From: Micromonospora tarapacensis
GTDB taxonomy: Bacteria > Actinomycetota > Actinomycetes > Mycobacteriales > Micromonosporaceae
NCBI RefSeq assembly: GCF_019697375.1
Contig: NZ_JAHCDI010000003.1
Coordinates: 620,001 to 684,000 of the forward strand
Direction: 5' to 3'
DNA: 64,000 bases
Part shown: in pieces, positions 1 to 64,000 of the stretch
Layout of the letters: every line of letters begins with the position of its first letter
Position numbering within the stretch: position 1 is the stretch's first letter
The notes under the pieces: model-generated
The model's input: only the letters and a program-made list of their open reading frames with translations
What the model was told of the DNA's origin: nothing
Database searches by the model: none
Program-made: the position numbers and the translations under genes

Positions 1-1
1 T

Positions 2-64
2 ACCGCCCAGTCTCTCCAGCCGCAGCCGCAGCCGCAGCCGCAGCCTCGGTCGGTGGTGGGGTAG
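2..64 (+). CDS. Possible 3' end of a gene entering from the left, Pro-Gln repeat tail
   Basis: One plus-strand frame is open from the window edge to TAG at 62-64 and encodes a tail of about five Pro-Gln pairs followed by R-S-V-V-G. The repeat is a CAGCCG hexamer array at 17-45. A strong hairpin follows within 10 bases, as expected after a gene end. Too little is present to name the protein, and the frame could be fortuitous. Confidence 0.3.
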   Translation, partial: TAQSLQPQPQPQPQPRSVVG

Positions 65-71
65 ACACGGC

Positions 72-103
72 GACGCCGCGTCCCGGCATCGGGACGCGGC
101 GTC
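72..103. terminator. Perfect 13-bp hairpin between convergent genes
   Basis: GACGCCGCGTCCC pairs exactly with its reverse complement across a 6-base loop. It lies between a presumed plus-strand gene ending at 64 and the minus-strand WhiB gene ending at 115, so it probably serves both. There is no T tract, which is usual in actinomycetes. Confidence 0.75.
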
Positions 104-114
104 GGTTGCCTGCG

Positions 115-498
115 TCAGGCGACGTTGCGCTGGGCGGGCAGTGCCGATCGGTGGGGGCTGCCCAGTCGGGCCTCCAGCCGGTTGACGTCGACCCGGGTCT
201 GCCGGCGATCGGCGAGATCCTCCCAGCCGACCGCGAGCAGCCGCAGCCGCTCGGACTCGCTGAAGCCACCCCACACGCCGTACGGCTCCCGTACCGACAG
301 GGCGTGCGCGGCGCACTCGGCCCGGACCGGGCAGGTGCGGCAGACGGCCTTGGCGGAGGACTCCCGGCGCAGCCGGGAGGTGCCCCGCTCCCCGTCCGGG
401 TGGAAGAACTGGGCGCTGTCCCGGCCTCGGCAGGCACCGAGCCGCTGCCAATCCCAGAGGTCGATGATGGGTCCGGGCAGTCTACGTACGTTCGACAT
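115..498 (-). CDS. WhiB-family iron-sulfur transcription factor, WhiB3-like
   Basis: This 127-residue protein has the WhiB signature: four cysteines at about C23, C53, C56 and C62 to hold a [4Fe-4S] cluster, then the G-V-W-G-G turn and a basic C-terminal region. The stretch F-F-H-P-D-G-E-R-G and the start L-P-G-P resemble mycobacterial WhiB3. WhiB3 proteins sense redox state and nitric oxide and work with the principal sigma factor. The ATG at 498 was chosen because GAGGAGGGG lies just upstream; an in-frame start at 573 would add 25 unconserved residues. It is divergent from the BldM-like gene. The whiB3/guaB neighbourhood matches that in Mycobacterium, which supports orthology. Confidence 0.9.
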   Translation of the reverse strand: MSNVRRLPGPIIDLWDWQRLGACRGRDSAQFFHPDGERGTSRLRRESSAKAVCRTCPVRAECAAHALSVREPYGVWGGFSESERLRLLAVGWEDLADRRQTRVDVNRLEARLGSPHRSALPAQRNVA

Positions 499-752
499 CA
501 GCACCCCTCCTCTCGCGCGGCACCGCGAGACGTTTTTGGCCGGCTGTCCGGGCGGCGGGCCGCGCAGGCGCACCGTTCCCGGCCTGGCCCCTCCCGTACC
601 CGGACCGCTCTCGACTCACACGTCTTTGATCCAGAACGGCATGCCCACTTGCGGCATATGCCCTATCTGTCGGAAAAGTTGGGAGGATTGCCCGGAACAT
701 CCTCCCGACCGCAGCCGGCCATGGTCTGCTCGTGTGCGGAGAGGAGATGCCA
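499..752. promoter_or_regulatory. Divergent intergenic region between whiB and the BldM-like gene
   Basis: This 254-base region must hold both promoters. Two related palindromes stand out: GGCATGCC at about 639-646 and GGCATATGCC at 653-662, both close to the BldM-like gene. They could be operator half-sites, but no factor can be assigned from sequence. A clear -35/-10 pair was not found. Confidence 0.3.
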
Positions 753-1553
753 GTGCGTACCGTTCTTGTGTGCGTTCGAACGCCGCTCGCGGCGCAGCAC
801 CTGACCTCCGCGGCAGCGCGGCTGGGGTTGTCGGGTGCCGTCCGGACGGCGGTCTCCGATCCCGAGGTCATGCTGCGGCTGGCAGAGCGCCCCGCCGACG
901 TGGTGCTCGCCGACACCGCGCTCACCCGTCCCGACAGCGCCGGCTTCGTCCGCCGGGTGCTGGCCCGCGCGCCACAGGCCGCCGTCCTGCTGTTGGGCGC
1001 GGAGGAGTCGGAGGCGGCGACGGCGACCATCAGCGCCGGGGCGCGTGGGCTGATCCAGGGGGTGGACCACGATCTCACCAGCGCGGTGGCCAAGGCGCTG
1101 CTGCTGCTGGCCGCGCCCGGTCGGCCGAGCCGGAACCGGATCGCCGACCCGGCCCGCGACGCCGCGGCGGTCGGTGGGCCGGGACGGCCGACGCCCAATG
1201 GTCGTGCCGCCGGTGAACCCGCAGCGGCCTGGCCGGCGGTGGACGGCGCCGGCGGGCCGGCCATGGTGCCGGCGCAGCGCGGCGACGATCCGGCCGATCC
1301 GGACGCCGAATCCGAGCCGGTCAAGCCCGGTGCGCCCGCGAGACCCGACCGGTCCACGATCGGCCTCACCGAGCGGGAGTTGCAGGTGCTGCTCGGCATG
1401 GCCGAAGGCAAGAGCAACGCCGAGATCGGCCGGGAGCTGTTCGTCTCCGAGGACACCGTGAAGACCCACGCGCGGCGGCTGTTCCGCAAGTTGGGTGCCC
1501 GCGACCGGGCGCACGCGGTGGCGGCCGGCTTCCGGGCCGGGCTGGTCGCCTGA
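753..1553 (+). CDS. BldM-like response regulator with atypical receiver and LuxR-type DNA-binding domain
   Basis: The protein is about 266 residues. Residues 1-120 form a receiver-like domain, about 120-200 a Pro/Ala/Gly-rich linker, and the last 65 residues a LuxR helix-turn-helix (L-T-E-R-E-L-Q-V-L, then S-E-D-T-V-K-T-H-A-R-R-L-F-R-K-L-G-A). That C-terminus and the position next to guaB recall Streptomyces BldM, a developmental regulator. D54 is kept at the phosphorylation position, but the acidic pair after beta-1 and the conserved lysine are missing, so phosphorylation-independent control is likely. The GTG at 753 was chosen because GGAGAGGAG lies 6 bases upstream; GTG 732 and ATG 747 are in frame but poorly spaced. 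The linker makes it longer than BldM (about 200 residues), so strict orthology is not certain. Confidence 0.8.
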   Translation: MRTVLVCVRTPLAAQHLTSAAARLGLSGAVRTAVSDPEVMLRLAERPADVVLADTALTRPDSAGFVRRVLARAPQAAVLLLGAEESEAATATISAGARGLIQGVDHDLTSAVAKALLLLAAPGRPSRNRIADPARDAAAVGGPGRPTPNGRAAGEPAAAWPAVDGAGGPAMVPAQRGDDPADPDAESEPVKPGAPARPDRSTIGLTERELQVLLGMAEGKSNAEIGRELFVSEDTVKTHARRLFRKLGARDRAHAVAAGFRAGLVA

Positions 1554-1570
1554 GCTGGCCGGCTGTCGGA

Positions 1571-1984
1571 TCAGTTGCCGGCGCCGGGCTCGTCCTCGGT
1601 GCCCTCGCTGAGGGTGTCGTGCACGCCGTCGGCGTAGCCGCGGGCGTAGTCCCAGGTGACGTAGTGGTCGGGATCGGGGTCGTAGGCCGGCTCGTGCACC
1701 CGGGGGCGCCCGGAGTTGAGCAGGTGACGCAGGTTGCCCCGGAGCAGATCCCAGTCGAAGTAGTGCGGCTCCCGGCAGTCCTCGCAGTCGATGACGAGCC
1801 CGCGGACCCCGATCGGCGCGAGCAGTGCCTGGTAGATCTCCAGGTCGGCGAGGTCCTCCAGGACGTCCTGGCGCTCGACGTCGGTCAGCGGGTCGAGCGG
1901 GGCGTCGTCGTCGCCGGAGTCGTCCAGGTCGGCCGCCGGATCGGTCGGGTCGCCGGTGAACGGGTCGATGGGCTCGTCGTGCAC
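1571..1984 (-). CDS. DUF5319 family protein
   Basis: This is a conserved actinobacterial protein of unknown function, about 137 residues and very acidic. It carries the family block D-C-E-D-C-R-E-P-H-Y-F-D-W-D followed by H-E-P-A-Y-D-P-D-P. The C-x-x-C pair and nearby His suggest a metal or redox site, but this is inference. It ends just after the BldM-like gene ends (convergent) and is divergent from guaB, the same order as in Mycobacterium. I start it at GTG 1984 because homologues as I know them begin with H-D-E-x-x-D-P-F. ATG 2008, eight codons upstream, is an alternative with no better ribosome site. Confidence 0.8.
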   Translation of the reverse strand: MHDEPIDPFTGDPTDPAADLDDSGDDDAPLDPLTDVERQDVLEDLADLEIYQALLAPIGVRGLVIDCEDCREPHYFDWDLLRGNLRHLLNSGRPRVHEPAYDPDPDHYVTWDYARGYADGVHDTLSEGTEDEPGAGN

Positions 1985-2160
1985 CCCCTCACCGTAGACC
2001 CAAGCCATGGCCGACGCCTGTCCCCTGTCGCGCAAGCCGATCGGTCGGTGCCGTCGGCGCGGGCCGCCGGAGCCGGGGTCACCCAGGCCCACGGGTACGA
2101 TGAAGCCGACGCACCCTCGCCCGGCGTTTGCCGGTGCGCCACCCGTGCCACCCTCGCTGA

Positions 2161-3753
<1,593 letters not shown>

Positions 3754-3789
3754 CCCCTCCCACCACCCCCGAACACACTGGAGTGCCCC

Positions 3790-4908
3790 ATGCGTGACGT
3801 GGTCGAGATCGGGCTGGGCAAGACCGCGCATCGCGGTTACCACCTGGACGACATCGCGATCGTGCCCTCTCGCCGCACCCGGGACGTCGACGACGTCTCC
3901 ACCGGATGGCAACTCGACGCTTACCAGTTCGGCATCCCGTGCGTCGGGCACCCCTCCGACGCGACGATGAGCCCGGCCTCGGCCGTCCGGCTCGGCCAAC
4001 TCGGCGGTCTCGGCGTGCTCAACGTGGAGGGTCTGTGGACCCGCTACGAGAACCCGACAAAGGTGCTGGAGGAGCTTGCCGGCCTGGACGAGGAGGCGCG
4101 CGCCACCAAGCGGCTCCAGGAGGTGTACGCCGAGCCGATCCGGCCGGATCTGATCACCGAGCGGGTCCGCGAGTTGCGGGACGGGGGCGGCACCGTCGCG
4201 GTGCGGGTCTCCCCGCAGCACACCCTGGCGCTGGCCCCGGTGATCCTCGACGCGGGCGTCGACATCCTGGTCATCCAGGGCACCATCGTCTCCGCCGAGC
4301 ACGTCTCGACCACCGACGAGCCGTTGAATCTCAAGGAGTTCATCGCCGATCTCGACCTGCCGGTCATCGTCGGTGGCTGCACCGACTACAAGACGGCGCT
4401 GCACCTGATGCGCACCGGAGCGGCCGGCGTGATCGTCGGCATCGGCGGCGACGAGTGGTCCACCACCGAGTCGGTGCTCGGCATCCGGGTGCCGATGGCC
4501 ACCGCGATCGCCGACGCCGCCGCGGCCCGGCGGGACTACCTCGACGAGACCGGTGGGCGGCACGTGCACCTGATCGCCGACGGCGACATCCGGACCTCCG
4601 GCGACATCGCCAAGGCACTCGGTTGCGGTGCGGACGCGGTGATGCTCGGCGAGCCGCTCTCGTTGTGCGAGGAGGCGCCGGCCGGCGGGGCCTGGTGGCA
4701 CTCGGCGGCCAGCCACCCGTCGCTGCCCCGGGGCGCGTTCGAGGCCGCCGGTGAGCCGCTGGGCTCGATGGAGCGCCTCCTCTTCGGCCCGGCCGACGCC
4801 CCCGACGGCCAGCTCAACCTCTTCGGCGGCCTGCGCCGCGCCATGGCCAAGTGCGGCTACCGCGACCTCAAGGAGTTCCAAAAGGTCGGCCTGATCCTGG
4901 ACCGCTAA
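3790..4908 (+). CDS. guaB3: GuaB3 family IMP dehydrogenase-related protein
   Basis: This 372-residue protein is related to IMPDH and shares its barrel (L-D-D-I-A-I-V-P-S-R near the N-terminus, D-G-D-I-R-T-S-G-D-I-A-K near residue 260). It has no CBS domains. Where IMPDH has its catalytic Cys loop, this protein reads G-I-G-G-D-E-W-S-T, so it lacks the nucleophile and is unlikely to be a standard IMP dehydrogenase. Actinobacteria regularly carry this paralogue directly behind guaB, as here. Its reaction cannot be stated from sequence. Confidence 0.9.
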   Translation: MRDVVEIGLGKTAHRGYHLDDIAIVPSRRTRDVDDVSTGWQLDAYQFGIPCVGHPSDATMSPASAVRLGQLGGLGVLNVEGLWTRYENPTKVLEELAGLDEEARATKRLQEVYAEPIRPDLITERVRELRDGGGTVAVRVSPQHTLALAPVILDAGVDILVIQGTIVSAEHVSTTDEPLNLKEFIADLDLPVIVGGCTDYKTALHLMRTGAAGVIVGIGGDEWSTTESVLGIRVPMATAIADAAAARRDYLDETGGRHVHLIADGDIRTSGDIAKALGCGADAVMLGEPLSLCEEAPAGGAWWHSAASHPSLPRGAFEAAGEPLGSMERLLFGPADAPDGQLNLFGGLRRAMAKCGYRDLKEFQKVGLILDR

Positions 4909-4934
4909 CCCGTTCCGGCCCCACCCCTGTCAGC

Positions 4935-5009
4935 GTCGATCATGGAGTTGTGGCGCCCGGTCGAGGCGGTAATATCCGATTCGCCGTGCGCCATAACTCC
5001 ATGATCGAC
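4935..5009. repeat. Dispersed palindromic repeat, copy 1 (GATCATGNAGTT family)
   Basis: Two 21-base arms at 4935-4955 and 4989-5009 are inverted repeats with one mismatch around a 33-base centre that is AT-rich for this genome. The arm core GATCATGGAGTT recurs at 9198, 12479 and 50506. It follows guaB3, where it may end transcription, and lies directly before the M1 peptidase promoter. Confidence 0.75.
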
Positions 5010-5023
5010 GGAGGGGACGACGG

Positions 5024-5029
5024 TAGGCT
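5024..5029 (+). promoter_or_regulatory. -10 box (TAGGCT) for a leaderless M1 peptidase mRNA
   Basis: TAGGCT lies 7 bases before the GTG start at 5037. That spacing puts transcription start at or next to the start codon. No Shine-Dalgarno sequence stands at useful distance from the GTG. Confidence 0.5.
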
Positions 5030-5036
5030 CGGGCTG

Positions 5037-6452
5037 GTGAGCAGGAGGCTTGGCGGGCGGTGGGTAGCCGGTGTAGCTGCGGTGGCGGCGGCGGTGGTGG
5101 TGCTGGTCAGTTGTACCGGTGGGCGGCAGGCCGAGCCGGGCTTCCGGGCCGGCAGCGTGGACCTCGCCGACCCGTACGTGCCGGGTAGCGGCAACGGTGG
5201 GTACGACGTCGCGCACTACGACCTCGGCGTGCGCTACGACCCGGCGCACGACCGGCTCACCGGCCGTGCCGAGATCACCGCGACCGCCACCCAGCGCCTG
5301 TCCCGGTTCAACCTGGACCTGTCCGGACTGGACGTCAGCTCGGTCACCGTGGACGGTGCCCCGGCCGAGCACCGTCGCGACGACGGTGAACTGGTGGTCA
5401 CCCCGCGCGACGGGCTCGGCTCGGGCAGCCGGTTCACCGTCGAGGTGGCCTACGCCGGCGTGCCCGAGCCGATCGCCGACGGTGTGCTGGGCAGCGGCGG
5501 ATTCCAGCACACCGACGACGGGGCGATCGCCCTCGGCCAGCCCCACTCGGCGGCGACCTGGTTCCCGGTCAACGACCACCCCTCGGACAAGGCCACCTAC
5601 GACATCGAGGTGACCGTGCCGGACGGGCTCGCCGCGCTGAGCAACGGGGTGCCGGGGGAGCGGAGCAGCGCCGCTGGCTGGACCACGTGGCGCTGGGCCG
5701 AGGGCTCGCCGATGGCGAGTTACCTGACCACATTGGTGATCGGCGACTACCGGGTGACCACCGGCGAGCACGGCGGCAAGCCGCTGGTCACCGCCGTACC
5801 GACCGGGTTGCCCGCCACCGGTCCCGAGGCCGCCTCCATGGCGCGGACCGGCGAGATCGCCGACTTCCTGGCCACCCGCTTCGGCCCGTACCCGTTCGAG
5901 TCCTACGGCGGCGTGGTGGTCGCCGACGCCCGCATCGGCTACGCGCTGGAGACCCAGTCGCGGCCGGTCTACGGGCCGGGCTTCTTCCGTGCCGGTGAGC
6001 CGAACTATGCCGTGGTCACCCACGAGCTGGCCCACCAGTGGTTCGGCAACAGCGTGGCGCTGGCCCGCTGGGGCGACATCTGGCTCAACGAGGGTTTCGC
6101 CAGCTACGCCGAGTGGTTGTGGGAGGAGCACGACGGCGGACGCAGCGCCCAACGCAACTTCGAACTCCAGTACGCGGCGACGGACTGGTCCCGCCGCACC
6201 CTCGATCCGGGCCCGGGGCAGATGTTCAGCACCGCCGTCTACAAGCGCGGGGCGCTGACCGTGCACGCGTTGCGGCGTACCGTCGGCGACGACGCGTTCT
6301 TCGAGATCCTGCGGGCGTGGACCACCGAGCGGCGGGACGGCACGGCGACCACCGCCGATCTCGTCGCCCTGGCCGAACGGGTGTCGGGGCGTTCGCTGGG
6401 CACATTCTTCGATACCTGGCTCACCGGCGCCGCCCCGCCGGCCCTGCCCTGA
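5037..6452 (+). CDS. M1 family zinc metallopeptidase, secreted lipoprotein
   Basis: This is a 471-residue aminopeptidase-like protein. The N-terminus has a basic start, a hydrophobic segment and the lipobox L-V-S-C with Cys 26, so it should be lipid-anchored outside the membrane. The beta-sandwich N-domain is followed by the thermolysin-like domain with H-E-L-A-H at 329-333 and the third zinc ligand Glu 352 in N-E-G-F, spaced as in family M1. It is shorter than the 850-residue aminopeptidase N type and lacks the long C-terminal helical domain. An upstream in-frame ATG at 5001 lies inside the palindromic repeat and is less likely. A degenerate copy follows immediately. Confidence 0.9.
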   Translation: MSRRLGGRWVAGVAAVAAAVVVLVSCTGGRQAEPGFRAGSVDLADPYVPGSGNGGYDVAHYDLGVRYDPAHDRLTGRAEITATATQRLSRFNLDLSGLDVSSVTVDGAPAEHRRDDGELVVTPRDGLGSGSRFTVEVAYAGVPEPIADGVLGSGGFQHTDDGAIALGQPHSAATWFPVNDHPSDKATYDIEVTVPDGLAALSNGVPGERSSAAGWTTWRWAEGSPMASYLTTLVIGDYRVTTGEHGGKPLVTAVPTGLPATGPEAASMARTGEIADFLATRFGPYPFESYGGVVVADARIGYALETQSRPVYGPGFFRAGEPNYAVVTHELAHQWFGNSVALARWGDIWLNEGFASYAEWLWEEHDGGRSAQRNFELQYAATDWSRRTLDPGPGQMFSTAVYKRGALTVHALRRTVGDDAFFEILRAWTTERRDGTATTADLVALAERVSGRSLGTFFDTWLTGAAPPALP

Positions 6453-6484
6453 CGACGTGGACGGCGATCGGTAGGCTGCCGCCC

Positions 6485-7293
6485 GCGATCGGGCCGGCGT
6501 GCCCGCGCGGTGGCGGCTACGACGTCGCCGGCTACACGGTCAAGGTCCGCTACGACCCCGCGAAGGACCACCTCACCGGCGTGACGGCGGTGCAGGCCAA
6601 GGCGACCGCCGACCTGTCGTCGTTCGATCTGGATCTGGCCGGCCTGAAGGTGAGCGCGGTGACGGTGGAGGGTGCGGCGGCCACCTACCGGCAGGACCGC
6701 AACGAACTGGTCGCCACGCCCGCCACCGGCCTGGCCTCGGGCAGCCAGTTCACCGCCGAGGTCAGCTACGCGGGCAAGCCGAAGCCGCTGAAGAACGAGG
6801 CGGTCGGCGAGGGCGGCTGGCTGCACACCTCCGACGGTGCGATCGCCCTCGGCGAACCCGAGTCGGCCAGCACCTGGTTCCCGGTCAACGACCACCCGTC
6901 GGACAAGGCCACCTACCGGTTCGAGATCACCGTCCCGGACGGCCTGACCGCGGTCAGCAACTGCGTGCCGGGCGGCCGGACCAGCACGGCCGGACCAGCA
7001 CGGCCGGCTGGACCACCTGGCGCTGGGCCGAGAACACGCCGATGGCGAGCTACCTGAGCACGGTGGCGATCGGGAAGTTCCGGCTCACCGAGGGCAACAG
7101 CGTGGCGCTGAGCCGGTGGCAGGACATCTGGCTCAACGAGGGCCTGTCGTCGTACGCCGAGTGGCTGTGGGCGGAGCACACCGGTGAGTCCACCGCCAAG
7201 GAGGCGTTCGAGATCCGGATGGCGCGTTTGGACAAGCTCTTCGACGCCTGGCTCTTCGGCAAGAAGAAGCCCGCCGCGCCCAAGCGTCTCTAG
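6485..7293 (+). pseudogene. Decayed duplicate of the M1 peptidase
   Basis: From G-G-Y-D-V-A onward this region matches the N-domain of the upstream peptidase closely (V-R-Y-D-P-A, T-W-F-P-V-N-D-H-P-S-D-K-A-T-Y). It has lost the signal peptide and lipobox. A TAGGCT box at 6472 remains, but the codon seven bases later is GCG rather than GTG. A 14-bp tandem duplication (6977-6990 repeated at 6991-7004) shifts the frame; removing one copy restores it exactly. After F-R-L-T-E-G the zinc-binding H-E-x-x-H segment is deleted and the frame rejoins at N-S-V-A-L-S-R-W. The C-terminal domain is also shortened. No activity is possible. Confidence 0.85.
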
Positions 7294-7330
7294 GCCGCGT
7301 TTCACAAGACCGTGCCCCCGGGGGACTTGG

Positions 7331-8431
7331 TCAGGCGGGCACCTTCAGGTCCGGATGCTCGGCGAGGAAGGCGTCGACCCGGCCGGCGCGCAGCTCGGTG
7401 AGGAACCGGCGGCCGACCTTGGTCAGTTCCTCGCCCCGGTAGGCGCTGCCCCGGCCGACCGAGGCCCCGGGCAGGCCGACCAGGGTGAGCGCCTGCGGCG
7501 AGAGCGTGCCGAGGGCGTACGCGAAGTCGACGATCCGCCGTCCGCCGACGTAGAGCAGCGCGTCGCCGAGGGCCGCGACCACCTGTTCGACCCGCTCGGG
7601 CTGCCGGGCCAGGTCCTCGTCGAGGATCTTTCCGACCAGTGCCCGGATCAGCTGCTGGTGGTGGCGCTGGCGGGAGTAGTCACCGCCCGGCAGGTAGCGC
7701 TGGCGGGCGTAGTCGAGGGCCTGCCAGCCGTTGAGGTGCGCCTCGCCGGGCTCGTAGACCATCTGCGGCCCGACGTAGCCGCCCACCCCGGGGCCCGGCT
7801 CCCGGTGCTTCCCGTCCGGCTGGCGGTGCCGTGACACCACCCGCTGATCGATGTCGATGTCGACACCGCCCAGGCTGTCGACCAGTTCGTCGAAGCCGCC
7901 GAAGGTGAGCACCGCGCCGGCGTCGATGCGCAGGCCGGTGTAGTCGCTGACCGTCCGGCGCAGCAACTCGTACCCCTGGGCCGGGTCCGGTCGCTTGGGG
8001 CGGTCCGGTATCCGGCTGCCGTAGCTCATCGCGTGGGTGAGCTTGGTCCGTCCGCCCGGGTAGCCGGCCGGTTTGTAGGAAGGGATGTCCACCACCAGAT
8101 CGCGGGGGAGGGAGAACAGGTACGCCCGGGACAGCCCCGCCGGCACGTGCAGCACGAGTACGGCGTCCGCGTGCGGCTCCCAGCCGGGCATACTCACCCG
8201 GGTGTCGACCCCGACCAGCAGCAGGTTGAGCGGGCCGGTGATGTCGGCCCCCGGCGGCGGGCTCGGGCTGGCGCTGGGGCTGGGCGACAGGCTCGGGCCG
8301 CCGGTGGCGGCGGTCGATGTCCGGCGGTCGTCGCTGACCGTACGGGCCACCACCACGCCGATCACCGCGACCACCGCCAGCGTGACCAGACCGGCCAGCG
8401 CCAACCGTCTCCGGTTTCCTCCGAGCATCAT
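7331..8431 (-). CDS. LytR-CpsA-Psr (LCP) family cell-wall ligase
   Basis: LCP proteins transfer lipid-linked glycopolymers (teichoic acid, arabinogalactan-like chains) to peptidoglycan at the outer membrane face. This 366-residue protein has a short basic N-terminus, one membrane helix at about residues 8-28, a Ser/Pro-rich stalk, and an LCP domain with the marks L-V-G-V-D-T-R, S-L-P-R-D-L and, later, A-L-D-Y-A-R-Q-R, whose arginines bind the polyprenyl diphosphate. Start ATG 8431 or the adjacent ATG 8428 follows a G-rich ribosome site; an open frame to 8560 is not conserved in character. An inverted-repeat element sits just upstream at 8453. Confidence 0.88.
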   Translation of the reverse strand: MMLGGNRRRLALAGLVTLAVVAVIGVVVARTVSDDRRTSTAATGGPSLSPSPSASPSPPPGADITGPLNLLLVGVDTRVSMPGWEPHADAVLVLHVPAGLSRAYLFSLPRDLVVDIPSYKPAGYPGGRTKLTHAMSYGSRIPDRPKRPDPAQGYELLRRTVSDYTGLRIDAGAVLTFGGFDELVDSLGGVDIDIDQRVVSRHRQPDGKHREPGPGVGGYVGPQMVYEPGEAHLNGWQALDYARQRYLPGGDYSRQRHHQQLIRALVGKILDEDLARQPERVEQVVAALGDALLYVGGRRIVDFAYALGTLSPQALTLVGLPGASVGRGSAYRGEELTKVGRRFLTELRAGRVDAFLAEHPDLKVPA

Positions 8432-8452
8432 CCCCCGCCTTCTTGGAGCGCC

Positions 8453-8507
8453 TGTCGAAGTCCTGGCCGACCGGTGACTCCACCTCGGCTCGACGGAGAC
8501 TTCGACA
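8453..8507. repeat. Short inverted-repeat element, copy A (TGTCGAAGTC ends)
   Basis: A 55-base element is bounded by TGTCGAAGTC and its reverse complement GACTTCGACA. In reverse orientation it contains TCGAGCCGAGGTGGAGTC next to one end and GGCCAG next to the other. The same ends and inner blocks occur in the 100-base element at 40370-40469, which has extra sequence in the middle. It lies in the leader region of the LCP gene. Confidence 0.7.
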
Positions 8508-8642
8508 CCCGCCCCGGGTCGATACCGGTCCAACGCGCTGAACCGGGCTCGTGGTTGCATCCCCGTCGGGCGAGACTGACGCGGTGCGGAGCATGATCGC
8601 GCGGAATCAGGTCCTGGCGCGAGAGCTACTCGCGAGTAATGC

Positions 8643-9208
8643 TACGGCCGGGGCTCGAACGCGATGGGGCTGCTCCAGTCGCTGCTGGTCGACGGCGGGC
8701 CGCACCGGCTGCGCCGGTGGCTCGGGCAGCTGCTCCGGCAGCCCCGGGTGGCCGCCCGGATGCTCTCCGTCCGACGCTGGTCGGAGCGGACGGTGATCGC
8801 CCTGGTGATGCGGTCGACCGACAACTCGCTTACCCTCCGGCTGCGGCGTGGGCCGCTCGGCCGCCGGCTCGTCTCCGGGCCGGGCCACGGCAGCCCCACC
8901 CCGACCTGGATCCCGGCCGGCAACCAGGCGGTCCGGCTGCTCGCCGAGGAGATCGACGGTACGCCGGGGGCGCGCTGACCGAGCCGTTCGACATCCCGGT
9001 GACCGCGCACATCCTGGGCGGAGCGGTGATCGGTGCCACCCCCGCCGACGGCGTGATCGACCCCTACCACCGCGTCTACGGCCACCCCGGGCCGCACGTC
9101 GTCAACGGTGCCGCGACCCCCGCCAACCTCGGCGTCGACCCGTCGCTCACCATCACCGCCCAGGCCGAACGCGCCCTGTCCCGCCGTCCCCTGGCCGCGA
9201 TCATGTAG
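8643..9208 (+). pseudogene. 3' remnant of a GMC oxidoreductase (cholesterol-oxidase-like)
   Basis: Only the C-terminal third of a GMC-family flavoprotein oxidase remains. It starts near G-S-N-A-M-G-L-L-Q and continues through W-S-E-R-T-V-I-A-L-V-M and T-W-I-P-A-G-N-Q-A-V. It shifts frame at the G run 8966-8970 (one base missing) and then reads T-A-H-I-L-G-G, P-Y-H-R-V-Y-G-H-P-G and N-P/D-P-S-L-T-I-T-A-Q-A-E-R, the FAD-proximal end of this family. The FAD-binding N-terminus is absent from the window. The end runs into a dispersed palindrome. Confidence 0.75.
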
Positions 9209-9268
9209 TTATGGCACCTCGCAAAGGGCGTGAAATGGGGCGAGACGCTCGCCACAACTGCATGATCG
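9198..9268. repeat. Dispersed palindromic repeat, copy 2
   Basis: Arms at 9198-9215 and 9251-9268 carry GATCATGTAGTTATGGC and the inverted GCCACAACTGCATGATC with two mismatches. The left arm overlaps the last codons of the GMC-oxidase remnant. The element precedes the guaA promoter, as copy 1 precedes the M1 promoter. Confidence 0.7.
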
Positions 9269-9311
9269 GCGCGTGGTGCGGTGGGGGGCGGGGGGTGGTC
9301 GTCACGCTGGG

Positions 9312-9317
9312 TAGGAT
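9312..9317 (+). promoter_or_regulatory. -10 box (TAGGAT) for leaderless guaA
   Basis: TAGGAT ends 8 bases before the ATG of guaA at 9326, and no ribosome-binding site is present. This spacing predicts that the transcript begins at the start codon. Confidence 0.5.
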
Positions 9318-9325
9318 TGCCGGCT

Positions 9326-10882
9326 ATGAGCCTGCCGCGTCCTGTCCTCGTGGTCGACTTCGGAGCCCAGTACGCCCAGCTGATCGCGCGCCGGGTACGC
9401 GAGGCGAACGTCTACTCCGAGATCGTCCCGCACACCATGCCCGTGGCTGAGATGCTGGCCCGCGACCCCGCCGCGATCATCCTCTCCGGCGGTCCCGCGA
9501 GCGTCTACGAGCCGGGTGCCCCGCAGGTCGACGACGGGCTGTTCACCGCGGGGGTGCCGGTCTTCGGCATCTGCTACGGGTTCCAGGCGATGGCCCGCTC
9601 CCTCGGCGGCACGGTGGCGCGCACCGGCGGTCGGGAGTACGGCGGCACCCCGCTGCGACCCCGCCTGCTCACCCCGGGCGTGCTGCTCCGCGACCTGCCG
9701 GCCGACCTGCCGGTGTGGATGAGCCATGGTGACTGCGTGACCGAGGCGCCCGACGGCTTCACGGTGACCGCCGAGTCCGCCGGTGCGCCGGTCGCCGCCT
9801 TCGAGGACCTGACCGGTCGGCGGGCCGGCGTGCAGTTCCACCCCGAGGTGGGGCACACGGCACACGGGCAGGAGATGTTGACCCGTTTCCTGTACGACAT
9901 CGCCGGGATCGAGCCCACCTGGACGGCGGCGAACATCATCGACGAGCAGGTGGCCCGGATCCGCGAGCAGGTCGGCGACAAGGAGGTGATCTGCGGGCTG
10001 AGCGGCGGGGTCGACTCCGCGGTCGCCGCCGCGCTGGTGCACAAGGCCGTCGGCGACCAGCTGACGTGTGTCTTCGTCGATCACGGTCTGCTGCGTGCGG
10101 GCGAGGCCGAGCAGGTGGAGAAGGACTACGTCGCGGCCACCGGCATCAAGCTGAAGGTGGTCGACGCGGCCGACCGGTTCCTCGGCGCGCTGGCCGGGGT
10201 GACCGACCCGGAGCAGAAGCGCAAGATCATCGGTCGGGAGTTCATCCGGGTCTTCGAGGCCGCGGCCCGGGAGATCGCCTCGCACGGCGACGTCGAGTTC
10301 CTGGTGCAGGGCACGCTCTACCCGGACGTGGTCGAGTCCGGTGGCGGGACCGGCACCGCCAACATCAAGAGTCACCACAACGTCGGCGGGCTGCCCGAGG
10401 ATCTCAGGTTCGCCCTGGTCGAGCCGTTGCGCACGCTGTTCAAGGACGAGGTCCGTGCGCTCGGGCTCCAGCTCGGCCTGCCCGAGGCGATGGTCTGGCG
10501 GCACCCGTTCCCGGGCCCCGGCCTGGCCATCCGGATCATCGGCGCGGTCGACCGGGAGCGGCTCGACGTGCTCCGCCGGGCCGATTTCATCGCCCGGCAC
10601 GAGCTCAGCGCCGCCGGGCTGGACCGGGACGTGTGGCAGTTCCCGGTGGTGCTGCTGGCCGACGTGCGCAGCGTCGGTGTGCAGGGCGACGGGCGCAGCT
10701 ACGGGCATCCCGTGGTGCTGCGCCCGGTCTCCAGCGAGGACGCGATGACCGCCGACTGGTCCCGGCTGCCCTATGACGTCATCGCCCGGATCTCCACCCG
10801 GATCACCAACGAGGTGGCGGAGGTGAACCGGGTGGTGCTGGACGTCACCAGCAAGCCCCCCGGCACCATCGAGTGGGAGTGA
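9326..10882 (+). CDS. guaA: GMP synthase, glutamine-hydrolysing
   Basis: GuaA aminates XMP to GMP using ATP and ammonia from glutamine. The 518-residue protein has the class I glutamine amidotransferase domain first, with Cys 83 in G-I-C-Y-G, His 172 and Glu 174 in F-H-P-E-V. The ATP pyrophosphatase domain follows, with the P-loop S-G-G-V-D-S, and then the dimerisation domain ending [12 protein letters not shown] 9326 was preferred over an in-frame start at 9281 because family members begin close to the V-V-D-F-G-A-Q-Y block and a -10 box is correctly placed. Confidence 0.97.
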
Positions 10883-10912
10883 CGCCGGTCCACGCCGGTG
10901 CGGGACGTCGGC

Positions 10913-11371
10913 TCAGGCCGGCGGCTGCGCTGCGGGCCGTGGCGCCGGTGCCGGAGTAGCCGGTTCGGCCTCTTGCACCGGAGTAGCCGGCGCGGCCTCC
11001 GGTGCTGGAGTAGCCGGCGCGGCCTCTTGTGTCGGGTCGGCCGGCCCGGGGAACGGCCACGCGGGGTGCGGCGCACCGCCTGCCGGCGTAAATGGCTGCG
11101 GCGGCGGGCCGGCGGGCCGGTGGGCCGGGCCGCCCGCCGGGTGCGGCCAGGCGGGCGCGCCGGCCGGCTCCTCGGGCATCAGGAACCACATCACCGGGTA
11201 CGCGAGGGCGGCGATCCCGCCGGTGAGCAGCGTGGCGACGGCGAACGCGACGCGAACCAGGGTGGGGTCGACGGCGAAGTAGCGGCCGAGGCCGCTGGCG
11301 ACGCCGGCCACCATCCGGTCGGTGGTCGGGCGGCGTAGTTGCTTGTACGGGGCCTGAGGTGTGGAAGTCAT
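10913..11371 (-). CDS. PspC domain membrane protein with Pro/Ala repeat tail
   Basis: This 152-residue protein has an N-terminal PspC domain (L-R-R-P-T-T-D-R-M-V-A-G-V, then a membrane segment of about 25 residues ending P-V-M-W-F-L-M-P). The tail is rich in Pro and Ala and contains three copies of a 9-residue unit. PspC proteins respond to membrane stress. Start ATG 11371 follows GTGGAGG at short spacing. It is the first of three PspC-domain genes in this window; the others are at 17434-18421 and 18610-19860. It is convergent with guaA. Confidence 0.8.
   Translation of the reverse strand: MTSTPQAPYKQLRRPTTDRMVAGVASGLGRYFAVDPTLVRVAFAVATLLTGGIAALAYPVMWFLMPEEPAGAPAWPHPAGGPAHRPAGPPPQPFTPAGGAPHPAWPFPGPADPTQEAAPATPAPEAAPATPVQEAEPATPAPAPRPAAQPPA
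10953..11033. repeat. Three 27-bp tandem repeats inside the PspC gene
   Basis: GGAGTAGCCGG begins at 10953, 10980 and 11007, a 27-base period equal to nine codons. On the minus strand the units encode E-A-A-P-A-T-P-A-P and near variants, so the array is a coding repeat that can gain or lose units without a frameshift. Confidence 0.8.
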
Positions 11372-11514
11372 GCCTCCACGGTCCGTGTTGCCGGGCGCAT
11401 CGACCTCGGTGACCGCCCGGATCAATACCCTGACCCAACCCTCAGGGGCGAGCATCAGTCAGGAATCCGACTCTTTTCCGCGCCGGTAACCGGTCGCGGG
11501 GAGAATTTGGCTCC

Positions 11515-12462
11515 GTGACCACCATGCTGGAGCCGCTGCGCAGGATCGCGGCATACGCCGTCTGTACTGATTCCGTAGACCGAGTCCTGCTGGTCCGCGC
11601 ATCGGAGCGCTCCGGCACCCCTGGTACCTGGTCCCTGCCCGGCGGGGCGGTCGACCACGGCGAGGATCCGCACCACACCGTCGTCCGTGAAACCGCCGCC
11701 GAGACCGGTCTGTCGGTGGCCGTCGCCAGCCTGCACGACGTGCTGGCCGACATGCGGGCACTGCCCGAGCGGGGCATCACCATCCACACCGACCGCCTGG
11801 TCTACCGGGTCTCGGTCCGGGGTGGTTCGCTCACCGACCGGGTCGACCGGCCGACCGACCTGGCCCGCTGGTTCACCGTGGACGAGGCGCGGCGGTTGCC
11901 GCTGCGCTCGTTCACCGCGCGCGCCCTCGGGCTGCCCGCCTCCTCGGCGGACATCGTGCCCGACGAGGCGCCGGAGTTCCCCTCCTTCTACGCGGTGCCG
12001 GGCCCGGACGGGCTGCACCGGGCGCAGCGCTTCGCCGCGTACGCCGTGGTCACCGACCCGGAGGGGCGGGTGCTGCTGACCCGGGTCTCCGACGGCTACC
12101 CGGGTGCCGGGTGCTGGCACCTGCCCGGCGGCGGCACCGACTACGGCGAGCAGCCGGGCGCGGCACTGATCCGGGAACTGGTCGAGGAGACCGGGCAGAC
12201 CGGGCGACTCGTCGGGTTGCTCGGAGTGGCCAGCCACCGGGACGCCGCGTCGCTGGGGCCGGAGGGATACCCGATCGACTGGCACGGCGTGCGGGCCTTC
12301 TACCGGGTGGTGGTGGACCAGCCGGCCCCACCCACCGTCGGCGACGTCGGTGGCTCCACCTGCGAGGCCCGCTGGTTCGGCCGGGAGGAACTCGGCGCGC
12401 TGCCCAGCGACCGCCTCACCGAGGTCACCGCCGAAGCCGTCCAGGCCGCCCAGCTGACCTGA
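11515..12462 (+). CDS. Double-NUDIX hydrolase, copy A
   Basis: The 315-residue protein contains two complete NUDIX domains, about residues 8-140 and 160-310. NUDIX enzymes hydrolyse nucleoside diphosphates linked to another group. The second NUDIX box is consensus (G-x5-E-x7-R-E-L-V-E-E-T-G). The first reads R-E-T-A-A-E-T-G, replacing the first Glu of the catalytic E-E pair by Ala, so the N-terminal domain may be impaired or have another role. GTG 11515 or ATG 11524 could start the protein. It sits 95 bases before a homologous double-NUDIX gene. Substrate unknown. Confidence 0.85.
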   Translation: MTTMLEPLRRIAAYAVCTDSVDRVLLVRASERSGTPGTWSLPGGAVDHGEDPHHTVVRETAAETGLSVAVASLHDVLADMRALPERGITIHTDRLVYRVSVRGGSLTDRVDRPTDLARWFTVDEARRLPLRSFTARALGLPASSADIVPDEAPEFPSFYAVPGPDGLHRAQRFAAYAVVTDPEGRVLLTRVSDGYPGAGCWHLPGGGTDYGEQPGAALIRELVEETGQTGRLVGLLGVASHRDAASLGPEGYPIDWHGVRAFYRVVVDQPAPPTVGDVGGSTCEARWFGREELGALPSDRLTEVTAEAVQAAQLT

Positions 12463-12478
12463 CCCGCCCCACCCGCGC

Positions 12479-12524
12479 TGATCATGTAGTTATTGTCGGG
12501 ACACGGCGTCGACTTCATGATCGA
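12479..12524. repeat. Dispersed palindromic repeat, copy 3 (shortened)
   Basis: TGATCATGTAGTTATTGTC at the left and GACTTCATGATCGAC at the right form a shortened, less regular version of the inverted repeat seen at 4935, 9198 and 50506. It lies between the two double-NUDIX genes. Confidence 0.6.
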
Positions 12525-12557
12525 CGGGTGGCTGACGGGACGGGAGCGCAGGGAGCC

Positions 12558-13463
12558 GTGAAGCAGGTGCGGCGGGTCGGGGCGTACGGCGTGTTGCGGG
12601 ACGCCGATCGGCGGGTGCTGCTGGTGCGGGGTTCGGAGGGGGCGGACTTCCCGGGGGTGTGGTCGTTGCCGGGCGGTGGCCTGGAGCACGCGGAGCATCC
12701 CGCGCTCGCCGTGCTCCGCGAGGTCACCGAGGAGACCGGGCTGATCGGCGCGGTGACCGGGTTGCGGGCGGTGGTCGCGGACGTGGTGCCGTACGCCGAC
12801 CTCGGCGTGGCACTGCACACCGACCGGATGCTGTTCGACGTGGCGCCGGTGGGCGGGCGGTTGCGTGCCGAGCGTGACGGCAGCACCGACCTGGCCCGCT
12901 GGCTGACCCTGGACGAGGCCACCGGGCTGCCGCTGCTGGCGTTCACCGCCGAGGCCCTCGGCCTGCCGGTCGTCCCGCTACCGCCCGGTGCGCTGCGCCG
13001 CCGGTCGCCGTTCGCCGTGCCCGCCGCCGACCGGCGGCAGCGTTTCGGCGCGTACGGGGTGGTCACCGATCCCGCCGGGCGGATGCTGCTGTCGTTGATC
13101 GCCGACGGCTATCCGGGCGCCGGGCGGTGGCATCTGCCCGGCGGGGGAACGGATCACGGCGAGCAGCCGGTGACCGCGTTGCTACGGGAGCTGGTCGAGG
13201 AGTCGGGTCAACTGGGCAGGGTGACCGAGCTGGTCGGTGTGGACAATCTGCACAATCCGGCCGCTCTCGGCCCCGAGGGGTTTCCCCTCGACTGGCACGG
13301 TGTCCGGGTTGTCTACCGGGTGGTGGTCGACTTTCCGACCGAACCGGCGGTGACCGAGCTGGCCGGCGGCTCCACCGCGGGCGCCGCCTGGTTCACCCCG
13401 GAAGGGCTACGAGAGCTTCCGCTTACCGAGATCGCCGCCGCGGCCGTGGCGCTGCCGGCCTAA
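12558..13463 (+). CDS. Double-NUDIX hydrolase, copy B
   Basis: This 301-residue paralogue of the preceding gene again has two NUDIX domains in one chain. Both NUDIX boxes are intact here (R-E-V-T-E-E-T-G and R-E-L-V-E-E-S-G). The C-terminal halves of the two genes are especially alike (H-L-P-G-G-G-T-D-x-G-E-Q-P, L-D/I-D-W-H-G-V-R), so the pair arose by duplication of an already fused gene. GTG 12558 has GGGAG three bases upstream; GTG 12528, at the edge of the palindrome, is the other candidate. Confidence 0.85.
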   Translation: MKQVRRVGAYGVLRDADRRVLLVRGSEGADFPGVWSLPGGGLEHAEHPALAVLREVTEETGLIGAVTGLRAVVADVVPYADLGVALHTDRMLFDVAPVGGRLRAERDGSTDLARWLTLDEATGLPLLAFTAEALGLPVVPLPPGALRRRSPFAVPAADRRQRFGAYGVVTDPAGRMLLSLIADGYPGAGRWHLPGGGTDHGEQPVTALLRELVEESGQLGRVTELVGVDNLHNPAALGPEGFPLDWHGVRVVYRVVVDFPTEPAVTELAGGSTAGAAWFTPEGLRELPLTEIAAAAVALPA

Positions 13464-13538
13464 TCCGGGCGGCCCTTGCCGACGTCCGCTCGCTGCGTCG
13501 GCAGTGACCACCTCCGGTACAGTCGAAGCAGGGCAAGT

Positions 13539-13591
13539 GGCGGAAACGGGCGACGGTGTCGGAAACAGCCAACGATGTCGGAAACAGCCAA
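13539..13591. repeat. Three direct repeats at 19-bp spacing upstream of pssA
   Basis: GTCGGAAACAGCCAA occurs at 13558-13572 and 13577-13591, and a weaker version (GGCGGAAACGGGCGA) at 13539-13553, giving a regular 19-base period. The array lies in the 325-base gene-free stretch 13464-13788 between copy B of the NUDIX gene and pssA. Regular direct repeats of this kind suggest binding sites for a regulator of the phospholipid gene. The rest of the stretch is less GC-rich than its surroundings, and I see no gene in it. Confidence 0.55.
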
Positions 13592-13788
13592 TCACCTCCG
13601 AGATGGGAACAAGACGGCGGTTCGCACCGTTAAGGGAGATATAAGTACCGTCGGCAGCTATCGCCAATCCCCGTCCCCCTGTGCGATGGTGTACTCCGCA
13701 AAACGGCTGCCGGGCCCCAGAAAGGTCTGGCACGAGACAGCCGGACACCCGCCCCACGGCGGCCAGTTGGTCCGGTGATGGAGGAAGC

Positions 13789-14772
13789 GTGCCGAGAGCC
13801 CCCTGGCGCCGGCGTCGTACGACTGACAGCCCGCGCCCCGCAGGGCGACGCTGGACGGGTCCGCTGCGCCGCAGCGGCAGCCTTGCCCGCCAGGTCCTGC
13901 TGGTCCGCGTCGGCCGCCGAGGTGCGCAGGCCGACGTGTTGCCCGAGCCCCGGTATCAGGACCGCCCGCGTCGCCGGTACGGCCTGCAGCGGTTCCACCG
14001 TACCCGGCTCGAGACGATCGCCCCGGTCATCCCGGCCGTCCTGCCGCAGCCGGTGGCGGTCGAGCCGGAGGGGATCTCCGTACCCTTGCTTCCCGGCGCG
14101 CGGACGCCCGCCCGGCGGGTGAAGTTCGCGCTGGTCAATGCCTGTACGCTGGCCAGCCTGCTGCTCGGCATCAACGCGATCTTCGTCGCCATGCAGGGCG
14201 ACGTACGGCTCGCCGCCCTGCTCCTCATCGCCTGTGTCGGCTTCGACGGCCTCGACGGCGCACTGGCCCGCAAGCTCGGCGTGTCCAGCCCGTTCGGCGC
14301 CCAGATGGACTCGCTGGCCGACATGTGCTCCTTCGGCCTCGCCGCGCCCGTGGTCGTCTACGCCTCGCTCGCCGGCTCCGCGCCGACGGCCGCCGCGGCG
14401 GTGGCCGCCGCCCTCGTCGCGGCCTGCGCCGCCATCCGCCTGGCCCGCTTCAACGTCTCACCCAGCGACGGCCGGTTCTTCTCCGGCGTGCCCACCACCA
14501 TGGCCGCGGCCGTGCTCGCCCTGATGGTCGTGATCGGCCTGCCGGTGCCGGGGGCGGTGCAGATCGCCGGGGTGGCCCTGCTCGCCTTCACCATGGTCAG
14601 CAGCTTCCCGTACGCCAAGCTCGCCCGGCTGGTCAAGCTGCCGCCGTGGGTCTGGCTGGCGCCGGTGCTCGGCGCGCTGATCGACGTCCGGCTCACCTTC
14701 GGCCTGATCGTGGTCGGATATCTCGTCAGCGGTCCGGTGCTCTGGCTGCGCCAGCGCCGCACCATCATCTGA
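13789..14772 (+). CDS. pssA: CDP-diacylglycerol--serine O-phosphatidyltransferase
   Basis: This membrane enzyme makes phosphatidylserine from CDP-diacylglycerol and serine. The 327-residue protein has an Arg-rich cytoplasmic N-terminus of about 100 residues, then a CDP-alcohol phosphotransferase domain with the full motif D-G-x2-A-R-x8-G-x3-D-x3-D and about eight hydrophobic segments, ending W-L-R-Q-R-R. GTG 13789 has a strong GGAGGAA five bases upstream, which decides the start. It faces the phosphatidylserine decarboxylase gene across a terminator, so the two steps to phosphatidylethanolamine are encoded side by side. Serine as acceptor is inferred from that neighbour. Confidence 0.88.
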   Translation: MPRAPWRRRRTTDSPRPAGRRWTGPLRRSGSLARQVLLVRVGRRGAQADVLPEPRYQDRPRRRYGLQRFHRTRLETIAPVIPAVLPQPVAVEPEGISVPLLPGARTPARRVKFALVNACTLASLLLGINAIFVAMQGDVRLAALLLIACVGFDGLDGALARKLGVSSPFGAQMDSLADMCSFGLAAPVVVYASLAGSAPTAAAAVAAALVAACAAIRLARFNVSPSDGRFFSGVPTTMAAAVLALMVVIGLPVPGAVQIAGVALLAFTMVSSFPYAKLARLVKLPPWVWLAPVLGALIDVRLTFGLIVVGYLVSGPVLWLRQRRTII

Positions 14773-14788
14773 ACCCATACCCGAGAAC

Positions 14789-14815
14789 GGGGCGCCGCGG
14801 TTGCCGTGGCGCCCC
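14789..14815. terminator. Bidirectional hairpin between pssA and psd
   Basis: GGGGCGCCGCGG pairs with CCGTGGCGCCCC, with one G-T wobble and a 3-base loop. It stands 17 bases after pssA and 20 bases after the end of the convergent decarboxylase gene. Confidence 0.75.
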
Positions 14816-14834
14816 GCTTCACGTATCTCGCCGA

Positions 14835-16082
14835 TCAGCGCCAACGGGCGATGACGCTCGCCCCGCCGATCACCTTGTCGCCCGGCCCGACCAGTGGCTC
14901 CGCGGCATCCGCCGGCAGGTAGACGTCCGTACGCGAGCCGAAGCGGATCAGCCCGAGCCGTTCGCCCCGGGCCAGCAACGCGCCGATCGGGGCCCGCTGC
15001 ACGATCCGCCGGGCGATCAGGCCGGTGCGCTGGGCCACCACCACCGTGCCGTGCGTGGTGTCCAACACCGTGTACGCGGCCACGTTGTGCTCCGCGTCCG
15101 GCTTCATCGCGTTGACGAACCCGCCGTCGGCGACGAAGTAGTCCACCACCTTGCCGGCCACCGGCGAGCGGTTGACGTGCACGTCGAGCACCGACAGGAA
15201 GACCGCGATCCGGAGGAACTCACCGTCGCCGAAGCGCTCGTCGGCCAGCCGTTGCACCGACAGCACCCGACCGTCGGCGGCGGCGACCACGGCCGACGGA
15301 TCCTCCGGAACGTCCCGCTCCGGGTCGCGGAAGAAGGCGGCCACCGGCGCGGCGGCCAGCGCGGGCAGCAGCCAGAGCTTCGACTTCGGCCGGGCCAGCC
15401 GGGTCAGCGCGGCCATCCCGAGGGCGATGCCGGCCGCGGCCAGCCCGTTCGAGTCGATGTGCATGCCCCGGGTCAGCGGCACGCTCGACGGCCGGTACGC
15501 CGGGGCGAGCCGCTCCGCGGACGCGGCCTGCGCCGGGGTGAAGCGGAGCCGGTACACGCGCACCGGCGGGGAGTTGCGCAGCACCAGGTCGTCGCCGACG
15601 CCGTACAACGCGCCCTGCCGGTCCAACTCGGCAGCGGCGCCGGCGGTCCGGGCGACGGCGGTTGCGACGCTGAGCACCGCGCCGTCGGCCAGGTACTTCG
15701 TGAGCGCCTCGATGGCGACGCGGGCTTCGTCGGCGGTGCCGGTGAACGCATCCGCGGCGATGACCACCCCGGCCGGCTCGGCCTCGGTCAGGCTTTCCAC
15801 GACGCGGACCCGGTCGGCCACCCAGCGGCCCTGGGCGGTGACGTGCTCCCGCAGCGCCGCGGCGCCGACCCGATCGGCTGGTACCACGGTGAGGGTGTCG
15901 CCGGGCAGCATCGCCTCGATCGCCGCGGCCAGCACCGCGGATCCCGGGACCGCGCCGACGAGCAGGGCAGCCTTCGGGGCGTTGATCCGGGCAAGCTCGG
16001 CGACCAGAGTACGAGCGGCGCGCTCGCCGAGGCGGACCGGACCGGATCGGTCGGTGGTGCGCACGGCGGGGAACTGGGTCAT
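14835..16082 (-). CDS. psd: Phosphatidylserine decarboxylase with N-terminal methyltransferase-like domain
   Basis: The C-terminal half (about residues 205-415) is a pyruvoyl-dependent phosphatidylserine decarboxylase: it has hydrophobic membrane-associated segments, F-F-R-D-P-E-R, the block D-V-H-V-N-R-S-P, and near the end F-G-S, where cleavage before Ser 383 would create the pyruvoyl group. It makes phosphatidylethanolamine. The first 195 residues are an added domain with the outline of a class I methyltransferase (L-L-V-G-A-V-P-G-S near residue 40, then V-V-I-A-A-D-A-F), with a weak S-adenosylmethionine loop. Family members are usually about 200-300 residues, so this is a fusion. It is convergent with pssA. 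Confidence 0.85.
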   Translation of the reverse strand: MTQFPAVRTTDRSGPVRLGERAARTLVAELARINAPKAALLVGAVPGSAVLAAAIEAMLPGDTLTVVPADRVGAAALREHVTAQGRWVADRVRVVESLTEAEPAGVVIAADAFTGTADEARVAIEALTKYLADGAVLSVATAVARTAGAAAELDRQGALYGVGDDLVLRNSPPVRVYRLRFTPAQAASAERLAPAYRPSSVPLTRGMHIDSNGLAAAGIALGMAALTRLARPKSKLWLLPALAAAPVAAFFRDPERDVPEDPSAVVAAADGRVLSVQRLADERFGDGEFLRIAVFLSVLDVHVNRSPVAGKVVDYFVADGGFVNAMKPDAEHNVAAYTVLDTTHGTVVVAQRTGLIARRIVQRAPIGALLARGERLGLIRFGSRTDVYLPADAAEPLVGPGDKVIGGASVIARWR

Positions 16083-16265
16083 GTCGAACGGGCTCCTGAC
16101 GGGGTAGTGGCGACTGACACGGGGTCACCGCCGCGGCGAGGTCGGCCCGGACACGGACGGCCCGCGCGAGCCGGTGGCCCGCGAAGGATGCCCCGCGGCG
16201 CGGGCCGCCGGCGCAGGCGGGAGCACACCGGCCAGCATAGGCCGCGCGCGGCGGCCGTCGCACGG

Positions 16266-16676
16266 TCAGGCGGCGGGCCCGGCCCGGTCTGGTGGCGCAG
16301 CGTCGTCCCCGGCGGAAAGGTCGAGCGTACGGTCGTCGTCGGCGTCCGCCCGCGAGACGGGGTGCGGTTCGGTGTCGGTGCCGGCCGCCGGCTCCGGGCC
16401 GGTCAGCTCCGACGCTTCCTGGTCCCGGCCGGTCGGTTCCGACGCCTCCTGGCCGGTGCCGGGCGCACCGGCAGTCGCCGGTCCGCCGTTCTGCCGGCTG
16501 GAGCGAAGGGCGCCGATCAGGCCGAGCCCGCCGATCAGGATCAGCCCACCGGCCAGGAACCAGCCGATCGGCGGCAGGACGAGACCGAGCAGCTTGGCGA
16601 GCAGCCACCAGGCGGCGAGGGCGAGGAAGAGCAGCCCGAAGGCGAACGACACCAGGTCGGTGCGGTGGACCCTCAT
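16266..16676 (-). CDS. Small membrane protein with acidic tail
   Basis: The 136-residue protein has two hydrophobic helices at about residues 8-28 and 36-56 and a disordered acidic tail (repeated E-A-S-E-P/L-T-G). I do not recognise a named family. Its ATG overlaps the stop of the LiaF-like gene by 4 bases (ATGA), so the two are translationally coupled. A role in the same envelope-stress unit is inferred from this. Confidence 0.7.
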   Translation of the reverse strand: MRVHRTDLVSFAFGLLFLALAAWWLLAKLLGLVLPPIGWFLAGGLILIGGLGLIGALRSSRQNGGPATAGAPGTGQEASEPTGRDQEASELTGPEPAAGTDTEPHPVSRADADDDRTLDLSAGDDAAPPDRAGPAA

Positions 16677-17329
16677 CGGGTCACCTCCATGTGTCCGGCG
16701 TTGACGTGCAGGTTCAGGCGCAGTTCGCCGCCGCCGGGGCCGTCCGCGCCGAGGTCGACGGTCTCCGTGAGCCGGTTGTCCAGCCCGCCGGCCCGCACGC
16801 CGAAGAGGCTCGCGTCACCGGCGGTCACCTGCGCCGCCGCGGTCACGTCCACGTTCGGCGGCACCACCACGGTGGCCTCACCGAAGTTGATGACGACGGT
16901 GATCTCGGTGTCCTGCTGGTCGAGGTCGATCGCGCGCAGGTCGAGCACCGCGTCGCCGAAGCTCTGTTCGTATCGCACGGCGAGGTCGCGACGGTCGGTC
17001 GGTGCCCAGGTCACCGTGCCGTCCACCCCGCGCACCCGGTCGTACGACTCGGCGACGGTGGCCACGGCCAGCGCGGCGGCGGTCACCAGGCCGAGCGCGA
17101 TCAGCCAGCGGGCCCGGCCGAACCAGGTGCCGACCAACAGGCCGAGACCGATCACGGCGAGCGCCGCCGCGAAGTAGGCCGAGGCGCCGATCCCGAAGAC
17201 GTCCAGCAGGTCGAGGACGCCGACCAGCCCGAGCGCGACGAAGATCAGTGAGAACGTCACCGCGCCGAGGGCGGAGCGCTCCCGGGGCTTCCTGGGCCGC
17301 TTGGGCTTGGCCGGCGGAGGCGGAGTCAC
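16673..17329 (-). CDS. LiaF-like membrane protein, probably the C-terminal part of the PspC gene upstream
   Basis: The 218-residue reading frame starts with a Pro/Lys-rich stretch, has three or four membrane helices (about residues 20-90), and ends with a beta-rich domain typical of LiaF-type proteins (I-N-F-G-E-A-T-V-V-V-P-P-N-V-D-V, repeated parallel-beta pattern, then G-D-A-S-L-F-G-V). In related actinomycetes as I know them this part is joined to a PspC domain in one protein. Restoring one base in the G run at 17565-17569 makes one continuous frame with the PspC segment, so this may not be a separate gene. Confidence 0.7.
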   Translation of the reverse strand: MTPPPPAKPKRPRKPRERSALGAVTFSLIFVALGLVGVLDLLDVFGIGASAYFAAALAVIGLGLLVGTWFGRARWLIALGLVTAAALAVATVAESYDRVRGVDGTVTWAPTDRRDLAVRYEQSFGDAVLDLRAIDLDQQDTEITVVINFGEATVVVPPNVDVTAAAQVTAGDASLFGVRAGGLDNRLTETVDLGADGPGGGELRLNLHVNAGHMEVTR

Positions 17330-17433
17330 CGTCGTCTGCCCGGCGTACGGGCCGTGCGGGGCGAACGGGGGGCGGTAGGTCGGCGGGCCCGACGGGGTGC
17401 CGCCCGGTGGCCAGGCCGGTGTCGGTGCCAGGT

Positions 17434-18421
17434 TCAGGGTTGGTTCCTCGGGCCGCCCGGGCCCCGTGGTCCCGGGCGGTGCCGAGGTGACGCCGGACGC
17501 CGGAGCGTGGAACGCGGCCGGCCCGGCGGTGGCCGGCGTGGTCCGGCCCCAGCCGGGGTACGGCGGGGGTAGGCGGTCGGGCCGGGGTAGCTGACCGGTG
17601 GCACCGGGCCGGGCGGTTGGCTGCCACCCTCGCCCTGCGCCGTGGGTGCGCCCGGTGCCGCCGTCGGCCGGGGCTCGCGCTGCTGGCGGTTGAGCAGCAG
17701 CGCGCCGCCGACCAGGATGGCCGCGCCGAGCAGCACCGCGCGGAACGCGTCGGTGACGATGTAGCCGAAGCTCACCGCCACCAGGATGCTGAGCACGATC
17801 ACCGTGATCGGGGACATGCTGGAGCGGCCCCGGCCCAGCATGGACTCGACCGGCGAGGCGGTGTCGCCCTCACCGGGGATGATCAGCCAGGCCGCGACGT
17901 AGACCAGGATGCCGACGCCGCCGAAGAAGCCGAGCACCGCGAGCAGCACCCGCCAGAGCACCGGATCGGTGTTGGTCGCCCGACCGACGGCGGCGCAGAC
18001 GCCGGCCAGGTAGCGGCCCTCGCGGGGACGGACCAGCCCGTACCGCGAGGTGAAGCCGGCGCCGCCGAAGTACGGACCCGGGCCTCCCGGCGGCGGCCCG
18101 GCGCCGGCCGGACCGCCGCCGCCGGGCGGCGGCGGAGGCCGCCGAGGGACCGGCGCCGGGCCAGCGACCGCCCGGCCCCCGGCCCGGCGGTCGCTGCCGA
18201 CGCACCCACGCCGTCGCACCGCCCGGTGGTGGCGTGGCGACCGGCGGAGCGCTCCCGTCCCACGCCGTCTCCCCGGTGGGTGCTCCACCGCCGGCCGGTG
18301 TGGCCGGGGCGTCCGCCGGGCCACCGGGCGCTTCGGTGGCGGCCGGTGCTGCGGACTCGGGGGGTGCGGGCTCCGGTTCCGTCGGCCCGGGCCGGTGCGG
18401 CTTGGCGGCATCGTCGGTCAT
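17434..18421 (-). pseudogene. PspC domain membrane protein, reading frame broken twice
   Basis: The natural start is ATG 18421 (M-T-D-D-A-A-K-P). It is followed by a Pro/Ala-rich stretch that loses frame near 18180, where a base appears added or two lost in a G/C run. The frame 17434-18411 then encodes a clear PspC domain (G-R-Y-L-A-G-V-C-A-A-V, L-V-Y-V-A-A-W-L-I-I-P) and two more membrane helices, but ends in an unnatural Arg/Pro tail after a second frameshift at the G run 17565-17569. With both corrected, the product is a PspC plus LiaF-like protein of about 580 residues ending at 16673. Sequencing error is as likely as true decay. It is divergent from the histidine kinase. Confidence 0.7.
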
Positions 18422-18609
18422 GCCTCGATCCTGCTGCTCCGGGTGCCCGAGCGACCTCCGGAGACGACCCTGACCCCACCCTGAGATCCGACCTCGCGGA
18501 ATGTCGGGGACGTCCCCGTGGTCGGGCGACCGCACCACGTGTGACGATCGGATCGGCGCCGGGAGGCTCCACTCTTCGTTCCGGCCCGACCGTTCTGCAC
18601 AGGGAGCTT

Positions 18610-19860
18610 GTGATCAGCACCGGCAGCCAACCGCCCCGCCTCTACCGCGCCCCGGAACACCGGATGGCCGCCGGGGTGGCCGCCGGCATCGCCGAGCATC
18701 TCGGCGTCCCGGTGGTGCGGGTTCGGGTCGCCTTCATGGTGCTGCTCGGGCTGAGCGGGCTCGGCCTGCTGCTCTACGCGGCCTTCTGGGCCGTCGTCCC
18801 GCTGCGACCCGGTGACACCGCCGCCCCGCCCCGCCGCGATGTCGGCCAGTTGCTGCCGTTCGTGGCGATCGGGCTCGGCGTGCTGCTGATCCAGGTGATG
18901 GTCTTCGACTCGGTTGGCGCGGCCGGCACGGCGGGCTGGCTGGTGGCCATCATCGCGGTCGGTGCCGGAGTGATCTGGCACCAGTCCGCACCGGAGCGGC
19001 GGCGGCAGTGGGGCGAGTCGATGCCGGTGCCCTGGCTCGGCGCGGTGATCGAGGAGAGCGACCGGCGTGCCTTCGTGCTCCGCTTCGTCGGCGGCGGGGT
19101 GCTGGTCGCGGTCGGCATCATCGGTGTCGCCGCGGTCTACTCCCCGGCGCAGAACCTCGACGCCGTCGTCAACGGGGTGATCTTCGCGCTGGTCGGGCTG
19201 GCCGGCGTCGGGGTGGTGGCCGCGCCGGTGCTCTGGCGGACGTGGAACCAGCTCCGCTCGGAGCGCGAGGGGCGGATCCGGGAACAGGAGCGGGCCGAGC
19301 TCGCGGCGATGGTGCACGACCAGGTGCTGCACACGCTCGCATTGATCCAGCGCAACGCCAGCGACGTCAAGACCGTGCAGCGGCTCGCCCGTGGTCAGGA
19401 ACGCTCGTTGCGCAACTGGCTGTACAAGCCCACCGCGTCGCCGGCCGAGCGCTTCGCCGCCGCGCTGGAGCAGGGTGCCGCAGAGGTCGAGGACACCTTC
19501 GCGATAACCGTGGAGGCGGTCGTGGTCGGCGACCGGGAGACCGACGAGCGGGTCGCCGCGCTGGTGGCCGCGGCCCGCGAGGCGCTGGTGAACGCCGCCC
19601 GGCATGCCGGGGTGCAGACCGTCTCGCTCTACGCCGAGGTCGAGCCAGACCAGGTCAGTGTCTTCGTACGGGACCGGGGGACGGGGTTCGACCCGGATAC
19701 GGTGGAGGACCACCGGCATGGTGTCCGAGGCTCCATCGTCGGGCGGATGAGGCGGCACGGAGGCCGGGCGGAGATCCGCTCCCGGCCAGGAGAGGGAACC
19801 GAGGTCCGGTTGATCCTGCCGATCCCCCGGGACTCGGCCACGGCGGAAAGGGACAAATGA
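18610..19860 (+). CDS. PspC-fused sensor histidine kinase (HisKA_3/LiaS type)
   Basis: This 416-residue membrane sensor combines an N-terminal PspC domain (residues about 8-65), four to five membrane helices, and a cytoplasmic kinase. The phospho-acceptor is His 236 in M-V-H-D-Q-V-L-H-T-L, typical of kinases paired with NarL-type regulators. The ATPase domain has the N box (A-A-R-E-A-L-V-N-A-A-R-H-A) and G1 box (D-R-G-T-G-F-D). GTG 18610 has AGGGAG close upstream. Its stop overlaps the regulator ATG (ATGA). Facing PspC/LiaF-like genes suggest cell-envelope stress as the signal. Confidence 0.9.
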   Translation: MISTGSQPPRLYRAPEHRMAAGVAAGIAEHLGVPVVRVRVAFMVLLGLSGLGLLLYAAFWAVVPLRPGDTAAPPRRDVGQLLPFVAIGLGVLLIQVMVFDSVGAAGTAGWLVAIIAVGAGVIWHQSAPERRRQWGESMPVPWLGAVIEESDRRAFVLRFVGGGVLVAVGIIGVAAVYSPAQNLDAVVNGVIFALVGLAGVGVVAAPVLWRTWNQLRSEREGRIREQERAELAAMVHDQVLHTLALIQRNASDVKTVQRLARGQERSLRNWLYKPTASPAERFAAALEQGAAEVEDTFAITVEAVVVGDRETDERVAALVAAAREALVNAARHAGVQTVSLYAEVEPDQVSVFVRDRGTGFDPDTVEDHRHGVRGSIVGRMRRHGGRAEIRSRPGEGTEVRLILPIPRDSATAERDK

Positions 19861-20546
19861 TGGCCGAGCAGTCGATGCCACCGGTCGAACCGGCAGGCAC
19901 CGGGCCCGAGCGGCTGCGGGTGTTCCTGGTCGACGACCACGCCATGTTCCGTGCCGGCGTACGCGCCGAGCTGGGCGCGCACGTCGAGGTGGTGGGTGAG
20001 GCGAGCACGGTGGCCGAGGCCGTCAACCGGATCGCGGCCACCGCACCGGACGTCGTCCTGCTCGACGTGCACATGCCCGACGGTGGCGGCCGGGCCGTGT
20101 TGGAGGCGATGCGGCGTAGCCATCCCCAGGTGCGCTTCCTGGCGCTCAGCGTCTCCGACTCCGCGGAGGACGTGATCGGGCTGATCCGGGCCGGTGCGCG
20201 GGGCTACGTGACGAAGACCATCTCACCGGACGAACTGGCCGCGGCGGTCCGGCGGGTGGCCGACGGCGATGCCGTGTTCAGCCCGCGGCTGGCCGGCTTC
20301 GTGCTGGATGCCTTCGCGGCCCGCCCGGACGCCCCGGTGGCCGATCCCGAGCTGGATCAGTTGACCAACCGCGAACGCGAGGTGCTGCGGCTGCTCGCCC
20401 GGGGATACGCGTACAAGGAGATCGCCCGGGAGCTCTACATCTCGATCAAGACGGTCGAGACGCACGTCTCCAACGTGCTGCGCAAGCTTCAGATGTCCAA
20501 CCGGTACGAGCTGTCCCGGTGGGCGGCGGACCGCCGGCTGGTGTGA
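19857..20546 (+). CDS. NarL/LiaR-type response regulator
   Basis: The 229-residue partner of the upstream kinase is a standard receiver (acidic pair in V-D-D-H, phospho-acceptor Asp 70 in L-L-D-V-H-M-P, conserved Lys in Y-V-T-K-T) followed by a LuxR-type helix-turn-helix (L-T-N-R-E-R-E-V-L, then I-S-I-K-T-V-E-T-H-V-S-N-V-L-R-K-L). Its ATG overlaps the kinase stop, so the two proteins are made together. Likely targets are the neighbouring PspC genes, an inference from position. Confidence 0.93.
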   Translation: MMAEQSMPPVEPAGTGPERLRVFLVDDHAMFRAGVRAELGAHVEVVGEASTVAEAVNRIAATAPDVVLLDVHMPDGGGRAVLEAMRRSHPQVRFLALSVSDSAEDVIGLIRAGARGYVTKTISPDELAAAVRRVADGDAVFSPRLAGFVLDAFAARPDAPVADPELDQLTNREREVLRLLARGYAYKEIARELYISIKTVETHVSNVLRKLQMSNRYELSRWAADRRLV

Positions 20547-20875
20547 CCGCCCGGGTCGGTCACCAGGCTGGAATCAGACTCATCCTTTCGGGTAGCATCC
20601 TGGTCGGAGTGGCGGGACTCACGTCGATATTCGGTCGCTTCACGGATTCGTCAGCTTGGTGTCGCCGGCTGGCCCGTCGAGCGTGGAAATGGCGTTGACG
20701 AGCAGCTCATACCATGCCTCCGAGGTGACGTGAAGTCGGCTTCGGGTCGGTGTCGGCGCCGTCCCGGCCGCGTATCGGGTTGATAACACGCCTTCCCGCC
20801 TGGGCGCATCGGGTGTCACAGTGGCAGGCACCTCACAACCCCCTCGTGAGCCGAGCGCCCTGAGGAGGCACTCCC
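20547..20875. other. 329-base region before oligopeptide system 1
   Basis: There is no gene here that I can support. A TAGCAT hexamer at 20592 could be a -10 box for the operon, but no matching -35 is visible. The last 20 bases carry the GAGGAGG ribosome site of the binding-protein gene. Short open frames in this stretch have no conserved character. Confidence 0.4.
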
Positions 20876-22510
20876 ATGCGCGGGAAATTCCTGAAGGTGG
20901 CGGTCGCGGCGACCGCCACCGCCATGTTGGCCACCGCCTGTAGCAGCGGTGGCGACGAAAACGAGCCGAGCGGCCAGACCGGCGGCACGCTGCGGGTCTA
21001 CAACGCCGAGCCGGCGTTCCTGACGCCGTCCGGTGGCGACGACGAGCCGTCGTTGTACGTGATCCGCCAGCTGTACCGCGGTCTGGTCAAGTACAACGCG
21101 GAGAGCTCGGCGGTCGAGATGGACCTGGCCGAGTCGGTCGAGTCGACCGACCAGAAGCTCTGGACGATCAAGCTCAAGAGCGGCTACACCTTCGACAACG
21201 GTGAGCCGGTCAACGCCGACGCGTTCATCCGGTCTTGGAACTACGCCGCCTATGGGCCGAACGCCCAGAACAACGGCTACTTCATGAAGCGGATCGTCGG
21301 CCTCAAGGACGTGGCGCCGGCCGACCCGGACGGCGAGGGCCCGCAGAAGGCGCCCGAGCCGGCCACCAAGGAGATGTCGGGTCTGAAGAAGGTCGACGAG
21401 CTGACCTTCACCGTCGAGCTGGACGCTCCGTTCTCCGGCTTCCCGACCACGATCGGCTACCCGGGCTTCTTCCCGATGGCCCAGGCGTGCGTGGACGACA
21501 TCGCCAAGTGCAACGAGACGCCGATCGGTAACGGTCCTTACAAGATCGACGGTAGCTGGCAGCACAACGTCGCCATCAACCTGACCCGCAGCGACAGCTG
21601 GCAGGGTGAGGCCGGCAAGCCGGACCGCATCGAGTACCGGATCTTCGCCGACATCGACGCCGGCTACGCCGCCTTCCAGGCCGGTGAGCTGGACGTGCTG
21701 TACTACCTGCCGCCGGCCCGTTACAAGGAGGCGCAGGCACAGTACGGCGACCGGATGTACGAGACGCCGGGTGACAGCTTCACCTACGTCGGCATGCCGC
21801 TGTACCAGGACGCCTTCAAGGACAAGCGGGTCCGGCAGGCGCTGTCGCTGTCGCTCGATCGCCAGTCGATCATCGATGCGGTCTTCGACGGCCGGTACAC
21901 CCCGGCCACCGGCTACGTCGCCCCGACCTTCGAGGGTGCGCGCGAGGGCGTCTGCAAGTACTGCACCAAGGACGTCGAGAAGGCCAAGCAGCTGCTCGCC
22001 GACGCCGGCGGCTGGCCGGCCGGCGAGAAGCTGATCCTGTGGGCCAATGCCGGTGCCGGCCACGACCTGTGGCTGCAGGCGGTCGGTGACCAGATCAAGG
22101 AAGCCCTGGGCATCGACTACGAGCTGAAGGTGAACCTCCAGTTCGCCGAGTACCTCGAGACCGCCGACCAGAAGAAGTTCACTGGTGGGTTCCGTCTCGG
22201 CTGGGGCCCGGACTACCCGTTCATGGAGACCTACCTCTACCCGCTGTACGGCACCGGTGCCGGCAGCAACAACTCGGGCTACACCAACCCGGAGTTCGAC
22301 GCCCTGATGGAGGAGGGTGACTCGGCCGACTCGATCCAGGCCGCGATCCCCGCCTACCAGAAGGCGGAGGACCTCCTCGGCGAGGACCTGCCGGTCATCC
22401 CGATGTGGTGGAACAAGGTGGGGGCCGTCTACGGTGAGAACGTGGACCAGTTCGTCTGGAACGCCGTCTCCGACGCCGACTACGGTGCGACCTCGCTGAA
22501 GCAGAACTGA
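20876..22510 (+). CDS. Oligopeptide ABC transporter substrate-binding lipoprotein, system 1
   Basis: This 544-residue family 5 solute-binding protein has a lipoprotein signal peptide with lipobox L-A-T-A-C (Cys 22). Family marks include G-G-T-L-R-V-Y near the start, Y-T-F-D-N-G-E-P-V-N-A-D-A-F, and V-R-Q-A-L-S-L-S-L-D-R in the middle. It captures peptides or similar solutes outside the membrane for the permease and ATPase genes that follow. GAGGAGG lies upstream of ATG 20876. A very strong hairpin separates it from the permeases, which should leave this gene more highly expressed than the rest. Confidence 0.92.
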   Translation: MRGKFLKVAVAATATAMLATACSSGGDENEPSGQTGGTLRVYNAEPAFLTPSGGDDEPSLYVIRQLYRGLVKYNAESSAVEMDLAESVESTDQKLWTIKLKSGYTFDNGEPVNADAFIRSWNYAAYGPNAQNNGYFMKRIVGLKDVAPADPDGEGPQKAPEPATKEMSGLKKVDELTFTVELDAPFSGFPTTIGYPGFFPMAQACVDDIAKCNETPIGNGPYKIDGSWQHNVAINLTRSDSWQGEAGKPDRIEYRIFADIDAGYAAFQAGELDVLYYLPPARYKEAQAQYGDRMYETPGDSFTYVGMPLYQDAFKDKRVRQALSLSLDRQSIIDAVFDGRYTPATGYVAPTFEGAREGVCKYCTKDVEKAKQLLADAGGWPAGEKLILWANAGAGHDLWLQAVGDQIKEALGIDYELKVNLQFAEYLETADQKKFTGGFRLGWGPDYPFMETYLYPLYGTGAGSNNSGYTNPEFDALMEEGDSADSIQAAIPAYQKAEDLLGEDLPVIPMWWNKVGAVYGENVDQFVWNAVSDADYGATSLKQN

Positions 22511-22539
22511 GCTTCAGACTCCTGATCATGCCGTAACAC

Positions 22540-22588
22540 GACGTGGCGGCAACGATCACCTCAACAGGGTGATCGTTGCCGCCACGTC
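22540..22588. terminator. 21-bp perfect hairpin between binding protein and permease genes
   Basis: The arms 22540-22560 and 22568-22588 are exact inverted repeats with a 7-base loop. Lying inside the operon, 30 bases after the binding-protein stop, it probably acts as a partial terminator or as a 3' mRNA stabiliser. System 2 has a comparable hairpin in the same place (46415-46450), though of different sequence. Confidence 0.75.
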
Positions 22589-22610
22589 AGCGCCGAGAGG
22601 AGACCCCGAC

Positions 22611-23621
22611 ATGGGGCGCTACGTCATTCGACGGTTGCTCCAGTTCATCCCCACCGTGCTGGGCACCATGTTCCTACTGCACTACATGACCTCGCTGGCG
22701 ATCCAGTTCAGCGGGAACCCGGTCCGGGCGCTGTTCGGGGACCGGACGCCGCCGCCCGCGCTGCTCCAGGCGGTCACCGAGCGGCTCGGCTACGGCGACC
22801 CCTGTCTGGACCAGCGGGGCAGTCCCTGCCTCGGGCTCTTCCTGGACCGGCTGCAGAACATCTTCTTCCACTTCGACTTCGGCATCAACCTGCGCCAGCG
22901 CGAGGTCACCGACCTGGTCGCCGATGCCATTCCGTTCACCCTCAAGCTGCTGGTCATCGCGATTGTCTTCGAGGCGGTCGTCGGCATCGTGGCCGGCGTG
23001 CTGGCCGGCCTGCGCGGCGGCAGCTTCACCGACTACCTGGTGAAGATCAGCACGGTCTTCATCATCTCGGTGCCGATCTTCGTGCTGGGTGTGGTGGTCC
23101 GGGAGTTCGTCGGGGTCAAGTTCGGCAACGTGCTGCGGGACCAGGACTGGATCCCGGACGTGATCTCGGCCGGCATGTTCAGCCCCGGCTTCAAGCCCGA
23201 CTATCCGCTGGCCAGCCTCGTGATCCCGGGCATGGTGCTGGGCGCGGTCTCGCTGGCCACGACGGCCCGGCTCACCCGGACCAGCATCATGGAGAACATC
23301 CGCGCCGACTACGTCCGGACGGCCCGCGCCAAGGGACTGACCAACAAGCGCGTCATCGGTGTGCACACGCTGCGCAACTCGCTGATCCCCGTGATCACCT
23401 TCCTCGGCGTCGACATCGGCGCCGCGATGGCCGGCGCGGTGGTCACCGAGACCATCTTCAACGTGCCGGGCATCGGCCGGTTGGTGACGATGTCGGCACG
23501 CACCGGTGAGTCCTCGGTGGTGGTCGGCGTGGTGACCATGCTGGTGCTGGTCGTCCTGCTGGCCAACCTGCTGGTCGACCTCCTGTACGCCGTGCTCGAC
23601 CCGAGGATCCGCTATGAGTGA
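22611..23621 (+). CDS. Oligopeptide ABC transporter permease, DppB/OppB type, system 1
   Basis: The 336-residue inner-membrane permease begins M-G-R-Y-V-I-R-R-L-L, as usual for this family, with a helix, a long extracellular loop, and five more helices. The coupling motif near residue 230 (Y-V-R-T-A-R-A-K-G-L) contacts the ATPases. The ending L-D-P-R-I-R-Y-E is typical. ATG 22611 has GAGAGGAG upstream. Between its stop and the next permease lie about 78 bases without a gene. Confidence 0.92.
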   Translation: MGRYVIRRLLQFIPTVLGTMFLLHYMTSLAIQFSGNPVRALFGDRTPPPALLQAVTERLGYGDPCLDQRGSPCLGLFLDRLQNIFFHFDFGINLRQREVTDLVADAIPFTLKLLVIAIVFEAVVGIVAGVLAGLRGGSFTDYLVKISTVFIISVPIFVLGVVVREFVGVKFGNVLRDQDWIPDVISAGMFSPGFKPDYPLASLVIPGMVLGAVSLATTARLTRTSIMENIRADYVRTARAKGLTNKRVIGVHTLRNSLIPVITFLGVDIGAAMAGAVVTETIFNVPGIGRLVTMSARTGESSVVVGVVTMLVLVVLLANLLVDLLYAVLDPRIRYE

Positions 23622-23699
23622 CCGGCAACTGGTGACGATGCGGACGCTGGGTCTGTCGACCGCCCGTGGTGGTCGGCCGGAGCGAAACGAGGTGTGGAC

Positions 23700-24638
23700 A
23701 TGAGCGACCTGACGAATGCGGGTACCGCGGCCGGCGGCGCGCCGGTGGACGGTGACGGTCCGGCGGCCCAGGCACCGGGCGAGGACAAGGACCGCAACGT
23801 CAGCCTCTGGGCGGACGCCCGGCGGCAGCTGATGCGCGATCCGGTCTTCGTGATCGCCTCCCTCTACGTGCTCGTGGTCGGCTCGATGGCGGCCTTCCCG
23901 AAGCTCTGGACGAGCCAGGACCCCCGGGCCTGCGACACCGGCCGGTCCCGGATCGGCCCGAGCTGGGAGCACCCCTTCGGGTTCGACATCCTGGGCTGCG
24001 ACTACTACTCGCACGCCATCTACGGCGCGCGTCCGTCGATGGTGATCGCGGTGATGGCGACCAGCGGCATCGTGCTGTTCGGTGGCGTGCTCGGCCTGCT
24101 GGCCGGCTACTACGGCGGCTGGATCGACGCGGTCATCTCCCGGGTGATGGACATCTTCTTCTCGCTGCCGTTCCTGCTCGGCGCGATCGTGTTCCTCACC
24201 GTGATCAAGCGGCAGAACGTCTGGACCATCACCGCGGTGCTGTTCCTGCTGGCCTGGCCGACCATCGCCCGGATCATCCGGGGCAGCGTCATCTCGTCGA
24301 AGGACCTGGACTACGTGCACGCCGCCAAGGCGGTCGGAGCGCGTAACTCCCGGTTGATGTTCCGGCACATCCTGCCGAACTCGATCGCCCCGATGCTGGT
24401 CTACGCCACCATCGTGCTGGGTTCGTTCGTCGCCGCGGAGGCCACGCTGACCTTCCTCGGCGTCGGGCTCCAGCCGCCCACGCAGTCCTGGGGCATCATG
24501 ATCAGCCAGCACCAGGTCTACTTCCTGGAGGACCCGTGGCTGCTGCTCTTCCCATGTGGGCTGTTGGTCGGCACGGTGCTGTCCTTCATCCTCATGGGTG
24601 ACGCCCTGCGTGACGCCCTCGACCCGAAGTTCCGGTGA
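23700..24638 (+). CDS. Oligopeptide ABC transporter permease, DppC/OppC type, system 1
   Basis: The 312-residue second permease has a disordered N-terminus of about 40 residues, six helices, and the EAA-type coupling motif (Y-V-H-A-A-K-A-V-G-A-R-N). It ends [12 protein letters not shown], the usual DppC ending. ATG 23700 follows GAGGTG. Its stop overlaps the possible GTG start of the next gene. Confidence 0.92.
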   Translation: MSDLTNAGTAAGGAPVDGDGPAAQAPGEDKDRNVSLWADARRQLMRDPVFVIASLYVLVVGSMAAFPKLWTSQDPRACDTGRSRIGPSWEHPFGFDILGCDYYSHAIYGARPSMVIAVMATSGIVLFGGVLGLLAGYYGGWIDAVISRVMDIFFSLPFLLGAIVFLTVIKRQNVWTITAVLFLLAWPTIARIIRGSVISSKDLDYVHAAKAVGARNSRLMFRHILPNSIAPMLVYATIVLGSFVAAEATLTFLGVGLQPPTQSWGIMISQHQVYFLEDPWLLLFPCGLLVGTVLSFILMGDALRDALDPKFR

Positions 24639-25696
24639 GTGCCATGAGCGAGCGAAACATCAGCACCGACGTGAACGTCAAGATGGAGGCGCTGGCGGGC
24701 GTCGACCCGGACGCGCTGCCGTTGCAGGTCAAGGATCTGCACGTGGAGTTCCGCACCCGCAACGGCATCGCCCACGCCGTCAACGGCGTGAGCTTCGACC
24801 TGCGGGCCGGTGAGACCCGGGCGATCCTCGGCGAATCCGGCTGCGGCAAGAGCGTGACCGCTCAGGCGATCATGGGCATCCTGGACTCGCCACCCGGCTT
24901 CGTCACCGGTGGGGAGATCCTCTACCGCGGCGTCGACCTGCTCAAGCTTCCGGAGTCGGAGCGTCGCAAGGTGCGCGCGAACCGGATCGCGATGATCTTC
25001 CAGGACGCGCTCTCCGCGTTGAACCCGGTCTTCACCGTCGGGTTCCAGCTCGCCGAGCTGTTCCGCAAGCACCGGGGGATGTCCCGCCAGGACGCCAAGG
25101 CCCGCGCCGTCGAGCTGCTCGACCTGGTCAAGATCCCCGCCGCGAAGCAGCGGGTGAACGACTACCCGCACCAGTTCTCGGGTGGTATGCGGCAGCGTGT
25201 CATGATCGCCATGGCCCTGGCGCTCGACCCCGAGGTGCTGATCGCGGACGAGCCGACCACCGCGCTCGACGTGACCGTGCAGGCCCAGATCATGGCGCTG
25301 CTGGCCGAGTTGCAGCGGGAACGGAACATGGGCCTGGTGCTGATCACCCACGACATGGGTGTGGTGGCCGACGTGGCGGACCAGATCTCGGTCATGTACG
25401 CCGGTCGTGTCATCGAGGAAGCCGGCGTGAACGACATCTACGCCAACCCCGCCCACCCGTACACCAAGGGCCTGCTGGAGTCGATCCCGCGTCTGGACCT
25501 CAAGGGTCACGAGCTCAGCGCCATCAAGGGTTTGCCGCCGGTGTTGACCAACATCCCGCCGGGCTGCGCCTTCAACCCCCGGTGCGGGTACGCGCAGGAC
25601 GTCTGCCGGAAGGACCCCGCGCCACCGCTGTACCAGGTGTCGCCGAGTCGGACGGCCGCCTGCCACTTCTGGAAGGAGGTCAAGGGCGATGAGTGA
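24635..25696 (+). CDS. Oligopeptide ABC transporter ATPase, DppD/OppD type, system 1
   Basis: The 353-residue ATPase has Walker A at about residues 66-73 (G-E-S-G-C-G-K-S), signature F-S-G-G-M-R-Q-R, Walker B L-I-A-D-E-P, and the C-terminal Cys-rich segment found in peptide-transport ATPases ([14 protein letters not shown]). GTG 24635 overlaps the dppC stop; ATG 24644 is an equally possible start three codons later. It overlaps dppF by 8 bases. Confidence 0.92.
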
Positions 25697-26699
25697 CGTC
25701 GTGCTGGAGACCCGAGACCTGGTCAAACACTTCCCGCTGACCCGGGGCGTCGTCTTCAAGAAGCAGTACGGCGCGGTTCAGGCGGTCGACGGGGTCAACC
25801 TCGAGCTGCGCCGGGGCGAGACGCTCGGCATCGTGGGCGAGTCCGGCTGCGGCAAGTCGACGCTGGCCCGGCTGCTGGTCGGGCTGGAGACGCCGACCTC
25901 CGGTGACCTGTTCGTGCAGGGCAAGAACATGTCCAAGGTCGGTGCGGAGGAGCGGCGGCGTGGCCGGCGCAACATCCAGCTGGTGATGCAGGATCCGTAC
26001 ACCTCGCTCAACCCGCGGATGACCGTCGGCGACATCGTCGGCGAGCCGTTCGACGTGCACCCCGACGTGGTGCCGAAGAGCGGCCGGCGGGGCAAGGTGC
26101 AGGAGCTGCTGGAGCTGGTCGGTCTCAACCCCGACCACATCAACCGGTACCCGCACCAGTTCTCCGGCGGCCAGCGGCAGCGCATCGGCATCGCCCGGGC
26201 GCTGGCGCTCAACCCGGAGATCATCCTGTGTGACGAGCCGGTCTCGGCGCTGGACGTCTCCATCCAGGCGCAGGTGATCAACCTGTTGGAGAAGCTCCAG
26301 CGCGAGCTCGGGCTGTCGTACATCTTCATCGCCCACGACCTGTCGGTGGTCCGGCACATCGCCGACCGGGTCGCGGTCATGTACCTCGGCAAGATCATCG
26401 AGATCGGCACCGAGGACGACATCTACGACAAGCCGACCCACCCGTACACCCAGGCGCTGCTGTCGGCGGTGCCGGTGCCGGACCCGAAGCTGCGCGGGCA
26501 CCGGGACCAGATCGTGCTCACCGGTGACGTGCCGTCACCGGCCAACCCGCCGTCGGGCTGCCGGTTCCGCACCCGCTGCTGGAAGGCCCAGGACATCTGC
26601 GCGGAGCAGGAACCGCTCCTGCAGATCCACGACCGGTCCGGCCACCCCAGCGCCTGCCACTTCGCCGAGGTACGCGACGTGGTGCACGCGAGGGAGTAG
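25689..26699 (+). CDS. Oligopeptide ABC transporter ATPase, DppF/OppF type, system 1
   Basis: The 336-residue second ATPase carries Walker A at 50-58 (G-E-S-G-C-G-K-S-T), [11 protein letters not shown], signature F-S-G-G-Q-R-Q-R and the C-terminal segment G-C-R-F-R-T-R-C. AAGGAGG precedes ATG 25689 inside the end of dppD, showing translational coupling. It ends the operon; a strong hairpin follows at 26770. Confidence 0.93.
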   Translation: MSDVVLETRDLVKHFPLTRGVVFKKQYGAVQAVDGVNLELRRGETLGIVGESGCGKSTLARLLVGLETPTSGDLFVQGKNMSKVGAEERRRGRRNIQLVMQDPYTSLNPRMTVGDIVGEPFDVHPDVVPKSGRRGKVQELLELVGLNPDHINRYPHQFSGGQRQRIGIARALALNPEIILCDEPVSALDVSIQAQVINLLEKLQRELGLSYIFIAHDLSVVRHIADRVAVMYLGKIIEIGTEDDIYDKPTHPYTQALLSAVPVPDPKLRGHRDQIVLTGDVPSPANPPSGCRFRTRCWKAQDICAEQEPLLQIHDRSGHPSACHFAEVRDVVHARE

Positions 26700-26769
26700 C
26701 CGCACAGACGCCGTCGGCCCTCGACCATCCGTACCGGGAGCGGCGGTGAAGGTAGTGCCTCCTCAGTGA

Positions 26770-26806
26770 CCGGGGCGTCGGCCGTCACCAGCGGCCGGCG
26801 CCCCGG
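26770..26806. terminator. Bidirectional hairpin between dppF and chorismate mutase
   Basis: CCGGGGCGTCGGCCG pairs with CGGCCGGCGCCCCGG with one mismatch around a 7-base loop. It serves the plus-strand ABC operon and the convergent chorismate mutase gene. The position, just past the expected mutase stop at 26814, supports the corrected end of that gene. Confidence 0.75.
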
Positions 26807-26813
26807 TCCTCGC

Positions 26814-27193
26814 TCAGAGGGGCCGCGGCCGGCCCGCAGCAGCAGCAGCGCGAGTTGCGTGCCGTCGGCACCGAGGGCCGATCGGAACCGCTCCAGGATC
26901 TCCTGCTCGCGGGAGAGCACGAGTCGGGTTCCGCCCGAGGCCATCCGGGTCGCGCCGACCTCCTGGGACAGTTCGGCCCGTTCCTGCCACAACTCGACGA
27001 GCGCTCGGTCGATCTCGTCGATCCGTACCCGGATCTCGGCGATCCGGGCGGCGGCGCCGGGCTCGTGGGTGCCCGCCACCGGCCTGCCCGGCTCGGGTCC
27101 GGATCGACCGGCGGGGCCCGCGCCGTCGGTCGCGCCGTTCGGGGTCGCGCCGGAACCGGTCGGGGCTCCGCTCTGCTCCATCACGTCTGTCAT
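26814..27193 (-). CDS. Chorismate mutase, AroQ-delta type, C-terminus affected by an apparent frameshift
   Basis: Chorismate mutase converts chorismate to prephenate, the branch point to phenylalanine and tyrosine. After a disordered 45-residue N-terminus, the all-helical domain reads I-D-E-I-D-R-A-L-V-E-L, then R-M-A-S-G-G-T-R-L-V-L-S-R-E and L-A-L-L-L-L-R-A-G-R-G-P. This matches the small AroQ-delta enzymes of Mycobacterium, which need DAHP synthase bound at their C-terminus for full activity. As given, the frame misses its stop and runs on to 26423, antisense to dppF. One extra base in the G run 26819-26822 would give the expected ending G-R-G-P-L and a stop at 26814. An attenuator-like leader lies upstream. 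Confidence 0.85.
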
Positions 27194-27243
27194 CTTCGGG
27201 TACCTCTCACGGTCTGGTGCCCAGTGCCCGGATCCCGGGACGA

Positions 27244-27279
27244 CGAAAGCCCCGGGCTCCAAGGAGCCCGGGGCTTTCG
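27244..27279 (-). terminator. 17-bp attenuator hairpin in the chorismate mutase leader
   Basis: CGAAAGCCCCGGGCTCC and its exact reverse complement flank a 2-base loop. It lies 14 bases after the leader-peptide stop and 50 bases before the chorismate mutase start, on the leader transcript. Its first arm includes CCGGGCTCC (27263-27271), which can instead pair with GGAGTCCGG inside the leader-peptide coding region (27313-27321), nine pairs including one G-U. Confidence 0.8.
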
Positions 27280-27292
27280 CAGGTCTAGTCGA

Positions 27293-27358
27293 TCAGGCGC
27301 GACCTACGGCTGCCGGACTCCCGGTGCCGTAGTAAAAGTAGAAGCGCTGGTCGAACAC
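27293..27358 (-). CDS. Phe/Tyr-rich leader peptide of chorismate mutase
   Basis: A 21-codon frame starts at GTG 27358 and stops with TGA at 27293. Codons 6-10 are F-Y-F-Y-Y, and codon 2 is also F, so 6 of 21 codons are for the two end products of the chorismate mutase branch. The codons just after the aromatic run form a hairpin (CTACGGC at 27326-27332 on the minus strand with GCCGTAG at 27304-27310). The start codon is 7 bases after a -10 box, so the message should be leaderless. A terminator hairpin and then the chorismate mutase gene follow. Codon run, position and alternative pairing agree with transcription attenuation; I have not seen this specific leader described. Confidence 0.8.
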   Translation of the reverse strand: MFDQRFYFYYGTGSPAAVGRA

Positions 27359-27365
27359 GCCGTCG

Positions 27366-27395
27366 AGTATGCCGCCCGACCGGGCTGGCGCGCAA
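27366..27395 (-). promoter_or_regulatory. Promoter of the chorismate mutase leader
   Basis: On the minus strand TTGCGC (27390-27395) and CATACT (27366-27371) are separated by 18 bases and resemble a principal-sigma promoter. The -10 box ends 7 bases before the GTG of the leader peptide. Confidence 0.55.
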
Positions 27396-27450
27396 GGGAA
27401 AGCGCCGGGAGCCGACGGCGCCGGGGGCGGGTGATGTCGGGCCGGCGGCA

Positions 27451-27456
27451 TAGACT
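27451..27456 (+). promoter_or_regulatory. -10 box (TAGACT) for leaderless pcrA
   Basis: TAGACT ends 9 bases before the ATG of pcrA at 27466, with no ribosome-binding site between. The promoter is divergent from that of the chorismate mutase leader about 60 bases away. Confidence 0.45.
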
Positions 27457-27465
27457 CGCCGTGCG

Positions 27466-29858
27466 ATGCATCCTCTCTTCGACATCCCCGCGTCCCCGCC
27501 CGCGCCTGCCCGGGCACAGCCGCCGCGCCGGACGGGACCCGGCCACCTCGACCCGACGCAGCTGGTGGAGGGACTCAACGGCCCCCAGCGGGACGCCGTC
27601 ACCCACGCCGGCTCACCGCTGCTGATCGTCGCCGGCGCCGGTTCCGGGAAGACCCGGGTGCTGACCCACCGGATCGCGTACCTGCTCGCCGCGCGGGACG
27701 TGCATCCCGGCGAGATCATCGCGATCACCTTCACCAACAAGGCGGCCGGTGAGATGAAGGAGCGGGTGACCGCACTGGTCGGCCCGCGCGCCCGGTTGAT
27801 GTGGGTCTCCACCTTCCATTCCGCCTGCGTCCGGATCCTGCGCGCCGAGCACGAGCACGCCGGCCTCAAGTCCACCTTCTCGATCTACGACGCCGACGAC
27901 TCCCGCCGGCTGATGCAGCTGGTCGCCCGCGAGCTCGACCTGGATCCGAAGCGCTACCCGGCGCGTGGCCTGGCCGCCCAGGTCTCCAACCTGAAGAACG
28001 AGCTGGTGGATCCGGAGGACTTCGCCGTGCGGGCCAGCGGGCCCAACGAGCGTGCCCTCGCCGAGGCCTACACGCTCTACCAGCGCCGGCTGCGCGAGGC
28101 ACATGCGCTGGACTTCGATGACCTGATCATGGCGACGGTGCACCTGTTCCAGTCGCACCCGCACGTCGCGGAGAGCTACCGCCGCCGGTTCCGGCACGTC
28201 CTGGTCGACGAATACCAGGACACGAACCACGCACAGTACGTCCTGATCAAGGAGCTGGTCTCCGGCACCGCCGGCCTCGACCCGGCGGAGCTGTGCGTCG
28301 TCGGAGACGCGGACCAGTCGATCTACGCCTTCCGTGGCGCGACGATCCGCAACATCCTGGAGTTCGAGCGCGACTTCAGCGACGCCCGCACCATCCTGCT
28401 GGAGCAGAACTACCGCTCCACCCAGACCATCCTGAACGCCGCGAACGCGGTGATCGACCGCAACACGTCCCGCAAACCGAAGCGGCTGTGGAGCGATGCG
28501 GGCACGGGTGAGCCGATCGTCGCCTACGTCGCCGACACCGAGCACGCCGAGGCGGACTGGGTGGCCCGGGAGATCGACCGACTGGTCGACGCCGGTGAGA
28601 CCCGTCCGGGGGACGTGGCGGTCTTCTACCGCACCAACGCGCAGTCCCGGGTCTTCGAGGAGGTGTTCATCCGGGTCGGTCTGCCCTACAAGGTCGTCGG
28701 CGGAGTGCGCTTCTACGAGCGCAAGGAGGTCCGTGACGCGTTGGCCTACCTGCGTTCGGTGGTCAACGACGACGACACGGTCAGCCTCCGCCGGATCCTC
28801 AACACGCCGCGCCGGGGCATCGGCGACCGCGCCGAGGCGTGCGTGGAGGCGTTGGCCAACCGGGACCGGGTCTCCTTCGGTGCCGCGCTGCGCCGCGCGA
28901 AGGACGCGCCGGGCATCTCGGCCCGGGCGACCAACGGCATCGCCGACTTCGTCGCGCTGCTCGACTCCGCCCGCGAGTTGGCCGTCGACGGCACCCCGGA
29001 GGAGGTACTGGAGGCGGTGCTGACCCGCTCGGGATACCTGACCGAGCTGGAGGAGAGCCTCGACCCGCAGGACGCCGGTCGGGTCGACAACCTCCAGGAA
29101 CTGGTCAGCGTCGCCCGTGAGTACACCGAGCGGATCGAGGTCGCCGGCGCGGAGGGGGAGCGGGCCACCCTGGCCGGCTTCCTGGAGCAGGTCGCGCTGG
29201 TCGCCGACGCCGACCAGGTCCCCACCGACGACCCCGAGCACCAGGGCGTGGTCACCCTGATGACCCTGCACACCGCCAAGGGCCTGGAGTTCCCGGTGGT
29301 GTTCCTGACCGGCCTGGAGGACGGCGTCTTCCCACACCTGCGCTCACTCGGTGACACCAGGGAGCTGGAGGAGGAGCGGCGGTTGGCGTACGTCGGCATC
29401 ACCCGGGCCCGGCAGCGGCTCTACCTCTCCCGGGCGGTGACCCGCTCTGCCTGGGGTCAGCCGTCCTACAATCCGCCGTCGCGGTTCGTCGAGGAGCTGC
29501 CGCCCGAGCTGGTCCGCTGGGAGCGGACCGAGGGGTCGTACACCTCCTGGGGCGGTGGTGGTGGCGTCGGCGGTCGCGCGGAGCGGATGGCCGACGGTCG
29601 CGGCACCTTCGCGGGGGGCACCCTCGGGCCGTGCAACTGGCGCGGAAGCTCGGCGTGGACGGCAGCCGGCTGGCCACCGCCAGCGAGCTGCCGCAGGGGC
29701 CGAAGGTCACCGCCGGGGACCGGGTCAACCACCAGCGGTACGGGCTGGGCCGGGTGGTGGCCGTCGAGGGGCACGGCCCCGGCGCCCGGGCGCAGATCGA
29801 CTTCGGCGAACAGACGCTCTGGCTGGTGCTGCGGCACGCCCCGATCGAGAAGCTCTGA
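27466..29858 (+). CDS. pcrA: DNA helicase PcrA/UvrD, frameshifted near the 3' end
   Basis: This superfamily 1A 3'-5' helicase acts in nucleotide-excision repair and plasmid or stalled-fork processing. Helicase motifs are in order: A-G-A-G-S-G-K-T (Walker A), F-T-N-K-A-A, D-E-Y-Q-D-T-N (motif II), G-D-A-D-Q-S-I-Y (III), Q-N-Y-R-S (IV), T-L-H-T-A-K-G-L-E-F (V), Y-V-G-I-T-R-A (VI). The frame then leaves the expected one at the G run 29613-29618. Adding one G makes it continue A-V-Q-L-A-R-K-L-G-V-D to the C-terminal Tudor-like domain (V-N-H-Q-R-Y-G-L-G-R-V-V) and stop at 29858. As given, it would read on to 30111. Corrected length is about 797 residues. Confidence 0.9.
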
Positions 29859-29896
29859 GGGACACCGGCCCGGGATTTACGCCGGGCCGGTGTCCC
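29859..29896. terminator. 14-bp hairpin after pcrA
   Basis: GGGACACCGGCCCG and its exact complement start directly after the corrected pcrA stop codon and end 16 bases before the stop of the convergent M23 gene. The location is independent support for the corrected pcrA end at 29858. Confidence 0.8.
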
Positions 29897-29911
29897 GGCG
29901 GGTCGACCGAC

Positions 29912-30688
29912 TCAGCAGGCCACGTCGAGGCCCCGGGCGCGCAGGAACGGCGCCGGGTCGATCTGGTTCCACAGCTGGCCCTGATGCACCTCGAAGTGCA
30001 GGTGCGGGCCTGTGGAGTCGCCGGTGGATCCCTCCAGGCCGATGGTCTGCCCGGTGCCGACCTTCTCGCCCACGCTCACCCTGGCCGTGCTCAGGTGGGC
30101 GTAATGGGTGAGGTAGCCGTTGCCGTGGTCGACGAAGACGGAGATGCCATAGCCGTCGCCGACGTCGCCGGCCTTGGTCACGGTGCCGGCGAACGCGGCG
30201 CGGACGGGGGTGCCGGCGGGCTGCGCGAAGTCGATGCCGGCGTGCAGGGTGCCCCACCGGGGCCCGTAGCAGGAGGTGACGGCGGCTCCTGCCATCGGGA
30301 TGACCCAGGACGATTTCGGCGCCGCGCTCCTGGTCGATTTCGGCGCCGCCCTGGTGGCCTTCGTGGCCTTCGGGCTGGGCTTCGCGGTCGGGCTCGCGTC
30401 GGCGGTCGGGCTCGTCGACGCGGCGGGCGTCGGGCTGTCCGGGGTGACCGGGCCGCGGGCCGAGCGGTCGGCCCGGTCGGCGGCCTCGGTCCGGGCCTGC
30501 GCGTCAAGGGCGACCAGGCCCGGGGCCGGGCTTTCCTCCCGGGTAACGGCGACGACCGCACCGACGCCGAGGCCGACCAGAGCGACCGCACCGACCATCA
30601 GGAAGCGGCCGCGCCAGCCGAGGCGGCGCCGGTGCCGGGCGGGGGTGTGGGGGATCTTGCGGGTCGGGGTCGAGCTGTCGTCCTGCAC
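29912..30688 (-). CDS. M23 family peptidoglycan endopeptidase, membrane-anchored, copy 1
   Basis: The 258-residue protein has a basic N-terminus, one membrane helix at about residues 28-50, a low-complexity Ala/Pro/Thr/Lys linker, and a LysM-less M23 domain at the C-terminus. Zinc ligands are visible as H-A-G-I-D and H-L-H-F-E. It should cut peptidoglycan cross-links or act as a wall-binding activator outside the cell. GTG 30688 was chosen because GGTGAGG lies 6 bases upstream; the frame is open to 30946 but that part is not conserved in character. It lies behind a second M23 gene, separated by a terminator. Confidence 0.85.
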   Translation of the reverse strand: MQDDSSTPTRKIPHTPARHRRRLGWRGRFLMVGAVALVGLGVGAVVAVTREESPAPGLVALDAQARTEAADRADRSARGPVTPDSPTPAASTSPTADASPTAKPSPKATKATRAAPKSTRSAAPKSSWVIPMAGAAVTSCYGPRWGTLHAGIDFAQPAGTPVRAAFAGTVTKAGDVGDGYGISVFVDHGNGYLTHYAHLSTARVSVGEKVGTGQTIGLEGSTGDSTGPHLHFEVHQGQLWNQIDPAPFLRARGLDVAC

Positions 30689-30915
30689 GGCGGACCTCAC
30701 CGGAATCGAGTGGCACGTGACCTCGAAATCCTGGTGTCGGTCCGGGTGGCCACGGGTATCGGGGGTTCGGTGGCGCACCGACGGCAGCCGGTGCGCTGTC
30801 CAGGTCTGTCCGCTGCTGTCGCCGATGCCCGGCGCGGCCGGCCGAGGGCGCTGTGACGTCGGGCACAGTCTGCGTCGTGAGCTGGGACACTTCGCGGGCC
30901 ACCGGGAAACGTGAA

Positions 30916-30943
30916 ACCGCCCGGATCGATCGATCCGGGCGGT
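30916..30943. terminator. Perfect 28-base palindrome between the two M23 genes
   Basis: ACCGCCCGGATCGA is followed immediately by its exact reverse complement. It lies 20 bases after the stop of the second M23 gene on the minus strand, so it is a terminator for that gene. The 270 bases from here to the first M23 gene hold no other gene I can support. Confidence 0.75.
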
Positions 30944-30962
30944 CAACGGGCGTTACGGCGCG

Positions 30963-31676
30963 TCAGGACTCCGCTACCTCGCTGTAGATTGCCTCGACTT
31001 GCAGCTTGATGTCCACTCCGCGCTCCTGCAGCCACGGCACCGGGTCTAGCGGCTTGCCCTTGACATGGATCTCCAGGTGCAGGTGAGGGCCGTAGGAGTG
31101 GCCGGTGTTGCCGACCAGGCCGAGCTGGTCGCCGGCCTTGACCTGCTGGCCCTCCCGGACGCTGACCGCGGAGGAGTGGCCGTAGATCGCCTCGCTGCCG
31201 TCGGCGTGCTGGACGATGACCGCGTTGCCGTAGCCGCCGAACCAGCCGGCCTTCGTGACCGTGCCCTCGTGGATCGCGACGTACGGCGTGCCCTCGGGGG
31301 TGACCAGGTCGATGCCGGTGTGCAGCTTGCCCCAGCGCATCCCGTAGGGGGAGTTGAAGTCGTAGCCGTGCAGCGGCAGCAACCAGGTGCCGGAGTCGGT
31401 CGCGCTCTCCGGGCCGCTGCGGCTGTCGCGGGAGGCCCGCTCCGCGGCATCGGCCCGCTCGGCAGCGCCCTGGTTGCTGATCGACGCCTGCTTGAGCTCG
31501 TCGAGCACCGTGGGGCTGACGTCCTTGGCGTCCGGCATCGCGCTGGCGCCCAGGGCGACCACACCGGCACCGACGAAGGCGGTGGTGACGACCGCGGCGT
31601 ACCGGCTGCGCGGGGGGGTGGGTACGCGACGGCGGCCGCGATATCGATCGGGCTCAGACGACAGGCGCTGGCGCAC
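30963..31676 (-). CDS. M23 family peptidoglycan endopeptidase, membrane-anchored, copy 2
   Basis: The 237-residue protein has an Arg-rich start, a membrane helix at about residues 28-45, a coiled-coil-like charged stretch (E-R-A-D-A-A-E-R-A), and an M23 domain with H-T-G-I-D and H-L-H-L-E-I-H as zinc-binding marks and G-N-T-G-H-S-Y-G-P before the last motif. GTG 31676 is decided by GGAGG six bases upstream. It is related to the neighbouring M23 gene but has a different linker, so the pair is an older duplication. Confidence 0.87.
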   Translation of the reverse strand: MRQRLSSEPDRYRGRRRVPTPPRSRYAAVVTTAFVGAGVVALGASAMPDAKDVSPTVLDELKQASISNQGAAERADAAERASRDSRSGPESATDSGTWLLPLHGYDFNSPYGMRWGKLHTGIDLVTPEGTPYVAIHEGTVTKAGWFGGYGNAVIVQHADGSEAIYGHSSAVSVREGQQVKAGDQLGLVGNTGHSYGPHLHLEIHVKGKPLDPVPWLQERGVDIKLQVEAIYSEVAES

Positions 31677-31790
31677 GCACACCCTCCGTTGTCGGGGTTC
31701 CGATGCGGTCGGCCGTCGTCCGGATCTGGTGACCCGTCCGCCGGCTGGTCGCGTCGTCACCCGTCCGTAGACCTGATGACAACCGTGGAC

Positions 31791-31819
31791 ACGGTAGCCA
31801 ACCGTTGGTCGTGTCACAA
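31791..31819 (-). promoter_or_regulatory. Promoter of M23 copy 2 with a leader of about 110 bases
   Basis: On the minus strand TTGTGA (31814-31819) and TACCGT (31791-31796) have the ideal 17-base spacing. Transcription would start near 31784, leaving a leader of about 108 bases before GTG 31676. The leader contains the inverted pair GGTGAC/GTCACC. The rest of the 480-base gap to the B12 gene (about 31820-32110) shows no gene I can support. Confidence 0.5.
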
Positions 31820-32124
31820 GCCGGAGCGCCGAATTGGCCGCAACGATCTGTCCCTTTCCGTCCGTGATTGTCATGGCTCATGCCGGTGGCGGGCTGCCCT
31901 CGTTATCGTCCGTTCGTCGCACACCGTGACCGATCGGCGGAGTCGTCCCGCTTGACGCGACCCTGGGCGGACAGTGTCGCTACGTGAGGTTGTGGTGGCG
32001 TCGTGTTCCTTGGCCCCGGCCGCGCCGCCGGACCTGCCGCCCGCCCGGCCCGGTCGCCGCGTCGGCGGCCGTCTGTGCGGCCCCCGTTCCCCGGCCCCGG
32101 CCGGGCGGGTTACCGTTCGTCCAG

Positions 32125-32163
32125 GTGAGTGCCGCAGAGCCGGTGAAAGGGATGCCCAGATGA
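32125..32163 (+). CDS. Possible leaderless upstream ORF coupled to the B12-binding gene
   Basis: TACCGT at 32111-32116 is followed after 8 bases by GTG 32125, which opens a 12-codon frame ending in TGA that overlaps the next gene's start as ATGA. The arrangement would let ribosomes loaded on a leaderless message pass to the mutase gene. It may instead be the true N-terminus of that gene with one base missing. Nothing in the peptide itself is recognisable. Confidence 0.35.
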
Positions 32164-32564
32164 GCTCTCATGTTCGGGTCGTCGTCGCCAAGCCGGGCCT
32201 GGACGGCCACGACCGTGGCGCCAAGGTGGTGGCGCGCGCCCTCCGGGACGCCGGCATGGAGGTCGTCTACACCGGCCTGCACCAGACCCCGGAACAGATC
32301 GTGGAGACCGCGATCCAGGAGGACGCCGACGCCGTCGGTCTGTCGGTGCTGTCGGGAGCGCACATGACGCTGTTCCGCCGCGTCCTGGAGTTGCTCGGCG
32401 AGCGGGACGCCCGGGACATCGTGGTCTTCGGCGGCGGCATCATCCCGGAAGCCGACCTTCCGGAGTTGGAGCGGCTCGGTGTCGCCAAGATCTTCACGCC
32501 GGGTGCCACCACGCAGTCCATCGTGGAGTGGGTCCGGAGCAACGTCGCCCAGCCGGTGGGCTGA
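32160..32564 (+). CDS. Cobalamin B12-binding mutase small subunit (IcmB-like)
   Basis: The 134-residue protein is a free-standing B12-binding domain like the small subunit of isobutyryl-CoA mutase and the C-terminus of methylmalonyl-CoA mutase. It has D-G-H-D-R-G, which supplies the His ligand to cobalt, then S-V-L-S-G-A-H and F-G-G-G-I-I-P. No large subunit is in the window, so the partner enzyme is unknown. The sucCD genes downstream, which handle succinyl-CoA, fit a methylmalonyl- or butyryl-CoA rearrangement. ATG 32160 has AAGGGA upstream. Confidence 0.87.
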
Positions 32565-32589
32565 GCAACCGGGGCGAGGCCCCGACGTC

Positions 32590-32622
32590 GGCCCCTCCCC
32601 CTGCGCGCAGGGGGGAGGGGCC
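32590..32622. terminator. G/C-rich hairpin after the B12-binding gene
   Basis: GGCCCCTCCCCCTGC pairs with its complement containing one extra G, around a 2-base loop. It begins 25 bases after the stop codon at 32564. Confidence 0.75.
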
Positions 32623-32905
32623 GGACGCACCCCTCACACGTCCGGCCCCTCTATGCACGATGCCCCGCCGCCACCCCTCGACCGACAGGGCATCGGCCGT
32701 TTCGTCGCCGCGCCTCTCAGCGCTCCGACACCTGACTCAACGACGCCCTTCCGGCGGGGTTACGCGCGGCCGGCGAGATCCCGCGCCGACCCGGCAAGAT
32801 CGCCCGAACGGGTGACGGCGGGCACCGGGCGCCCGGTGGTACGGCCCCGGTGACACTGCGTCGTGGCGAGGCTGTGCATTACCGCACACCGAGCACCCGC
32901 TGTCG

Positions 32906-32963
32906 TTGCCGGCGGTGCCGGCATCGCTAGGCTGCGCCAATGGCCTGCGTCAACTTCCACTGA
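32906..32963 (+). promoter_or_regulatory. Promoter and seven-codon upstream ORF before sucC
   Basis: TTGCCG (32906-32911) and TAGGCT (32928-32933) are spaced 16 bases. Six bases after the -10 box, ATG 32940 opens a seven-codon frame (M-A-C-V-N-F-H) closed by TGA at 32961-32963. It would be translated from a leaderless end and could influence sucC, which starts 82 bases later with a weak ribosome site. A second TANNNT-like box (CATACGCT near 32990) may be another promoter. In the rest of the 480-base gap from 32565 I see no gene. Confidence 0.4.
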
Positions 32964-33045
32964 TGCCAGGCACCACACTGTTTTCTTTCCATACGCTGGT
33001 GGCGGCGCGACGGTGCGCCGCAGAGACGGGACGGGACGCGCAAAC

Positions 33046-34224
33046 GTGGACCTGTACGAGTACCAGGGGCGGGACCTGTTCGAACGGCACGGGCTTCCCG
33101 TGCTCGCCGGCGGCGTCGCCACGACCCCTGAGGAGGCCCGCGCGATCGCCGAACGCCTCGGCGGCCGGGTGGTTGTCAAGGCACAGGTGAAGGTCGGCGG
33201 GCGAGGCAAGGCGGGCGGCGTCAAGCTGGCCGAGGGCGCGGAGGAGACGGTGGCCCGCGCCACCGACATCCTCGGTATGGACATCAAGGGTCACCCGGTC
33301 CACAAGGTCATGATCACGGTGACCGCCGACGTGGCCGAGGAGTACTACTTCTCGTACCTGCTCGACCGGGCGAACCGCACCTTCCTCTGCATCGCCAGCG
33401 TCGCTGGCGGTATGGACATCGAGCAGGTCGCCGCCGAGACCCCGGACCAGGTCGTCAAGGCTCCGATCGACGCGGTCAAGGGCGTGGACGAGGCGACGGC
33501 CCGGGAGATCGTCAGCGCGGCCGGCTTCCCGGCCGAGGTCGCCGACCAGGTCGTCGACGTCGCGGTGGGCCTGTGGCGGGCATTCGTCGCCGAGGACGCC
33601 ACCCTGGTCGAGGTGAACCCGCTGGCCCAGACCAGGGAAGGCAAGCTGCTGCTGCTGGACGCCAAGGTCTCGCTCGACGAGAACGCCGGCTTCCGGCATC
33701 CGGACCACGAGGCGCTGGTCGACCAGGCGACCGTGGATCCGCTGGAGCAGGCCGCGAAGGAGAAGGACCTCAACTACGTCAAGCTCGACGGCGAGGTCGG
33801 CATCATCGGCAACGGTGCGGGTCTGGTGATGTCCACTCTCGACGTGGTCGCCTACGCCGGCGAGCGGCACGGCAACGTCAAGCCGGCCAACTTCCTCGAC
33901 ATCGGCGGCGGCGCAAGCGCCGCGGTGATGGCCAACGGGCTGGAGATCGTGCTCTCCGACCCGGCGGTCAGGAGCGTCTTCGTCAACGTCTTCGGCGGCA
34001 TCACGGCCTGCGACGCGGTCGCGAACGGCATCGTGCAGGCGCTGGCCCTGCTCGACCAGCGGGGCGAGCGGGTCACCAAGCCGCTCGTCGTACGCCTCGA
34101 CGGCAACAACGCCGAGGCAGGTCGGGCGATCCTGGACGGGGCGAACAACCCGCTGATCGAGCGGGTCGACACCATGGACGGCGCGGCCGAGCGGGCCGCC
34201 GAGCTGGCAGCTGCGGGGGTCTGA
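33046..34224 (+). CDS. sucC: Succinate-CoA ligase (ADP-forming), beta subunit
   Basis: Succinyl-CoA synthetase conserves the energy of succinyl-CoA as ATP or GTP in the TCA cycle. The 392-residue beta subunit begins [12 protein letters not shown], has the ATP-grasp fold ([20 protein letters not shown]) and the CoA-ligase domain with [13 protein letters not shown] 33046 matches the family start; only a weak ribosome site precedes it. It is followed after 3 bases by sucD. Confidence 0.96.
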
Positions 34225-34227
34225 CGT

Positions 34228-35115
34228 ATGGCTATCTGGCTGACCAAGGACTCGAAGGTCATCGTCCAGGGGATGACCGGTTCCGAGGGTTCCAAGCACA
34301 CCCGGCGGATGCTCGTCGCCGGCACGAATGTGGTGGGCGGCGTCAACCCGCGCAAGGCGGGCACCACCGTCGACTTCGACGGCACCGAACTGCCGGTCTT
34401 CGCCGGGGTCACCGACGCGATGAAGGACACCGGCGCGGACGTCACCGTCATCTTCGTGCCGCCGCAGTTCACCAAGGGTGCGGTCATCGAGGCGATCGAC
34501 GCCGAGATCCCGCTGGCCGTGGTGATCACCGAGGGGGTGCCGGTGCATGACACCGCCGCCTTCTGGGCGTACAACGTGACGAAGGGCGAGCGGACCCGGA
34601 TCATCGGCCCGAACTGCCCCGGGATCGCCTCACCCGGCGCCTCCAACGCCGGCATCATCCCGGCCGACATCACCGGCAGCGGCCGGATCGGCCTGGTCAG
34701 CAAGAGCGGCACGCTGACCTACCAGATGATGTACGAACTGCGCGACATCGGCTTCTCGACCTGCGTCGGCATCGGCGGCGACCCGATCATCGGGACGACC
34801 CACATCGACGCGCTGGCGGCGTTCGAGGCCGACCCGGACACCGACGCCATCGTCATGATCGGTGAGATCGGCGGCGACGCGGAGGAGCGGGCGGCCGAGT
34901 TCATCAAGGCCAACGTCACCAAGCCGGTCGTCGGCTACATCGCCGGTTTCACCGCGCCCCCCGGCAAGACCATGGGGCACGCCGGTGCGATCATCTCCGG
35001 TTCGGCGGGCACCGCCGACGCCAAGAAGGCGGCGCTGGAGGCGGCCGGCGTCAAGGTCGGCAAGACGCCGACCGAGACCGCCGAGCTGATGCGTGAGATC
35101 ATGTCCGCCGGCTGA
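34228..35115 (+). CDS. sucD: Succinate-CoA ligase, alpha subunit
   Basis: The 295-residue alpha subunit binds CoA through an N-terminal Rossmann fold (V-Q-G-M-T-G-S-E-G) and carries the phosphohistidine His 251 in M-G-H-A-G-A-I-I. The segment I-G-P-N-C-P-G is typical. It begins 3 bases after sucC, so the two subunits are made together, and a terminator follows at 35139. Confidence 0.96.
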
Positions 35116-35138
35116 GCGGAGCAGCGACCACGCCCAGC

Positions 35139-35165
35139 GAGGGGCCGACCGATGGTCGGCCCCTC
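35139..35165. terminator. 12-bp hairpin between sucD and a convergent small gene
   Basis: GAGGGGCCGACC pairs exactly with GGTCGGCCCCTC over a 3-base loop. It starts 24 bases after sucD and touches the stop codon of the small minus-strand gene. Confidence 0.75.
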
Positions 35166-35421
35166 AGCGGTTCCAGTACGGGTAGTTCCCGGTCGCCTGG
35201 AGGATCAGGCTGACGACGATGTTCAGCACGCCCAGGCCGATGGCCACGTAGCCGAGCACCGGCGACTGCCGGAACCGCCGCGCGTCGCGTATCGACAGCC
35301 AGCCGAAGACGATGCCGAGGATGCCGCAGCACAGCACGCCGGTCACGATGCCCAGCACGCCCCAGAGGGTGGTGCGGTCGCGGCCGGCGGGCGGCGGGGG
35401 CGGTGGATACGGAGCGTTCAC
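35164..35421 (-). CDS. Small DUF4190-like membrane protein
   Basis: The 85-residue protein has a Pro-rich start (M-N-A-P-Y followed by prolines) and two hydrophobic helices joined by the short loop G-W-L-S-I-R-D-A-R-R. This is the pattern of DUF4190 proteins, whose role is unknown. It lies convergent to sucD and upstream of, but divergent from, the DUF6350 gene. Confidence 0.7.
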   Translation of the reverse strand: MNAPYPPPPPPAGRDRTTLWGVLGIVTGVLCCGILGIVFGWLSIRDARRFRQSPVLGYVAIGLGVLNIVVSLILQATGNYPYWNR

Positions 35422-35583
35422 GGCTGCCCTCCGGTCGCTTGTTGCCGCGACATCGCCGCACGGCCCCTGTGCCCGAGGCTAAAGGAGGTCGGCGCCCACG
35501 CACGCCGGATCAGGCGAACTCGCCACCGGAGATGGGGCGGTGTCGGGCAGCCGACGCGGGCACGGCATGCCAGAGTAGAGCCG

Positions 35584-36873
35584 ATGTCCTTCGTCACCCC
35601 TGACCAGCCTCGTCGGGCCACCGACGCCCGTGGGGCCGGCGCCCGGCCACCCGGCCGCGCCGGCCCGCCGCGCCGGGTGCCGGCTCCCCGGGCCGCGCCC
35701 GCGGGCCGCAGCCACCCGCCGCTGGTGGTCGCCGCCCTGGTCGCCGCCGTCGGGGCCGCGGTCACCTCCTGGCTGCCGGTGGCGTTGGTGCTCTGGCTGT
35801 TCCAACTGAGCGAGGGTGCCGCCAGCCTGCCCGGCGCCGTGCGGGCCGGAGCGGCCGGATGGTTGCTCGGGCACGGGGTGCCACTGGCCACGGACGCGGG
35901 CACCCTGGGGCTGGCCCCGCTCGCGGTGACGGTGCTGGCCGGGTGGCGGCTGATCCGCGCCGGGGTGCACGTCAGCCGCGCGATCGGCGCTCGCGGTGGC
36001 CGGTCCCCGGGTCGTACGCTCACCGCCGCCGTGGCGGTGGGCATCGCGTACGCGCTGCTGGGTGCGCTCGCCGCGATGCTGGTCGGGGCCGGCGGTCCCG
36101 GTGTGTCGCCGGTGCGCGCCGGGCTGACGCTCGCGGCGATCGGCACGCTCGCCGCCGGCGTGGGAGCCGCCCGCACCACCGGGCTGGCGGAGGTGTTCGA
36201 GCAGGCGCCGGTGCCGTTTCGGGAAGGTGTCCGCGCCGGTCTGGCGGCCGGCCTGGCGTTGCTAGGTGCGGGAGCGGCGGTGGCGGGACTGGCCGTGGCG
36301 ACCGGTGGTGGTGACGCGGCCGACCTGATCGGCGCCTACCGCACGGGAGTGGCCGGACAGGCCGGCATCACCCTGGTCAGCCTGGCGTACGCGCCCAACG
36401 CCACCGTGTGGTCGGTGAGCTACCTGCTCGGCCCCGGCTTCGCCGTGGGCACCGACACGGCGGTACGCACCAGCGAGGTCTCCGTCGGTGCCCTGCCGGC
36501 CCTGCCGTTGTTCGCCGGCCTGCCCAGCGGGCCGGTCGACGGGGTCGGTGCGGTCGCCGTCCTGGTGTTGCCCGTCCTGGTGGGGATGGCCACCGGGTGG
36601 CTGCTTTCCCGCCGGTTGCTGCGGCTGACCGCCGCCGAGCGGGCGCCCTTGCCCTGGAGGCGGCTGCTCGCCCCGGCCGCGCTCGCCGGACCGGTCGCCG
36701 GCCTGCTGCTGGGCGCCGCCGCGGAGGCCTCCGGCGGGCCGCTGGGCGCCGGTCGGCTGGCGGAGGTCGGTCCGGTCGGCTGGCAGGTGGCGCTGGCGGC
36801 GGTCGTGGTCACCGGCGGCGGTGCGCTGCTCGGTGCCGCCGCCACCCGCTGGTCCACCCGGTTCACCGGCTGA
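35584..36873 (+). CDS. DUF6350 family multi-pass membrane protein
   Basis: The 429-residue protein has a disordered Pro/Arg N-terminus of about 45 residues and then about ten hydrophobic helices. It has the family features N-A-T-V-W-S-V-S-Y-L-L-G-P-G-F and W-L-L-G-H-G. It has been linked by annotation to PerM-like cell division proteins, but I cannot confirm a function. The position between sucCD and purN-purH is conserved in Streptomyces as I know it. ATG 35584 follows the -10-like TAGAGC very closely, so it may be leaderless. Confidence 0.8.
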   Translation: MSFVTPDQPRRATDARGAGARPPGRAGPPRRVPAPRAAPAGRSHPPLVVAALVAAVGAAVTSWLPVALVLWLFQLSEGAASLPGAVRAGAAGWLLGHGVPLATDAGTLGLAPLAVTVLAGWRLIRAGVHVSRAIGARGGRSPGRTLTAAVAVGIAYALLGALAAMLVGAGGPGVSPVRAGLTLAAIGTLAAGVGAARTTGLAEVFEQAPVPFREGVRAGLAAGLALLGAGAAVAGLAVATGGGDAADLIGAYRTGVAGQAGITLVSLAYAPNATVWSVSYLLGPGFAVGTDTAVRTSEVSVGALPALPLFAGLPSGPVDGVGAVAVLVLPVLVGMATGWLLSRRLLRLTAAERAPLPWRRLLAPAALAGPVAGLLLGAAAEASGGPLGAGRLAEVGPVGWQVALAAVVVTGGGALLGAAATRWSTRFTG

Positions 36874-36993
36874 GCCCACGGCCGCCACCGGCTGGTTCCA
36901 CCCCGGCTTGGCGGCCGAGGTCGGGCCGCACCCGTCGCCCCGGCTGCCGGGCGGGTCTCCCGGGTCGCCGATGTGCCGCCGGCGCGACCACCC

Positions 36994-37029
36994 GTCGAGG
37001 GGCGCCCGGTGCTCCGGACGCCCCTCGAC
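36994..37029. terminator. 11-bp hairpin between convergent genes
   Basis: GTCGAGGGGCG pairs exactly with CGCCCCTCGAC across a 14-base loop. It separates the DUF6350 gene from the convergent proline-rich DUF4190 gene ending at 37039. Confidence 0.65.
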
Positions 37030-37038
37030 CAGCTTCGC

Positions 37039-37716
37039 TCAGTTTTGCAGCGGCAGGGCGAAGTTCACCGTCAGCAGCACGATGTGCACCAGGCCCAACA
37101 ACAGGCCGACCGCGCCGCAGACCAGGCCGGCGAGCGCCTGGCCGGAGTTGCCGGCCCGGCCCTGATCGGCCTTCTGCTTGCCCAGCCAGCCGGTGACCAG
37201 CGCGGCCAGCCCCAGCGGGACGCCCAGATAGCAGCAGCTCAGCGGGATCGACGCGATGCCGATGATCATCGCCACCAGGCCGAGGGTGTTCTGCTGCCCC
37301 GGCATTGCGGTGAACCCAGCGTTCGGGTACATCGGCGTGCCGCCGTACGGCTGCGGCGGGCCGTACGGGTCGGGGTAGGACTGGCCGTACGGCTGGCCCG
37401 ACGTCGACGGTGGCCCGTAGCCCGGCGGTCCGTAGCCCGGTGGCCCGTAGCCCGGTGGCCCGTACGCGGGCGGCTGACCGGCCGGCGGCGCGTACGGGTC
37501 GTGGGGCGCTGGAGCGGCCGGCGGCCGGTATTCCGGCGGCTCCGGGGTCGGTTGCTGACCGTACGGATCGGCCGGTGGGGCGTACGGATCGGCCGGCGGC
37601 GGGGCGTACGGGTTGACCGGTGGCGGAGCGTACGGGTTGGCCGGGGGTGGCGTGGTCGGGTCCCCGTACGGCGGTTGCTGGCCGTACGGGTCCTGACCAG
37701 GCTGGCCGGGCTGCAT
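37039..37716 (-). CDS. Proline-rich DUF4190 membrane protein
   Basis: The 225-residue protein has about 135 residues of Pro/Tyr/Gly repeats (units such as N-P-Y-A-P-P-P and G-Y-G-P-P) followed by a DUF4190 domain with two membrane helices and the loop V-T-G-W-L-G-K-Q-K-A-D. The DNA of the repeat part (about 37400-37640) shows tandem copies of GGCCCGTAGCCCGG. Function unknown; such proteins are probably surface or septal factors. It begins 5 bases after the CD225-like gene ends, so the two form an operon. Confidence 0.8.
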   Translation of the reverse strand: MQPGQPGQDPYGQQPPYGDPTTPPPANPYAPPPVNPYAPPPADPYAPPADPYGQQPTPEPPEYRPPAAPAPHDPYAPPAGQPPAYGPPGYGPPGYGPPGYGPPSTSGQPYGQSYPDPYGPPQPYGGTPMYPNAGFTAMPGQQNTLGLVAMIIGIASIPLSCCYLGVPLGLAALVTGWLGKQKADQGRAGNSGQALAGLVCGAVGLLLGLVHIVLLTVNFALPLQN

Positions 37717-37721
37717 CCGAC

Positions 37722-38024
37722 TCAGTAGCCGGCGGCGCTGCTGCCGCCGGTCATCGCGCCCAGCAGGCTGCCACCCACGCAGCAGACCAGGACGATCGCG
37801 ATCCAGGCGATGCCGACGATCAGGGCCCACTTGGACCACTTCTTCGACTCGGCCGCGGCGGCCTGGGCGCCGGCGTAGTCACCCTGCTGGAGCAGCGGGT
37901 TGACCTTCGAGGCGTTGATGATCGCCGGAATGGCCAGCGGCCAGAACAGGAAGATCGCGACGATCGACATTGTCATGTTGTTGTCGACCGACTGGGGCGG
38001 CTGGGACGGGTATCCGGGCTGCAT
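37722..38024 (-). CDS. CD225/dispanin-like small membrane protein
   Basis: The 100-residue protein has two hydrophobic segments flanking a basic-acidic loop (A-S-K-V-N-P-L-L-Q-Q-G-D-Y-A-G-A-Q-A-A-A-A), which is the dispanin/CD225 plan. The second helix contains C-C. GAGGAG lies 10 bases before ATG 38024. It is first in a two-gene operon with the proline-rich protein and divergent from purN. Confidence 0.8.
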   Translation of the reverse strand: MQPGYPSQPPQSVDNNMTMSIVAIFLFWPLAIPAIINASKVNPLLQQGDYAGAQAAAAESKKWSKWALIVGIAWIAIVLVCCVGGSLLGAMTGGSSAAGY

Positions 38025-38172
38025 GATGACGTGCTCCTCACGGTTGTTCCCTGACGGGTGCGGGCCGGGTACGCGCCGGTCCCAAGCGACCGGCAGCGTA
38101 CCCGGTCCGCGCCAGAACGGCAGCCGTCGAAGGGTCTGCTGCCCAGCGGGTGGGCGCCGGTCAGCGGCCGGA

Positions 38173-38178
38173 TAGGGT
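38173..38178 (+). promoter_or_regulatory. -10 box (TAGGGT) for leaderless purN
   Basis: TAGGGT ends 6 bases before GTG 38185 with no ribosome-binding site in between, so a leaderless purN-purH message is predicted. Confidence 0.5.
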
Positions 38179-38184
38179 GTTCCG

Positions 38185-38802
38185 GTGACCGAGCCCGCCC
38201 GCATCGTCGTCCTTGTCTCCGGCTCCGGGAGCAACCTGCAGGCCCTGCTGGACGCGACCGCCGACCCGGCGTACGGCGCACGGGTGGTCGCGGTCGGCGC
38301 GGACCGGGACGGGATCGCCGGCCTGGACCGGGCCGCCGCCGCGGGCGTGCCGACCTTCGTCGAGCGGGTCAAGGACCACCCGGACCGGGAGGGGTGGGAC
38401 GCCGTGCTCACCGCTCGGGTCGCCGAGCACCAGCCGGACCTGGTCATCTCCGCGGGGTTCCTGAAGCTGGTCGGGGCACGGTTCCTCGCCGCCTTCGGCG
38501 ACCGCTACCTCAACACGCACAACACCCTGTTGCCGGCCTTTCCCGGCATCCACGGCCCGCGTGACGCCCTCGACTACGGGGTGAAGGTGACCGGGGCGAC
38601 CCTCTTCTTCGTCGACGCCGGTATGGACACCGGCCCGATCGTCGCGCAGGTGGCGGTGCCCGTGCGCGACGACGACGACGTCGACACACTCACCGAACGC
38701 ATCAAGGAAGCGGAGCGGAGCCAGCTCGTCGAGCAGGTGGGCCGGCTGGTCCGCGAAGGCTGGACGATCACCGGTAGAAAGGTCACGGTTGGAGTGAGTT
38801 CC
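38185..38802 (+). CDS. purN: Phosphoribosylglycinamide formyltransferase, no stop codon before purH
   Basis: PurN adds the first formyl group in purine synthesis using 10-formyl-tetrahydrofolate. The fold is complete within about 203 residues: [11 protein letters not shown] at the N-terminus, [15 protein letters not shown] in the active site, and [10 protein letters not shown] with the catalytic Asp. Normally a stop would follow [10 protein letters not shown]. Here the frame continues without stop into purH, giving an apparent PurN-PurH fusion. A TGA exists one frame away at the junction, so a missing base is a plain alternative. Confidence 0.88.
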
Positions 38803-40364
38803 ATGCAGGACGGACGCCGCCCGATCCGGCGGGCACTGGTCAGCGTCTACGACAAGACCGGCCTCGCCGAGTTGGCTCGCGCACTGCACGCTGCCGGTGT
38901 GGAGATCGTCTCCACCGGCAGCACCGCGTCGACGATCGCCGCGGCCGGGGTGCCGGTGACCCCGGTGGAGCAGGTGACCGGCTTTCCGGAGATCCTCGAC
39001 GGGCGGGTGAAGACCCTGCACCCGGCGATCCACGGCGGGCTCCTCGCCGACCTGCGCAAGGACGAGCACGCCGTGCAACTGGACGAGCACGGCATCGCCG
39101 GGATCGACCTGCTGGTGTCCAACCTGTACCCGTTCCAGGCGACCGTCGCCTCCGGGGCGAGCCAGGACGAGTGCGTCGAGCAGATCGACATCGGCGGCCC
39201 GGCGATGGTGCGGGCCGCGGCCAAGAACCACGCCTCGGTGGCCGTGGTGACCGACCCTGGCGCGTACCCGATGCTGCTGGCCGCCCTCGACGGCGGCGGC
39301 TTCACCCTGGCGCAGCGTCGGGCGCTGGCCGCCCGTGCCTTCGCCGACATCGCCGAGTACGACGTGGCGGTCGCCGAGTGGTTCGCCGCGTCGGTCGCCC
39401 CGGCCGCCGACGGCTGGCCGCAGTTCGCCGGCCTGGCGTTGCGCCGGCAGTCGGTGCTGCGCTACGGCGAGAACCCGCACCAGGCCGCCGCTCTCTACAC
39501 CGACCCGGCCGGCCCGGTCGGGCTGGCTCAGGCCGAGCAGTTGCACGGCAAGGAGATGTCCTACAACAACTACGTCGACGCGGACGCCGCCTGGCGGGCC
39601 GCCAACGACTTCGCCGACCGGCCGGCGGTGGCCATCGTCAAACACGCCAACCCGTGCGGCATCGCGGTCGGCGCGGACGTGGCGCAGGCGCACCGCAAGG
39701 CACACGCCTGCGATCCGGTCTCCGCCTTCGGTGGGGTCATAGCGGTGAACCGGCCGGTCTCGGTCGAGTTGGCCGGGCAGATCGCCGAGATCTTCACCGA
39801 AGTGGTGGTGGCGCCCGGGTACGAGCCCGGCGCGGCGGAGGCGCTCCAGGCCAAGAAGAACATCCGGCTGCTGCGCGCGCCGGAGTTCCGCCCCGGCCGG
39901 CCGAGTGGCGGCAGGTCACCGGCGGCGTACTGGTGCAGCTGCGCGACGCGATCGACGCCGAGGGCGACGATCCGGCCAGCTGGCGGCTGGCCACCGGCGA
40001 GGCGGCCGACGCCGAGACCTTCGCCGACCTGGTCTTCGCCTGGCGGGCGGTGCGTGCGGTGAAGAGCAACGCGATCCTGCTGGCCCGCGACGGCGCGACC
40101 GTCGGCGTCGGGATGGGGCAGGTCAACCGGGTCGACTCGGCCCGGCTGGCGGTCAGCCGCGCGGGCGCCGACCGGGCACGCGGCGCGGTGGCCGCCTCGG
40201 ATGCGTTCTTCCCGTTCGCCGACGGCCCGCAGATCCTCCTCGACGCGGGGATCCGGGCGATCGTGCAGCCCGGCGGCTCGATCCGCGACGAGGAGGTGAT
40301 CGCCGCCTGCAAGCAGGCCGGCGTCACCATGTACCTCACCGGCACCCGCCACTTCTTCCACTAG
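38803..40364 (+). CDS. purH: Bifunctional AICAR formyltransferase/IMP cyclohydrolase, with apparent frameshift
   Basis: PurH carries out the last two steps to IMP. The N-terminal cyclohydrolase ([19 protein letters not shown]) and the transformylase ([16 protein letters not shown], then D-A-F-F-P-F-A-D-G and final T-G-T-R-H-F-F-H) are both present. One base is missing near 39900: the frame leaves R-P-G-R and resumes correctly as [11 protein letters not shown] in the next frame. ATG 38803 has GGAGTGAG upstream, good enough for independent initiation. Corrected length is about 520 residues, normal for PurH. Confidence 0.88.
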
Positions 40365-40369
40365 GGCGG

Positions 40370-40469
40370 TGTCGAAGTCATCGGTCGAGCCGAGGTGGAG
40401 TCCAGGCGGCGGTCCCTAACGCGGCCGGTCGTCGCCTGGGCCGCCGGAGGCCGGCCAGGGACTTCGACA
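40370..40469. repeat. Inverted-repeat element, copy B (TGTCGAAGTC ends)
   Basis: The 100-base element lies 5 bases after purH. It has TGTCGAAGTC and GACTTCGACA ends and shares TCGAGCCGAGGTGGAGTC and GGCCAG-G with the 55-base copy at 8453, in opposite orientation. The centre adds about 45 bases, including inverted CCAGGCG and CGCCTGG. No open frame is present, so it is non-coding. Confidence 0.7.
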
Positions 40470-40533
40470 CGGGGCCTGGCTTGCGTGGAAGGCTCGGCGC
40501 GGTCCTGTTTTCAGCGGATGAGATGCGAATGTG

Positions 40534-40582
40534 AGATCTTGGACAGTTTCCGTTAACTCCTAACGGAAACTGTCCAAGATCT
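40534..40582. repeat. 22-bp perfect inverted repeat, A/T-rich
   Basis: Arms at 40534-40555 and 40561-40582 are exact complements around the 5-base loop ACTCC. The arm core TTGGACAGTTTCCGTTA is strikingly A/T-rich for this genome. It lies 65 bases beyond element B and could be a terminator or a mobile palindrome. Confidence 0.7.
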
Positions 40583-40934
40583 GGACCGAACCTGTAGCTG
40601 GAAACTGCATCGCCGGGGTCGTCCGGTCTGGTGGCGTCCGGTCCGGCCCGGTTCGGCTGGCACGGTTGCGATACGTCGCTCCGGTGCTTTCAGGGGCTGC
40701 CGCGTCCAGCCGACGAAGCGTCGGTGTAGTGCGCCGGCGGGTGCCCAGGGCATGCCCTCGGCGACCTGGACGAGACGGGGCAGGCGCGATCCGATCCAGC
40801 ATGTGAATGCGCGTCGGCCGCTTCGACGCGCCCCGCCGCGACGGGCCGTGCTGGAGGCACCGGGTGCGAGATCCGGGCCGGCTAGGAAGTGTGTCGAGGT
40901 CCCTGGCCACGCAGATCGGCCCGCCGGTCTTCGG
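40583..40934. other. Gene-free stretch beside the broken GGDEF-EAL gene
   Basis: About 350 bases hold no gene I can support. Short minus-strand frames read like ordinary protein in places but lack start sites and homology I recognise. Together with the two palindromes next to it, the region looks like a decayed or inserted segment. Confidence 0.4.
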
Positions 40935-42350
40935 TCAGGTCGGCGGTCGGATGGCTGTCACGGTCCGCTCTTGGGCCAGCAGGCAGGCGATGCCGTCGGC
41001 GGTCATCGGCCGGGCCAGGTGATAGCCCTGGCCACGGGTGTAGCCGAGGTCGCGGAGCACGGCGACCTGCTCGGCGCTCTCGACGCCCTCGGCGACGGTC
41101 TCCAGGCCGAGCGCGTGGGCGAGTTGGATCACCGCCCGGGCCACCGCCTGCCGGGCGTCGGCCGCCGCGGCCTGGCCGTCGTCGATCTCGATTCCCTCGA
41201 CGAAGGACTTGTCGAGCTTCACGATCGCGGCGGGGAAGTCCCGCAGCAGGCTCAGCGACGATTCGCCGGTGCCGAAGTCGTCCAGCGAGAGGCGGATCCC
41301 CATCCGGCCGAGTTCGAAGAGGGTCCGGGAGACCTGCTGACCGCGTAGTACCGCGGACTCGGTCACCTCCAGGACCAGCCGCTCGCAGCCGAGCCCGCTC
41401 TCGGCGAGCGCGGCCGTCACGTCGGAGACGAAGTCGGGGTCGTGTAGTTGCCGCGCGGAGACGTTCGCGCGGAGACGTTCAGGCCCGCCTCCCGGAGTGC
41501 GTCCGGCCCGAACTCCCGAGACCACGCCGCCGCCTGGCGGCACGTCTCGCGCAGCACGAACCGGCCCAGCGGCACGATCAGACCGGTCCGCTCGGCGGCC
41601 GGGATGAACTCGGCCGGGCCGACGACGCCGCGGGTCGGGTGGTGCCAGCGGACCAGCGCCTCGACCCCGACCAACCGGTTGTCGTCGAGCCGCAGGATCG
41701 GCTGGTAGACGACCCGCAGTTCGTTCTCGTCCAGGGCCCGCCGCAGTTCGCCGCCGAGCTGCATGTGTGCCAGCACCGGCTCACCCATGCCGTCCACGTA
41801 GCGTACGAAGCCCGCCTTTCCGCGCTGTTTGGCCGTGTACATGGCGACGTCGGCGTCCCGCAGCACCGAGTCGACGGTGGCACCGGCGGCGGCGTCGGCG
41901 ATGCCGATGCTGGCCTGCACCAGCCGGCGGTGCTGGCTGATCGGGTGGTCGAGCGCGGCGAGCAGCCGGCCGGCCAGCTCCTCGGGGTCGGCGTCCGCGC
42001 CGGTGAGCAGGACGGCGAACTCGTCACCGGCGACCTGCACCGGCAGGCCGTCGTCGCCGACCTCGGCGCGCAGCAGCTGGGCGACCGAGACGAGCAGCCG
42101 GTCACCGACGCCGTGCCCGAGCAGGTCGTTGACGGTCTTGAAATCGTCCAGGTCGACCAGGAGCACCGACGTGGGTGTCGTCGCGGCGAGCGCGGACGCG
42201 AGCCGGTCCCGGAAGAGCACCCGGTTGGCCAGCCCGGTAAGGCCGTCGTGGCTGACCTCGTGCTGGAGGCGCTCCTCCTGGACCCGGGTTTCCCGCAAGT
42301 AGCCGGGCGTTCTCCCGGTAGGCGATGAACTGCGTCACGGCTGTAGACAC
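40935..42350 (-). pseudogene. GGDEF-EAL cyclic-di-GMP protein, N-truncated and frameshifted
   Basis: Reading the minus strand, a short stretch A-V-T-Q-F-I-A-Y-R-E-N-A-R-L-L, which in relatives follows a membrane sensor region, leads by a one-base frameshift near 42298 into a GGDEF domain (H-D-G-L-T-G-L-A-N-R, active-site A-G-D-E-F) and an EAL domain (E-A-L-V-R-W, later D-D-F-G-T-G and K-L-D-K-S-F-V). A perfect 14-bp tandem duplication (41452-41465 and 41466-41479) breaks the EAL frame; deleting one copy restores N-V-S-A-R-Q-L-H-D-P-D. No sensor domain remains upstream. The protein would have made and degraded cyclic di-GMP. Confidence 0.75.
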
Positions 42351-42431
42351 TAGTGAGTGAGCAGTGGCTCGCCATCCGTCATCGGGTGCTTCTTCGATGC
42401 CGCAGTATCCACTGGGGAGGGAGGTTCGTAC

Positions 42432-43460
42432 TCACCGCCCCGGGCGTAGTTCGGCGAAGTGGCAGGCGGAGGGGTGCGGGTCGGCGGCGCGGAGCACGGT
42501 CTGCGGGTCCTGGGTGGCGCAGATCTCCTGCGCCTTCCAGCACCTGGTCCGGAAGTGGCAGCCGCTCGGCGGGTCCGCCGGGCTCGGCACGTCGCCGCGT
42601 AGCCGGATGATGTTGCGGTGCTGCCGGGCGTCCGGGTCCGGCACCGGCGCCGCGGAGAGCAGCGCCTGGGTGTACGGGTGGGTGGCCCGCTCGTAGATCT
42701 CGTCCTCGGTGCCGATCTCCACGATCCGCCCCAGGTACATGACGGCGACGCGGTCGGCGATGTGCCGGACCACCGACAGGTCGTGGGCGATGAAGATGTA
42801 CGACAGCCCGAACTCGCTCTGGAGCTGCTCCAGCAGGTTGATCACCTGGGCCTGGATGGAGACGTCAAGCGCGGAGACCGGCTCGTCGCAGACGATCACC
42901 TCGGGCCGCAGCGCCAGCGCCCGGGCGATGCCGATGCGCTGCCGCTGGCCGCCGGAGAACTGGTGCGGGTAGCGGTTGATGTGCTCCGGGTTCAGTCCGA
43001 CGACGTCGAGCAGCTCCTGGACCCGGTGCTGCCGGCTGCCCTTCGGCGCCGCCTCCGGGTGGATCTCGAACGGCTCGCCGATGATGTCGCCCACGGTCAT
43101 CCGCGGGTTCAACGAGGTGTACGGGTCCTGCATGACCATCTGCATGTTGCGCCGGACCCGGCGCAGTTCGCCGCCGGAGGCGGCGAACAGGTCCCGCCCG
43201 GCCAGGGTGGCCCGGCCGGCGGTGGGCTTCTCCAGCCGCATCAGCAGCCGGGCGAGGGTGGACTTGCCGCAGCCCGACTCGCCGACGATGCCCAGCGTCT
43301 CACCCCGGCGCAGCTCGAAGCTCACCCCGTCGACGGCCTTCACCGCGCCGACCTTCTTCCGGAACACCACGCCCTGGGTGATCGGGAAGTGCTTGACCAG
43401 GTGGTTGACGTCGAGGAGCGTTTCGCCGCGCACCTTGGTGGGGTTAGCCGGCGCGGTCAT
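42432..43460 (-). CDS. Oligopeptide ABC transporter ATPase, DppF/OppF type, system 2
   Basis: The 342-residue ATPase has Walker A at about 60-68 (G-E-S-G-C-G-K-S-T), [19 protein letters not shown] and a C-terminal Cys-containing segment. It is close to the system 1 DppF over its whole length. Its start overlaps the dppD-type gene by 17 bases. It is last in a five-gene minus-strand operon. Confidence 0.92.
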
Positions 43461-44481
43461 CGCGTACCTCCTGCGCGAAGTGGCACGCGCTGGTCCGGCC
43501 GTCGCCGAGGACCAGGTCGTGCGGCACCACGTCCACGCAGACCTGCTGCGCGTACGGGCACCGGGGGTGGAAGGGGCAGCCGCTGGGGATCTGCATGAGG
43601 TTCGGCGGCAGACCGCGGATCGTGGACAGCTTCCCGCCCCGCTGGTCCAGGCGCGGGATCGAGTTCAGCAACCCCTTGGTGTACGGGTGGGCGGGCGCGC
43701 GGTACAGCGATCGGACGTCGGCGTGCTCGACGATCCGACCCGCGTACATGACGGCGATGCGGTCCGCGACGTCGGCGACGACGCCGAGGTCGTGGGTGAT
43801 CAGGATCATGCCCATGTCCAGGTCCCGCCGCAGTTCGGCGAGGAGGTCCATGATCTGGGCCTGCACGGTGACGTCCAGCGCGGTGGTCGGCTCGTCGGCG
43901 ATGAGCACCTTCGGTTCCATCGCCAGGGCCATCGCGATCATGACCCGCTGGCGCATGCCGCCGGAGAACTGGTGTGGGTAGTCACCGAGCCGCTGCGCGG
44001 CGGCCGGGATCTGCACCAGGTCCATCAGCTCCACCGAACGCCGGCGGGCGTCCGCGCGGGACATCCCGAGCCGCTGACGCAGCGTCTCGCCGATCTGCCA
44101 ACCGACCGGAAAGACCGGGTTCAGCGCGGAGAGGGCGTCCTGGAAGACCATCGCGATCTCCTTGCCCCGTATTTGCCGGCGTTGCTCCTCCGGCAGGCCC
44201 AGCAGGTCCCGACCCTGGTAGCGGATCGCACCGGAGCTGATGTGCGCCGGCGGGGTGTCCAGGATGCCCATGATGGCCTGGGCGGTGACGGACTTGCCGG
44301 AGCCGGATTCGCCCAGCACGGCGAGCGCCTCGCCCGGATCCAGGTGGTAGCTGACTCCATTGATCACCTTGGCGACGCCCTCACCGGTACGGAACTCGAC
44401 GTGCAGCTCGCTGACCTCCAGCAGGTGCCCGCCGGGTGGGGTCGGGGAGGCCGGTGTCGGCCGGACGGCGTTCTGGCTCAT
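43444..44481 (-). CDS. Oligopeptide ABC transporter ATPase, DppD/OppD type, system 2
   Basis: The 345-residue ATPase shows Walker A at about 57-64 (G-E-S-G-S-G-K-S), signature F-S-G-G-M-R-Q-R, Walker [12 protein letters not shown], and C-terminal [10 protein letters not shown]. It follows the DppC-type gene after 10 bases and overlaps the DppF-type gene. Confidence 0.92.
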
Positions 44482-44491
44482 GGGGATCCAG

Positions 44492-45448
44492 TCACCTCAG
44501 CTTCGGGTCGAAGGCGTCACGGATGGCGTCGCCGAGCATGATGAAGGCCAGCACGGTCAGCGCCAGGAACGTCGACGGGACCACCAGCGGCGTCGCCGAC
44601 TCCCGCATGTGCACCCGGCCGTTGTTGATGTCGATGCCCCAGGAGATGGTCGGTTCCTTCAGCCCGATGCCGAGGAACGACAGCGTCGCCTCGGCGGCGA
44701 TGAAGGAGCCGAGCGCGATGGTCAGCACCACGATCGCCGGGGCGAGCGCGTTCGGCAGGATGTGCCGCCACATGATGCGGCCGTTGCCGGCACCCAGCAT
44801 CCGGGCCGCGGCCACGTAGTCCTGCTCCCGCGCGGTGATCACCGAGGAGCGGACGACCCGGGCCGCGGTGGTCCAGCCGAGCACCGCCAGGACGAAGATG
44901 ACCGCGCCGACGCGGACCGTGGCGCTGTCGCTGCCGACCCGCTTGAGCAGGACGATCGCCGCCAGCAGCAGTGGGATGCCGAGCACGATGTCGATCACCC
45001 GGGACAGCACCGCGTCCACCCAGCCGCCGAAGTATCCGGCGAGCATCCCCACGACGAGCGCGATCAGGCCGGTGATCAGCGCGGAGAGCGCGCCCACCAG
45101 CAGTGAGGCGCGAGCGCCGTAGACCGAGCGGGCGTACGTGTCGCAGCCCTGGAAGTCGTACCCGAAGATGGCCCCGCCGGACGGCGCGGCGTGTTGCCGG
45201 GACAGCACGCACTCGGTCGGGTCGTTGCCGGTGAACAGGCCCGGTACGGCGGCCATCGCGGTCACCAGCAGGACCAGGGCGAGGCTGATCCAGAAGACCG
45301 GCTTGCCGCGCAGGTCGCGCCAGGCGTCTCCGGCGAGGCTACGCGGCTTGCGGGGCCGGCCCACCTGGTCCGGCGTGCCCGGTTCACCCGACGGCCCCCG
45401 CCGGGCGGCCTGGTTCTCCGAGGCCGCCACCGTCTCGAAGTCACTCAT
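44492..45448 (-). CDS. Oligopeptide ABC transporter permease, DppC/OppC type, system 2
   Basis: The 318-residue permease has a charged N-terminus of about 40 residues, six helices, the coupling motif Y-V-A-A-A-R-M-L-G-A and the ending D-A-I-R-D-A-F-D-P-K-L-R. It overlaps the upstream permease gene by 8 bases, so the two are translationally coupled. Confidence 0.92.
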   Translation of the reverse strand: MSDFETVAASENQAARRGPSGEPGTPDQVGRPRKPRSLAGDAWRDLRGKPVFWISLALVLLVTAMAAVPGLFTGNDPTECVLSRQHAAPSGGAIFGYDFQGCDTYARSVYGARASLLVGALSALITGLIALVVGMLAGYFGGWVDAVLSRVIDIVLGIPLLLAAIVLLKRVGSDSATVRVGAVIFVLAVLGWTTAARVVRSSVITAREQDYVAAARMLGAGNGRIMWRHILPNALAPAIVVLTIALGSFIAAEATLSFLGIGLKEPTISWGIDINNGRVHMRESATPLVVPSTFLALTVLAFIMLGDAIRDAFDPKLR

Positions 45449-46379
45449 AGCGGATCCTCGGGTCGAGTACGGCGTACAGGATGTCCACCACCAGGTTGGC
45501 GACGAGGTAGACCACGACGAGCACGCTGACGATGCCCACCACCAGCGGGCCGTCCTCGGTGCGGATGCCGCGGAACAGGTTGAAGCCGACGCCGGGGATG
45601 TTGAACACGCCCTCGGTGATGATCGCGCCGCTCATCAGGTTGCCGACCTCGACACCGAGAAAGGTGATCACGGGGATGAGCGAGTTGCGCAGCACGTGCA
45701 CGCTGACCACCCGCCGGCCCGGCAGACCCTTCGACCGGGCGGTGCGCACGTAGTCGGCGCGCAGGTTCTCGGCCACCGAGGTCCGGGTCAGCCGCAGCGC
45801 GGTGGCCAGGGAGAGCGAGCCGAGCACGATGCCCGGCAGCAGCAGCGCGTGGAAGTCGGGGTCCGCCCCGGCGGTGGGCGGGAACAACTGCCACCTGACG
45901 CCGAGGAAGTACTGCGCGAGGGGGGCGAGCACGATGGTCGGGATGCCGAGCACCAGCAGGGTCAGCACGAGGGTGGCGTTGTCGAAGATGCCGGCTCGCC
46001 GGATGCCGGCGAGCACACCGGCGGTGACGCCGAAGATGACGGCGACCGCGATGGCGATCAGCGCCAGTTTGATCGTGACGGGCCAGGCGGCGGCGAGGAT
46101 CTCGCCGATCGACCGCCCGGTGAGCGACTCACCCAGGTCGCCGCGAACCAGGTTGGAGAGGTAGTCGAAGTACCGGTAGAAGAAGCCGCCGACCCCGGTG
46201 GCGTCCAGGTGGTACTTCTCGGTGAGGTACGCCCGCTGCGCGGCGGTGACCGGGCGCTCACCGGCGAGCGCCTGGATCGGGTCGCCCTGGCCGGCGAACA
46301 TCAGGGCGTAGACGATCAGGGTGGTCCCGAAGAAGGCCAGGACCATCTGGAGTAGACGCCGCACGACGAAGCGGAACAT
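45441..46379 (-). CDS. Oligopeptide ABC transporter permease, DppB/OppB type, system 2
   Basis: The 312-residue permease begins M-F-R-F-V-V-R-R-L-L-Q and ends L-D-P-R-I-R-Y-E, with the coupling motif Y-V-R-T-A-R-S-K-G-L near residue 220. It follows the binding-protein gene across an 81-base gap that contains a strong hairpin. Confidence 0.92.
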   Translation of the reverse strand: MFRFVVRRLLQMVLAFFGTTLIVYALMFAGQGDPIQALAGERPVTAAQRAYLTEKYHLDATGVGGFFYRYFDYLSNLVRGDLGESLTGRSIGEILAAAWPVTIKLALIAIAVAVIFGVTAGVLAGIRRAGIFDNATLVLTLLVLGIPTIVLAPLAQYFLGVRWQLFPPTAGADPDFHALLLPGIVLGSLSLATALRLTRTSVAENLRADYVRTARSKGLPGRRVVSVHVLRNSLIPVITFLGVEVGNLMSGAIITEGVFNIPGVGFNLFRGIRTEDGPLVVGIVSVLVVVYLVANLVVDILYAVLDPRIRYE

Positions 46380-46414
46380 ACTTGGCAGTCTCTCTGAAAA
46401 GGGGCGAACCGCGT

Positions 46415-46450
46415 GGCGGGTCGGGTCACCTCGCGATGACCCGACCCGCC
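46415..46450. terminator. 14-bp hairpin between binding protein and permease genes, system 2
   Basis: GGCGGGTCGGGTCA and its exact complement flank an 8-base loop, starting 10 bases after the binding-protein stop on the minus strand. As in system 1, it should lower expression of the membrane genes relative to the binding protein or protect the 3' end of its mRNA. Confidence 0.75.
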
Positions 46451-46460
46451 TGCGTGGGTG

Positions 46461-48065
46461 TTACCTGACGGCCTCGATCTTGACCAGGTCGACCCGGTCG
46501 AAGAGGTCCATCTCGACGTTCTTGACCTTGGTCGAGTGGCCGAAGTTGTTCTGGCCGAACCGCAGCGGCACCACCGGCAGGTCCTCCGCCAGCAGGTCCT
46601 CGGCCTCCTGGTACTTCTTGATCGCTTCCTCCTCGCTGGGGGCGCTGGCGCCCTCGGCGAGCAGCCGGTCGAACTCCGGGTTGCTGTAGCCGTAGTAGTT
46701 CGACGAACCGTTGGTGCTGTACAGCGGGCCCAGGTAGTTCTCCATGGACGGGTAGTCCATGATCCAACCCATCCGGAACAGGCCGACCGGTTGCTTGGCC
46801 TTGACCTTGGTCAGCAGGTCGGCGAACTTCGGCTCGGCACTGCCGACGCAGTCCACGCCCAGGTTGGCCTTGAGCTGGTTGCAGGTGGCGTCGATCCAGT
46901 CCTTGTGGCCGCCGTCACCGTTGTAGGACAGGGTGATCTTCGACGGACCGTCGGCGGCCTGGTAGAGCGCCTTGGCCTTGGCCGGGTCGAACTCGCCCGC
47001 GGCGCCGACGGTGTTCTCCCGGTAGCCGGCGACGGCCGGCGAGACGAACGAACGGGCCGGCTGCTGCGAGTCCTTGAAGATCGACGTGGTGATCTCGTCC
47101 CGGTCGATCGCCATCGAGATGGCCTTGCGCACGTCCGGGTTGCTGAACTCGTCCTGGAAGGTGGGGAAGGCCAGGAAGTGCAGCGACGAGGCGGGGCTCT
47201 GCAGGAACCGGTCGCCCAGGTCGGTCTCGGCCGTCGAGAGGTTCTCGGTCGGGATCGTCTTGATCACGTCGAGGTTGTCCGACAGCACGTCCGCGTAGGC
47301 GGCGGTCAGCTGCTGGTAGATCCGGAACTCGACACCGGCCACCTTCGGCTGCTCGCCGGGGAAGGCGTCGTACCGCTCGACCACGACCTTGGCGTCGTGC
47401 TGCCAGGTGCCCTTCATCTTGAACGGGCCCTGACCGATCGGCGCCTGCTCGTAGCCCTCGACCAGCTCGCCGGGCGCGGAGAACGCGGCCTGCGGCAGCG
47501 GGTAGAAGGCGGTGTAGCCGAGCATCGACTTGAACTCGCTGTACGGCTGCGACAGCGTGACCGTGAAGCTCTGGTCGTCGACCTTCTTCAGGCCGGTGAG
47601 CGTCTCGGCCTTCGGGCTCTCACCCTGAAGGTCGTCGTATCCGGCGATCTTCTCGAAGAAGTAGCTGGAGTTCTGCCCGTTCGGTGCGTACGCGCCGTAG
47701 TTCCAGGCGTCGATGTAGTTGTCGGCGGTGACGTTCTCGCCGTTGTGGAACGTGTAGCCGTCCTTGAGCTCGATCGTCCAGGTGGTGTTGTCCTCGGACG
47801 TGATCGACTCGGCGGCCACCTCGTACGGCTTGTGGGCCTCGTCGTAGTCGACAAGCGGGCTGAACAGAGCGGCGAGCACCTGGGAACCGCTGGTCTCGTT
47901 GGTGTTGGTCGGCAGCAGGTGCTGCGGCTCGGCGATCTCGATCCGTACCGCCGCGTTGGGGTCGCTCTCGCCGGATCCGCCGTCGCCGCCCGAGCCGCAG
48001 GCCACCAGGCCCAGGGTCACCGCGAGCGGGAGGGCGGTCCAGGCGGCAAGCCTACGAACACGCAT
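46461..48065 (-). CDS. Oligopeptide ABC transporter substrate-binding lipoprotein, system 2
   Basis: The 534-residue family 5 binding protein has lipobox L-V-A-C with Cys 23, Y-T-F-H-N-G-E-N-V-T-A-D-N-Y near residue 110, and V-R-K-A-I-S-M-A-I-D-R in the middle. It resembles the system 1 protein in plan but is clearly diverged, so the two transporters should take different ligands. GAGGAGG precedes ATG 48065. It is first in the operon and has a recognisable promoter at 48136-48164. Confidence 0.92.
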   Translation of the reverse strand: MRVRRLAAWTALPLAVTLGLVACGSGGDGGSGESDPNAAVRIEIAEPQHLLPTNTNETSGSQVLAALFSPLVDYDEAHKPYEVAAESITSEDNTTWTIELKDGYTFHNGENVTADNYIDAWNYGAYAPNGQNSSYFFEKIAGYDDLQGESPKAETLTGLKKVDDQSFTVTLSQPYSEFKSMLGYTAFYPLPQAAFSAPGELVEGYEQAPIGQGPFKMKGTWQHDAKVVVERYDAFPGEQPKVAGVEFRIYQQLTAAYADVLSDNLDVIKTIPTENLSTAETDLGDRFLQSPASSLHFLAFPTFQDEFSNPDVRKAISMAIDRDEITTSIFKDSQQPARSFVSPAVAGYRENTVGAAGEFDPAKAKALYQAADGPSKITLSYNGDGGHKDWIDATCNQLKANLGVDCVGSAEPKFADLLTKVKAKQPVGLFRMGWIMDYPSMENYLGPLYSTNGSSNYYGYSNPEFDRLLAEGASAPSEEEAIKKYQEAEDLLAEDLPVVPLRFGQNNFGHSTKVKNVEMDLFDRVDLVKIEAVR

Positions 48066-48135
48066 CTAGCCTCCTCATCTCCACTACGCTGCGCAGTCGG
48101 GCCCGGCATTGGGTGACGCTGCGCAACGATCGGCA

Positions 48136-48164
48136 ACGGTAGGTCACCTAACGTGACTCGGCAA
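48136..48164 (-). promoter_or_regulatory. Promoter of oligopeptide system 2 with an inverted repeat in the spacer
   Basis: On the minus strand TTGCCG (48159-48164) and TACCGT (48136-48141) are 17 bases apart. The spacer contains GTCAC-N5-GTGAC at 48143-48157, which would place a bound repressor directly over the polymerase site. The rest of the 423-base gap to folD (48165-48488) has no gene I can support; TAGTCT near 48422 could be the folD -10 box. Confidence 0.55.
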
Positions 48165-48488
48165 CGTAGCGGTTGCGAAGGTGTAACGGAACGGCGCACG
48201 ATTCCTTGCCGGACGCTCGGATCCGTGCTACTCGATCGGCGAGATCCGCCGGCCTGGCTGGGGAGATTCGAACCTTTGTGGCGAATCCGGCGGTTGCCGG
48301 GTCCCGCTGGGGCGAATGGCCGTGCTCGACGGATTGCGCACCTTCATGCTCCGTCGTCCGCTCCCGCTGTGTCTGGCTCCACAATTCATCACTCAAAGTG
48401 ACGAAAGACACCTCACGGAAAGTAGTCTGGCGGGTCGAGGCAACCAGGTCGGGGGAGCCGACGGCACCGCTCGTGAGACGATCTGGAC

Positions 48489-49349
48489 GTGACGGCGACG
48501 CTTCTGGACGGCAAGGCGACCGCGGCCGAGATCAAGGACGAGCTCCGGGCGCGGGTCAAGGCACTGGCGGAACGAGGCACCGTGCCGGGGCTCGGCACGG
48601 TGCTGGTCGGGGCGGACCCCGGTTCCCAGGCGTACGTGAACGGCAAGCACCGGGACTGCGCCGAGGTCGGCATCGCCTCGATCCGCCGGGAGCTGCCGGC
48701 CGACGCCGGTCAGGCGCAGGTCGACGAGATCCTCGCCGAACTCAACGCCGACCCGGCGTGCCACGGCTACATCGTCCAGCTGCCGCTGCCGGGACACCTG
48801 GACACGCAGCGGGTGCTGGAGTCGATCGACCCGGACAAGGACGCCGACGGCCTGCATCCGGTCAACCTGGGCCGGCTGGTGCTCGGCTACGACGCACCCT
48901 TGCCGTGCACCCCGCGCGGCGTCGTGGAACTGCTCCGCCGGCACGAGGTGCCGTTGCGCGGGGCCAACGTGGCGGTGGTGGGCCGGGGCAACACGGTCGG
49001 CCGACCGCTGGGGCTGCTACTCACCCGGCGCAGCGAGAACGCCACGGTCACCCTGTGCCACACCGGCACCCTCGACCTGGCCGCGCACACCCGTGCCGCC
49101 GACATCGTCATCGTCGCGGCCGGCGTGCCCGGCCTGCTCACCGCGGACATGGTCACCCCGGGCGCGGTCGTGGTCGACGTGGGCATCACGCGCGTGATCG
49201 GCGCGGACGGCAAGGGTCGCTACACCGGCGACGTGGACCCGGAGGTCGCCGAGGTGGCCGGCAAGCTGGTGCCGATGCCCGGCGGTGTCGGCCCGATGAC
49301 CCGAGCCATGCTGCTCACCAACGTCGTCGAGCGTGCCGAACGCGGCTGA
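48489..49349 (+). CDS. folD: Bifunctional methylenetetrahydrofolate dehydrogenase/cyclohydrolase
   Basis: FolD makes 10-formyl-tetrahydrofolate, the donor for PurN and PurH. The 286-residue protein has the catalytic Y-V-N-G-K-H-R-D segment near residue 40-50, V-Q-L-P-L-P-G-H, and the NADP-binding [11 protein letters not shown] followed by T-P-G-G-V-G-type [11 protein letters not shown] 48489 lacks a good ribosome site. Its last codons belong to a three-fold direct repeat. Confidence 0.95.
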
Positions 49350-49393
49350 GGCCGGTTGCCGAACGCGGCTGTCGGCGGCGCCGAACGCGGCTG
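49335..49393. repeat. GCCGAACGCGGCTG in three direct copies at the folD 3' end
   Basis: The 14-mer occurs at 49335-49348, 49358-49371 and 49380-49393. The first copy encodes the final codons and part of the stop of folD; the others are non-coding. The period is 23 then 22 bases, so this looks like slippage duplication of the gene end. Confidence 0.7.
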
Positions 49394-49527
49394 TCGCCGG
49401 TCGGCGTGAACCGGGCGGCCGGTGAGGTTCACCCCATCCCGGCGATCGCCGCCGCCCCTGGCCGGTTCGGTGCCAGGATGACTGATACGGTCCGGAAAAC
49501 CGACTGGTATCAGGGAGTGGGACGACC

Positions 49528-50478
49528 ATGGGTAAGAAGGTCACTGTCGTCGGCGCCGGTTTCTACGGCTCCACCACCGCGCAGCGCCTCGCCGAGTACG
49601 ACGTCTTCGACACTGTCGTGATCACCGACATCGTGGAGGGCAAGCCGGCCGGCCTTGCCCTGGACCTCAACCAGTCGCGGGCCGTCGAGGGCTTCGAGAC
49701 CAAGGTCGTCGGCGTCACCACCGGCCCCAACGGCGAGGGTTACGAGGCCATCGAGGGCTCCGACGTGGTCGTCATCACGGCCGGCCTGCCGCGCAAGCCG
49801 GGCATGAGCCGGATGGACCTGCTGGAGACCAACGCCAAGATCGTCCGCCAGGTCTCGGAGAACGTCGCCAAGTACGCCCCGAACGCCGTCGTCATCGTGG
49901 TCTCCAACCCGCTCGACGAGATGACCGCGCTGGCCCAGCTCGCCACCCAGTTCCCCCGCAACCGGGTGCTCGGTCAGGCCGGCATGCTCGACACCGCCCG
50001 GTTCACCAACTTCGTGGCCGAGGCGCTCGGCGTACCGGTGCGGTCGGTGCGCACCCTCACGCTCGGCTCGCACGGTGACACCATGGTGCCGGTGCCGTCG
50101 AAGAGCACCGTGAACGGCAAGCCGCTGCGCGACGCCATGCCGGCCGAGCAGATCGAGGAGCTGGTCGTGAAGACGCGCAACGGGGGCGCCGAGGTGGTCG
50201 CCCTGCTGAAGACCGGTTCGGCGTACTACGCGCCGTCGGCCGCCGCCGCCCGGATGGCCAGGGCCGTCGCGGAGGACTCCGGCGAGGTCATGCCGGTCTG
50301 CGCCTGGGTCGACGGCGAGTACGGCATCTCCGGCGTCTACCTCGGTGTCGAGGCCGAGATCGGCCGCGATGGCGTCCGGCGGGTCGTCGAGACCGACCTG
50401 GACGCCGACGAACTGGCCAGCCTGACCGCCGCCGCCGAAGCCGTCCGCACCAAGCAAGCCGACATAACCTCCCTCTAA
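49528..50478 (+). CDS. mdh: Malate dehydrogenase (lactate-dehydrogenase-like type)
   Basis: The 316-residue enzyme oxidises malate to oxaloacetate in the TCA cycle. It has the NAD-binding V-V-G-A-G-F-Y-G-S, substrate Arg residues in L-P-R-K-P-G-M-S-R-M-D, V-S-N-P-L-D, and the catalytic His 182 in S-H-G-D-T-M-V-P. The Arg at the specificity loop (P-R-K-P-G) favours malate over lactate. ATG 49528 follows AGGGAGTGG. A 7-bp inverted repeat CTGATAC/GTATCAG lies just upstream (about 49482-49513). Confidence 0.95.
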   Translation: MGKKVTVVGAGFYGSTTAQRLAEYDVFDTVVITDIVEGKPAGLALDLNQSRAVEGFETKVVGVTTGPNGEGYEAIEGSDVVVITAGLPRKPGMSRMDLLETNAKIVRQVSENVAKYAPNAVVIVVSNPLDEMTALAQLATQFPRNRVLGQAGMLDTARFTNFVAEALGVPVRSVRTLTLGSHGDTMVPVPSKSTVNGKPLRDAMPAEQIEELVVKTRNGGAEVVALLKTGSAYYAPSAAAARMARAVAEDSGEVMPVCAWVDGEYGISGVYLGVEAEIGRDGVRRVVETDLDADELASLTAAAEAVRTKQADITSL

Positions 50479-50505
50479 CCCCACCCCACCCCACCCCACC
50501 GCCTC

Positions 50506-50566
50506 GTTGATCATGAAGTTGGCGGGACTTTTGAAGATCGAAGTGACCGCTAACCTCATGATCAAC
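50506..50566. repeat. Dispersed palindromic repeat, copy 4
   Basis: GTTGATCATGAAGTTGGCG (50506-50524) and its inverted copy (50548-50566, two mismatches) flank a 23-base centre. It lies between mdh and icd, preceded by a run of CCCCA units. Confidence 0.75.
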
Positions 50567-50607
50567 CCAACCGGGGTGAGGGGGAGGGGGAGCGGGTGGG
50601 GGGTTTG

Positions 50608-50623
50608 CAGTACGCTCGTACTG
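50608..50623 (+). promoter_or_regulatory. Likely -10 region of icd within an inverted repeat
   Basis: TACGCT at 50611-50616 fits a -10 box and is embedded in the inverted repeat CAGTAC-GCTC-GTACTG. A factor binding this site would control icd directly. A -35 box is not clear. Confidence 0.4.
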
Positions 50624-50656
50624 CTTGAGCATGTCCCCTGAGAGGAGCGCCGGTCG

Positions 50657-51874
50657 ATGGCGAAGATCAAGGTAAACAACCCGGTCGTGGAGCTCGACGG
50701 CGACGAGATGACCCGGATCATCTGGAAGCAGATCCGGGAGCAGCTGATCCTGCCCTACCTCGACGTCGACCTGCATTACTACGACCTGTCGATCCAGCAC
50801 CGTGACGCCACCGACGACCAGGTGACCGTCGACGCCGCCAACGCCATCAAGCAGCACGGCGTGGGCGTCAAGTGCGCCACCATCACCCCCGACGAGGCCC
50901 GGGTGGAGGAGTTCGGCCTGAAGAAGATGTGGCGGTCGCCGAACGGCACCATCCGCAACATCCTCGGCGGCGTGGTGTTCCGCGAGCCGATCATCATGTC
51001 CAACGTGCCGCGGCTCGTCCCGGGCTGGACCAAGCCGATCATCATCGGCCGGCACGCCCACGGCGACCAGTACAAGGCCACCGACTTCGTCGTCCCCGGC
51101 CCGGGCACGGTGACCATCACCTACACCCCCGCCGACGGCTCGCAGCCGGTCGAGATGGAGATCGCCAACTTCCCCGGTGGCGGCATCGCGATGGGCATGT
51201 ACAACTTCGACGAGTCCATCCGGGACTTCGCCCGGGCCTCGTTCCGGTACGGCCTGGACCGCAACTACCCGGTCTACATGTCCACCAAGAACACCATCCT
51301 CAAGGCGTACGACGGCCGGTTCAAGGACATCTTCGCCGAGGTGTTCGAGAACGAGTTCAAGGCGGAGTTCGACGCCGCCGGCCTCACCTACGAGCACCGG
51401 CTCATCGACGACATGGTCGCCGCCGCGCTCAAGTGGGAGGGTGGCTACGTCTGGGCCTGCAAGAACTACGACGGTGACGTGCAGTCCGACACCGTCGCGC
51501 AGGGCTTCGGCTCGCTCGGCCTGATGACCTCCGTCCTGCTCAGCCCCGACGGTCGTACCGTCGAGGCCGAGGCCGCCCACGGCACCGTCACCCGGCACTA
51601 CCGGCAGTGGCAGAAGGGCGAGAAGACCTCGACCAACCCGATCGCCTCGATCTACGCCTGGACCCGGGGCCTGGCCCACCGGGGCAAGCTGGACGACACC
51701 CCGGCGGTCACCGAGTTCGCCAACACGCTGGAGCAGGTCATCGTCGACACCGTCGAGGCCGGTCAGATGACCAAGGACCTGGCGCTGCTCATCTCGCGGG
51801 ACGCCCCGTGGCTGACCACCGACGAGTTCATGAACGCACTCGACGAGAACCTGGCCCGCCGCCTCGGCGCCTGA
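50657..51874 (+). CDS. icd: NADP-dependent isocitrate dehydrogenase
   Basis: The 405-residue protein belongs to the dimeric, eukaryote-like IDH class ([20 protein letters not shown] near the start, [12 protein letters not shown], and [11 protein letters not shown]). It produces 2-oxoglutarate and NADPH. GAGAGGAG lies 10 bases before ATG 50657. With mdh and folD it forms a run of same-strand housekeeping genes with separate promoters. Confidence 0.96.
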
Positions 51875-51889
51875 GCCCCGTGAGCAGCC

Positions 51890-51923
51890 ACCGAACCCGC
51901 CGGCCCGGGCCGGCGGGTTCGGT
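51890..51923. terminator. 16-bp hairpin after icd
   Basis: ACCGAACCCGCCGGCC and its exact complement flank a 2-base loop, 16 bases past the icd stop, followed by TGTTT. In the 216 bases beyond, TTCCGGCACGCCGGTC is repeated at 51926 and 51944 (18-base period); no gene is visible there. Confidence 0.8.
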
Positions 51924-52139
51924 GTTTCCGGCACGCCGGTCGGTTCCGGCACGCCGGTCACCTGCCGGCGTGTCGGGTGACGGCACGCCACCGGGCGTCA
52001 CCCGGCTCGGCGCGCCTCGTTGACCTGGGTGGACGAGATGCCAGTCCCGTCCTGGAAGGTTGACCGTCGCCGCCGCGCGGCGCGCGTGCCCAGCAGCCAG
52101 CCTTCCCGGCTGTCGTGCACAGCCAGCCGTCCCTTCCCT

Positions 52140-52165
52140 GCGGGGGCCCTGTCCCGGGCCCCCGC
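52140..52165 (-). terminator. 10-bp G/C hairpin downstream of galT
   Basis: GCGGGGGCCC pairs exactly with GGGCCCCCGC across a 6-base loop. It lies about 40 bases after the galT stop on the minus strand and is convergent with icd. Confidence 0.65.
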
Positions 52166-52206
52166 GCCCTGCTGCCGCAGCTGGCCGGATCCGTGTCGGC
52201 GGGCGG

Positions 52207-53283
52207 TCAGGCCGCGCGCAGCAGGGCCGCCGCCCGTTCCGGGGCGATGTCGTTGATGAACACTCCCATCGCCGACTCCGAGCCGGCCAGGTACTTCAGC
52301 TTGTCCGCCGCCCGCCGGACACTGAACAGTTGCAGGTGCAGATGCCCCAGCTCGCGGCCGACGTGTACCGGAGCCTGGTGCCAGGCGGCGATGTACGGCA
52401 TGGGCACGTCGAACAGCCCGTCGAAGCGGCGCAGCAGATCCAGATAGAGCGGGCCGAAGGCGTCCCGTTCGGCATCGGTCAGCGCCGGGATGTCGGGCAC
52501 CGGCCGGTGCGGCGCGACGTGCACCTCGAACGGCCACCGGGCCGCCGCCGGGACGTACGCCGTCCAGTGCTCGTTCGTCGCCACCACCCGCTCCCCGGCG
52601 GCACGTTCGGCGGCGAGTACGTCGGCGTACAGGTTGCGGCCGCCGGTGCGCCCGGCATGCCGGCGGGCCGCGCCCAGCAGTGACCGGGTGCGCGGGGTGA
52701 GGAACGGGTACGCGTAGATCTGCCCGTGCGGGTGGTGCAGGGTCACCCCGATCTCCACCCCCCGGTTCTCGAAGCAGAACACCTGCTCGACGCCGTCCAG
52801 CCCACCGAGCACCGTGGTCCGGTCCGCCAGCGCGTCGAGCACGGTGCGCACCCGGCGCGGCGGCAGAGCGGCGAACGAGGCGTCGTGGTCGTCGGTGAAG
52901 CAGACCACCTCGCAGCGGCCCTGCCCGGGCCGGACCGCGGTGAACGGGGTGATCCCGGCCGGTTCGGCGACCACCCGTCCGCTGAGCGCCGGGAACCGGT
53001 TCTCGAACACCGCGACCGCGTAGTCCGGGGCCGGGATCTCGCTGAGCCGGTCCCCGGTCGACGGGCAGAGTGGGCACTGGTCGGCCGGCGGGAGGAAGGT
53101 CCGCGTCTGCCGGTGCACCGCGACCGCCACCCACTCGTCGGTCAGCGGGTCGTGGCGCAGCTGCGAGGCGGGCGGGGGAGGGGGCAGCTCGCGCCGGTCC
53201 GGCTGGTCCCGTACGGCGTCGTCCCGCTCGTCGAAGTAGACCAGCTCACGGCCGTCGGCCAGGCTGATCTCCGTACGCTTCAT
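52207..53283 (-). CDS. galT: Galactose-1-phosphate uridylyltransferase
   Basis: GalT exchanges UDP between glucose-1-phosphate and galactose-1-phosphate in the Leloir pathway. The 358-residue protein has the active-site H-H-P-H-G-Q-I with the nucleophilic His, and the N-terminal C-P-L-C-P zinc-site cysteines. It starts 38 bases after the sulfurylase/APS-kinase-like gene on the same strand, so the two are probably co-transcribed. No galK or galE is in the window. Confidence 0.92.
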   Translation of the reverse strand: MKRTEISLADGRELVYFDERDDAVRDQPDRRELPPPPPASQLRHDPLTDEWVAVAVHRQTRTFLPPADQCPLCPSTGDRLSEIPAPDYAVAVFENRFPALSGRVVAEPAGITPFTAVRPGQGRCEVVCFTDDHDASFAALPPRRVRTVLDALADRTTVLGGLDGVEQVFCFENRGVEIGVTLHHPHGQIYAYPFLTPRTRSLLGAARRHAGRTGGRNLYADVLAAERAAGERVVATNEHWTAYVPAAARWPFEVHVAPHRPVPDIPALTDAERDAFGPLYLDLLRRFDGLFDVPMPYIAAWHQAPVHVGRELGHLHLQLFSVRRAADKLKYLAGSESAMGVFINDIAPERAAALLRAA

Positions 53284-53320
53284 CGCGGCGCACCCTTTCC
53301 GGTGATCGGTACGACGACCA

Positions 53321-54850
53321 TCAGAGCGCCGGCAGGCGCGGCTCGACCCACCCGGTCTCGGTCAGGTGGTGCAGGACCCGCTGGACCGCCTCGTCCACGG
53401 TGAGTTCGCTGGTGTCCAGCACCAGATCCGCGTCGGTCGGCTCCTCGTACGGGTCGTCGACCCCGGTCATCCCGGTGAGCTGCCCGGCCCGTGCCCGCGC
53501 GTACAGGCCCTTGCGGTCGCGTCGCTCGCAGACCTCCAGGGGGGTGGCCACATGCACCAGCACGAATCCCGCGCCCGCCGCCACGGCCATCTCCCGGGCG
53601 GTCGCCCGGGCCTGGGCGTACGGGGCGATCGGGCAGCAGATGCCGATCCCGTGGTGCCGGGCTATCTCGGCGGCGACCCAGCCGATCCGGCGTACGTTGG
53701 TGTCCCGGTCGGCCTTGCCGAAACCGAGCCCGGCGGTCAGTTCGCGGCGCACCACATCGCCGTCGAGCAGGGTGACCGTCCGTTCGCCCTCCTCGCGCAG
53801 CGCGTCGGCGAGGCCACGGGCGACGGTCGACTTTCCCGAGCCGGAGAGCCCGGTGAGGAACACCACCAGGCCCCGGTGCCGCCGGGGCGGCCGGGCCTGG
53901 CTCAGCTCCTTCGCCACCGCCGGCGGGGTGTGCCACTCCGGCAGCGGGAATCCCCGATCCAGCAGGTCGTCGATCTCGGGCTGGGTCAGCGCCAGCCGCC
54001 GGTTGCGCGGTGGGATGTCCTCGCGCCAGCGCCACTGGCCGTCCCGGTTGTCGTACGCCAGCTCGCGCGGCACCAGCACCCGCAGCCCGGCCCCGGACAG
54101 CATCTCGCCGGTGGAGAGCAGGTGGGTGACGCCGTACGCGGCGGAGACCCGGGCCAGCAGCAGGGCGTCGCTGATCTCGTCGCGGCGCCGAGAGAACGGC
54201 ACGGCGATCAGGGTCGCCGCCGGCATCCGGTCGCGGGCGGCGAAGACGCTGCGCACCAGCGCCTCCGGCGGTAGCCCGCCGGTGCCGTCCTCGCCGACCG
54301 GAATCATGACCAGCAGATGCGCGCTGAGGGTACGCACGGCGTGCGCGATCTGGGCCAGCTGCGGGCGGTGCAGCGGGCGGTCGGCGACCACCCCGAGCAC
54401 CCGGCCGGGCGGCAGCAACGGGCGGACCTCCTCGGGGGTACGCCGCAGCCTTTGGAAGGGACCGTGCCCGCCGTCGCCGAGCCGACGAACAGGGCCACCG
54501 ACTCCGGCCACCCCGTCGCGCACCGCCCAGGCGTCGACAACCTCCAGCGCCGCCATCGGCGCACCCTCGCCGTCGGTGAGCACGAGCGTCCGGCGGCTCG
54601 GGTTGGTGAGGTCGAACCCCTGCACCAGCGTGGTGGGCACCTGGAGGGTCACGGCGACCGGCCACGGGTCGCCGTTGACGAGCCGGCCCCGACGGCTGAC
54701 GGAGACCAGGTCGGCCCGGGTCATGAACCCGGTCACCGGCGCGTACGCGCCGGTCAGCAGCAGCTCCAGATCCGCGAGCTCACCGGGACGCGGCGTGTAC
54801 GTCGGAGACTCCCGCAGCACCTCGTCGGGCAGCACCCACCCGTTGCTCAT
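53321..54850 (-). CDS. ATP-sulfurylase-like domain fused to APS kinase
   Basis: In this 509-residue protein residues about 1-320 resemble ATP sulfurylase (N-terminal PUA-like part with G-A-Y-A-P-V-T-G-F-M, then the nucleotidyltransferase part). About 330-505 is an APS kinase (P-loop G-L-S-G-S-G-K-S-T, then D-G-D-V-V-R, G-F-V-L-V-H-V-A-T-P-L). The sulfurylase active site normally has H-x-x-H; here the corresponding place reads P-L-H-R-P-Q-L, without the second His, so sulfate activation may be lost. APS kinase makes PAPS for sulfation. ATG 54850 begins M-S-N-G-W-V-L-P; a frame open nine codons further has no ribosome site. The coupling to galT is unusual. Confidence 0.85.
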   Translation of the reverse strand: MSNGWVLPDEVLRESPTYTPRPGELADLELLLTGAYAPVTGFMTRADLVSVSRRGRLVNGDPWPVAVTLQVPTTLVQGFDLTNPSRRTLVLTDGEGAPMAALEVVDAWAVRDGVAGVGGPVRRLGDGGHGPFQRLRRTPEEVRPLLPPGRVLGVVADRPLHRPQLAQIAHAVRTLSAHLLVMIPVGEDGTGGLPPEALVRSVFAARDRMPAATLIAVPFSRRRDEISDALLLARVSAAYGVTHLLSTGEMLSGAGLRVLVPRELAYDNRDGQWRWREDIPPRNRRLALTQPEIDDLLDRGFPLPEWHTPPAVAKELSQARPPRRHRGLVVFLTGLSGSGKSTVARGLADALREEGERTVTLLDGDVVRRELTAGLGFGKADRDTNVRRIGWVAAEIARHHGIGICCPIAPYAQARATAREMAVAAGAGFVLVHVATPLEVCERRDRKGLYARARAGQLTGMTGVDDPYEEPTDADLVLDTSELTVDEAVQRVLHHLTETGWVEPRLPAL

Positions 54851-54909
54851 CAGACTCCCCACTCCGGCGACCGGCACACAGTTTCGCAGCCGGTCGCCGA
54901 TCGGTCGAG

Positions 54910-54948
54910 AGCACCACCGGGTCAGTCAGGAGCACCACCGGGTCAGTC
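54910..54948. repeat. 21-base tandem duplication at the DM13 gene end
   Basis: AGCACCACCGGGTCAGTC occurs at 54910-54927 and 54931-54948. The second copy contains the stop codon of the DM13 gene; the duplication is in the intergenic side and does not disturb the frame. Confidence 0.7.
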
Positions 54949-55521
54949 GAGTGCCGCCGCGCCGAAGGAGACCGAGAACCGCTTGCACCAGATCGAGACA
55001 CTGGTCAGGTCGCCCAACTCGACACCGTCGGGGATCTCGTAGCCCTGGTCGCCGAGGTTGCCCTTGAGCCGCCCCAGCTCGACCCAGCGGCCGTCGTCGA
55101 ACACATGCCAACCCGCCCGGCCCTCGACGACCGGCTGGTCGGTGAGCCAGACCCGCAGGTCCGGGCCGTTGGAGGTGTTCAACCCCACCAGTTCCAGGCG
55201 GTGCCGCCCGTCCTCGGTGCGCACGATGCGGGCGCTGCCCGACGTCTTGTGCTCGTGGCTCACGAAGTCGCCGGAGCTGACCAGCCGCGCCGCGCCGCCG
55301 GTGGGCACCGGTGCGGTCGACGTGTCCGGTGCCGCCGACGCGCCTGGCGCGGTCGACGCCTCTGGCGCGGTCGGCGTCGCGATCGTGGCCAGCGGCTCGG
55401 TCACCGCCTGGTCGGTGACCAGCTTCCAGGGTTGGAACCAGTACAGACCCAACACCGATCCGGCGGCCAGCACGGCGACCGCGATCCAGGTCAACGGGGT
55501 ACGGAGCAGGCGGGAGATCAC
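54943..55521 (-). CDS. DM13 domain membrane-anchored protein
   Basis: The 192-residue protein has an N-terminal membrane helix (about residues 10-30), an Ala/Pro/Thr-rich stalk, and a DM13 domain (G-D-F-V-S-H-E-H-K-T-S-G-S-A, L-R-V-W-L-T-D, and near the end the conserved Cys in I-W-C-K-R-F-S-V-S-F-G). DM13 domains are suggested to take part in extracellular redox or hydroxylation chemistry. It lies divergent from the ABC-2 transporter operon. Confidence 0.82.
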   Translation of the reverse strand: MISRLLRTPLTWIAVAVLAAGSVLGLYWFQPWKLVTDQAVTEPLATIATPTAPEASTAPGASAAPDTSTAPVPTGGAARLVSSGDFVSHEHKTSGSARIVRTEDGRHRLELVGLNTSNGPDLRVWLTDQPVVEGRAGWHVFDDGRWVELGRLKGNLGDQGYEIPDGVELGDLTSVSIWCKRFSVSFGAAALD

Positions 55522-55675
55522 GGGTCCAGTGTCTCCGGCACCATCGGGGGCGGTCAGCCCGAACCGCCGTTACGAATCCTTACCGCCTCGGGTCGCTCGA
55601 ACCCTAGGGGGAGGGGCAGCGGAATCAGGGTAAAGGGGGGTGGGTTCCGGAATCCCCGATCTTGTCCGGCAGCCC

Positions 55676-55681
55676 TAGGCT
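55676..55681 (+). promoter_or_regulatory. -10 box (TAGGCT) of the ABC-2 operon, leaderless
   Basis: TAGGCT ends 7 bases before GTG 55689, the same arrangement as at 5024, and no ribosome site is present. No good -35 box is visible. Confidence 0.5.
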
Positions 55682-55688
55682 GTCCCCC

Positions 55689-56603
55689 GTGACACTCATC
55701 GCAACAGAGTCGTTGACGAAGGTCTACGGCGGCGGGGTCACCGCGCTGTCCGATCTGACGGTCGCGGTGGAGCCGGGGATCGTCGGTCTGGTCGGCGCCA
55801 ACGGCGCCGGCAAGTCGACCCTGATCAAGCTGCTGCTCGGCCTGCTCGCCCCGACCCGTGGCCGGGTCCAGGTGCTGGGGCTCGACCCGACCGCCGACAC
55901 GGCGGCGGTCCGGGCCCGGGTCGGCTACATGCCGGAGCACGACTGCCTGCCGCCCGACCTGTCCGCCGCCGAACTGGTCACCCACCTGGGGCGGATCAGC
56001 GGCCTGCCGCGTACGGTCGCCCGGGAGCGGGCCTCCGAGGCGCTGCGCCACGTGGGGCTGCACGAGGAGCGGCACCGCCCGGTGGGCGGCTACTCCACCG
56101 GCATGAAACAGCGGGTCAAGCTCGCCCAGGCGCTGGTGCACGATCCCGACCTGCTGCTGCTCGACGAGCCGACCAACGGGCTCGACCCGGCCGGCCGGGA
56201 CGCGATGCTCGCCCTGGTGCAGCGGATCGGCACCGAGTTCGGCATCTCCGTGCTGGTCTGCTCGCACCTGCTCGGCGAGGTCGAGCGGATCTGCGACACC
56301 CTGGTCGCCATCGACGGTGGGCGGCTGCTCAGGGCCGACCACATCGCCGCGATGACAACGGCCACCGACGTGCTCGCGGTCGAGGTCAGCGAGGGCACCG
56401 AGGCGCTGGCCGCCCGGCTGGCCGCGCTCGACCTGCCGGTCGGCCGGGAGGGTCGGCTGCTCCTCGTCCCGCTCGCCGACCAGGGCACCTACGACCTGAT
56501 CCTCGGCGCGGTGGCCGAGCTGGAGCTGCCGTTGCACCGGCTGGACCAGCGCCGGCACCGGGTGGCCGAGCTATTCGCCCGGAGGGAGAACAGCCATGCC
56601 TGA
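55689..56603 (+). CDS. ABC-2 type transporter ATPase, first copy
   Basis: The 304-residue ATPase has Walker A at 36-44 (G-A-N-G-A-G-K-S-T), signature Y-S-T-G-M-K-Q-R, Walker B L-L-L-D-E-P-T-N-G-L-D-P, then a helical C-terminal domain. This type drives export or membrane remodelling with a multi-helix partner. It overlaps the next permease gene by 8 bases. Four genes here form two ATPase-permease pairs in one operon. The substrate is unknown. Confidence 0.88.
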   Translation: MTLIATESLTKVYGGGVTALSDLTVAVEPGIVGLVGANGAGKSTLIKLLLGLLAPTRGRVQVLGLDPTADTAAVRARVGYMPEHDCLPPDLSAAELVTHLGRISGLPRTVARERASEALRHVGLHEERHRPVGGYSTGMKQRVKLAQALVHDPDLLLLDEPTNGLDPAGRDAMLALVQRIGTEFGISVLVCSHLLGEVERICDTLVAIDGGRLLRADHIAAMTTATDVLAVEVSEGTEALAARLAALDLPVGREGRLLLVPLADQGTYDLILGAVAELELPLHRLDQRRHRVAELFARRENSHA

Positions 56604-57477
56604 GCCGACCGGCGTCATCCACGACATCGGCTACCAGCGTTACACCGGCCCCCGGCTCGGCCGCCGGCACGTCTTCGGCGCGCTGTACCTGCACGGTGTG
56701 CGTACCGCCTTCGGGCTGGGCCGCAGCGCCAAGGCCAAGATCTTCCCCTGGCTGGTGGTGGGCATCGTGTTGATGGTGGCCGCCGCGGTGACCGCGATCC
56801 GCAGCCAGGTCGGCGAAGTGATCATGACGTACGCCCAGTTCGCCGACGCGATGAGTTGGCTGGTCATCTTCTTCGTCGCGGTGGCCGCGCCCGAGCTGGT
56901 CTCCCGTGACCTGCGCAGCGGCGTCCTGCCGCTGTACTTCTCCCGCCCGCTGCGGCACGCCGACTACCCGCTGGCCAAGCTCCTTGCGCTGGTCACCGCG
57001 CTGTTCCTGCTGCTCGGCGCGCCGCAGTTGCTGATGTTCCTCGGCGCGGCGTTCAGCGCGGACGGCATGGGCGCGGTCTGGGACGAACTGCTCGACCTGC
57101 TGCCCGGGCTGCTCTACGCCGGGCTGTGGGCGGTGGTCTTCGCCTCGGTCGGCCTGCTGGTCGCCTCGCTGACCGGCAAGCGGGCCTTCGCCGCCGGCGG
57201 GACCGTGGCCGTGTTCCTGATGACCACGCCGATCGTCGGCATCCTGTCGGTCCTGCCCTCGCAGGCGGCGAATCAGCTGTCCGGCATCGCCTCGCCGCCC
57301 ACCCTGGTGCAGGGCGTCGGCATCTGGACGATGCGCGACCTGCTGATCACCGATGCCACCGGTCCGGGCCTCGACCTCGGGCCCTTCGGGCCGGTGTACG
57401 CGCTGGCCGCCGTCGCGCTCGTGGCGGGCTGCGTCGCCCTGCTGCTGGCCCGCTACCGGAAGGTGGCCGCACGATGA
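56596..57477 (+). CDS. ABC-2 type transporter permease, first copy
   Basis: The 293-residue membrane protein has a cytoplasmic N-terminus of about 50 residues and six predicted helices, with D-L-R-S-G-V-L-P-L-Y-F-S-R-P on the cytoplasmic side, typical of ABC-2 membrane subunits (similar to YhaP/NatB-type). The ATG overlaps the ATPase stop. Its stop overlaps the next ATG (ATGA). Confidence 0.85.
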   Translation: MPEPTGVIHDIGYQRYTGPRLGRRHVFGALYLHGVRTAFGLGRSAKAKIFPWLVVGIVLMVAAAVTAIRSQVGEVIMTYAQFADAMSWLVIFFVAVAAPELVSRDLRSGVLPLYFSRPLRHADYPLAKLLALVTALFLLLGAPQLLMFLGAAFSADGMGAVWDELLDLLPGLLYAGLWAVVFASVGLLVASLTGKRAFAAGGTVAVFLMTTPIVGILSVLPSQAANQLSGIASPPTLVQGVGIWTMRDLLITDATGPGLDLGPFGPVYALAAVALVAGCVALLLARYRKVAAR

Positions 57478-58424
57478 CCACGACGAGTTCCGCCGCCCCG
57501 CCGGCCACCACCACCAGCACCCTCGACCTGGCCGGGGTCTCCCGCTGGTACGGCAACGTGGTCGCGGTCAACGACGTGAGCATGACCCTGGGGCCCGGGG
57601 TGACCGGGCTGCTCGGCCCCAACGGCGCGGGCAAGACGACGCTGCTGCACATGATGGCCGGCTTCCTCTCCCCCTCCCGGGGCGCGGTCACCCTGGACGG
57701 CCGGTCCACCTGGCGCAACCCCGAGGTCTACCGGCGACTCGGGCTGGTCAGCGAACGGGAGGCCGTGCACAGCTTCCTCACCGCGTACGAGTTCGTGCTG
57801 GCCACCGCGAAGCTGCACAAGCTGCCCGACCCGCAGGCGGCGGCCCGCCGGGCGGTGGCCATGGTCGAGATGGAAGACGCGCAGGACCGCCGGATCGGCA
57901 CCTACTCCAAGGGCATGCGGCAGCGGACCCGGGTGGCGGCGGCGCTGGTGCACGACCCGCAGGTGCTGCTGCTCGACGAGCCGTTCAACGGCATGGACCC
58001 GCGCCAGCGGCTGCACATGATGGAGCTGCTGCACTCCCTCGGTGACGCCGGCCGCACGATCCTGTTCAGCTCGCACATCCTGGAGGAGGTCGAGCAGGTT
58101 TCCGGCACCGTGCAGGTGATGGTCGCCGGTCGGCTCGCCGCCTCCGGCGACTTCCGGACGATCCGGCGGCTGATGACCAACCGACCGCACGTCTTCGCCA
58201 TCCGCTCGACCGACGACCGGGCGTTGGCGGTCGCGCTGATGGCCGAGCCCTCGGTCAGCGGGGTCGAGTTGGGCCGCGACGGTCTGACCGTTCGGGCCGG
58301 CGACTACGGTGCCTTCACCCGAGTGCTGCCGAAGGTCGCCCTGGCCCGCGGCGTACGGGTGCGGCAGCTCCTGCCCGAGGACGAGTCCCTGGAGAGCGTC
58401 TTCTCCTACCTGGTGGAGGTCTGA
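57474..58424 (+). CDS. ABC-2 type transporter ATPase, second copy
   Basis: The 316-residue ATPase has Walker A at 48-56 (G-P-N-G-A-G-K-T-T), signature Y-S-K-G-M-R-Q-R, and Walker B L-L-L-D-E-P-F-N-G-M-D-P. The A-loop aromatic is in R-W-Y-G-N. It overlaps both neighbours by 4 bases or less, so all four genes are tightly coupled. Confidence 0.88.
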   Translation: MTTTSSAAPPATTTSTLDLAGVSRWYGNVVAVNDVSMTLGPGVTGLLGPNGAGKTTLLHMMAGFLSPSRGAVTLDGRSTWRNPEVYRRLGLVSEREAVHSFLTAYEFVLATAKLHKLPDPQAAARRAVAMVEMEDAQDRRIGTYSKGMRQRTRVAAALVHDPQVLLLDEPFNGMDPRQRLHMMELLHSLGDAGRTILFSSHILEEVEQVSGTVQVMVAGRLAASGDFRTIRRLMTNRPHVFAIRSTDDRALAVALMAEPSVSGVELGRDGLTVRAGDYGAFTRVLPKVALARGVRVRQLLPEDESLESVFSYLVEV

Positions 58425-59134
58425 TGTCCACTGTTTCGTGGATCACCGCGCGCGGGCTGTTCGGGCGCCGCCGGTTCCTGTTGCTGCTGCCGCTGCCGGT
58501 CCTGCTGGTGCTGCTGGCCGTCCTGTCCCGGGGGCTGGGGGTGGAGCCCACCGACTGGGGGCCGCCGGTGCTGGTCGGCCTCGGGCTGGCCGTGGTGCTG
58601 CCGGTGGTCGCCCTGATCGTCGGCACCGGCGTGCTCGGTGCCGAGATCGACGACGGCACCGTGGTGCACGTGCTCACCACACCGTTGCCGCGCTGGCAGA
58701 TCGTGCTGCCCAAGCTGGCCGTCGCGTCCGGTGTCACCGCGGTCACCGTCGCGGTCCCGCTGTTCGTCGCCGGCCTGCTGGCCGACTCGGTACGCCTCGG
58801 CGTGGCGCTCGCCGTCGCCGCGTCGGTCGGTGCGCTGGCCTACACGGCGTTGTTCGTGGCGGCCAGCCTGCTCACCCGGCGACCGGTGCTGCTCGGCCTG
58901 GTCTACGTGCTGATCTGGGAAGGGCTGCTCAGCAACGTGATCAGCGGCACCCGGGTGCTGTCGATCCAGCACTACGTGATCGCGCTGGCCGACCGGCTGG
59001 CCCCGACCGATCTGCTCAGCACGACCGTCTCCGTGGCGGTGGCGGCGGTGATGACCGTGCTGATCGTCGTCGCCGCCACCTTCCTCGCCATCGACCGCCT
59101 GCGCGCCTTCTCCGTCGCCGGCGAAACCAGCTGA
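58424..59134 (+). CDS. ABC-2 type transporter permease, second copy
   Basis: The 236-residue membrane protein has a short start, six helices and the cytoplasmic loop E-I-D-D-G-T-V-V-H-V-L-T-T-P, again an ABC-2 membrane subunit. It overlaps the previous stop by one base and ends 7 bases before the end of the convergent valS, leaving no room for a separate terminator. Confidence 0.85.
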   Translation: MSTVSWITARGLFGRRRFLLLLPLPVLLVLLAVLSRGLGVEPTDWGPPVLVGLGLAVVLPVVALIVGTGVLGAEIDDGTVVHVLTTPLPRWQIVLPKLAVASGVTAVTVAVPLFVAGLLADSVRLGVALAVAASVGALAYTALFVAASLLTRRPVLLGLVYVLIWEGLLSNVISGTRVLSIQHYVIALADRLAPTDLLSTTVSVAVAAVMTVLIVVAATFLAIDRLRAFSVAGETS

Positions 59135-59141
59135 GCCGGGT

Positions 59142-61706
59142 TCAGAACGCGCAGGCGACGACCAGCTCCGAGGTGCGGTCGGGCAGCAGGTCGAGCTTGC
59201 CGATGTGGCCCGCCGCGCGCAGGTCGTCGACGACGAGGGTGAGCCGGTCGAGCAGGGCCGCCGGGCCGAGCGCCTCGGCCAGCGGCACCTCGGCCCTCAT
59301 CGACAACTTCCGCTCGGACTTGGCCCGGCGGACCTGCCCCAGCGCGTCGGCGGCCAGCCGCAGCAGTTCCGGATCACCCTCACCCTGAACGTCCCGGCCG
59401 ACCTCGTAGGTGGTGGGCCACGGCGCCCGGTGCACCGAGCCGTACCGCCACCAGGACCACACCTGTTCGGTCACGAACGGCAGCACCGGGGCGAACAGTC
59501 GTAGCTGCACCGAGAGGGCGGTGGCCAGCGCGGCGCGGGCCGAGTCGGCCCTGGCCCCGGTGCCGTAGGCCCGCTCCTTCACCAGCTCGATGTAGTCGTC
59601 GCAGAACCGCCAGAAGAACGACTCGGTGGCCTGCAACGCGGCCGTGTGGTCGTACGCTTCGAAGGCGGCGGTCGCCCCCGCCACCACCGTGGCCAGTTCG
59701 GCGAGCATGGCCCGGTCCAGCGGCTCGGTCGCCGGGGCGCGCAGCGCGTCGGCGGCGCCCAGCCCGAGCGCGAACTTCGACGCGTTGAGCAGCTTGGTGG
59801 CGAGCCGCCGGCCGATCCTGATCTGCGCCGGGTCGAAGGCGAGGTCGGTGCCGGGCTTGCCGCTGGCCGCCCAGTAGCGCACCGCGTCGGAGCCGTGCTG
59901 CTCCAGCAGCGCCATCGGGGTGACCACGTTCCCCTTGGACTTCGACATCTTCTTGCGGTCCGGGTCGAGGATCCAGCCGGACAGCTCGGCCGTGCGCCAC
60001 GGCAGCGTGCCGTGCTCCAGGTGTGCCCGGACCACGGTGGCGAACAGCCACGTCCGGATGATCTCCTGGCCCTGCGGGCGCAGGTCCATCGGGAAGACCC
60101 GGCGCCACAGGTCCGGGTCACGTTCCCAACCGCCGACGATCTGCGGGGTCAGTGCCGAGGTGGCCCAGGTGTCGAGGACGTCCGGGTCGCCGAGGAAACC
60201 GCCGGGCAGGCCGCGCTGCGACTCGTCGTACCCGGGCGGGGCGTCCTGCGACGGGTCGATCGGCAGCGAAGCCTCCGGCGGCGTGAGAGGGTGGGACCAG
60301 TCCGGCTCGCCATCGTCGTCGAGCCGGTACCACACCGGCACCGGCACGCCGAAGAACCGCTGCCGGCTGACCAGCCAGTCGCCGGTCAGCCCGCTCACCC
60401 AGTGCTCGTAGCGGTGCCGCATGTGCTCCGGCACCCAGCGCAACTCCCGCCCCCGGGCCAGCAGCGCCTCCCGCAGGTCGGCGTCGCGGCCACCGTTGCG
60501 CAGGTACCACTGCCGGGTCGAGACGATCTCCAGCGGCCGGTCGCCGCGCTCGTAGAACTTCACCGGATGGGTGATCGGGCGCGGCTGTCCGACCAAGTCG
60601 CCCGCGTCGGCCAGCAGTTCCACGACCGTCCGCCGGGCGCCGTTCACGGTCTGCCCGGCCAGCGCCGCGTACGGCCCGCTCGGCACCCCGGCCGGTGCCT
60701 CCGGCAGCAGCCGGCCGTCCCGGCCGATCACCACCCGGGTGTCCAGGGCCAACTCCCGCCACCAGGTGACATCGGTCAGGTCGCCGAAGGTGCAGACCAT
60801 GGCGACACCGGTCCCCTTGGCCGGGTCCGCCAGCGGATGCGCGTGCACCGGCACGTCGACGGAGAAGACCGGCGAACGCACGGACCCGCCGACCAGGTCG
60901 GCGTACCGCTCGTCGTCGGGATGGCAGACCAGCGCGACACAGGCCGGCAGCAACTCCGGCCGGGTGGTGTCGATCAGCACCTCCCGGTCACCGGGCCCGT
61001 GGAACCGCAGCCGGTGGTACGCGCCGGGCCGCTCCCGGTCCTCCAGTTCCGCCTGGGCGACCGCGGTGGCGAAGCCGACGTCCCACAGCGTCGGTGCCTG
61101 GGCCTGGTAGGCCTCGCCCCGTGCCAGGTTGCGCAGGAACGCCCGTTGGGAGGTGGACCGGGCCACCGCGCCGATGGTGGTGTACATCAGCGACCAGTCC
61201 ACCGACAGCCCGAGCCGGCGCCACAGCGCCTCGAAAACCTGTTCGTCGGAGACGGTCAGCCGCTCGCACAGCTCGATGAAGTTGCGCCGCGAGATCGGCG
61301 TCGGATCCTTGCGGGCGGCGTCGTCCACCGGTGCCTGCGGCGCCTGCCAGCCCGGGTCGTACGGCAGGGACACCTCGCAGCGCACGCCGTAGACGTTCTG
61401 CACCCGGCGCTCGGTGGGCAGGCCGTTGTCGTCCCAGCCGATCGGGTAGAACACCGTCCGGCCGCGCATCCGCTGGAACCGGGCGACCAGGTCGGTGTGA
61501 GTGTAGGAGAAGACGTGCCCCATGTGCAGCTCGCCCGATACGGTCGGCGGCGGGGTGTCGATCGCGTATACGTCCGAGCGCTCCTTCGAGCGGTCGAACG
61601 CATACGTGCCCTCCTCCTGCCAGCGGCGCGACCAGGTCTCCTCGAGGCCGTCCAGGCTCGGACGCTCGGGGACGCCGGTGCGGGCCGTCCTCGCCGTATC
61701 AGTCAT
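59142..61706 (-). CDS. valS: Valine--tRNA ligase
   Basis: The 854-residue class I synthetase charges tRNA-Val. It has the H-M-G-H signature at 61-64, an editing domain in the middle, K-K-M-S-K-S-K-G-N near residue 530, and the anticodon-binding domain. The insertion D-N-G-L-P-T-E-R-R-V-Q-N after the signature is the form found in one subgroup of actinobacterial ValS. The C-terminal coiled-coil of the Escherichia coli enzyme is short here. The start at 61706 is preceded by no strong ribosome site. Confidence 0.95.
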   Translation of the reverse strand: MTDTARTARTGVPERPSLDGLEETWSRRWQEEGTYAFDRSKERSDVYAIDTPPPTVSGELHMGHVFSYTHTDLVARFQRMRGRTVFYPIGWDDNGLPTERRVQNVYGVRCEVSLPYDPGWQAPQAPVDDAARKDPTPISRRNFIELCERLTVSDEQVFEALWRRLGLSVDWSLMYTTIGAVARSTSQRAFLRNLARGEAYQAQAPTLWDVGFATAVAQAELEDRERPGAYHRLRFHGPGDREVLIDTTRPELLPACVALVCHPDDERYADLVGGSVRSPVFSVDVPVHAHPLADPAKGTGVAMVCTFGDLTDVTWWRELALDTRVVIGRDGRLLPEAPAGVPSGPYAALAGQTVNGARRTVVELLADAGDLVGQPRPITHPVKFYERGDRPLEIVSTRQWYLRNGGRDADLREALLARGRELRWVPEHMRHRYEHWVSGLTGDWLVSRQRFFGVPVPVWYRLDDDGEPDWSHPLTPPEASLPIDPSQDAPPGYDESQRGLPGGFLGDPDVLDTWATSALTPQIVGGWERDPDLWRRVFPMDLRPQGQEIIRTWLFATVVRAHLEHGTLPWRTAELSGWILDPDRKKMSKSKGNVVTPMALLEQHGSDAVRYWAASGKPGTDLAFDPAQIRIGRRLATKLLNASKFALGLGAADALRAPATEPLDRAMLAELATVVAGATAAFEAYDHTAALQATESFFWRFCDDYIELVKERAYGTGARADSARAALATALSVQLRLFAPVLPFVTEQVWSWWRYGSVHRAPWPTTYEVGRDVQGEGDPELLRLAADALGQVRRAKSERKLSMRAEVPLAEALGPAALLDRLTLVVDDLRAAGHIGKLDLLPDRTSELVVACAF

Positions 61707-61776
61707 CCGTCGATCGTAAGCACCACCCCGGGTGCGGGCACGTCATTACCGCAGGCCGCATTACCGCAGGCCGCTG

Positions 61777-63648
61777 TCAGAGCAGCGAGTCGCGCCACTG
61801 GCGATGCAGGGCCGCGTACCGGCCACCGGCAGCGATCAGCTCGGCCGGCGGGCCGTCCTCGACGATCCGGCCGCCGTCGAGGACGAGGACCCGGTCGGCG
61901 GTCTCCACTGTCGAGAGCCGGTGCGCGATCACCACGGCGGTGCGGTCCCGCAGGATGGTGCCGAGCGCGTGCTGCACCAGGCGTTCGGTCGGTACGTCCA
62001 GCGACGAGGTGGCCTCGTCCAGGATCAGCACCGCCGGGTCGGCCAGGAAGGCCCGCGCGAAGGCGACCAGCTGCCGCTGGCCGGCGGAGAGCCGTCCGCC
62101 GCGCCGTTGCACCTCGGTGGCGTATCCGTCGGGCAGCGCCGCGATGAAGTCGTGTGCGCCGATCGCCCGGGCGGCGGCCTCGACGGCGTCGTCGTCGGCG
62201 TCCGGGCGGCCGAACCGGATGTTCTCCGCCACGGTGCCGCCGTACAGGTGCGTCTCCTGGGTCACCAGCACCACCGCCCGGCGCAGTTCGGCGTCGGCCA
62301 CCTGACGCAGGTCCACGCCGTCGATGGCGACCGTGCCGGCGGCCGGGTCGTGGAACCGGGCCAGCAGCTTGGCGACGGTGGACTTGCCGGCACCGGTCGG
62401 CCCGATCAGTGCGACGGTCTGCCCCGCGGGGACGGTGAGATCCAGCCCGGTGAGGATCGGCGAGTCCGGGCGGTACCCGAACGACACCGCGCGGAACCGG
62501 GCGGCGCCGCGTCCCGGGCCGCGAGGCAGTGGCACGGGACGAGCCGGTTCGGCGACCGAGGGCCGCTCGTCGAGCACCCCGGCGAGCTTCTCCAACGCCG
62601 CCGTCGCCGACTGTAGGGAGTTGTAGAACTGGCTCAGCTCCTGCATCGGCTCGAAGAACCGGCGCAGGTAGAGCAGAAAGGCCGCGAGCACGCCGACCTC
62701 GGTGTCGCCGCCGAGCACCCGGGCGCCGCCGTAGCAGAGCACCACCGCCACGGTCACGTTGCCGATCAGTTTGATGCTCGGCGAGTACGTCGCGATCAGG
62801 TGGAACGCGTGCCGGCTGGACCGGCGGTAGTCGTCGTTGACCGCGTCGAAGATCCGCTGGTTGCGCGGCTCCCGGCGGTACGCCTGCACGGCTCGGATGC
62901 CGCGCATCGACTCGACGAAGTGGACGATGACCAGGGCCATCGCCTCCCGGGTGTGGCGGTACGCGGCGGCCGATGCGCGGGCGAACCAGCGGGACAGCCG
63001 GAACAGCAGCGGGAAGGCGAGCAGGGTCACCGCGGCCAACGGCAGGTCCAGCCAGAGCAGGATGCCGGCCACCGAGACGATGGTCAGGGCGGCCATCACC
63101 AGCGACTCCACGCCCCCGTCGACCAGTTCGGCGATCGAGTCGATGTCACTCGTCAATCGCGAGATCATCCGGCCCGAGGTGTACCGCTCATGGAAGGCCA
63201 CCGGCAGGCGCAGGAAGTGCGCGTACACCCGCTGGCGCAGGTCGAGCAGGACGGCCTGGCCGATGCGGGCGGAGACGGTGAGGAAACCGCGCCGGGCGGC
63301 GTACTCGATCCCGGTCGCCGCGGCGAACGACACGGCGACGGCGATCAGCGGGCCGGACTCGCCGGCCCGCAACGGCTCGATCGCCCGGTCGATGCCGAGC
63401 ATGACCAGGTACGGCCCGGACATGGCCGCGGCGTTCTGGGTCAGCAGCAGCGCGACCGCGGCGCCCAGCCGGGCGCGGTGCGGACGCAGCACGTCGGCCA
63501 GCAGCACCCGGCTGCGGGCGCGTAGCCGGGCCACCGCCACCGGATCGGTGTCCTCGGCGAGGCTGCGGTCGGCGTGCGGGTCGAGGGCCATTCCCCGCCA
63601 GTGGGTCGGGTCGGAGTCGTTGCCCGGCCTGGCGGTGCCGGCGGTCAC
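61777..63648 (-). CDS. ABC exporter half-transporter, second subunit
   Basis: The 623-residue protein has six transmembrane helices (about residues 50-330) followed by a nucleotide-binding domain with Walker [10 protein letters not shown], signature L-S-A-G-Q, Walker [12 protein letters not shown] and H-loop V-I-A-H-R-L-S. All catalytic residues are consensus. The ATG overlaps the preceding ABC gene stop by 4 bases, so it forms a heterodimer with that product. Lipid, drug or siderophore export are all possible. Confidence 0.9.
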
Positions 63649-64000
63649 GAGCGCACCAGTGGGGAGCCGCCGGGTGCCGGACCGGCCGCCGTGCGGGGCG
63701 GACCGGCGGGTCCGCCCGGCCCGGCGGAGAGCACCGCACGGTACGCGGGCACGGTGGCCAGCAACTCGGCGTGCCGGCCGACGGCGGTGATCCGGCCGTG
63801 CTCCAGCAGGGCGACCCGGTCGGCGAGGGCGATGGTGGAGGGGCGGTGCACCACCAGCAGGGCGGTGGTGTTGCGCAGCACCCGTCTCAGCGCCGACTCC
63901 ACCAGTGCCTCGGTGTGCACGTCGAGTGCGGAGAGCGGATCGTCGAGGACGAGCACGGCCGGCCGGACGAGCACTGCCCGGGCCAGCGCGAGCCGTTGCC
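63645..64000 (-). CDS. ABC exporter half-transporter, first subunit (partial, runs off the window)
   Basis: Only the C-terminal 118 codons are inside the window. They hold the end of a nucleotide-binding domain: L-A-L-A-R-A, Walker [13 protein letters not shown] and H-loop V-V-H-R-P-S. The catalytic Glu after Walker B is replaced by Asp, as in the degenerate site of heterodimeric exporters. The tail is rich in Gly and Pro. The stop overlaps the next gene start by 4 bases. Confidence 0.85.

Follow-up and report, generated by a model that had tools for sequence, protein, structure and literature searches.

A candidate Phe/Tyr-codon attenuator ahead of the chorismate mutase gene of Micromonospora tarapacensis and of other actinomycetes

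The chorismate mutase gene in a 64,000-nucleotide stretch of Micromonospora tarapacensis DNA (hereafter the window) is very probably governed by a ribosome-mediated transcription attenuator, a known mechanism. Since an aromatic leader and a switchable hairpin recur together across many actinomycetes, control of the mutase by stalling at Phe/Tyr codons is probable; from the sequence we infer the transcript start, translation of the leader, termination and the responses to Phe and to Tyr. The initial annotation of the window had described a promoter, a GTG start, a 21-codon peptide rich in Phe and Tyr, its stop codon, a hairpin and the mutase start, and all of these were found at the same coordinates (Table 1). 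Specifically, the peptide reads V F D Q R, then F Y F Y Y at codons 6–10, then G T G S P A A V G R A up to the stop codon at 27295–27293. Among frames of 9–50 codons on both strands of the 64-kb window, a single start codon out of 1,300, namely that of the leader, opened a frame with at least five F/Y in seven codons. The mutase scored 100.3 bits against NF005894 (cut-off 73) and 67.6 bits against TIGR01808 (cut-off 52.15), and is presumably of the AroQ-delta type.

Table 1. Features of the putative attenuator and of the mutase gene in the window, in 5' to 3' order of the minus strand.
Feature	Position	Strand	Basis or remark
-35 box TTGCGC	27390..27395	-	18-nt spacer to -10 box
-10 box CATACT	27366..27371	-	7 nt ahead of GTG
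Leader ORF VFDQRFYFYYGTGSPAAVGRA and stop	27293..27358	-	GTG start 27358; putative (leaderless) transcript start at 27358
Control codons Phe6-Tyr7-Phe8-Tyr9-Tyr10	27329..27343	-	read from sequence
Segment 1 CUACGGC, 5' arm of 1:2 hairpin	27326..27332	-	fold and pair counts
Segment 2 GGAGUCCGG, outer antiterminator 5' arm	27313..27321	-	fold, swap test, pair counts
GCCGUAG, 3' arm of 1:2 hairpin	27304..27310	-	fold and pair counts
Inner antiterminator 5' arm CGUAGGUC, codons 17–20	27301..27308	-	fold and pair counts
Inner antiterminator 3' arm GACCUGCG, past stop codon	27278..27285	-	fold and pair counts
Terminator-like hairpin 3:4	27244..27279	-	-36.3 kcal/mol; stem starts 12 nt past leader stop
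Segment 3 CCGGGCUCC, common to antiterminator and terminator	27263..27271	-	fold, swap test, pair counts
AroQ-delta (presumed) chorismate mutase, matched part	26819..27193	-	ATG 27193; frame open as far as 26423

Closer examination of the mutase gene revealed that its last codons diverge from those of relatives, a feature that was not in the initial annotation. In the window (26800–26850, minus strand) the mutase end reads GRGPSERGP, as against GRGPL and a stop codon in 11/11 relatives with a comparable end (that of L002 was not comparable), and the altered C-terminal frame may be a real change or an assembly indel. A frame break also occurs near the 3' end of a divergent pcrA helicase gene (27466–29858, plus strand), for which TIGR01073 profile positions 1–642 were matched in one frame and positions 676–725 in another (29631–29858). 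As both neighbouring genes, mutase and pcrA, carry frame breaks, assembly indel errors are plausible. Two adjoining genes at 29912–31874 (minus strand) matched peptidoglycan hydrolase models, which we take to be of the M23 type, with scores under the cut-offs.

The leader RNA of the window can adopt two alternative folds; by RNAfold the 1:2 hairpin comes to -18.6 kcal/mol, the antiterminator to -31.7 kcal/mol and the terminator to -36.3 kcal/mol. The antiterminator consists of two helices, an outer one pairing GGAGUCCGG with CCGGGCUCC and an inner one, added here to the initial annotation, in which CGUAGGUC pairs with GACCUGCG on the far side of the leader stop. The terminator-like hairpin comprises 17 nt that are perfectly complementary around TT, folded by RNAfold into a 4-nt loop closed by 17 pairs including one G-U, and is followed by a short U tract, UUUC only. 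The two folds that had been proposed, 1:2 or a nine-base 2:3 pairing, together with the putative 3:4 terminator, are present and mutually exclusive, as judged from folds, pair counts and a swap test that was weak in f2, another family of the class.

Ribosome stalling was simulated by masking the window RNA, with the downstream edge of the ribosome assumed to lie 13 nt past the start of the A-site codon. For a transcript ending at segment 3, the 2:3 pairing was complete with the A site at codon 2, 6, 7, 8 or 9, partial at Tyr10 and lost at Gly11, Gly13 and the stop (the codons tried); as 2:3 is intact at codons 6–9, the aromatic run is so placed that a stall there yields the ON structure. With a ribosome at the leader stop, only 3:4 could form in silico. 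Once segment 4 was transcribed, the minimum-energy fold was the terminator at every ribosome position tried, and the transcript up to segment 3 preferred 2:3 also with no ribosome on it. Because the terminator is the full-length minimum and ribosome-free RNA favours 2:3, the choice of the antiterminator must be kinetic, and a kinetic choice of fold is familiar from other attenuators. The proposal that a stall on early Phe/Tyr codons frees the antiterminator was reproduced in silico as long as the RNA ended at segment 3, but not in the equilibrium fold at full length.

In the proposed mechanism, transcription would begin at the GTG and the ribosome would translate the 21-codon leader, which has no Shine-Dalgarno site, from a leaderless start. 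When charged Phe- or Tyr-tRNA is scarce, the ribosome would stall at codons 6–9 and cover segment 1, so that segment 2 is free to join segment 3 as a long antiterminator spanning the leader stop and the polymerase would proceed into the mutase gene. With ample Phe and Tyr, a ribosome reaching the stop would sit over both segment 1 and segment 2, leaving the 3:4 terminator to form. If the leader is not translated, the 1:2 hairpin could take segment 2 first, and the terminator would form again.

The distribution of the leader was analyzed in Micromonosporaceae, the family of the window (f1), in other families of the class (f2, f3, f13, f15, f17, f18 and f32, with f18 appearing to correspond to Streptomyces and f2 to Mycobacteriaceae) and in a Pseudonocardiaceae-like set, most members of which we take by their names to be Pseudonocardiaceae. 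The aromatic frame that the initial annotation had expected upstream of related genes recurs in 59/59 f1 loci, 79/80 Pseudonocardiaceae-like loci and 59/70 loci from other families, the start codon in the f1 and the 70 other loci having been picked by F/Y content and -10 score, a choice biased towards this pattern. The mutase itself was present in 61/61 genomes of the genus and 149/150 of the family (201 genomes searched in all), and the 59 f1 loci comprised the window and the best-scoring loci from these genomes. In every one CATACT lies 6 or 7 nt ahead of the GTG, some TTG hexamer lies 16–19 nt before the -10 box in 57/59, and TTGCGC lies at exactly 18 nt in 28/59. The Pseudonocardiaceae-like loci, the best 80 of at least 397 candidates, have a -10-like hexamer 6–8 nt before the start, with L200 as the one exception.

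In the class-wide search, 75 of 246 genomes were above the mutase cut-off; 72 of them lay outside f1 and 70 loci were examined (G276 and G419 were left out). An F/Y-rich leader accompanied by a -10-like hexamer was seen in 22/22 loci of f18, 19/21 of f17, 13/21 of f2 and 2/3 of f15, and in the one locus from each of f3, f13 and f32, the f3 locus (L104) being the same Actinokineospora locus as L130 by a 100% protein match. Among these positives L070 has no early stop and the motif is weaker in L109, L115 and L123. The 11 misses comprise two loci that have the RNA core without a short frame (L099 and L108), one at a contig edge (L122) and eight with neither, L067, L068, L073, L074, L076, L090, L097 and L098, all from f2 (8/21 of the f2 loci examined). 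Homologous upstream regions without the aromatic frame or the hairpin, which the initial annotation had named as evidence against its reading, did occur in f2, both as these eight loci and as L063 and L070, where the hairpin is missing; we read them as lineage losses. L067 and L068 have a common stretch, GGTCTGTTTCACGGTGAA, ahead of the mutase, possibly a different control element. Second mutase copies had no leader in 10/10 upstream regions fetched (picked from the copies listed); in one of them, L244, a three-aromatic stretch lies inside a longer frame with no -10 box, and another, L250, scores under the mutase cut-off.

Some features of the frame would be in keeping with a translated leader. 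Every gap within the leader frame in the f1 alignment is of 3 nt, and F+Y counts in frames 0/+1/+2 were 289/63/21 in f1, 67/3/25 in f18, 291/122/92 in the Pseudonocardiaceae-like set, 51/20/17 in f2 and 38/25/3 in f17, an in-frame excess that is support and not proof as the frames were chosen partly by F/Y content. Trp was counted 0 times in f1, once in f18, three times in f2, 0 times in f17 and once in the Pseudonocardiaceae-like set. The position of the -10 box, 6–7 nt before the start codon throughout f1, would fit a leaderless start. A conserved, structured RNA ahead of a biosynthetic gene could also be a ligand-binding riboswitch or a T-box in which the reading frame is incidental, but the frame, its start, its stop and the 3-nt gaps are all conserved and the window gave no Rfam match at gathering score, so that this model is extremely improbable. 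At E<=1, three sub-threshold Rfam matches were obtained over 11 loci, including isrL (20.7 bits, gathering score 35) over the L001 leader, and no match to leader peptides was found in NCBIfam (six peptides) or Pfam (four peptides).

Pairing between the arms was assessed in alignments of f1 sequences (58 distinct of 59 in A1 and 52 distinct in A7), in A3, which omits L070, and in A8, a set of 65 sequences picked for diversity from f1 (28 of 52) and the Pseudonocardiaceae-like set (37 of 63). In A8 the outer 2:3 helix was paired in 96.4% of cells (slid controls 15–67%) with a covariation score of 0.206 against 0.117 when shuffled (0/500 shuffles) and 32 doubly changed cells against a shuffled mean of 12.7 (0/500). 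For the seven pairs of the basal 1:2 helix the corresponding values were 96.5% (slid controls 37–48%), 0.331 against 0.206 (0/500) and 34 against 13.6 (0/500). The number of doubly changed pairs was ordinary in A8, being matched by 346/500 shuffles for 2:3 and 175/500 for 1:2. The covarying pairs that the initial annotation had sought in both structures are therefore seen across two families for 1:2 and outer 2:3, in an alignment whose main changes separate f1 from the Pseudonocardiaceae-like set, so that kinship can inflate the covariation. Within the 52 distinct f1 sequences, the share of paired cells was 92.0% for the antiterminator (slid controls 20–48%) and 99.3% for 1:2, and antiterminator covariation was weak (165/500 shuffles matched the double-change pairs and 69/500 the score).

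In the swap test, native combinations of arm 2 and arm 3 beat cross-family chimeras in 93% of comparisons for f1, 96% for f18, 90% for f17 and 100% for the single f3 locus; the match was weak in f2 (69%), of which 11 of 13 loci were used, and the test included no loci from f32, f15 or f13. Median z values against shuffled arm 3 were -3.50 for f1, -2.22 for f18, -0.89 for f2, -3.25 for f17 and -4.25 for f3. These arms bear on whether the conserved peptide might itself arrest the ribosome and so sense Phe, Tyr or another metabolite, as the strong conservation of its C-terminus within families (SPAAVGRA, or TPAPVIA in the Pseudonocardiaceae-like set) could imply. The C-terminal codons, however, form part of helices with RNA further downstream, and the C-terminus varies between families (SPAAVGRA, PTGCHGRAA, TPAPVIA, SAVPVV) with little beyond F-Y-G in common, which makes an arrest peptide very unlikely.

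The output stage of the putative attenuator is more variable than its aromatic core. A strong hairpin lies 9–25 nt past the leader stop with a median of -31.7 kcal/mol in f1 (59 loci) and -38.1 kcal/mol in f18 (22 loci), values being taken from these two families only since the finder used puts the hairpin in the wrong place for several loci of f2 and f17. In 10 of the f1 and f18 loci that were inspected the stem has 13–17 bp, and in f1 it often has flanking A and U runs. The f17 leaders are longer and variable, mostly with a single F-Y pair and with no TTG -35 box, and no clear U-tract hairpin was found among the f17 loci examined; in f2, L063 and L070 keep the aromatic frame (in L070 with no early stop) in the absence of the hairpin. 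These variants suggest a changing output stage. Together with the short U tract of the window, they could also be taken to mean that Rho, RNA decay or access to the mutase start codon is the main route and intrinsic termination a minor one, but in view of the strong hairpins of f1 and f18 this is very unlikely, and a Rho-only model was rejected on this evidence, as were the arrest-peptide and riboswitch/T-box models on theirs. In f17 loci L094–L119, the presumed ribosome-binding site GAAAGG seems to be masked by a stem of the type GGGCCU...AGGCCC or GGACCU...AGGUCC, which, judged by eye, looks compensated between loci.

With attenuation as the preferred reading, one ancestral Phe/Tyr sensor, made up of a promoter at fixed spacing, a leaderless ORF and an F-Y-G core with the 1:2 stem starting at its Tyr codon, might tentatively be dated to before several actinomycete orders diverged, and would control the housekeeping chorismate mutase only. 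Segments 2 and 3 would then have been rewritten together, and in f17 the intrinsic terminator would have been swapped for a different output, for example a hidden ribosome-binding site; this scenario is possible and somewhat doubtful. A search of the genome of the window strain with the element model R1 gave one strong match (76.9 bits), the runner-up (18 bits) being that hairpin read on the other strand. In 196 genomes of the class, R1 gave 22 matches in 21 genomes, 11 of them ahead of the mutase by coordinates, at a sensitivity outside f1 that was low enough for many leader-bearing f18 and f2 loci to be missed, so that diverged copies before other genes are possible. The other 11 matches (23–32 bits) had no aromatic leader and were hence treated as chance.

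Related attenuators have been described for other genes. In Corynebacterium glutamicum, the available portions of two reports (PMC11802643, PMC4046766) describe the aroR leader of aroF, with Phe-Tyr-Phe, at which stalling raises transcription when Phe is short, and the former gives Tyr as without effect. Like the leader in the window, aroR is an actinobacterial Phe-Tyr leader ahead of an aromatic gene, but it controls the DAHP synthase gene aroF whereas the window leader precedes a NF005894/TIGR01808 chorismate mutase, the two being set apart here by their descriptions. Given that Tyr is ineffective at C. glutamicum aroF in that account, the response of the window leader to Tyr remains a putative one. 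In Escherichia coli, by the part of PMC11802643 available, the Phe-codon leader pheL controls chorismate mutase activity through pheA; this system is enterobacterial, with a bifunctional chorismate mutase-prephenate dehydratase, and that of the window is actinobacterial, yet in both a Phe-codon leader precedes chorismate mutase activity. Leaderless leader ORFs acting as attenuators, as proposed here, are described in the available text for leuL, trpL and ilvL of S. lividans (PMC8079986) and reportedly occur as mycobacterial cysteine leaders (Canestrari 2020), with other amino acids and genes, and none of the eight S. lividans leaders named in the accessible part of PMC8079986 is for chorismate mutase, Phe or Tyr. 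Seliverstov 2005 (PMC1262725), in the portion available, reports no conserved RNA structures before phenylalanine/tyrosine operons in Actinobacteria. No such leader for a chorismate mutase gene was found in the open-access papers searched, and the leader peptide strings FFYGYR, FTYGNR, FYYGTGS and FTYGTG were not found in them.

Chorismate mutase commits chorismate to the Phe and Tyr branches rather than to Trp, and a leader common to several actinomycete families would place this branch point under tRNA-charging control. The loci also form a natural series whose antiterminators and terminators seem to have evolved in step. The actinomycete groups concerned include many antibiotic producers, and in these the leader would be a short, mutable target for raising the supply of Phe and Tyr.
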